A DNA stretch of 25,630 nucleotides from a virus. The notes under the pieces are model-generated. The model had not been told where the DNA came from. It saw only the letters and a list, made by a program, of their open reading frames with translations, and did not search any database. Of this stretch, positions 1 through 25,630 are shown piece by piece (within the stretch, counting starts at the first letter, position 1; each line of letters begins with the position of its first letter). The DNA lies in IMG/VR virus record IMGVR_UViG_3300033571_009498, positions 1-25,630 of that record; one strand, given 5' to 3'. The translations under genes and the position numbers were made by a program.

Positions 1-242
1 ATCGGCCCTTTTTCGCCTGCTTCTCGGGCTTCTTTCGGAATGTCCAAAGTAATGAAGCCGTCGTTCTGGTATCTGTCTTTTCCTTCTTTGTTTTCGAGTG
101 CCGTAGCGTCGAGATAAACGCTTTTGTCGTTCACGAATAGGTTATTCGCCGCAATCGGAATCGCGATGAAATCGGTCCCTTCTTTGGATGTAAATTGCTT
201 GACTCCGTGGAGCTTTAGCAGGTTGATTTTCAGTTTTTGCAT
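1..242 (-). CDS. Partial leftward gene, unknown function (N-terminal 80 residues)
   Basis: An open reading frame runs leftward from an ATG at 242-240 off the window edge with no stop, giving about 80 residues that begin MQKLKINLLKL. The product is hydrophilic, mixed charged, and has no signal peptide or membrane segment. Phrases such as FIAIPIAANNLF and GFITLDIPKEARE look like alternating beta strands, as in small nucleic-acid-binding phage proteins, but I do not recognise the family. No clear Shine-Dalgarno precedes the ATG. It is the last visible member of a leftward group (995 down to 1), probably early genes. The reading frame is well supported by its codon pattern and by 80 codons without a stop; function is not. 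Confidence 0.7.
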   Translation of the reverse strand, partial: MQKLKINLLKLHGVKQFTSKEGTDFIAIPIAANNLFVNDKSVYLDATALENKEGKDRYQNDGFITLDIPKEAREAGEKGP

Positions 243-292
243 GTTGGTTTAGTTGGTTTTTAATCTTGTGCAGGAGTATTCCGACAAATTTG

Positions 293-562
293 TTAGTGAT
301 CTGGATTGTTCGGCTTCTTGAGTTCATGGAGCGACCACTTGAGTTCGTCCCGGTAGTTGGACGCCTGCCCGTCTCGCCCATAGCCGCAGTAAGCGTCGGC
401 ACGCTCCCCGCGTAGCAGGGCGTCCACGAGCGCCTGAGCGTCCTCGTTGACGTTTTGCTGGAGCCTCAGTTCGTCGCGCAATGCCCATGCGGACAACCGC
501 CGAACAAGGCGCTGGATACAACGCCATACGGCGCTGCTTGGTGATTTCGATGGTCTATTCAT
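293..562 (-). CDS. Small hypothetical protein, 89 residues
   Basis: The frame begins at ATG 562-560 and overlaps the end of the upstream leftward gene by 8 bases, which suggests coupled expression. The N-terminal 30 residues are Arg-rich. The rest reads like a normal soluble helical protein (RDELRLQQNVNEDAQALVDA, then GYGRDGQASNYRDEL). There is no zinc site, signal peptide or membrane segment. I do not recognise it. A later start is possible, because the Arg/Trp-rich N-terminus is less protein-like than the remainder. It belongs to the leftward early cluster. Confidence 0.65.
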   Translation of the reverse strand: MNRPSKSPSSAVWRCIQRLVRRLSAWALRDELRLQQNVNEDAQALVDALLRGERADAYCGYGRDGQASNYRDELKWSLHELKKPNNPDH

Positions 563-797
563 GGCGTGTGTCAGCTTGGTCGTTCACCTCAGAGTTGGTT
601 TGTGCCCTCAATTTCTGTGCACGATGCCTGCAATTCTCGTCATTGTAGCGTTCAGCGTAAGCCTCAAGGAACTTCGCCGCAAGCCTCCGGTGCGGTTCTG
701 CCTTAGTCTCTCCGTTCTCGACGCAGTGGACGAATGCCCATGCGGCGTCAAATGCGAGCGCGTCTAGTTTTTCTTTCGGGGTTGCTTCTCTTGTCAT
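555..797 (-). CDS. Small helical hypothetical protein, 80 residues
   Basis: The product starts MTREATPKEKLDALAFDAAW and is predicted almost entirely alpha-helical and charged, with one Cys in the first half (HCVENGE) and one in the second (ENCRHR). No catalytic motif is evident. The start at 797 lies 12 bases beyond the end of the 810-995 gene, and its stop overlaps the next gene, so the three small genes look like one leftward transcription unit. Function unknown. A role as a small host-takeover or DNA-metabolism accessory protein is only a guess from position. Confidence 0.7.
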   Translation of the reverse strand: MTREATPKEKLDALAFDAAWAFVHCVENGETKAEPHRRLAAKFLEAYAERYNDENCRHRAQKLRAQTNSEVNDQADTRHE

Positions 798-809
798 GGT
801 GTTAGTTGG

Positions 810-995
810 CTAGTCCCTGAAATCAGCATCGTTAGCGGCGAAAAATGCGCTACTATCGGCGCAATCGTCGTGCGCGCATGTTCCGTTCGGATATTGCACG
901 CCTTCATCATCAAGGTTTACGGCTTGATTGCAGACCTTGCAGCGGTCGCTGATTATCGTGTTCTTTCTGTTGAGTTCTGTTTTGCTGTTGTTCAT
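810..995 (-). CDS. Small zinc-ribbon-like protein, 61 residues
   Basis: The first gene of the leftward group. It contains a C-x2-C pair (CKVCNQ, about residues 19-24) and later C-x4-C (CAHDDC, about 40-45) with an intervening His, a plausible zinc ribbon. The C-terminus is acidic. Upstream on its strand the leader is purine rich (GGAGGAAG about 14 bases before the ATG), which may act as a ribosome site at long spacing. Phages often carry such mini zinc-ribbon proteins in early operons; the exact role is unknown. Confidence 0.7.
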   Translation of the reverse strand: MNNSKTELNRKNTIISDRCKVCNQAVNLDDEGVQYPNGTCAHDDCADSSAFFAANDADFRD

Positions 996-1203
996 GCCCT
1001 CTTCTACTTCCTCCCCTTCCCCCTGTCAAAGTCTTTTTTCACAAATTAACACAATTCAGCTATAAGCCGCATGGATGCTTGATTGCAGGGCGGTGGAAAG
1101 TTGGCTTGCCGTGGTTTATTTTGACGATAGACGGCGGAAAAGTGGCGTGAAAGAGCAGAAAAGTCTTGCCAGTAACGTGTCAATCAACGACATTGTTTGA
1201 CGT
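996..1203. promoter_or_regulatory. Divergent intergenic control region with a palindromic operator candidate
   Basis: This 208-base gap separates leftward from rightward genes, so it should hold promoters for both, although no convincing -35/-10 pair could be read. Immediately before the rightward ATG at 1204 there is an imperfect palindrome at 1179-1201. Its arms are GTCAATCAA and TTGTTTGAC, 8 of 9 positions matching around a 5-base spacer, with perfect outer GTCAA/TTGAC ends. This size and placement fit a repressor or activator site covering the translation start region. The same GTCAA core is clustered inside the replication gene at 1757-1827. Confidence 0.45.
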
Positions 1204-1437
1204 ATGCGAAACTGGAAAATACTAAAATGGGCTGAAAGGCCGAAACACACACACAAAATCGAATTTACCTGCACGAACTGCTGGGAAGATTCACAACTCG
1301 CCATTGCTGGGATGGTCATTGCTCAAATCGAAGACAGCCTCGTTTTCGACAGCGACCATTCGAGCCCTGACCAAATCGAATGCCCACATTGCCGGACGCA
1401 GCTCGAACTAGAAAAGGAGGTTGAAAATGTACGGTAA
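1204..1437 (+). CDS. Small zinc-ribbon protein, 77 residues
   Basis: The product has two Cys pairs, CTNC (about residues 23-26) and CPHC (about 60-63), spaced as in a two-knuckle zinc ribbon, with a helical segment rich in Ile/Ala/Val between them. It could bind DNA or a protein partner. It is the first rightward gene after the divergent control region and its end overlaps the start of the replication gene by 11 bases, with that gene's ribosome site inside this coding region. The family is not recognised beyond the zinc-ribbon pattern. Confidence 0.7.
   Translation: MRNWKILKWAERPKHTHKIEFTCTNCWEDSQLAIAGMVIAQIEDSLVFDSDHSSPDQIECPHCRTQLELEKEVENVR
1415..1420 (+). promoter_or_regulatory. Ribosome binding site fixing the replication gene start
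   Basis: A perfect AGGAGG lies six bases before ATG 1427. An in-frame TTG at 1421 lies directly against it and is too close to use, so the start is placed at 1427. This is the clearest Shine-Dalgarno in the window. Confidence 0.85.
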
Positions 1438-2188
1438 GTTCCATTCATCGACCTTTACCGGCTCAATGCGCGGTTCCGGCCCTGTTGTATTTGCAGTTTG
1501 GGCTTACGTCGTCTCAAACACGAATCAGCACTCGGTTATCGAAATCAATCCCGAGGTCGTCGCGTTCCTTCTCGGTTGCACGCCCGCAGAAGTTGAGCAT
1601 GCAATCGAAACCCTTTGCGCTCCGGACCCGAAGAGCCGTTGCAAAGACAATGACGGGCGAAGGCTGCTAAAAGAGGGAGAGTTCCAATACTTCGTTCCGA
1701 CTCACAAGCACTATCGCGAAATGAAGACGACAGAGGAGAAGCGCGAATATAACCGCGTCAAAAAGCAGGAAGAGCGTCAAAGAAAGTCAAATGTCAAACG
1801 CGATGTCAAAAATGTCAATGATGTCAACACATCAGAAGCAGAAGCAGAAGCAGATTCATACCCAGAGTCAGAATCAAAAGCAGAAGCAATCTCTAAAAAT
1901 AATAATGATGATGGAAAGAAAGTTTCTTTTTCAATGCCAAGTCTCGAAGAGTTCACAGCATACTACGGGAAAGCAATGGAAGACGTGGACCTTGGAGAAC
2001 ACCTGATGCTCTCCGATTGGCTCCTAGAGCAACACAGCTATTGCTCGGACAAGTGGGCAGAACAGCCGGTCAATAACTGGAAAAGCCAGACCGGACGATT
2101 CACTCGACTCTATCGCGATTACTGGAACTTTACCAAACCAGTTGAGAAACCGGATGATGAAGGCGAAGACGATAACGGAGGATTTTAA
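1427..2188 (+). CDS. Phage replication protein with N-terminal winged helix (initiator/organizer type)
   Basis: The 253-residue product opens MYGKFHSSTFTGSMRG and continues with AIETLCAPDPKSR, GRRLLKEGEF and KREYNRVKKQEERQR. This signature belongs to a large group of phage replication proteins with an N-terminal winged-helix domain; typical members read MYGKI, then LEAPDPYSRT, then GRRI. Residues 1-110 are that domain, 110-160 a charged low-complexity linker (NVKRDVKNVNDVN, then Glu/Ala repeats), and 165-240 a helical C-terminal region with conserved-looking NNWKSQTGRF, which may contact a helicase or loader. The tail is acidic. It probably binds the origin and recruits host replication proteins. 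The gene itself contains clustered GTCAA repeats in the linker-coding part, as lambda O carries its iterons. Confidence 0.75.
   Translation: MYGKFHSSTFTGSMRGSGPVVFAVWAYVVSNTNQHSVIEINPEVVAFLLGCTPAEVEHAIETLCAPDPKSRCKDNDGRRLLKEGEFQYFVPTHKHYREMKTTEEKREYNRVKKQEERQRKSNVKRDVKNVNDVNTSEAEAEADSYPESESKAEAISKNNNDDGKKVSFSMPSLEEFTAYYGKAMEDVDLGEHLMLSDWLLEQHSYCSDKWAEQPVNNWKSQTGRFTRLYRDYWNFTKPVEKPDDEGEDDNGGF
1757..1827 (+). repeat. Clustered GTCAA / ATGTCAA repeats, candidate replication origin
   Basis: Seven GTCAA copies start at 1757, 1776, 1786, 1793, 1805, 1814 and 1823; four are extended to ATGTCAA (1791, 1803, 1812, 1821). They are followed by repeated AGAAGC (1833-1852) and an AT-rich purine-biased stretch at about 1890-1940. 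Repeats inside the initiator gene followed by AT-rich DNA is the lambda-type origin layout. The repeats also encode a low-complexity linker, so codon repetition alone could explain part of this. Confidence 0.45.
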
Positions 2189-2189
2189 C

Positions 2190-2276
2190 ATGGACTGGAA
2201 GAAATTAAACGTGCGATTTGTAATCCTCATTACAAACGAAAGCCGCGATAACCACGCGGGCTTTTTGCTGCACTGA
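2190..2276 (+). CDS. Possible 28-residue peptide after the replication gene
   Basis: An ATG at 2190 follows a GGAGG nine bases upstream (2176-2180) and opens 28 codons (starting MDWKKLNVRFVILI). A hairpin that resembles a terminator lies inside it, which argues against it or suggests attenuation. It is too short to judge by coding statistics. Confidence 0.3.
   Translation: MDWKKLNVRFVILITNESRDNHAGFLLH
2239..2266 (+). terminator. Weak intrinsic terminator-like hairpin
   Basis: AAAGCCGCG (2239-2247) pairs with CGCGGGCTTT (2255-2264) with one bulged G, around a 7-base loop, ending in a run of five T (2262-2266). It could end or attenuate the replication transcript. The T-run is short and partly in the stem. 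Confidence 0.45.
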
Positions 2277-2349
2277 TTGCACGCATTTTTGCCTTTTCCC
2301 AAAATAGTCTTGCAAGGATCGAGGAATTGAGCTAGAAAAGATTCAAATT

Positions 2350-2664
2350 ATGAACGGATTCACATATACAACAGACTGGGCAGAGACAATCAAACAGAGC
2401 TTTGCGAAACCTGATTCAGTAACGCACGCGGCAATCGTGAATCACACGATTACGAAAGAGCAGTGGGCGAGCGTTGTCACGAATCATTCAGCAACAGGAC
2501 ATCGATTTACAAATGAGGAACTAGAATCTCAATGGCAAAGCATGGTTATCGGTGGGCGGATTCACATCGAAGCACTTTGGCGAATGAACCAAGGGCAATT
2601 CCGTGCGTTTGTTCCTGCTATTCGCAAGGTATGCCAGTTGGTCGGTGAGAAATGCTTTTGGTAA
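2350..2664 (+). CDS. Hypothetical protein, 104 residues
   Basis: The product starts MNGFTYTTDWAETIKQSFAK. It is soluble, helical and Trp-containing, with a stretch (HRFTNEELESQWQSMVIGGR) that could form a helix-turn-helix or a helical bundle. The ending (RAFVPAIRKVCQLVGEKCFW) is basic and amphipathic. There is no known motif, signal peptide or membrane segment. It sits between the replication gene and a small zinc-finger gene that starts four bases after its stop, so the two are likely co-translated. Function unknown. Confidence 0.65.
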   Translation: MNGFTYTTDWAETIKQSFAKPDSVTHAAIVNHTITKEQWASVVTNHSATGHRFTNEELESQWQSMVIGGRIHIEALWRMNQGQFRAFVPAIRKVCQLVGEKCFW

Positions 2665-2668
2665 ATTT

Positions 2669-2962
2669 ATGAGCAACGAACAATGCAAATGGTGTGAGAA
2701 CAAAGCAGCAAGCAGGGGAGTGTGTAGCAAGCATTACGCCCGATGCGCTGCGTTAGTATCCGATGGCGCAAGCTGGGAAGTAATCATCGCCGGCGACGAG
2801 CCACAGCCCGGAAAGCGGGGACGACCGATGAAGACCGGGAGCGCATCATGGCTCGCGGAGAAGTATGACCAGTTAGCGGCAGACGTGATAAAGGCTATTG
2901 CGCTGATTTCACTCGGGAAAATTCACGAGGCGAAGATGGTGTTGATTGGGGAGAAGCCATGA
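2669..2962 (+). CDS. Small zinc-finger protein, 97 residues
   Basis: The ATG at 2669, four bases after the preceding stop, is preferred. A longer in-frame extension to 2603 would run through the previous gene and has an unnatural composition. The N-terminus has CKWC, then GVCSKHYARC (about residues 6-27), a compact Cys/His cluster frequent in small phage proteins that bind nucleic acid. A Gly/Arg-rich hinge (GKRGRPMK) follows, resembling an AT-hook core (RGRP), and then a helical C-terminus. The RGRP core plus the zinc cluster suggest DNA binding. The exact role is unknown. Confidence 0.7.
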   Translation: MSNEQCKWCENKAASRGVCSKHYARCAALVSDGASWEVIIAGDEPQPGKRGRPMKTGSASWLAEKYDQLAADVIKAIALISLGKIHEAKMVLIGEKP

Positions 2963-2975
2963 ACGTAGAGCTAAA

Positions 2976-3040
2976 TTTATGCCTCATTGAGGCATAAAAA
3001 CAAAACAATGAGGCATAAAAACAAAACAATGAGGCATAAA
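2976..3040 (+). repeat. Palindrome plus 21-bp phased direct repeats (four half-sites)
   Basis: The half-site TGAGGCATAAA occurs at 2988-2998, 3009-3019 and 3030-3040, exactly 21 bp apart (two helical turns). An inverted copy, TTTATGCCTCA, at 2976-2986 forms a perfect 11-bp palindrome with the first. Each spacer is A-rich (about AACAAAACAA). The array covers the start of the next gene and also encodes a repeated heptapeptide, MRHKNKT. A 12-codon ORF (2959-2997) overlaps the previous stop as ATGA and ends within the array. It is probably a protein-binding array or iteron set. Confidence 0.65.
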
Positions 3041-3286
3041 GCAATACAGGATGGTGTGGCAGAGGCATTTGATTACTGGCTCTCGCATCATGACGTATCA
3101 ACTCCAGAATGCAGCATGATAGCAATCGAGAAAGCATTCTACGATTGGCTTTGTCGCAATTCAGACGATTTGATAGAGAAACGGGCAATGAAAGTGGCAG
3201 AGAGGGTTGCGAAATCATCTCAAAAGCTAGAAATGTCCGATTTTGTCGCAAAGGAGAGGCAAAATGACCAAAATTCTCAATACTGA
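3008..3286 (+). CDS. Hypothetical protein with repeated N-terminal heptapeptide, about 92 residues
   Basis: The frame is open from TTG 2987, with in-frame ATGs at 3008 and 3029, each placed at the same point of a 21-base repeat. The real start cannot be decided, and 3008 is given. The repeated part encodes MRHKNKT per unit. The body has Trp/Tyr-containing helices (FDYWLSHHDVST, IEKAFYDWLCRN) and a basic helical C-terminus. No family is recognised. Because the repeats overlap the start, binding to them may control this gene's expression; if the protein itself is the binder, it would be autoregulated. That is inference. Confidence 0.6.
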   Translation: MRHKNKTMRHKAIQDGVAEAFDYWLSHHDVSTPECSMIAIEKAFYDWLCRNSDDLIEKRAMKVAERVAKSSQKLEMSDFVAKERQNDQNSQY

Positions 3287-3329
3287 TACCCCCGGCTTAA
3301 CCAGTATTCTCATTTTTGAGACAGCCTAG
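3264..3329 (+). CDS. Possible 21-residue peptide
   Basis: An ATG at 3264 follows a good purine-rich site (AGGAGAGG, 3252-3259) inside the end of the previous gene and reads MTKILNTDTPGLTSILIF and then three more residues to a TAG at 3327. A decent ribosome site is the only support. It could be a leader peptide upstream of the terminase genes or chance. Confidence 0.25.
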   Translation: MTKILNTDTPGLTSILIFETA

Positions 3330-3408
3330 GGTTCATCTCTCTCCCTTCACTTTTTTAAATTTGGCTCAAATACCGGCTTTACCGCCATCCACTTGCAATA
3401 AGCCATAA
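3287..3408 (+). promoter_or_regulatory. Gap before the small terminase gene: candidate packaging (cos/pac) or late promoter region
   Basis: This is the only sizeable gap before the packaging genes. It holds two copies of GGCTTWACC (3294-3302 and 3375-3383), each preceded by ATACC, 81 bases apart, and a small hairpin TCTCA-TTTT-TGAGA (3308-3321). In lambdoid phages the cos site and terminase-binding repeats lie directly left of the small terminase gene, so repeats here are candidates for small-terminase binding. No firm promoter was read. Confidence 0.4.
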
Positions 3409-4017
3409 ATGCCACGATTCGTTTCATCATACGGGGAAGTAGCCAAGCAACTTGGAGTAAGTCGCCAAGCCATAGTGAATTGGCGCAAGGCTCACCCTGA
3501 CTCTCCGGCGCAGCTACCGAATGGCGACCATGATGTAAGTAAATGGCGGGAATTTGTAAAAATCAAGGGACTAGGCCAGAGAGACGACGAGCTGCCGACA
3601 AACATCAGAGACACGGACGGCGATGATGATGAAGGGCCAGTGACTAAAGAAGACTGGAATTGCGCCCTAATCAGAGAGAAAGTCCGACGCGAGCGGATTA
3701 AAGCGGACCTAGAGAGTCAGAAAGCCGTTTTAGTTGACGACCTAGAAGCCAACCTCGGCGGGCTACTTGCAGCGGTGCAAAACGGAATGGATTCCTTCCC
3801 CGATAGAGCGGCTCCAATGGTTCAAGGCTTTAGCGACGTTCCCGAAATCTCGCGTATCCTCCACGGCGAAATGCAAAGCACGCTCGGCGCATTGCAGGTT
3901 GCGGACTTTGAGAAAGCCATAGAGGAAACGCCGGAACACCTGAGAGACGAAGTTCTCGCAGCTTTGAAACGGATTGGCGGGTTTTACCTTAACAGAACAC
4001 AGATAATCGAAACATGA
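3409..4017 (+). CDS. terS: Terminase small subunit
   Basis: The 202-residue product begins with a helix-turn-helix at about residues 9-27 (YGEVAKQLGVSRQAIVNWRK), as in lambda Nu1 and related small terminases that recognise the packaging site. It continues with an acidic linker (RDTDGDDDEGP), a charged helical oligomerisation segment (REKVRRERIKADLESQKAV) and a helical C-terminus expected to contact the large subunit. Length and domain order fit Nu1-type subunits, which often have about 180-210 residues. The large subunit is encoded two genes downstream. It begins the late operon after a 122-base gap. The ATG has no strong Shine-Dalgarno. Assignment rests on HTH, coiled segment and position. 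Confidence 0.85.
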   Translation: MPRFVSSYGEVAKQLGVSRQAIVNWRKAHPDSPAQLPNGDHDVSKWREFVKIKGLGQRDDELPTNIRDTDGDDDEGPVTKEDWNCALIREKVRRERIKADLESQKAVLVDDLEANLGGLLAAVQNGMDSFPDRAAPMVQGFSDVPEISRILHGEMQSTLGALQVADFEKAIEETPEHLRDEVLAALKRIGGFYLNRTQIIET

Positions 4018-4292
4018 ACACTATAAAATCACTTCCGCCACGAACAGCCCGCGTCCACGTTTATGACTTACTACTAGAAAACGGGCGTGAAATTACAATG
4101 ACGGAAAACCTGACTTGGCATGGAGAGGTTTGGATTAGAAGCGATGCCGACATGGAACCGCTTTATAAGCTACACGCATCTGATTCTTGGGCATATATTG
4201 AAGGTGGAATGTTTCAGTTTATAGGCAAAAACGAAAACGCAACTTCGCTAAGTGATATTGCGAAAAAAGGCGGAATAATAGAATTGCCGTGA
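4014..4292 (+). CDS. Hypothetical protein between terminase subunits, 92 residues
   Basis: The start overlaps the terS stop as ATGA and the end overlaps the large-subunit GTG as GTGA, so all three are translationally coupled. The product (MNTIKSLPPRTARVHVYDLL, then WHGEVWIRSDADMEPLYKLH) looks beta-rich, with no Cys, signal peptide or membrane segment. An extra small gene between the terminase genes is unusual for the lambda order (Nu1 then A). It could be a packaging accessory or an unrelated insertion. Function unknown. Confidence 0.7.
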   Translation: MNTIKSLPPRTARVHVYDLLLENGREITMTENLTWHGEVWIRSDADMEPLYKLHASDSWAYIEGGMFQFIGKNENATSLSDIAKKGGIIELP

Positions 4293-6379
4293 TAAACTAC
4301 CGATCAGCTGCCGAAGTCCTAAAGCGCATTCAGCGTGACATTATCCGCCCGCGTCCGTTGCTGAAGTATTGGGAGTGGGCAGACAAGCACGTCTCTATTC
4401 CCCACGAAGCAAGCGGACCCATGCCGGGGAGACTCAACACCGGACGCTTCCCCGTGTTTCGCGGATTGTTCGATTTAGCGCAACAGGGACACGTTCACTT
4501 CATTTCCCTTTGCGCTTCGATTCGCGTAGGTAAGACTCTGTTTTCCATCATCGTCATGCTTTATTGGCTAGCGGAGAAAGCCGGTAGTGCGGTATGGCTT
4601 GACCCATCGGGAGGGAGCGCGAAGAAAGTCAGCAAGTCGGAAATCGACCCGTTCATTCAGCTTTGCGAGCCGGTTAAACGCTTGGCAATTATCGGGCGGA
4701 CAACGTGGACTAGCCTTTGGAAAACATTCAAGGGCAAAATCCTTCGGTTCATCGGCGCGGGCGAAGAGGCAAACTTGCACGGATTCAACGCAGAGCTTGC
4801 TATCATTAACGAGTTCGATTCGTGCAAGCAGGCCGTCGTGAAGAAAAAGGCGAGCGAGGACGGAAAAGAGGACTCGTCATCGGCTGACAAGATAATCGGA
4901 CGCACGCAGCTTTTCCCGTTCACACGGAAAATAATCGAGAACAGTTCACCTCGGCAGGCTGGCGAGTTTTCCCCGATATGGCAGAGCTTTCTGCGCGGGA
5001 GTCAGCACTATTGCTATTTGCCGTGCCCGCATTGCAGCGCGGAGGCTAAGGCGATAGGGAACGCTAGGCCATTGCCGGAAAAGATGCCGGTCGGATGGAG
5101 CAAGGAAAGCATGGATCTGCACCTTGCAGGCTGGCAGCGTTTGGTTTTCACGAATGACCCCGCTTATCAGCCCGCGAAGCACCTTCCATTTGACCACGAC
5201 TTAATGCCAATCGAGGGCACGATGGAGGAGCGGCTTGGAAGAATCGACTTTTCATGCGCGGAGATATGGGCCGAAGCAATATCACCGCAGGATGCGACGA
5301 AAACAATCCGAGTCAAAACCGGATATGACCAAGATAAAGTAGAGCATCAGACCACGTATCAATGCGGGCACTGCGGAAAGCAAATTGAGCAACAGTCACT
5401 TCGCTGGATGCTGAATCGATACCGCTGGCAGGCGCACAATCCTAGCGCACCAAAAGACCGCATTTCCGCTCATTTGTGGCGAGGATACGCACCTCCGGAA
5501 CTTGGCGGAGGATGGAACCACATCGCGAAGGCGTTTCTTGAAGCGAAGTCAGACATTGGGAAGCTGATAACCTTCACGAACATGAGCCTTGGGTTGCCTT
5601 TCATTCGTGCAGGGGCGGCGATTAACGAAGGCGACCTTGACCGCGTTCTGGCGAGAACCCCGATGAGATATGTGAAGGGGCAAATCCCGCGAATGCCGGA
5701 GATGCTGACAATCACGGCGGACAAGCAAAAGGACCACCTTTACTACGTCATACGGGCATGGGGAGTCATATGGGAATCACCGGACATGCCGACTTGGAGT
5801 GCGCTTGTCGATTGGGGAACTGCGATGAGTATGGACGAGTTGACCGTTCTCGCCGGCGAGAAGCCGGACGGAAGCGGGAAGTATCGCACGTTCACCTACA
5901 CGGAGAACGAAAAGACATACGAGTTCCGTTGCATCGCCGGATTGATTGACTCCGGCAACGACCAAGACGTTGTTTTCGAGTTTTGCCACAAGCGCACCCG
6001 CATTTTCGACCCGTATCGCGGAAGCGGACCAGTGCAAACAAACTGGAATCGTATTCGTCCGCGTGACGTGTATGACGACCAGCTCAAACTTTGGCTTTGT
6101 TGGTCCAGTCACTACGCGGAAAGGCTGTATTACGACTGCATCAAATACGGACAGGCCGGAGATGACCCCGTTTATTGGTGGCTACCCGTCAACATAGACG
6201 ATGAATACAAGCATCAACTCACGGACGAATACAAAGACGGTGACGAGTGGGTATCACGCCGAAAGATGAACCACCTTGGCGACTGCGAGAAGATGCAACT
6301 CCCGCTTTCGGAGCTTGTGGAAAGCCGATTGACACTATTACGAGAAAAACGTAGAAACGAGAAAACAGAACAGAAATGA
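4289..6379 (+). CDS. terL: Terminase large subunit, lambda GpA family
   Basis: This 696-residue packaging motor and nuclease starts at GTG 4289. The GpA-type opening is present (WADKHVSIPHEASGPMPGRL, about residues 30-49). A variant Walker A, ASIRVGKT, lies at about 76-83, and a Walker B-like strand followed by acidic residues (AIINEFD) at about 171-177. Two Cys pairs (CPHC near 248, CGHC near 360) resemble the zinc-binding patches of this family. The C-terminal half contains the nuclease region, including DKQKDHLYYVIRAWG and GLIDSGN with conserved acidic residues. About 700 residues is usual for GpA proteins (lambda A is 641). It uses ATP to translocate DNA into the prohead through the portal and cuts genome ends. 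It is coupled by overlaps to both neighbours. Confidence 0.93.
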   Translation: MINYRSAAEVLKRIQRDIIRPRPLLKYWEWADKHVSIPHEASGPMPGRLNTGRFPVFRGLFDLAQQGHVHFISLCASIRVGKTLFSIIVMLYWLAEKAGSAVWLDPSGGSAKKVSKSEIDPFIQLCEPVKRLAIIGRTTWTSLWKTFKGKILRFIGAGEEANLHGFNAELAIINEFDSCKQAVVKKKASEDGKEDSSSADKIIGRTQLFPFTRKIIENSSPRQAGEFSPIWQSFLRGSQHYCYLPCPHCSAEAKAIGNARPLPEKMPVGWSKESMDLHLAGWQRLVFTNDPAYQPAKHLPFDHDLMPIEGTMEERLGRIDFSCAEIWAEAISPQDATKTIRVKTGYDQDKVEHQTTYQCGHCGKQIEQQSLRWMLNRYRWQAHNPSAPKDRISAHLWRGYAPPELGGGWNHIAKAFLEAKSDIGKLITFTNMSLGLPFIRAGAAINEGDLDRVLARTPMRYVKGQIPRMPEMLTITADKQKDHLYYVIRAWGVIWESPDMPTWSALVDWGTAMSMDELTVLAGEKPDGSGKYRTFTYTENEKTYEFRCIAGLIDSGNDQDVVFEFCHKRTRIFDPYRGSGPVQTNWNRIRPRDVYDDQLKLWLCWSSHYAERLYYDCIKYGQAGDDPVYWWLPVNIDDEYKHQLTDEYKDGDEWVSRRKMNHLGDCEKMQLPLSELVESRLTLLREKRRNEKTEQK

Positions 6380-6888
6380 GGGACCACGACACCAGCGATG
6401 ACCCCCGCGCAAGCTACATGCCAAGCATGGATGTTGACTCCACGGCAGACTTGGTGCATGAGCCTTTCGCGGAGTATCACGGACCTATTCCGACAGACCG
6501 CAGGCAGTGGCACGCGCTGACTCGGGAGCTTGTTGAGGCTGGAGTTGCTCAAATCGAACCGCATTCAGGGCAGGATAATAGCCGCGTGGCAATGGAGCTA
6601 TTGCGAGCGATAACAAAAGACACGGACCGACGCTTTGCCGTTCGCGCAACGCTCTACCTACGCCTTTTGCGAATCGAGGGCCGCAGCCTTGCGGAAATCG
6701 GGAAAGACTTTGGGCTTGAACGAGCGAGCATCAGCCACACATATCGGCAAATCAAGGCACTTCACCCCGGCATTCACAACCCCGCAGACAAGTCGGAAGA
6801 ATACTGCGAGGAAGCGGCATTAAGGCGGCAAGGCAAGCGGAAGATGCGCGAAAAGCCGAAGTGGAAGCCGACGTTTTACATACCATGA
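6376..6888 (+). CDS. Helix-turn-helix protein, sigma-region-4-like
   Basis: The 170-residue product overlaps the terL stop as ATGA. Residues 103-127 (RSLAEIGKDFGLERASISHT, then YRQ) form a convincing helix-turn-helix of the sigma region 4 or phage-regulator type. An acidic, Met/Asp-rich N-terminus precedes it, and a strongly basic tail (RRQGKRKMREKPKWKP) follows. It is likely to bind DNA, either as a late transcription regulator or as part of packaging or DNA-end recognition. No region 2 is visible, so it is not a full sigma factor. The next gene, a 28-residue membrane peptide, starts within its stop codon. Confidence 0.65.
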   Translation: MRDHDTSDDPRASYMPSMDVDSTADLVHEPFAEYHGPIPTDRRQWHALTRELVEAGVAQIEPHSGQDNSRVAMELLRAITKDTDRRFAVRATLYLRLLRIEGRSLAEIGKDFGLERASISHTYRQIKALHPGIHNPADKSEEYCEEAALRRQGKRKMREKPKWKPTFYIP

Positions 6889-6971
6889 TTGAAGCAATCC
6901 AAACAGTGTTATTATGGGTAATAGTCGTATTACTCTGGCACATCGCAGACGTCTTAAATACAAAACTATGA
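6885..6971 (+). CDS. 28-residue single-span membrane peptide
   Basis: A tiny gene fits exactly between two larger ones, with ATGA overlaps at both ends (6885-6888 and 6968-6971). The peptide opens MIEAIQTVLLWVIVVLLWHI and ends ADVLNTKL. It has one hydrophobic segment of about 15-17 residues at about 6-22 with two Trp residues, and very short polar ends. The double overlap strongly suggests it is translated in the operon. It might be a membrane-active or superinfection-type peptide, or simply couple translation. No homologue is known to me. Confidence 0.6.
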   Translation: MIEAIQTVLLWVIVVLLWHIADVLNTKL

Positions 6972-7519
6972 ATCAACTCAGCCTCTCATTCTACGACGAA
7001 GCAGCCCTCAAAAAGATGCCGGAAACGGACATCATCGACGCCATTCTCGGACGGTATGCGCCCTTGGAGCGTAACATCATGCCCGCAGCAATGGCAGCGG
7101 TTGGGGCGGCGATTCAGTCCACAGCCGGACTAGGGCAGCTATTGGAGGAGATTTACCAGCGACACAAGGGCGGGAAATGGGAAGAGATTTACGCCAAGCT
7201 CAACATGCCGTTCACGTTTGTTCAGGCGAACCGATTCCGCCGGCAATGGGTTAACCGCGACAAGGTGATTTTTGCGAGCGAACCTTCCCCGCTGGCACTC
7301 ACAAACGCTTACCGCCACGCGGAGCTATTGCCAGAACCGGAACCGCAGCCAAAAAGCGATTTGCCTCCGATGCCGTTCACGCTCAAGTTTTCGTTTGACA
7401 CTTCGCGAGAAGTCAACACTTGGGGAAAAGAGAACGTGGTGGACTTTTTACAGCGCACGGAGAAAATTGAGGTTTTGAGGACAAAGGCAAAGGCGTTTAT
7501 TTCAAATGGAGCAAAATGA
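6968..7519 (+). CDS. Hypothetical protein, 183 residues
   Basis: The start at 6968 is chosen because it overlaps the micro-gene stop as ATGA and opens a natural N-terminus (MNQLSLSFYDEAALKKMPET). An earlier in-frame ATG at 6914 would add an Arg-rich segment translated from within the membrane-peptide gene. The protein is helical, with an Ala-rich stretch (AAMAAVGAAIQSTAGLGQLL), then KGGKWEEIYAKLNMPFTF, reminiscent of proteins that choose partners through a HTH-like fold. A Pro-rich linker and a C-terminal helical part follow. Its stop overlaps the phosphoesterase start. Function unknown. Confidence 0.65.
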   Translation: MNQLSLSFYDEAALKKMPETDIIDAILGRYAPLERNIMPAAMAAVGAAIQSTAGLGQLLEEIYQRHKGGKWEEIYAKLNMPFTFVQANRFRRQWVNRDKVIFASEPSPLALTNAYRHAELLPEPEPQPKSDLPPMPFTLKFSFDTSREVNTWGKENVVDFLQRTEKIEVLRTKAKAFISNGAK

Positions 7520-8499
7520 AAACATTCACTAAAAAGAGCGTAACAGAACAGTTCTCCCGCAAGTTTCCTAATCACGGAAACCTCACGCTTGCAAAGGCAA
7601 TGATAAGGACACACCCGACGCTTTTTCCGTCGCTAAACGCAGCATATTGCTCGGTGCGGAGAGTAAGAGGAGTGAAAGGAAACGAGGATAGAAAATGCGC
7701 GACAGACAAAAAGCCTTTGCGGTTTTCGGAGCAAATGCCGCCGTCTAAAATCGAGAAGCGTGAAGACTTCGTGATTGATTCAAAAGAGCGCATTCTTGTT
7801 TTGTCAGACATTCACTTTCCGCATCACTCAACCGAAGCGTTGCAAGCGGCGATTGAATACGGACAGAAGATAAAGCCGACAATCGTTTATTTAAACGGAG
7901 ACACGGTGGAGAACTACGCGCTTTCACGATGGGAGCCGGACCCTCGGAAACGAGACTTGGCCGAAGAAATCAAACTGGCAAGGCAGGGGTTGCGATGGAT
8001 ACGTGAGCGGTTCAAAAAGGCGCGGATTGTGTTCAAGCACGGAAACCACGAGGCGCGGAGTGAGGATTATTTGAAACGGAAAGCACCGGAACTTCTAGGA
8101 GTTGAGGATTTCCAGCTTAGTCGTTTGCTACGCTTTGACGACCTCGGGATTGAAGAAGTGGAACTTTTGCAGGTGGCAAAGTTTGGCAAGCTCAACGTGA
8201 TTCACGGGCACGAGCTACCGAAGGGAATCAGCAATCCAGTGAACGCAGCGCGTGGAATGTTTTTGCGCTTGTCGGAGACTTCGATGTGTGGGCACTTCCA
8301 TCAAACTAGTCAGCATACGGAGGCGCGGGGAATTAAAAAAGAGGTTGTTTCATGCTGGACAACGGGTTGCCTCTGCGGATTGCAACCGGATTACGCAATC
8401 ATCAATAAATGGAATCACGGATTCGCGACGGTCGAGACGGAAACAGTCGGAGACTTTGAGGTTAAGAATCTGAAAATCATCGGCGGAAAGGTGTTCTAA
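7516..8499 (+). CDS. Calcineurin-like metallophosphoesterase
   Basis: The 327-residue product carries the full set of metallophosphoesterase motifs: D98-x-H100 (LSDIHFPHH), GD at 128-129 (NGDTVEN), GNHE at 176-179, H230 (HGHE) and GHFH at 259-262. Two metal ions are expected at these sites. About 90 residues precede the catalytic domain, and their basic N-terminus (TKKSVTEQFSRKF) could contact nucleic acid. Family members hydrolyse phosphodiesters or phosphomonoesters in nucleotides, nucleic acids or proteins; the substrate is not readable here. It lies in the packaging module between terL and portal, with ATGA overlap upstream and a zincin gene one base downstream, so co-expression with head genes is likely. 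Confidence 0.85.
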   Translation: MKTFTKKSVTEQFSRKFPNHGNLTLAKAMIRTHPTLFPSLNAAYCSVRRVRGVKGNEDRKCATDKKPLRFSEQMPPSKIEKREDFVIDSKERILVLSDIHFPHHSTEALQAAIEYGQKIKPTIVYLNGDTVENYALSRWEPDPRKRDLAEEIKLARQGLRWIRERFKKARIVFKHGNHEARSEDYLKRKAPELLGVEDFQLSRLLRFDDLGIEEVELLQVAKFGKLNVIHGHELPKGISNPVNAARGMFLRLSETSMCGHFHQTSQHTEARGIKKEVVSCWTTGCLCGLQPDYAIINKWNHGFATVETETVGDFEVKNLKIIGGKVF

Positions 8500-8500
8500 A

Positions 8501-8746
8501 ATGCCACGCGCCCCGAAGATAGTTGAGCGCAAACTTGGACGAGAACGAGCGGACGGGCTTTATCATTCAGACGGGCTGATTGAGATAGACGAGCGACTAA
8601 AGGGCAAGGCGAGACTCGACACGTTGATTCACGAACTGGTTCACAGTTTCGACCATTCGCTCACAGAGGAATACGTCACGAAGCTGGCGACGTATATAGC
8701 CGATAACCTTTATCGCAATCGGATTAGAGTTATCGAATCAGATTAG
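8501..8746 (+). CDS. Small HExxH zinc metallopeptidase-like protein
   Basis: The 81-residue protein is built around HELVH at residues 44-48 with a preceding helix (LDTLIHELVHSFDH). A downstream Glu pair (E56, E57) could give the third ligand. A beta-like segment before it (DGLIEIDERL) is the edge strand that often precedes the HExxH helix. This is the minimal zincin pattern of small phage metallopeptidases (SprT-like or ImmA-like in motif only). It may act in the cytoplasm on a phage or host protein. It is very short for a protease, so it may be a degenerate domain or need a partner. It starts one base after the phosphoesterase stop. Confidence 0.7.
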   Translation: MPRAPKIVERKLGRERADGLYHSDGLIEIDERLKGKARLDTLIHELVHSFDHSLTEEYVTKLATYIADNLYRNRIRVIESD

Positions 8747-9423
8747 TTTTATGAAAACAGAAAAAACATGCCCGCAGTGCTACGTTCAATTTCCAGTTAA
8801 AAAAAGCCACTTATCAAAAAGGATTTACTGTTCGATTGCCTGCCGATGCGCCGCGAAGCCGAAGGCTATATTTAAATGTAGATGCGGCGATGAGATAACA
8901 AGAAGAGCAAAGAAATGCAAGGGTTGTGCAGGAGATGAACGTGGGAAATATCTGATTTCAATAGGATATAATCCCCGCATGTTTTCCAGTAAAGACAGTG
9001 AAGAAAAAAGACTCGCTTACATAAAGAGCGACGAAAACAGGAAAAGAATATCGTCACTTACAAAAGGTAAAAGCATACAAAGAGAAAACGGAAGAAGGTT
9101 CAGCCCTCGCCATTGCAGAGCGGTTGAATGTCTTTTGCGTGACGCTAATGGAATTGTTCATTACTGCGCTAATATCTCTGCATTTGTGTTTAACAATAAA
9201 GACCTTTTTCTTGCAGAAGATACGCGACAAAAGGAATATAGAGGGCACGCCACAAAATCTTATCAATGCAACGCAACATCTGGATTATCTCAGATTTATC
9301 GGGGAAATAGAGGATCATGGAAGGGATGGACATTAGTATCTGACGTTGAAATCTCGGAAGGGCAGTGGGACTTGCTACGCAGGAAATACGAAGAAAATCC
9401 GAAAATTCTAATTAGTTAGTTTT
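8743..9423. repeat. 8-bp direct repeats flanking the homing-type gene
   Basis: TTAGTTTT occurs at 8743-8750, directly before the gene's ATG, and again at 9416-9423, spanning its stop. Between them lies an AT-rich gene unlike its neighbours. Deleting one copy plus the insert would restore a normal junction between the zincin gene and the gpW-like gene. Both copies include a TAG stop, which lowers the significance of the match. Confidence 0.4.
8751..9419 (+). CDS. Homing-endonuclease-type DNA-binding protein with zinc knuckles, no visible nuclease
   Basis: The 222-residue protein starts with Cys pairs CPQC (about 7-10), CSIAC, CRC and CKGC, probably zinc ribbons. Residues near 75-110 (SDENRKRISSLTKGKS) resemble the NUMOD3 DNA-binding module. 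Residues about 125-200 have the NISAF, then LSQIYRGNRGSWKGW pattern seen in the tails of phage HNH or GIY-YIG homing endonucleases. I see no HNH, GIY-YIG or LAGLIDADG catalytic signature. The gene is richer in AAA, ATA and AGA codons than its neighbours and stands between short repeats, so it looks mobile. It may be a freestanding homing gene that has lost its nuclease, or it may carry one I do not recognise. Confidence 0.65.
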   Translation: MKTEKTCPQCYVQFPVKKSHLSKRIYCSIACRCAAKPKAIFKCRCGDEITRRAKKCKGCAGDERGKYLISIGYNPRMFSSKDSEEKRLAYIKSDENRKRISSLTKGKSIQRENGRRFSPRHCRAVECLLRDANGIVHYCANISAFVFNNKDLFLAEDTRQKEYRGHATKSYQCNATSGLSQIYRGNRGSWKGWTLVSDVEISEGQWDLLRRKYEENPKILIS

Positions 9424-9441
9424 GACAAGGCGGCGTCAAAA
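9420..9441 (+). promoter_or_regulatory. Hairpin directly before the gpW-like start
   Basis: TTTTGAC (9420-9426) pairs perfectly with GTCAAAA (9435-9441) around AAGGCGGC, ending two bases before ATG 9444. The loop carries the only purine-rich ribosome-like bases (AAGG). It could modulate translation of the joiner gene after the upstream insertion. Confidence 0.35.
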
Positions 9442-9443
9442 AG

Positions 9444-9746
9444 ATGCCGCTTTCAAACGCTGATTTCACGCAATTCCTGATCGACGAGATTGACGACGGG
9501 AATGAAGACTTTGTAGCCGACTTGCTCGCGTCTGCGAAGGCGAAGATTGTTGCGGGCGGTGGCGTCATTGATTCGATGACCTCGGGGAGCCGAAACGGGA
9601 AGAGCTATACCATGCAGATCGGCATGGATGCAGCGACAGTTGCCAAGTGCTGCCGTGATGCAATGAGGACCACTGACAACACGGACGGAAACCCGATGTT
9701 CACCGTTGCCAGCTTCACGAATATACTGCCGGGAACTAGCGTATGA
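9444..9746 (+). CDS. gpW-like head-tail joining protein
   Basis: The 100-residue protein lies immediately before the portal, the exact position of lambda W, and overlaps it as ATGA. Its core (GGGVIDSMTSGSRNGKSYTM, then GMDAATVAKCCRDAM) follows the gpW pattern of a helix, a short beta hairpin with a Gly/Lys turn, and a second helix. It is somewhat longer than lambda W (68 residues), with an added acidic N-terminal helix (FLIDEIDDGNEDF). gpW seals the filled head by binding the portal and prepares the tail-joining surface. The assignment depends mostly on position and on this weak pattern. Confidence 0.55.
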   Translation: MPLSNADFTQFLIDEIDDGNEDFVADLLASAKAKIVAGGGVIDSMTSGSRNGKSYTMQIGMDAATVAKCCRDAMRTTDNTDGNPMFTVASFTNILPGTSV

Positions 9747-11338
9747 AACCAAAGAAACAGCCGAAAAAGCTAGGGGGCGGAACTACGTCATACCGTGAGA
9801 CGGTGGATAGTTCAATCGACCGCGCAAACGTCCAGTATCTCATTCCGCAGGATTCGCGACTCTATCTTTCCGCCTACACGCGAAAGCAAATCGTTTCTAA
9901 GGTTGAGTGGTGCCGTCAAAACTTTGGCATTGTGCAAGAATGGGGCCGTGGAATCGCACGGCACACCGTAGGACGTGGAATCTTCGCTTCTTTCAACACG
10001 GAGGATGCAGAGTGGAACAAAGCGGCGAACCTTGCGCTTGAGAACTACTGCATGACTCCAGTCCAATGCGACGTTACCGGAAGGCGCAACGCATACGAAA
10101 TGCAGGCGCACATTGCAGAACAAATCGCAATCATTGGCGAGGCTTTCGTCCTGCATTCGGAAAACCCTGACTTCCCATCGCCAAAACAAGGCGTTGGAGA
10201 TTGTCCGGCATTCTACGCAATCGAACCGAACGACGTTGCATCGCCGATGGTGAACCTTTCTCAGTCCGAAGGCATTCACGACGGCATTGAACTCGGGGAC
10301 TTTGGGCGCGCTCGCTACTATCACGTCAGGCTGGCAAACGATAACTTCGCGAAGTATGACGCCCGCGACGTGTCACACATTTTCCACGCTCAGGGAACGA
10401 ATCAATCACGCGGAATCTCGCCACTTGCGCCGGGTGTAAACAATCTAGTTGACATTCACGAACTGAAGCGGCTGGAAACCAAAACAGCAAAAACGCAGCG
10501 GCTTGTTTCCCTCATTATCAAGGGCACGAAGGCAGCAAAGGGGCGTGGCGCAATGTCCGCGCTTATGGCTCCACCGGAAGGCACGGACCAAGTGGACACA
10601 CAAGCCGTAGAGAACCTTTACCAAGGCGCAGGAGCGGCGATTGCTCGCATGGGAGACGATGGCAAGGTTGAGTTGATCAGCGGAAACACTCCATCGCCGC
10701 TTGTGAACGAATACGTGACCGACCTTTTGCTACGTGATGCAGCAGCAGGCACGGGCGTTCCGGTAGAGTTTTTCTGGAGTCGCGACAAGCTAGGAGGCGC
10801 AAACGCACGCGGTATTTTCGCACAGGCGGACGCGGCTTTCTCGCTACTTGCCGACAAGGTTATTTACGGATGGTTTGAACGGTTCATTATTCGCTTTATA
10901 GAATGGCGTGTTGCCTCGGGTTTACTCGCGGAACCGCCCCAAAATTGGAGAGACTGCATCAGCTACCGACGCCCGCGACGTGTCACGCTTGACAACGGGC
11001 GCGATTCAAAAGCTCGCATTGAAGAACTCAATCATGGGCTGGCGACGATGCGTCTTATTTACGACGAACAGGGAGAAGATTACCTGACGCACATCCGGCA
11101 ATGGATTCGTGAGTTTCGCGAGTTTGAAGATGAAGCCAAGATGCAAGGATACACGCCGCAAGAGGCGAAGCGGCTTGCCGAACGCTGGCGGCCACTTCCT
11201 CCCGGTAGCGCGATGAGCGAGACGCAGCAAAAGGCGACAAAACCGGAACCGATTGAAGCCGAAGATTCACCGGAATACGAAAATGAAGACGCAGAAGAAT
11301 CTGACAACGAGGACACAAACAATGATTCCAATTCCTGA
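9743..11338 (+). CDS. Portal protein, lambda gpB type
   Basis: The 531-residue protein is close in length to lambda B (533). It shows the family course: N-terminal RETVDSSIDRANVQ, the clip/wing region with GRGIARHTVGRGIF, the EAFVLH strand, then ISPLAPGVNNLVDIHELKRL, the Ala-rich loop, GTGVPVEFFW and ARGIFAQADAAF in the crown-proximal part. The C-terminus is acidic and disordered (DSPEYENEDAEESDNEDTNN). It forms the twelve-subunit ring at one head vertex through which the terminase pumps DNA. Its last 17 bases overlap the protease start. Confidence 0.9.
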   Translation: MKPKKQPKKLGGGTTSYRETVDSSIDRANVQYLIPQDSRLYLSAYTRKQIVSKVEWCRQNFGIVQEWGRGIARHTVGRGIFASFNTEDAEWNKAANLALENYCMTPVQCDVTGRRNAYEMQAHIAEQIAIIGEAFVLHSENPDFPSPKQGVGDCPAFYAIEPNDVASPMVNLSQSEGIHDGIELGDFGRARYYHVRLANDNFAKYDARDVSHIFHAQGTNQSRGISPLAPGVNNLVDIHELKRLETKTAKTQRLVSLIIKGTKAAKGRGAMSALMAPPEGTDQVDTQAVENLYQGAGAAIARMGDDGKVELISGNTPSPLVNEYVTDLLLRDAAAGTGVPVEFFWSRDKLGGANARGIFAQADAAFSLLADKVIYGWFERFIIRFIEWRVASGLLAEPPQNWRDCISYRRPRRVTLDNGRDSKARIEELNHGLATMRLIYDEQGEDYLTHIRQWIREFREFEDEAKMQGYTPQEAKRLAERWRPLPPGSAMSETQQKATKPEPIEAEDSPEYENEDAEESDNEDTNNDSNS

Positions 11339-12173
11339 AGCAATCCTGACGCAACCGCTGGCGATGCTGCCAACGGCGATCCCAGCGTTTATTCAACGCT
11401 TTGCAAGCCTTCGCGCCCGCTGTGATGCAATGCCGACGAACCTTTCAATCGGGGACTTCGTGAACCAGCGGCGTGACTACACCGTCAGCGATGGCGTTGC
11501 TACAATCCACGTAAATGACGTTCTAGCGCAGAACACAACCGGAATCGACCGGATGCTCGGCATGACCGATTACAGCCAAGTCACAAGCGAACTCGACAAG
11601 GCGATGAGTGACCCTAGCGTGAAGGCGGTTGTTCTCGACATCAACAGTCCGGGCGGAAGCGCAATCGGAGCACCGGAAGCGGCACAATCAATTCGCGAAA
11701 GCAGAAACACAAAGCCAATCGTCGCACATATTGGAGAGATTGGAGCGAGCGCAGCTTACTACCTAGCGGCAGGTGCATCGGCTATCGTCGCGCAGGCTTC
11801 TGGAATGGTTGGCAGCATCGGCACGCGAATTGAGTTTCTCGACTTCGGCAACGCATTAGCGGCGATGGGAATCACTCCGCACATCTTCACGCCCGCAGCA
11901 AGCGACTTGAAGGCGGCAGGAACGTCTATGCGAGCACCGACCGCAGCGGAAACAAATTGGTTCCAATCGCACATTGAAAGCATCAACGCAGCGTTCGCCG
12001 GCTTCGTGCAAAAGAACCGAAAGAAAGTCGGCATGGAATCAATGCGCGGGCAAGTGTTCACCGGCTCGCAAGCAATGGAGAACGGGCTTGTCGATTACCT
12101 CGGGACGATGGCTGACGCAAAGAACATCGCGCTAAAAATGGCGGACTATTTGACAACACGAAAAGACAAATGA
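11322..12173 (+). CDS. S49 family head maturation protease (SppA/ClpP-like fold)
   Basis: The start at ATG 11322 gives 283 residues. In-frame upstream extension lies inside the portal gene and has a basic, repetitive composition. S49 signatures are present: LDINSPGG at 105-111, GASAAYYLAAG with nucleophile S143, VGSIGTR at 163-169, and the general-base Lys K197 in SDLKAAGT. The Ser-Lys spacing matches bacterial SppA. In lambda-type phages this enzyme (gpC) cleaves itself and the scaffold during prohead maturation. Here the scaffold-like protein is a separate gene overlapping its stop (ATGA, 12170). No signal peptide or membrane segment is seen, consistent with a cytoplasmic assembly role. Confidence 0.9.
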   Translation: MIPIPEAILTQPLAMLPTAIPAFIQRFASLRARCDAMPTNLSIGDFVNQRRDYTVSDGVATIHVNDVLAQNTTGIDRMLGMTDYSQVTSELDKAMSDPSVKAVVLDINSPGGSAIGAPEAAQSIRESRNTKPIVAHIGEIGASAAYYLAAGASAIVAQASGMVGSIGTRIEFLDFGNALAAMGITPHIFTPAASDLKAAGTSMRAPTAAETNWFQSHIESINAAFAGFVQKNRKKVGMESMRGQVFTGSQAMENGLVDYLGTMADAKNIALKMADYLTTRKDK

Positions 12174-12583
12174 GCATTGACGAACTCACAGCTAATCTAT
12201 CCGCCTCGCAAATCAAAGTTGCGGAACTCGCAGCACTCAATAGCGAGTTTGAAAATGAGAACATTTCCCTCACGGCGAAAATCACGGACCTTGAAAAAAC
12301 AGGCGGCGAATTGAGCGCAAAGGTTGCAACGCTTGAAGCCGATGCAACTGCAAAAGCAGAGCAGCACACGGCAGAACTCGCCAAGCTCAATTCCGAACTC
12401 GACGCAAGCAAAAAGGAGACAGCGACACTCCGCGAACAGGGCGCACGTTTTGGCGCACCTGCACCAAAGGCTCCTGTTACAAACAGCAACGAAAAGCCGG
12501 TTTTGAGCCGGAAAGAGTTTAACTCGCTACCAGTTGGGGAGCGAATGGCTTTCGCCAAAAAAGGCGGGAAAATCGAAGACTAA
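12170..12583 (+). CDS. Coiled-coil scaffold-like protein
   Basis: The 137-residue protein begins with about 95 residues of heptad-rich, Glu/Ala/Lys coiled coil (SEFENENISLTAKITDLEKT and following). An Ala/Pro hinge follows (APAPKAPVT), then a C-terminal motif RKEFNSLPVGERMAFAKKGG typical of the coat-binding end of small phage scaffolds. Between an S49 protease and the coat gene it takes the place of lambda Nu3, though not nested in the protease gene. It would guide coat assembly and be removed or cleaved on maturation. Function follows from position and fold, not from a recognised family. Confidence 0.65.
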   Translation: MSIDELTANLSASQIKVAELAALNSEFENENISLTAKITDLEKTGGELSAKVATLEADATAKAEQHTAELAKLNSELDASKKETATLREQGARFGAPAPKAPVTNSNEKPVLSRKEFNSLPVGERMAFAKKGGKIED

Positions 12584-12602
12584 ACACAACCAATAAGAAA
12601 AT

Positions 12603-13763
12603 ATGGCTAACACGCTAACAAACCTCATCCCAAGCGCATACCGTGCGCTTAACGTAATCAGCCGTGAATTGGTTGGTTTCATTCCTTCCGTCACACTTGA
12701 CCCGTCCGCTGACATGCTCGCAGCCGGTCAGACAATCTACATTCCGCAGGCTCCTGTGAACTCTGCCGGTAAGGATATTTCGCCCGCAATGGCATTTCCG
12801 ACCGCAGCTTACCAGACCATCGCTACGAAGTCGCACTCGCTCACCAAACAGCGTGCATTCCCATTCTCTTGGACGAATGAGGAGCGCATGAATATGGATG
12901 CAGGTCCGGGCTATCTCTCGCTTAATGAGCAGCAGATTGCACAGGCACTCCGCGCTTGCGTGAACGAAATCGAAACGGACATTGCAGTTGCCGTGAAGAA
13001 TGGCGCATCACGCGCTTTCGGAGCAACCGCAGGCACCGCTCCTGTTCTCACGGATTGGGCGCAGGCTAAGAAGATTCTCGACGACAACGGAGCACCAAGC
13101 ACCGGACGCACGAGCGTTTTCGACACTACCGCAGGCGTTGCGCTTCGCAGCACTAGCAACCTTTACAAAGTGAACGAAGCTGGTGACGGCGGTTCGCTTT
13201 TGCGGCAGGGCGTTCTCGGGAACCTCTTCGGTTTTGACCTCCGCGAATCGGCGCAGGTTCAGACGACCACGGCTGGGGCGATGGCAAGCGCAACTTCAAG
13301 CAATGCGGCTTTCACGGTTGGTCAAACTGTAATTCCGCTCGCAACCGCAGGCACCGGAGTTGTATCGGCTGGCGATATCATCACCTTCGCGAACGACACG
13401 AATAAATACGTTGTAGCATCGGTGAGCTTCGCAGGCGCAAACCCTGCAAGCGGTGATACGATTACGCTGGCAGAACCGGGACTCCGAAAGGCTCAGTCCG
13501 CAGCAACTCGCGCAATCACGGTGCTTGCCACATCGACCCGCAACGCTGCATTCAGCCGCAACGCAATCCTGCTTTCGACACGACTCCCAGCGAGCGTGCA
13601 GGGCGACCTTGCGACGGACCGCCAGACCATTACGGACCCGAACAGCGGAATCTCCTTCGAGCTTTCGATGTATCCCGGCGACCGAATGGTTCACTACGAA
13701 GTCGCTTGCGTATGGGGCGTGACGGTTATCAAACCGGAACATTGCGCGATTATCATCGGCTAA
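12603..13763 (+). CDS. Major capsid protein, P22 coat (gp5) type
   Basis: The 386-residue protein opens with NTLTNLIPSAYRALNVISRE then LVGFIPSV, the hallmark N-terminus of P22 gp5-like coat proteins, and continues through AGQTIYIPQAP. The later region (SAGDIITFANDTNKYVVASV, then GDTITLAEPGL) is the inserted beta domain often found in this group, and SFELSMYPGDRMVHYEVACV closes the HK97-like core. Length is slightly shorter than P22 gp5 (430). It forms the icosahedral shell. There is no separate decoration protein gene. A strong terminator follows, and the ATG has only a weak ribosome site for such an abundant protein. Confidence 0.9.
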   Translation: MANTLTNLIPSAYRALNVISRELVGFIPSVTLDPSADMLAAGQTIYIPQAPVNSAGKDISPAMAFPTAAYQTIATKSHSLTKQRAFPFSWTNEERMNMDAGPGYLSLNEQQIAQALRACVNEIETDIAVAVKNGASRAFGATAGTAPVLTDWAQAKKILDDNGAPSTGRTSVFDTTAGVALRSTSNLYKVNEAGDGGSLLRQGVLGNLFGFDLRESAQVQTTTAGAMASATSSNAAFTVGQTVIPLATAGTGVVSAGDIITFANDTNKYVVASVSFAGANPASGDTITLAEPGLRKAQSAATRAITVLATSTRNAAFSRNAILLSTRLPASVQGDLATDRQTITDPNSGISFELSMYPGDRMVHYEVACVWGVTVIKPEHCAIIIG

Positions 13764-13789
13764 GTTTTCATAGGGTAGTTATTCATCAT

Positions 13790-13828
13790 GGGCGCATCGG
13801 ACTTGTAAACCGATGCGCCCTTCGTTTT
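13790..13828 (+). terminator. Strong intrinsic terminator after the coat gene
   Basis: A perfect 11-bp stem, GGGCGCATCGG (13790-13800) with CCGATGCGCCC (13810-13820), encloses a 9-base loop and is followed by TTCGTTTT. It would end or reduce transcription after the coat gene, so genes downstream need read-through or their own promoter. Confidence 0.85.
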
Positions 13829-13845
13829 GACTAAAAAAGAAAGAC

Positions 13846-14169
13846 ATGGCGCGATTCGATGATTTTATGACAGCCGGATGGACGACTTCCACGGAGGTTT
13901 TCGGCACGGTCAATTTCACCTTTCCCGGCGTGTCTGGAAACGTAGCTTGCGAATACGAAGAGCTGGGCTGCACGCAGCAAGTAGAGGTTCACGGAAAGAT
14001 TGAAAGCATCACGGCTACAATCGAAGTAGCTATCTCCGCACTTACGAATGCACCTACTCACGGGGCACTGGTAACGCGAGTCAGCGACGGCAAGGTTTTC
14101 CGCGTCATCGGGCAAACGCAGACTGACGGCGACACGCATCAAATCAACCTTGATACACGGAACGTATAA
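13846..14169 (+). CDS. Neck / head-tail connector-like protein
   Basis: The 107-residue protein is the first gene after the coat terminator. It is mainly beta (TVNFTFPGVSGNVACEYEEL, then KVFRVIGQTQTDGDTHQINL), consistent with small head-tail stoppers or joiners such as lambda FII, which are about 100-120 residues. Its stop overlaps the next ATG by one base (TAATG at 14167-14171). The role is inferred from size, fold impression and the order head, neck, tail end, tube. No sequence motif settles it. Confidence 0.5.
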   Translation: MARFDDFMTAGWTTSTEVFGTVNFTFPGVSGNVACEYEELGCTQQVEVHGKIESITATIEVAISALTNAPTHGALVTRVSDGKVFRVIGQTQTDGDTHQINLDTRNV

Positions 14170-14888
14170 TGGCTTATCAACTCATCGGCTACAAACTTGA
14201 GCAGGCTATTTCGTCTTACATCAGCGGGCTAAAAGGCTCGCTTCTATCTGGCGTTCAAATCGGGCACTCACTGACAACCGACGTTATCAACCCGCCGTTT
14301 CTGCGCGTATTTGCTGGCAGCGTTTCGCCTTGGAGTGACAGCGACAGACGCGGAGAACTTCGCGGCCCGAAGCGCGTCGTTTTGCAAGTGATGATTGGCG
14401 AGCACATGGACGGGACCAGTATTCAGCAATACTGCGGAGAGTTTGAGAACATCATCAGCGAGGCTCGCAGGATTGGCAAAGTGAACGCCAGCACGCCGGC
14501 GAGCGCATCGTTCGTTCTCAACTACGCAGTCCCGAACATAGTGCCTTCATTCCTCGCAGCGAATGACGTGATAAGAATCAACGGAACGAATCGGACGATT
14601 TCCAGCGTCTCGGCAGGCAGTGGAACGCTTTACAATATCACGCTAACCGAGTCAGTAACGCTTACGGCAAACACGGCAGTCTTCATGCAGACCGTAACGA
14701 AACGCGGAGAAGAATACACTGACTTAATAGCTGAATGCACGGAAAGCACGGGCGCATACAAGCCTGACACTGGACTTGAAATCATTGGAATGCGCTTCGT
14801 TACATGTTCGCCAAGCACGGCAGATGATATGCGGTTGATGCAATACGAGTTCGAGATAGACGCCCTAAATTGCGACGATTTGACATAA
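14169..14888 (+). CDS. Tail completion / terminator-like protein with an inserted domain
   Basis: The 239-residue protein has an N-terminal part like tail completion proteins (LEQAISSYISGLKGSLLSGV, then FLRVFAGSVSPW and KRVVLQVMIGEH) and a C-terminal strand set typical of the same fold (IIGMRFVTCSPSTADDMRLM, then YEFEIDAL). Between them, at about residues 115-180, sits a beta-rich segment (NDVIRINGTNRTISSVSAGS, then YNITLTESV) like the small domain found in the coat protein insertion. Lambda U is 131 residues, so an extra domain would explain the length. The place between neck and tube supports the assignment. Confidence 0.45.
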   Translation: MAYQLIGYKLEQAISSYISGLKGSLLSGVQIGHSLTTDVINPPFLRVFAGSVSPWSDSDRRGELRGPKRVVLQVMIGEHMDGTSIQQYCGEFENIISEARRIGKVNASTPASASFVLNYAVPNIVPSFLAANDVIRINGTNRTISSVSAGSGTLYNITLTESVTLTANTAVFMQTVTKRGEEYTDLIAECTESTGAYKPDTGLEIIGMRFVTCSPSTADDMRLMQYEFEIDALNCDDLT

Positions 14889-14901
14889 GCGCGAAAGTAT
14901 T

Positions 14902-15330
14902 ATGGCAGACACAACACATGGATGGGCATTTCTCAAAGGGCTACCGATTACGGGCGCAGACGTAACGCTTGATAGCGAAGGCGCGGCAGTTGGCTCTACT
15001 GTTCGCATTGTCGGACCACTCAGCTACAAGCCTGACTACCGCAACAAAAACGAGGACATTAACGAAAACGGCGTTCTCGTCGGAGAGCGCAGTTTTGACC
15101 TTGTGGAAACCCTTTCGCTTTCATTCAAACTTCCCACCGGATTTGCAGACCGTGCGCGACTCGTCAAAGGCGCAATCGTAACTATTGCCACATCCGACGA
15201 CGCAGTTCTCGACGGCGTTTGGCAGATTGACGACACAAGCCGCGAATACGTAAACGATGACGCGACGATGTTTCCGGTAACACTTCGGCGCAATGCGGGC
15301 TTTACACCGACCGCGCAAAACCCTAGCTAG
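14902..15330 (+). CDS. Probable major tail tube protein
   Basis: The 142-residue protein starts MADTTHGWAFLKGLPITGAD and has alternating strands (ERSFDLVETLSLSFKLPTGF, then AIVTIATSDDAVLDGVWQID). C-terminal DDATMFPVTLRR resembles the strand pattern of siphophage tube proteins, which have a beta-sandwich core of 120-250 residues. A strong terminator follows at once, a common arrangement for a highly expressed tube gene. It precedes a chaperone-like gene and the tape measure, as in most long-tailed phages. No diagnostic motif is seen, so this is positional. Confidence 0.6.
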   Translation: MADTTHGWAFLKGLPITGADVTLDSEGAAVGSTVRIVGPLSYKPDYRNKNEDINENGVLVGERSFDLVETLSLSFKLPTGFADRARLVKGAIVTIATSDDAVLDGVWQIDDTSREYVNDDATMFPVTLRRNAGFTPTAQNPS

Positions 15331-15344
15331 TAACTTTCTGTTTC

Positions 15345-15416
15345 CTGCGGTTGTTCATGTCCGCAGTGTTCATGGGCCGCATCGGTTTTCTGTTCACCGG
15401 TGCGGCTCTATTTTTT
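15345..15416 (+). terminator. Double hairpin intrinsic terminator after the tail tube gene
   Basis: The first hairpin is CTGCGG (15345-15350) with CCGCAG (15361-15366). The second, stronger stem is GCCGCATCGGT (15376-15386) with ACCGGTGCGGC (15396-15406), 11 pairs including one T-G, a 9-base loop, then TCTA and six T (15411-15416). The stem and loop size copy the coat-gene terminator at 13790. Confidence 0.85.
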
Positions 15417-15421
15417 AACCA

Positions 15422-16180
15422 ATGACATTCGCAAAGTTCAGCCGATACGCAACAGCGCACACCGCACAAGCTAGAGCAGACGCTGGCGAGTTTGTCTGTA
15501 TGGGCCGTTTGCTTCGCCCGCTCTCGCTCTTTCACCGCGAGCTATTGGAGGAGACGCTAGGCGACGAAATCGTGATGATTGAAGACCTCGGCGACTTCGC
15601 GCTTCTCGAAGTGGCAACGAAGATTTGCAGTCAGCAATACCCATCGCTCGACATCGGCATTCCGGAGACGGAAATCGAAATGGCGGAGTTTGAAGCACGA
15701 TGCGCCAAGCTCGACGTTGACAAAGAAAGCACGCGCTTTGGCGAATACGTTCGAGCGTGCGGAGGCTCAGTCCCGCGCCTCGTGAAGTTTCTCGGCGACT
15801 CCGGACCGACGAAGGAACTCCGTTCTACATACTCGCACATCGTCATCTCTCAAATCCTCACGACATGCACAACTGGCGTCACGTTCGACGATTTGCTTTA
15901 CCGTTGGCCAGTTGGAAAGGTTATGTGGCTGTATTGGAGTCTGCGCGAACTCCGCGACGAGCAAAGCCATATTGCGCTGACAGACGAGCCGGTTGAACGG
16001 ACACAGGAGGAAATCGACACGGAAGAAAAGACCCGCGCACTCGTGGCAAAAGCAATGGTGCGCCGGGAAAAGAAAGCCGCTGGCATCGTTTGCCCGAACA
16101 TCCTCGCGGAGATCCAAAAAGAGACGTCGGAAATCGTGCGGCGCATCGAAGCCGGGGAACTTGCGGAGGTGCAGGAATGA
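15422..16180 (+). CDS. Tail assembly chaperone-like protein
   Basis: The 252-residue cytoplasmic, helical protein lies between tube and tape measure genes, where tail assembly chaperones sit. Features include FHRELLEETLGDEIVMIEDL, a helical middle (AEFEARCAKLDVDKESTRFG), a Trp-rich segment (LLYRWPVGKVMWLYWSLREL) and a Lys/Arg/Glu coiled tail. Lambda gpG is 140 residues and is extended by a -1 frameshift into T. Here no convincing slippery heptamer was found, and the next gene has its own ATG overlapping this stop. It might instead be an unrelated tail assembly protein. Confidence 0.5.
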   Translation: MTFAKFSRYATAHTAQARADAGEFVCMGRLLRPLSLFHRELLEETLGDEIVMIEDLGDFALLEVATKICSQQYPSLDIGIPETEIEMAEFEARCAKLDVDKESTRFGEYVRACGGSVPRLVKFLGDSGPTKELRSTYSHIVISQILTTCTTGVTFDDLLYRWPVGKVMWLYWSLRELRDEQSHIALTDEPVERTQEEIDTEEKTRALVAKAMVRREKKAAGIVCPNILAEIQKETSEIVRRIEAGELAEVQE

Positions 16181-17016
16181 GCAATCTCGAAATCAGAGGC
16201 GATGTTTACGCGGAGGACATCAAAAAGAGTCTTAACGAACTCGGCAGGCTCACGAATAAAACAGCCGCACAAATCATCCAAGACCGCGCGCCGATGATGG
16301 CGCGATACCTCGCAGAATGGACAATGCCGGTTGCTGGAATGTCGAAAGGCGACGTTGGCGCAACGGTTGACGGAGGTGGTCAGAGCGCAAAAAAGTTACA
16401 GGAGAATGCAATTAGTAGAGACATCCGCCGCGCTTATATGTCGCCTGCGAAAGTGATTAATGCACTTGCGTCGGTTGCTGATGGTGAGTCTCTAAAAAAG
16501 GCATTCACAAAAGCATCACGAACCGGAGACCTGAACGAAGCAACCCGCATCGTCAGACTGATTCCAAGCATGAAAGGATTGGAAGTGATGATTTGGGATA
16601 AAGGCAGACTCCACGAGTCGAAACGAATGAAGTCATACAACGGAAGGGTCCACCGCGGAACTCGTCCGATAATTGTTACACGCTCAGGAGAACTAAAGAA
16701 ATACATTAAAGAACGTCAGAATGCGGCAGGCTTTACAAAAGCGGCATGGATAAATGCAGGTAAGCACATTTCACTTAAAACAGGACGAGTATCAGCGTGG
16801 ATAACTAGGCACGTCGCAACTCCGTCAATCGGGACGTTCAAAAGTGACGGCGTGAAATCGGAAGCTCGGCTGACAAATAACGTTCCGTGGGTATCGAAGA
16901 AAATTGACGACAGGCGAGCAATGGAAGCATTCGACCGCAGCATGAAACAATCCATCACGAAGGCGATTGACTACATCGCGAAAAGAGAAGCGCGAAAAGC
17001 ACAAAGGACGAACTAA
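16177..17016 (+). CDS. Minor tail or tail-joining protein, 279 residues
   Basis: The start at 16177 overlaps the chaperone-like gene as ATGA and has GGAGGT seven bases upstream. A longer open frame reaching 16090 has Arg/Gly/His-rich nonsense-like composition and is not used. The protein is basic and helical: SLNELGRLTNKTAAQIIQDR near the start, SYNGRVHRGTRPIIVTRSGE in the middle, and a KREARKAQRTN tail. It is more AT-rich than the head genes. The N-terminal half recalls HK97 gp10-like tail proteins only in length and basic character. Function is not known. It precedes the tape measure directly. Confidence 0.55.
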   Translation: MSNLEIRGDVYAEDIKKSLNELGRLTNKTAAQIIQDRAPMMARYLAEWTMPVAGMSKGDVGATVDGGGQSAKKLQENAISRDIRRAYMSPAKVINALASVADGESLKKAFTKASRTGDLNEATRIVRLIPSMKGLEVMIWDKGRLHESKRMKSYNGRVHRGTRPIIVTRSGELKKYIKERQNAAGFTKAAWINAGKHISLKTGRVSAWITRHVATPSIGTFKSDGVKSEARLTNNVPWVSKKIDDRRAMEAFDRSMKQSITKAIDYIAKREARKAQRTN

Positions 17017-17017
17017 G

Positions 17018-18547
17018 ATGCCCGGACTTACATACTCACTAAATGCGGACGGAACAGGACTCGAAAAGGGGCTGAAATCTGCCGCGCAGCGCGTTGACAA
17101 GTTCCGTAAAGACGTAAGCAGACAGCCGTTGCTGCAATTTGAGCGCGAGAACAAAGCGGAGCGTAATATCGTCGGCATGACGACGGAGCTTGCCAATGCT
17201 CGAACCGGAGCGGAGATGCTTTCGGTAACGCTGGCAAGGACTGGCGACATTTTCCAGAACTCGCTTGCGACCGGAGTTGTGATGGCAATGGGAGCTGCTT
17301 TGTTCGATATGGCAAAGCAGGCCGACGAAGCATTCAAAAACTTTCAGGCGTTGTCGATTGAAGCGCGGAAAGGAATGTCGAAGGCGTCCGTCATCGGCGA
17401 CATAGGCGACATCACGCAAGGGCTGAAAACCTACGACGAAAGACTTAAAGCAATTCGACAGGAGCAGCAGCGGCAGCAAAGCGTTGCAGGCGCAATCGGA
17501 ACACGCGTCAACTCGTGGATGGGTGGACCGGGAGTCCAAGAGGCCATGAATGAAACGGAGAAAGAGATTTCCCGTTTACAGATAGAGCGCGCAAACACAA
17601 TAGCACGCATAAATGAGTTGTCAGAGCAACAAATGCAGATTGCAGATGCAATGGCGCGAGGAGCGCAAGATGAAGTCGAAGCACTGCAAGAGAAGTTCCG
17701 ACTCGAAAAAGAAATTGCAAACATTCGGCTGATGGGACTGGATGAAGAGGCAAAGAAGAAAGCTATTGCGGCGGCGACCGCGATTAGCGAAGCGAAGGAA
17801 AAAGCGAAAACTGCAAAATCTGTTCAGGAACTTCTCGACGGAATCGAAGAGGACGAAAAGATAATCGAAAAACGCAGACGCGATGCGCGAAAGAAAAACG
17901 ATGAGGATATTGCTGAGCAGATTCGCAAATCACAAGACGATGACGAACAGCTTACGGCGCAAAAACTAGACCGTGAAAAGAAAGCAAGCGATGCGAAACT
18001 GGAACAGATAGCTAAAGAAGCGAAGGCGAAAGAAGACGCCGATGCCGAAGCAGCAAAGCGAATCGAAGCCGTATCGGAAAAACAGCGTCAGCAAATTGAA
18101 GACAGGCTATCACTTGACGATAAGCTAAGGCTGGCAAAGGAGCGAGTTGCTAAGGCGCAGGAAAAAGCGCAGGCATTCAGGAATTTAGGCGAGAACAACA
18201 AGGCTGCGGAAGCGGAACTCGCAGAAGCGCAAGGCGGACTCATGGACGCACGCGAAGCACAGATTCAGCGCATCATGGGAGGCAGCACAAGTGCAGCGGC
18301 GGCGCAACGCGCAGAGCGTAGAGAGCAACGCGCACGGGCGCGCGCAGAGCGTATTCTTAACAAGCGGCAGGATATTAGAGACGCAGACGCAAAGGCACGT
18401 GGAGAATGGGCAAAACCGGCTGAGATGAACTTGCAAGGCGGGCCGGAAAAAGACCCCGTAGAGGCGGCTGTTAAAGAAGGGAACACTATGCTTGGAAAAG
18501 TTGAGCAGCAACTCAAAGACCTCAACCAGCGTTTGACCGTAGCGTAA
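17018..18547 (+). CDS. Tape measure protein
   Basis: The start at 17018, one base after the previous stop, is preferred over an internal upstream ATG. The 509-residue product shows MPGLTYSLNADGTGLEKGLK, common at tape measure N-termini. A hydrophobic segment follows at about 80-100 (SLATGVVMAMGAALFDMA), then roughly 350 residues of almost uninterrupted charged coiled coil rich in Lys, Glu and Ala. At about 0.15 nm per helical residue this predicts a tail near 75 nm, short for a siphophage. The protein sets tail length and is thought to be ejected into the host at infection. No lysozyme or peptidase domain is visible in it. Confidence 0.8.
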   Translation: MPGLTYSLNADGTGLEKGLKSAAQRVDKFRKDVSRQPLLQFERENKAERNIVGMTTELANARTGAEMLSVTLARTGDIFQNSLATGVVMAMGAALFDMAKQADEAFKNFQALSIEARKGMSKASVIGDIGDITQGLKTYDERLKAIRQEQQRQQSVAGAIGTRVNSWMGGPGVQEAMNETEKEISRLQIERANTIARINELSEQQMQIADAMARGAQDEVEALQEKFRLEKEIANIRLMGLDEEAKKKAIAAATAISEAKEKAKTAKSVQELLDGIEEDEKIIEKRRRDARKKNDEDIAEQIRKSQDDDEQLTAQKLDREKKASDAKLEQIAKEAKAKEDADAEAAKRIEAVSEKQRQQIEDRLSLDDKLRLAKERVAKAQEKAQAFRNLGENNKAAEAELAEAQGGLMDAREAQIQRIMGGSTSAAAAQRAERREQRARARAERILNKRQDIRDADAKARGEWAKPAEMNLQGGPEKDPVEAAVKEGNTMLGKVEQQLKDLNQRLTVA

Positions 18548-18551
18548 CATT

Positions 18552-19235
18552 ATGGACATTCGACACGGCACACTTACAATTCTACCGCAGCAAGGGCCAT
18601 CGTTCACGCGGACTAAAGGCGGCGGGTTTGACGAAGGGCAGCGGGTTTACAAAGTCGCAAGCTCTAACGCCCGCACGTATCTCGAAAAGGTATTCAAACC
18701 GGGACGCAGTGACAGAGACATTGCAAAGATTGCCGGACTCATTAACACGTCACACGGAACGCCTCGCGAGGTTTTCAAGTATATGTGCGTGGACAATGCT
18801 GATATCACGTATGACGACGGCTCGACAGCGCACATTACGGCGAACTTTCTAGGGCTTCTAGGGACTCAGCCAAAAGAAGCGACCTGCATTCGCTCGACCG
18901 CGTATCAGCAAAAAGCGACAATCAAGCCGGGGACAAACTACGTCTCGATTATCAACGAACCAAAGCCCACTCTCAGCTACGTGTTTTGCTTGATTGGAAA
19001 ACGCCCCTCATTGGCGCAATCAGGCGAGGAAGTGACAAACCCGCTTGGCACTCAGTCTATCGAAAACGAGGCGATTGAAACGGCTTTTAATGGCTTCTAT
19101 CCCGCACTGACGCCGCTCTTTCAAGGATGGGTTCGCACGGACCTTTCTATCCGTTGCCCCGGCGACATTGCGGAAGGGCACGTTTACGAGGTATCGACAA
19201 GCCTGCAATGGATTGTTGTGCCTGCATTGGAGTAA
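18552..19235 (+). CDS. Tail tip protein, unknown family
   Basis: The 227-residue protein follows the tape measure by four bases, where lambda has tail tip genes M, L, K. It contains FDEGQRVYKVASSNARTYLE, a Cys-containing segment (MCVDNADITYDDGSTAHITA) and beta strands near the end (VYEVSTSLQWIVVPALE). There is no iron-sulphur Cys set as in lambda L and no NlpC/P60 motif as in K. It may be a distal tail or hub component. Position supports a structural role; the fold is unknown. Confidence 0.5.
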   Translation: MDIRHGTLTILPQQGPSFTRTKGGGFDEGQRVYKVASSNARTYLEKVFKPGRSDRDIAKIAGLINTSHGTPREVFKYMCVDNADITYDDGSTAHITANFLGLLGTQPKEATCIRSTAYQQKATIKPGTNYVSIINEPKPTLSYVFCLIGKRPSLAQSGEEVTNPLGTQSIENEAIETAFNGFYPALTPLFQGWVRTDLSIRCPGDIAEGHVYEVSTSLQWIVVPALE

Positions 19236-19239
19236 AGCT

Positions 19240-19479
19240 ATGTTAGACCCTAGATGGAACGAGATTGATTTTAACAAAACGTATGTCATTAGCGGCAAGC
19301 GTCTGAAAGACCTTTTGCGACGTTCGACTGACGTTCATGGGACAGAGAATCAAATTAACGTTGTGGAGGATGCAGAGGGCGGCGTTTCGATTGAGATAGC
19401 CTCGCAACGCGTCTGCTACGTTATCGCAAACGGCGCCCCCGTGAAGGCAATCATTCCAATCGTAATCGTGGCAGAATGA
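19240..19479 (+). CDS. Small tail tip protein, 79 residues
   Basis: The ATG at 19240, four bases after the previous stop, is used. An upstream in-frame start at 19168 would lie within the other gene and gives a Cys/Arg-rich extension. The protein reads MLDPRWNEIDFNKTYVISGK and ends with hydrophobic strands (VCYVIANGAPVKAIIPIVIV). Its stop overlaps the next gene as ATGA. It is probably part of the tip complex by location. No recognised motif. Confidence 0.6.
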   Translation: MLDPRWNEIDFNKTYVISGKRLKDLLRRSTDVHGTENQINVVEDAEGGVSIEIASQRVCYVIANGAPVKAIIPIVIVAE

Positions 19480-20312
19480 GGCTACCGCATTTTATCGGCG
19501 CATATATTGATTTAGACGGTGACGGCGTTTTCGGAACCGAAGCCGGAACGATTGGCGAGATGTTGAATCCTGCATTGCTTACTTTCCCGATGATGGGAGA
19601 GTATCAGCAACCGCTAGACACAGAGGCAAACTTTACTCCGCGCCCTATCAAATGCACGATTGCAAAGGCGATTGAATGGATGTTTCGAGTGAAGACTTGG
19701 AGTATCACGGTTCAAATACCTTCCGGCGAAGGTAGCGAGTTTGGAGCGGTTACATTCAGCCTTCCAAACATCGCCCCCCCCACTGACGAAGTTGACGCAT
19801 TATCGCAGCTTTCGGAATCAAGTTACGCGCAAATGCAGTTCCAAGGCTATTCATCACAGGCTGACGTTGGCGATAGGAGTTTCGAGGCGACTGCGATTCT
19901 AGATTTATTCGTGCGGTCGATTGGTGAGCTTCCTGCGAATTACGAGCCGTATCAAGTTAGCAACTGCACAGACCCAGAAACGGACGACATTTTAGTCACG
20001 ATGCGATTGCGCGTCACAATGGCGGTTTACGATAACGTGACATTCGAGGAATGGATTGCGACAACTGATTCATGGGATGACGCAGAACCGGACGAGTTCA
20101 CGGATGAGGGCGTTACGCTTGACGGCTTCAACTTCGCCACGCGATGGCCTTGGATTGGATTCACAAGCGGCGCACAGACATACTTGGATGCCGCGCCATA
20201 CTTGACGGTAAATCCGGAAATATGGTGGACATATTCAGACGGAATAAATGCAATCTGGAATGCTACCACTGGAGCAAAAGAGCGCAGCGTTATCACGGGC
20301 GAGACGATTTGA
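19476..20312 (+). CDS. Tail tip / baseplate-like protein, 278 residues
   Basis: The protein opens MRLPHFIGAYIDLDGDGVFG, where DLDGDGVFG looks like a calcium-binding DxDxDG loop. Beta-rich stretches follow, with several Trp (VKTWSITVQIP, RWPWIGF, EIWWTYSDGINAIW). The C-terminal Trp-rich section could bind carbohydrate or pack in a tip. A run of eight C occurs at 19774-19781 in frame (Ala-Pro-Pro). The codon frame remains normal after the run. No J-like hub or enzymatic domain is seen. The role is inferred from position. Confidence 0.5.
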   Translation: MRLPHFIGAYIDLDGDGVFGTEAGTIGEMLNPALLTFPMMGEYQQPLDTEANFTPRPIKCTIAKAIEWMFRVKTWSITVQIPSGEGSEFGAVTFSLPNIAPPTDEVDALSQLSESSYAQMQFQGYSSQADVGDRSFEATAILDLFVRSIGELPANYEPYQVSNCTDPETDDILVTMRLRVTMAVYDNVTFEEWIATTDSWDDAEPDEFTDEGVTLDGFNFATRWPWIGFTSGAQTYLDAAPYLTVNPEIWWTYSDGINAIWNATTGAKERSVITGETI

Positions 20313-20330
20313 CGAAACCGCTCTAGAAGG

Positions 20331-21647
20331 ATGCCGAACTTAATCACATGGAATATTGACAACAACCTCTTGGACTTGTCAGGACTTGATACAAGCCTGC
20401 AAGACAAGCTCACAGTTCCCGTGCCGTCTCAACAGACTTTCCGACTTGGATTCTATCGCGGTTCAAGCGGAGACACGCGGCGATACATCGACATGGGAGC
20501 GGACCCGTCGATTGAGTTCCTAATCAAGCCAGCAACCGGAAACAATCGCTTTGACGTTACGCCAGTTGTTTCGAGTCCTACGTTCACGCGGCTGGCAGTT
20601 GATGCGCTCGGGGATTATTATTACGAGGGCAGTATAGAGTTTGCATCTCCCAAGTTTATAAAGGCTCTAGGAATCAATTCAGGATTTATTCGCGAGAGTA
20701 TCACGATTGAGTGCGTAGCGAACACGGCAAAGCGGCTAGACGGGCTATACATCGACATTTACACGTCAGCCTCTGCGTTTTACCGCTTTTGGTTTGAAAC
20801 GACAGCAACAACCGTTTCCGCTCCAAGCGCAGGCGGTGGCACTCTCTACAAAATCAATGTAGCGAACAACGCGACAGCCGATGACGTTGCAACGGCATTG
20901 GTTAACGCAATCGACAGCGTGATTGATACGAACGCGCTCACGGTTTTGACCGATACCGTATCGGCAGAGTTTGCCGCTTATGGTGCGATGGGAGAACATA
21001 ACCCAAACAGCACGGGGTTCACGGTTACGCTTGTAACTTGCGGAAGCATTCCGAATGCGACAACGGACGTAACTAGCGCAAGCTACAACGGGCAGCTTGT
21101 CTATCTCAATTCGACCGCTCCGCAAATCTCCCCACTGTTTACTTTGGAGGTTGTGAACAGCCTTTACCGCGACGGGCAAAACTTCCCATCTGGAACGGCA
21201 AGCTCTTACTTCGTGGTGAAATCAGCGGACCAAACGCGAGCGAGCACGACGACAGTTGCCGACGACAGCGAGCTTGTGATTGCGCTAAAAGCTGGAACTT
21301 ACCAGCTAGATGCGAACATTGTTTTCAGTAATGATACCGGAGGAACTACTCCCGGCGAGAAGTTCAAATTCACATATTCAGGCACGGCGACAGTTGCCTC
21401 CGGTAATCTGATTTACGGCAACAATGGAGGAAACCCTTCTATTTCCAGCTACCCTAACAGCACGGACGCTAATTTTCTTGCGCCTACAATTTCCGACACG
21501 CATCGTAATTATGGCATCTCTGCCGGCGGGATTCTAATCGTCACAACGGACGGAAATCTCAGTTTCCAATGGGCGCAGCATACAAGCTCAACAACCGTCT
21601 CCCGCGTGAAGGCTGGCAGCTTCGTGCGTCTATACAAACTCGCTTAA
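20331..21647 (+). CDS. Tail fibre / receptor-binding candidate, 438 residues
   Basis: The protein starts MPNLITWNIDNNLLDLSGLD and is Ser/Thr/Gly-rich and beta throughout. The last 150 residues (DSELVIALKAGTYQLDANIV, then FKFTYSGTATVASGNLI and AGGILIVTTDGNLSFQWAQH) form the compact beta sandwich often found at the C-terminus of phage fibres, where GSFVRLYKL closes the domain. Residues about 145-240 hold a second beta module (SAFYRFWFETTATTVSAPSA). It probably binds a host surface sugar or protein. It begins 18 bases after the previous stop. Confidence 0.6.
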   Translation: MPNLITWNIDNNLLDLSGLDTSLQDKLTVPVPSQQTFRLGFYRGSSGDTRRYIDMGADPSIEFLIKPATGNNRFDVTPVVSSPTFTRLAVDALGDYYYEGSIEFASPKFIKALGINSGFIRESITIECVANTAKRLDGLYIDIYTSASAFYRFWFETTATTVSAPSAGGGTLYKINVANNATADDVATALVNAIDSVIDTNALTVLTDTVSAEFAAYGAMGEHNPNSTGFTVTLVTCGSIPNATTDVTSASYNGQLVYLNSTAPQISPLFTLEVVNSLYRDGQNFPSGTASSYFVVKSADQTRASTTTVADDSELVIALKAGTYQLDANIVFSNDTGGTTPGEKFKFTYSGTATVASGNLIYGNNGGNPSISSYPNSTDANFLAPTISDTHRNYGISAGGILIVTTDGNLSFQWAQHTSSTTVSRVKAGSFVRLYKLA

Positions 21648-21648
21648 A

Positions 21649-21993
21649 ATGATCGCCGGAAAACTCGACCTTGAAATCAAGAAAGGATGCACGTTTCTGA
21701 AAGTTCTCGTTTGGGAGGATTCAGCAGGAACGCCTATTGATATTACCGGATGGACTCCGCAATGCGATGCTCGAAAATCGCTTTCCGGTGACGTGGAGTT
21801 TGACCTTGGCGTGACCGTAACCGATGGGGCAGCGGGAGAGTTCACGATGGAAATTTCAGACGAGGATACTGCCGAACTAACGGCAGGCTCTTACCGCTAC
21901 GATTTGATTTTCGACAAGCCAGACGGCACACGCTCGGAACCTGTTATTGAAGGGCGAGTAGTGGTCAAGCAAGTCAACTCACAAAAGGCATGA
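21649..21993 (+). CDS. Small baseplate-type Ig-like protein, 114 residues
   Basis: The protein follows the pattern of small phage beta-sandwich proteins near fibre genes: KKGCTFLKVLVWEDSAGTPI, then GWTPQCDARKSL, AGEFTMEISDEDTAELTAGS and YRYDLIFDKPDGTRSEPVIE. These resemble upper baseplate or fibre-anchor N-terminal domains that read polar, WxDxxGxPIDITG, then YxYDLxxxxxDG. It starts one base after the preceding stop and overlaps the large fibre as ATGA. It likely attaches the fibre to the tail tip. Confidence 0.6.
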   Translation: MIAGKLDLEIKKGCTFLKVLVWEDSAGTPIDITGWTPQCDARKSLSGDVEFDLGVTVTDGAAGEFTMEISDEDTAELTAGSYRYDLIFDKPDGTRSEPVIEGRVVVKQVNSQKA

Positions 21994-23666
21994 CGCTTTC
22001 GACAACAGAAATAACGAATACGGTAACGGTAACGGAAAACCCCGATTCCATCACTATCGTCGCGGACAACTTTACGCAAACGGGCGGAAGCGGAACAGTA
22101 ACGAGCGTTTCAGTCACAAGCGCAAACGGTGTTTCCGGAACGGTAGCAACGGCGACAACTACGCCAGTTATTACGCTGACGCTAGGCGCAATCACGCCTA
22201 CAACGGTCAACGGGCTAACTCTGACTGCATCGACCGGCACGGTAACAATCACGAACCTGAAGACGTTCGCGGTTACGAACACGATTACGCTTTCCGGAAC
22301 TGACGGAAGCACGTTGAACATTGGCGCAGGTGGAACACTTGGAAGCGCGGCATTCACCGCTGCCACTGCTTACCTTGCGGCGGCGAGCAATCTTTCCGAC
22401 TTGGCGAGCGCATCGACGGCACGCACAAACTTAGGGCTAGGAACGCTCGCAACGCAGAGCGGCACATTCAGCGGAACAAGCTCAGGGACGAATACCGGCG
22501 ACCAAACTAGCATCGTCGGAATAACGGGAACCTTTGCTCAATTCAACACGGCGGTTACTGACGCGAACCTTGCGAGGACAACGGGGACAAATTCATTTAC
22601 GGGATTCCAGACGCTTGATTCAGGAGCCATAATCGGAACGACCGATGCAACTGGCTATTTGGTTTTCAATCCCGGTGACGAGTCTGGATTTACAGTTAGC
22701 GTCGAATACGGGAGTCCTAAGACAGACTCTAGAACATGGTCCTTCCCTGACGCGGACGGTGTTTTTGTTGGAGAATCGACCGCCCAGGCATTAAGCAACA
22801 AGACAATCAGCGGTGCATCCAACACTATCACAAACGTGTCGCTCACAACCGGCGTCACTGGCACGATGCCCGTCGCCAATGGTGGCACCGGCGCGACTAC
22901 GCTCTCGGGGCTAGTGCTTGGCAATGGCACCTCGGCAATGACTGCCGTGACGACCAACGCCGCTCTTTATGCGGCCGTTACCGATATGTATGTCGATCAC
23001 ACCGTCGCAATCATGGATGAGGATTTTCTCGGCGGCACGAACGGCGACGGGCAGGCGGGCACGCACGGCGTCCGTTACGGCACGATCAGCGGATCAAACT
23101 CCATCGCCTACATTGCAGGTGGTGCCGACAACCCTGGACAGCTTCAGCTCTCGACCGGAGCTAGCTCAGGCAACGCTGGCAGCTTGTATTTTGGGGGATC
23201 AGGGCTTACCCCTTACATAATTGGTGCCAACCATTTTGAAGTCCGCATAACTTTCAAGCTCAACCAGACGACCGCGACCAAACTCCGAATCGGACTAATA
23301 AACGACTACGCCACAGTCACTCCAGGGCGCGGCGAGTATCTGCGATACGACACGTCGCTCGGGGACACCAATTTCATGTACGTCGTGAAAGATGGTGGCT
23401 CAGAAACAGCGACCTCGACCGGCATCGCGGCTGATACGAACTGGCACACCCTGCGCATCCGCACAATTACGCCGGGCAGCTACATCTACGGAATGAGCAT
23501 GAACACAAGCGGCGGGTCCTTTGGCGCGGAAACGCAGGTCACAAACACAAATAGCGTCGGAGGGGTCACGCGCTACATCGTCGGCATCATCGGAAACGCC
23601 GCCGTTGCGGCCTCGAAATCCTTCATCCTCGACGCCGTTAAAATGCGCTGGAAATGCGCCCGATGA
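21990..23666 (+). CDS. Mosaic tail fibre with lectin-like C-terminal domain, 558 residues
   Basis: The first 260 residues are Thr/Gly/Ser-rich beta repeats (SGTVTSVSVTSANGVSGTV). Collar-like motifs follow (LGLGTLATQSGT, SGTNTGDQT, TAQALSNKTISGASNTI). At about residues 290-300 stands the conserved fibre motif GTMPVANGGTGATT, a frequent recombination joint. The C-terminal 200 residues (DEDFLGGTNGDGQAGTHGVR, then NHFEVRITFKLNQTTATKLR and NWHTLRIRT) look like a concanavalin-like jelly roll that binds glycans. Codon use changes near 22850: GGC, GCC and ACC rise sharply against GGA, GCA and ACA before it. The tip is probably acquired from another phage. Confidence 0.75.
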   Translation: MTLSTTEITNTVTVTENPDSITIVADNFTQTGGSGTVTSVSVTSANGVSGTVATATTTPVITLTLGAITPTTVNGLTLTASTGTVTITNLKTFAVTNTITLSGTDGSTLNIGAGGTLGSAAFTAATAYLAAASNLSDLASASTARTNLGLGTLATQSGTFSGTSSGTNTGDQTSIVGITGTFAQFNTAVTDANLARTTGTNSFTGFQTLDSGAIIGTTDATGYLVFNPGDESGFTVSVEYGSPKTDSRTWSFPDADGVFVGESTAQALSNKTISGASNTITNVSLTTGVTGTMPVANGGTGATTLSGLVLGNGTSAMTAVTTNAALYAAVTDMYVDHTVAIMDEDFLGGTNGDGQAGTHGVRYGTISGSNSIAYIAGGADNPGQLQLSTGASSGNAGSLYFGGSGLTPYIIGANHFEVRITFKLNQTTATKLRIGLINDYATVTPGRGEYLRYDTSLGDTNFMYVVKDGGSETATSTGIAADTNWHTLRIRTITPGSYIYGMSMNTSGGSFGAETQVTNTNSVGGVTRYIVGIIGNAAVAASKSFILDAVKMRWKCAR

Positions 23667-23923
23667 CTATGGAACCTTCAATGCAAATTTTCGAGTGGCT
23701 GCACAAGCTCGGCGGCATCGGGTATGTCCTAATCGGCGGCGGCGGATTCTTGTTCACGTGGTATCTACGAAAGAACATTGAAGAACAAAGGGCGATGCGC
23801 GAGGAATTGCGGCATTTCAATCGCATTCTCCTCGGGATGCTGTTGAGCAAGAACAGCGAACCGAAAATGCAGGAACTTGCGGACTTCATTTTGGCGACAG
23901 AACAAAAACAGATTTCAAAATGA
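23663..23923 (+). CDS. Holin-like small membrane protein, 86 residues
   Basis: The start at 23663 overlaps the fibre stop as ATGA; an earlier in-frame ATG at 23654 is possible. Residues about 17-35 (GGIGYVLIGGGGFLFTWYL) are a single membrane span followed by RKN and a charged helical tail of about 45 residues. It begins the lysis cassette. It may be a class III-like holin or a single-span inner-membrane spanin partner. The positively charged stretch just after the span suggests a cytoplasmic C-terminus, which favours holin-like. It is coupled to the receiver gene downstream (ATGA at 23920). Confidence 0.6.
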   Translation: MTMEPSMQIFEWLHKLGGIGYVLIGGGGFLFTWYLRKNIEEQRAMREELRHFNRILLGMLLSKNSEPKMQELADFILATEQKQISK

Positions 23924-24354
23924 AAGCCTTAAACATCGAGGACAACGAGGACGAGCGGGACATCATGCTGTATAATTTGCGGCGACTTGGATTCGATTCC
24001 ATTGTTGAGCGGTCAACGCTGAAAGCAGCGATTCAGACGCTCACGGAGGCAAAGGAGCGCGGCGAGTGCTTTGATTTGATAACGCTGGATTTGAAACTTC
24101 AAGACTCGACTCCGGAAACGACCCTTGCGAGCCTGCCAATTATCGCATCGTTTGCGGCATCGGCACCGATTATGGTTGTGACCGGACATCCTTCAAGGCT
24201 CACAGAAAACGTGCGGAGCTACGCGCAGGGGTTGCTGCAGAAGCCATACAACTTCTACGACTTCACGAACGAGGTGAACGCAACGATGCGGAGCAAGAAA
24301 TACCGCCCGCTGTTTCCCGTCGCGCTGTTGATTCCACGGCTTAGACTCGCATGA
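23920..24354 (+). CDS. Stand-alone CheY-like response regulator receiver protein
   Basis: The 144-residue protein carries every receiver hallmark at canonical spacing: acidic pair E7 and D8 after the first strand (ALNIEDNEDE), phospho-acceptor D57 after the third (FDLITLDLKL), T88 (IMVVTGHPSR) and K108 before a Pro (LLQKPYNF). CheY has D12, D13, D57, T87 and K109. There is no DNA-binding or enzymatic output domain; the last 25 residues are basic and hydrophobic (RSKKYRPLFPVALLIPRLRL). A phosphorylated receiver normally acts by binding a partner. Both ends overlap lysis genes as ATGA, so it would be made with holin and endolysin. A host histidine kinase or phosphodonor could be its input; that part is inference. 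Confidence 0.85.
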   Translation: MKALNIEDNEDERDIMLYNLRRLGFDSIVERSTLKAAIQTLTEAKERGECFDLITLDLKLQDSTPETTLASLPIIASFAASAPIMVVTGHPSRLTENVRSYAQGLLQKPYNFYDFTNEVNATMRSKKYRPLFPVALLIPRLRLA

Positions 24355-24545
24355 CCTACCGCCGGATATGCTACTTTTTGTCGTCGTCTCTCACGGTTCT
24401 TTCGCAGCATCCGAACGCGCCAGCCGACGCATGGGAGATTGCAAAGCTCGTATCAGCCTGCATCGTCGGCGGACTGATTGCGCTTCGTGCGTTGGAATCA
24501 GTTCCGGATACAAAGCCGAAAACGGATTCACTTGATTTAAAATGA
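24351..24545 (+). CDS. Small membrane protein of the lysis cassette, 64 residues
   Basis: The protein starts MTYRRICYFLSSSLTVLSQH and has a hydrophobic N-terminus, possibly a signal-anchor at residues 6-18. A clearer membrane span lies at about 32-47 (KLVSACIVGGLIALRALE), followed by a polar tail. It lies between the receiver gene and a tiny lipoprotein gene, overlapping both. It could be a second holin, an antiholin or an inner-membrane spanin. Its short C-terminal part has too little coiled coil to span the periplasm, so holin or antiholin is preferred. Confidence 0.6.
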   Translation: MTYRRICYFLSSSLTVLSQHPNAPADAWEIAKLVSACIVGGLIALRALESVPDTKPKTDSLDLK

Positions 24546-24670
24546 AGCTGATTTTCATCCTACTAACTGCCGCTCTATCCGGATGCGTCACACGCGCCAC
24601 GATTCACGCTAGAACCTGCATTGTGACAGTCTCGCCAAGCGTGGAAATAAAGGCTACACCGCTGCCATGA
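24542..24670 (+). CDS. 42-residue lipoprotein, candidate o-spanin
   Basis: The gene is only 129 bases and overlaps both neighbours as ATGA. The peptide begins MKLIFILLTAALSGCVTRAT: a basic residue, a hydrophobic signal segment and a lipobox LSGC with the lipidated Cys at position 15. The mature part would be about 28 residues ending EIKATPLP. A tiny outer-membrane lipoprotein next to the endolysin is the typical form of an o-spanin (Rz1-like), which joins inner and outer membranes at the final lysis step in Gram-negative hosts. The usual Pro-rich mature region is poor here, and no clear i-spanin is visible. Confidence 0.65.
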   Translation: MKLIFILLTAALSGCVTRATIHARTCIVTVSPSVEIKATPLP

Positions 24671-25230
24671 ATACAGAACAAATCAAAGCCATTCAGAAAC
24701 GCATTGGAACGGAACCGGACGGATTCTGGGGACCAAAAAGCATTCGCGCCGTGCAGTCGCACCTTCGCGGAATGATGCCGGACAGCAACCCGTGGCCGGA
24801 CACTTCGCAAGAGGCTCTCACGAAGTTCTACGGGAAAGCAGGCGACGAGACGCGCCTTGTGAAGATGCCAGTTCCGGCAGGCGTAACGGTTCAATACGAC
24901 GGGCAGAACGTGACAACTATCCGATGCAACGAACGAGTCGCGGAAAGCCTTTCGCGCATTCTTGTCGCCGTCTCGAAAGTTGCACCGCTGATTCTTCGGG
25001 AGTATGCTGGCGTCTATAACAACCGACCGATGCGCGGCGGTTCTCTGCCGTCATTGCACGCCAGAGGCGCAGCGATAGACCTTGCACCGGAAACGAACGG
25101 GAATCACGCTGCATGGCCGATTGCGAGCGATATGCCGCTGGAAGTAATGGAGTGTTTTGCGCGTGAAGGATGGAAGTCTGCGGGAGCTTTTTGGGGTAGG
25201 GATTCCATGCATCACGAAGCAACGCGCTGA
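24667..25230 (+). CDS. Endolysin: peptidoglycan-binding domain plus M15 peptidase
   Basis: Residues about 3-35 (IKAIQKRIGTEPDGFWGPKS, then IRAVQSHL) form a PG_binding_1 repeat. Residues about 90-187 form an M15-type D,D- or L,D-peptidase with SLHARGAAIDLAP (H131 and D138 as zinc ligands) and DSMHHEA (H182, the third ligand of the MH.E motif). The general-base acid is probably the Glu in EGW or in HHE. Length of 187 residues is normal for two-domain phage M15 endolysins. There is no signal peptide, so release needs the holin. The domain order, binding module first, is less usual in Gram-negative phages, where it is often C-terminal, but it is well known. Confidence 0.9.
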   Translation: MNTEQIKAIQKRIGTEPDGFWGPKSIRAVQSHLRGMMPDSNPWPDTSQEALTKFYGKAGDETRLVKMPVPAGVTVQYDGQNVTTIRCNERVAESLSRILVAVSKVAPLILREYAGVYNNRPMRGGSLPSLHARGAAIDLAPETNGNHAAWPIASDMPLEVMECFAREGWKSAGAFWGRDSMHHEATR

Positions 25231-25275
25231 AATAATCCCGCGTTAAAGTCAATCCCCTTTTCGCAGTCTTTTTCG

Positions 25276-25294
25276 TCACTTTGTAAAAAAGTGA
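25276..25294. promoter_or_regulatory. Inverted repeat after the endolysin gene
   Basis: TCACTTT (25276-25282) and AAAGTGA (25288-25294) form a perfect 7-bp inverted repeat around GTAAA, in the gap behind the lysis genes. No long T run follows, so it is more like an operator than a terminator. A second hairpin, CGTCAGC (25339-25345) with GCTGGCG (25351-25357), one wobble pair, lies 27 bases before the next ATG. Confidence 0.35.
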
Positions 25295-25383
25295 AAATAG
25301 TTGTTGCGTGTTTTTTGCGGACCTGCTTTAGTCCAAACCGTCAGCACGACGCTGGCGAAAACAAAAACAGAACATCCGACAAA

Positions 25384-25491
25384 ATGAACGAACACAATAC
25401 AGACACACTCGAAGAACTGAACGCAATCCGTGAAGCCGAACTGGATTACGTTTACGAAGCGGAAATCTCAATCGAGGACGCGGACCTCTAA
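25384..25491 (+). CDS. Small acidic protein, 35 residues
   Basis: The ATG at 25384 opens MNEHNTDTLEELNAIREAEL, ending with an acidic tail (EAEISIEDADL). An upstream GTG-started extension to 25291 covers the hairpin leader and is Cys/Arg-rich, so it is rejected. The protein is almost all helical and strongly negative, like DNA-mimic or inhibitor peptides, but this is only composition. It stands alone after the lysis module, ahead of a folded leader, and may start a new transcription unit. Confidence 0.55.
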   Translation: MNEHNTDTLEELNAIREAELDYVYEAEISIEDADL

Positions 25492-25494
25492 CCA

Positions 25495-25539
25495 CTCACT
25501 TGTCGGTGAGCCGTCCCGAGAAATCGGGCGGCAACCGGC
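25495..25539 (+). ncRNA. Structured leader with possible pseudoknot
   Basis: P1: CTCAC (25495-25499) pairs GTGAG (25506-25510). P2: GCCG-T-CCCGA (25510-25519) pairs TCGGG-CGGC (25524-25532) around a GAAA tetraloop with one bulged T. The P1 loop bases GTCG (25502-25505) can pair CGGC (25536-25539) with one wobble, giving an H-type pseudoknot that encloses P2. The structure ends 13 bases before the next ATG, where it could shield or expose the translation start. A riboswitch, a protein-binding leader or a cis RNA element are all possible; no known class is claimed. Confidence 0.4.
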
Positions 25540-25552
25540 GAATAATAAGAAC

Positions 25553-25630
25553 ATGAAAACAGAAACAGAAACAGAAACAGACACAATCGACAGTCACTTC
25601 ACGCTCTGCGAAGCCGCGCCGGATTTGCTG
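25553..25630 (+). CDS. Partial gene running off the right end
   Basis: An ATG at 25553 opens 26 codons to the window edge, MKTETETETDTIDSHFTLCE and then AAPDLL. The first codons repeat ACAGAA (Thr-Glu) three to four times. The bases before the ATG (AATAATAAGAAC) give at most a weak ribosome site, and a folded leader lies just upstream. The remainder of the protein is outside the window, so nothing can be said about its function. Confidence 0.6.
   Translation, partial: MKTETETETDTIDSHFTLCEAAPDLL

Follow-up and report, generated by a model that had tools for sequence, protein, structure and literature searches.

A single-domain receiver in a phage lysis cassette and its possible role in the timing of lysis

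The time at which a phage lyses its host sets the burst size, and it is usually explained by the chemistry of holins and by antiholins. Why, then, should a gene for a CheY-like receiver lie among phage lysis genes? The question is raised by the window, by which we mean the whole stretch of 25,630 bases analysed here (virus record IMGVR_UViG_3300033571_009498), which according to profile searches belongs to a tailed phage with a lambda-type portal and a phrog_283 major capsid protein. The initial annotation had placed a complete receiver within the lysis cassette of this phage, between a holin-like gene and a second small membrane gene.

Composition of the lysis cassette

Directly after a tail-fibre-like gene, positions 23669-25230 carry five genes on the plus strand (Table 1). 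Because all four junctions from TM1 through the endolysin gene overlap by ATGA, which for REC means shared bases with the end of TM1 at 23923 and with the start of ORF2 at 24351, and thus translational coupling to both neighbors, the five genes TM1, REC, ORF2, lipoprotein and endolysin almost certainly form one translational unit. REC is embedded in a lysis cassette, with the M15-type endolysin and the Rz1-like lipoprotein downstream of it. Spanin profile matches of the lipoprotein are weak (phrog_456, E=0.13; phrog_1275, E=0.19), and its lipobox and position fit an Rz1-like o-spanin. The same lipoprotein is kept in the related contigs L007, L008 and L023, and one of similar size occurs in L009 and in the more distant L109. 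ORF2, for which a second hydrophobic segment is possible at the N-terminus, was found in L003 and L007 and is missing from L008, L009 and L023; in L008 and L009 REC directly abuts the lipoprotein gene. Elsewhere in the window, positions 7516-8499 encode a calcineurin-like metallophosphoesterase (phrog_221, E=6e-44) within the structural gene region, and at 2987-3040 the start of an ORF consists of MRHKNKT repeats, a short coding tandem repeat.

Table 1. Positions of the lysis cassette genes and of receiver residues in the window
Feature	Position	Strand	Description and basis
TM1 (putative receiver partner)	23669..23923	+	84 aa; ORF list, start kept in relatives
REC, single-domain receiver	23920..24354	+	144 aa; ORF, profiles, alignment, model, dN/dS
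REC acidic pair E7/D8	23938-23943	+	alignment
REC phospho-acceptor D57	24088-24090	+	alignment
REC T88	24181-24183	+	alignment
REC K108	24241-24243	+	alignment
ORF2, small membrane protein	24351..24545	+	64 aa; strong hydrophobic segment at residues 30-48
Candidate Rz1-like outer-membrane spanin (o-spanin)	24542..24670	+	42-aa lipoprotein, lipobox LSGC
Endolysin, M15-type peptidase	24667..25230	+	187 aa; Peptidase_M15_4 27.6 bits (cut-off 25), phrog_17001 endolysin E=8e-18

The placement of REC between two small membrane genes, with its ATGA overlaps, was found as initially annotated, whereas the upstream gene is not a proven holin: profile searches returned no holin match for TM1, and a more fitting description is a small one-TM coiled-coil protein whose tail is predicted to be cytosolic. 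TM1 most likely begins at 23669, where the start is kept as M[ED]P in L007, L008, L009 and L023; in-frame ATGs also lie upstream at 23654 and at 23663, where the codon overlaps the tail gene by ATGA. The protein has one Gly-rich N-terminal hydrophobic segment, read by eye as LGGIGYVLIGGGGFLFTWYL and followed by RKN, and then a charged, probably coiled-coil tail. This segment was read from the sequence, its KD mean of about 1.2 being under the threshold of 1.4 used by the script, and the positive-inside rule predicts an N-out/C-in topology. The proteins at the TM1 position in L008, L009 and L023 are 25-26% identical to TM1 of the window.

Identity and conservation of the receiver

Residues 6-118 of REC match the PF00072 (Response_reg) profile with E=2.5e-6 and 28.0 bits, just under the curated cut-off of 30.2 bits, and REC also matches phrog_731 (E=3e-7). 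Its relatives, obtained via an endolysin search and a search with the REC alignment, exceed the PF00072 cut-off (L008, 40.7 bits; L009, 35.8 bits; L023, 41.4 bits). E7/D8, D57, T88 and K108 are at canonical spacing, as had been annotated, and in the alignment D8, D57, T88 and K108 are invariant in all five distinct family members, position 7 being E or D among these five and D in the more distant of them; RECs of the distant group are only about 30% identical to that of the window. Position K-3, by reading L105 in the window and V or I in L008 and L009, is not the usual aromatic switch residue, a departure from the canonical CheY-like switch.

An AlphaFold2 model of REC was built from the five-member family alignment, a single-sequence model (pLDDT 45) having been discarded. 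Its mean pLDDT is 63, with residues 1-60 at about 80 and the C-terminal half at low confidence, and the order of its strands and helices is that of a receiver (b1 2-6, a1 10-22, b2 27-31, a2 34-46, b3 53-57, a3 65-78, b4 84-88, a4 96-105 and a5 112-123; beta 5 not resolved). In a Foldseek search with this model the PDB matches, among those listed, were receivers or receiver-containing proteins, and VIA-align gave Z up to 10.3 over 102 residues. The top PDB matches of REC in phmmer were to designed repeat proteins and were treated as an artefact. The ORF coincides exactly with the one initially annotated, and profile searches detected no second domain, neither DNA-binding nor any other output domain; REC of the window is a genuine single-domain receiver. 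Its basic hydrophobic tail (about residues 119-144), modelled at low confidence, had been proposed as a membrane anchor; it is kept only in the closest relatives and is absent in L008, L009 and L023, so that anchoring is not general.

Like CheY, Spo0F and DivK (PF00072), REC consists of one receiver domain without output and shares with them the acidic pair, acceptor Asp, Thr/Ser, Lys and fold. Unlike them, it is phage-encoded in a lysis operon, presumably acts on a membrane protein of the phage, and has a tail of its own of about 20-26 aa; the window genus also lacks the aromatic residue at K-3.

Comparison with the sister phage L003 (IMGVR_UViG_3300020044_006524) revealed 33 synonymous and 3 nonsynonymous differences in REC (dN/dS 0.023), with dN/dS values of 0.026 for TM1, 0.066 for the endolysin and 0.12 for ORF2, and over several comparisons the receiver dN/dS was 0.02-0.13. 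REC is under strong purifying selection. The two phages are 90% identical in DNA over 1.73 kb from TM1 on, and the tail genes upstream of TM1 in L003 are unrelated to those of the window at the DNA level, i.e. they have been replaced. Likewise, in L023, L024 and L025 TM1, REC and the lipoprotein gene are intact and the M15 endolysin has been swapped for an unrelated CHAP protein (4452-4949 in L023), with the swap point at the lipoprotein boundary. The TM1-REC-lipoprotein block persists in divergent relatives through exchange of both the endolysin and the tail genes. Two further observations concern DNA near these genes. A run of 124 nt at 24268-24391 of the window, which reaches from the 3' part of REC into the first codons of ORF2, is identical in L003, the dS of REC elsewhere being about 0.5, and could reflect recent recombination or an additional constraint at the nucleotide level. 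In L013 an apparent HNH-endonuclease-like ORF (4525-5004) immediately precedes the endolysin of a related lysis cassette.

Among 73 further records with related endolysins, PF00072 was absent from 72 (0 of 40 and 1 of 33 in two sets), the exception being L109, and the receiver is therefore dispensable for lysis as such. No REC was found near the endolysin relatives of Amphritea, a Verrucomicrobiia MAG and a Fimbriimonadaceae MAG, which are only 39-44% identical to the endolysin, and a Verrucomicrobiota-group genome with a 53% match to the capsid had no receiver or related endolysin within the stretch read.

Receivers in the lysis modules of other phages

The synteny of the window was found again in related phages, and in other lineages, too, the neighbor of the receiver is a one-TM coiled-coil protein; all homologues found that possess D57 keep the linkage to lysis genes. 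Queries of phage records that began with a CheY and continued with its matches (tblastn) led to cultured Alteromonas phages. Each Alteromonas phage receiver that a receiver query turned up, with no lysis genes asked for, adjoins a one-TM partner, and apart from that of V19 each has recognisable or likely lysis genes around it. The window set and L109, found in part through endolysins, were not counted as unbiased.

The uncultured L109 (IMGVR_UViG_3300022936_000012) has the order receiver, one-TM coiled-coil protein, small membrane protein, lipoprotein and endolysin. In R8W and H4 (Autographiviridae) a class II holin is followed by a one-TM coiled-coil protein, REC, a membrane protein and the terminase, and in R9Y1, as in L141-L143, a one-TM coiled-coil protein precedes REC and a GH108 endolysin. 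PB15 and XX1924 carry an XhlA-type protein, REC, a likely lysis enzyme (annotated as carboxypeptidase in PB15 and without annotation in XX1924) and a GTA_holin_3TM protein; XX1924 was the phage used for the XhlA and GTA_holin profile searches, its partner matching phrog_937 (XhlA-type) with E=1e-12, and the PB15 proteins are near-identical. In V22 (Myoalterovirus) the order is amidase, one-TM coiled-coil protein, REC, Rz-like spanin and two-TM protein, and in PT15-A5 (Schitoviridae) it is partner, CheY-like protein, Rz-like spanin, two-TM protein and annotated endolysin. In V19 a one-TM protein is paired with a receiver that lacks both the acceptor Asp and the Lys (L135 3498-3950, possibly a pseudoreceiver), with no recognised lysis gene alongside. 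Partner and REC are coupled by ATGA in most of these other lineages, and acceptor D and K are present in all lysis-linked receivers aligned other than that of V19.

Some of these receivers have been described under other names. R8W gp48 (L130 4013-4474) is annotated as a PhoB DNA-binding regulator and V22 ORF30 (L139 11750-12199) as a hybrid histidine kinase-response regulator, and they were published as PhoB and as a class II auxiliary gene, respectively (PMC8228385, PMC7289586); each is actually a single receiver domain in a lysis module. Profile searches found no DNA-binding domain in the receivers of R8W (gp48), V22, R9Y1, PB15, XX1924 and PT15-A5, and the reading of R8W gp48 as PhoB or a low-phosphate gene (PMC8228385) conflicts with its single-domain make-up and is not supported. 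For the PB15 receiver (L134 3489-3887), an ATG located 21 bases 5' of the annotated start at 3510 shares ATGA with the preceding gene, and this earlier ATG restores the first strand of the receiver. Other candidates were set aside: tblastn matches of REC in Listeria, Salmonella, Staphylococcus, Enterococcus and Acinetobacter phage records are probably host DNA (unannotated or very large records), and Stenotrophomonas phage Bhz63, with a PhoP-like regulator of some 240 aa, and contig MW462191, with a PhoP, encode longer regulators that had no lysis genes next to them in the part read. Komp_PAO1_1, an ambiguous case, was also set aside.

Most partners carry their hydrophobic segment at the N-terminus, the XhlA-type ones at the C-terminus. 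Where the script identified this segment correctly, positive charge flanks it on the side of the coiled coil; the partners of the window, V22 and PT15-A5 fell below the script threshold and the call for L009 chose another segment, so all four were read by eye. Since positive charge flanks the segment on that side, the coiled coil is predicted to be cytoplasmic, and a cytoplasmic receiver could therefore reach the partner in all cases. In V22 and PT15-A5 the Rz-like spanins have the reverse charge pattern.

Homology between one-TM partners of different lineages was not detectable (hhalign E 0.13-0.16), no XhlA or hemolysin phage-family profile matched TM1 of the window or of L009, and a tblastn match of L008 TM1 in PT15-A5, to the gene that immediately precedes the CheY-like one (E=8), is suggestive only. 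The window REC family and the R8W/R9Y receivers are related by profile (hhalign E=1e-6), as all receivers are. From these comparisons it seems likely that receivers were recruited independently in several phage lineages.

A possible input of host signalling into lysis

We propose that REC is a late-expressed accessory subunit of the lysis machinery that acts on the tail of TM1, or on a TM1-holin complex, and that phosphorylation of D57 shifts the timing of lysis, a reading to which we give even chances. REC and TM1 would be translated together, late in infection, and REC would bind the cytosolic coiled-coil tail of the TM1- or XhlA-type protein, or its complex with the holin. D57 would receive its phosphate either from the host, through a histidine kinase or a phosphorelay, or from acetyl phosphate, since the seven related contigs, possibly fragments, showed no histidine kinase (HATPase_c). 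Phosphorylation would alter REC binding and thereby advance or delay permeabilisation of the membrane, resulting in a post-translational input of the host signalling state into lysis. More broadly, several lineages may have independently recruited phosphorylatable receivers through which a phosphorelay or acetyl phosphate gates the lysis clock after translation, that is, a two-component-controlled lysis switch; this wider proposal is tentative, and we place it somewhat short of even chances. A role in lysis is favored by the receiver fold and residues, by the strong purifying selection on REC, by the cohesion of the TM1-REC-lipoprotein block through the endolysin exchange of L023 and the tail-gene exchange of L003, by the recurrence of the REC/one-TM pairing, mostly ATGA-coupled, in other lineages, by the predicted cytoplasmic side of the coiled coil, and by the lack of any output domain. 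Counting against it are the undetectable homology of the partners across lineages, because of which the one-TM/REC architecture could partly be a general property of lysis cassettes, the restriction of receivers to L109 among the 73 further records, the V19 receiver without D57 and K, the lack of a kinase in the possibly incomplete contigs, and the missing aromatic switch residue in the window genus.

That same missing residue and the low Pfam score of REC would also fit a scaffold that works independently of phosphorylation, in which the receiver fold is a binding module assembling or restraining the TM1-type protein and the phospho-site is vestigial or has a structural role. The V19 receiver, paired with its one-TM protein though acceptor D and K are gone, indicates that such a pairing can apparently persist without phosphorylation. 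However, D and K are kept in all other aligned lysis-linked receivers, even in the roughly 30%-identical members of the window genus, which would be difficult to account for if the site were neither phosphorylated nor at least bound to metal, and we consider a pure scaffold unlikely. Alternatively, the receiver could be directed at the host, draining or competing with a host phosphorelay or acting like PhoB to reprogram the host, its position in the lysis cassette being incidental. Stand-alone receivers can serve as phosphate sinks, and the published assignments of R8W gp48 and V22 ORF30 would accord with such a function, but none of these receivers has a DNA-binding domain, a slot among late lysis genes with a mostly ATGA-type overlap with a lysis-type membrane protein would be poor timing for a takeover, and the same neighborhood recurs in several phage lineages. 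A host-directed function thus appears quite improbable, and phosphate titration in particular is weakly disfavored because REC is placed late and coupled to lysis genes. Finally, a host receiver picked up by chance, as might be expected from the abundance and ready acquisition of bacterial receivers and from its absence in most relatives of the window phage, is already disfavored and very unlikely given the low dN/dS, the identical genomic slot in several lineages and the survival of the TM1-REC block through endolysin and tail exchanges.

The proposed action of REC on the lysis timing of TM1-type proteins can be compared with known systems. R8W gp48 resembles REC in being flanked by a one-TM coiled-coil protein and a second membrane protein, with ATGA coupling and next to the holin; it differs in being only about 17% identical and in having the canonical aromatic switch, and the R8W endolysin, unlike that of the window, is encoded elsewhere in the genome (g43, PMC8228385). 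In the PBSX module of Bacillus subtilis, a small coiled-coil one-TM protein, XhlA, lies beside holin and endolysin, an arrangement to which the PB15 and XX1924 partners correspond, and XhlA is needed together with XhlB (holin) and XlyA (endolysin) for lysis-type release (PMC5589764). In contrast, PBSX as described has no receiver, and TM1 of the window is not a detectable homologue of XhlA and has an N-terminal hydrophobic segment. The idea of coupling lysis to a host two-component pathway has a precedent in phages of Alphaproteobacteria, for which lytic deferment through the regulator CtrA was proposed (PMC9437464). There, host CtrA binds phage promoters, whereas the window phage encodes its own receiver among the lysis proteins, and the mechanism proposed for REC would be a post-translational counterpart to this promoter-level coupling.

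Receivers and lysis cassettes are each well known, and literature searches within open-access full texts found no account of the two combined, in line with the impression of novelty in the initial annotation. From the recurrence of receivers beside lysis-type membrane proteins in unrelated viruses it would seem that in some phages the time of lysis is open to influence from host signalling. If the proposed mechanism is true, it would be a categorically new mode of regulating lysis, in which a phosphorylatable receiver is a stock part of lysis modules and host signalling acts on the phage directly, at the post-translational level. It would also explain genes that have been listed as auxiliary metabolic genes, such as PhoB in R8W and CheY in V22, and the proposed role is testable in cultured lytic Alteromonas phages.
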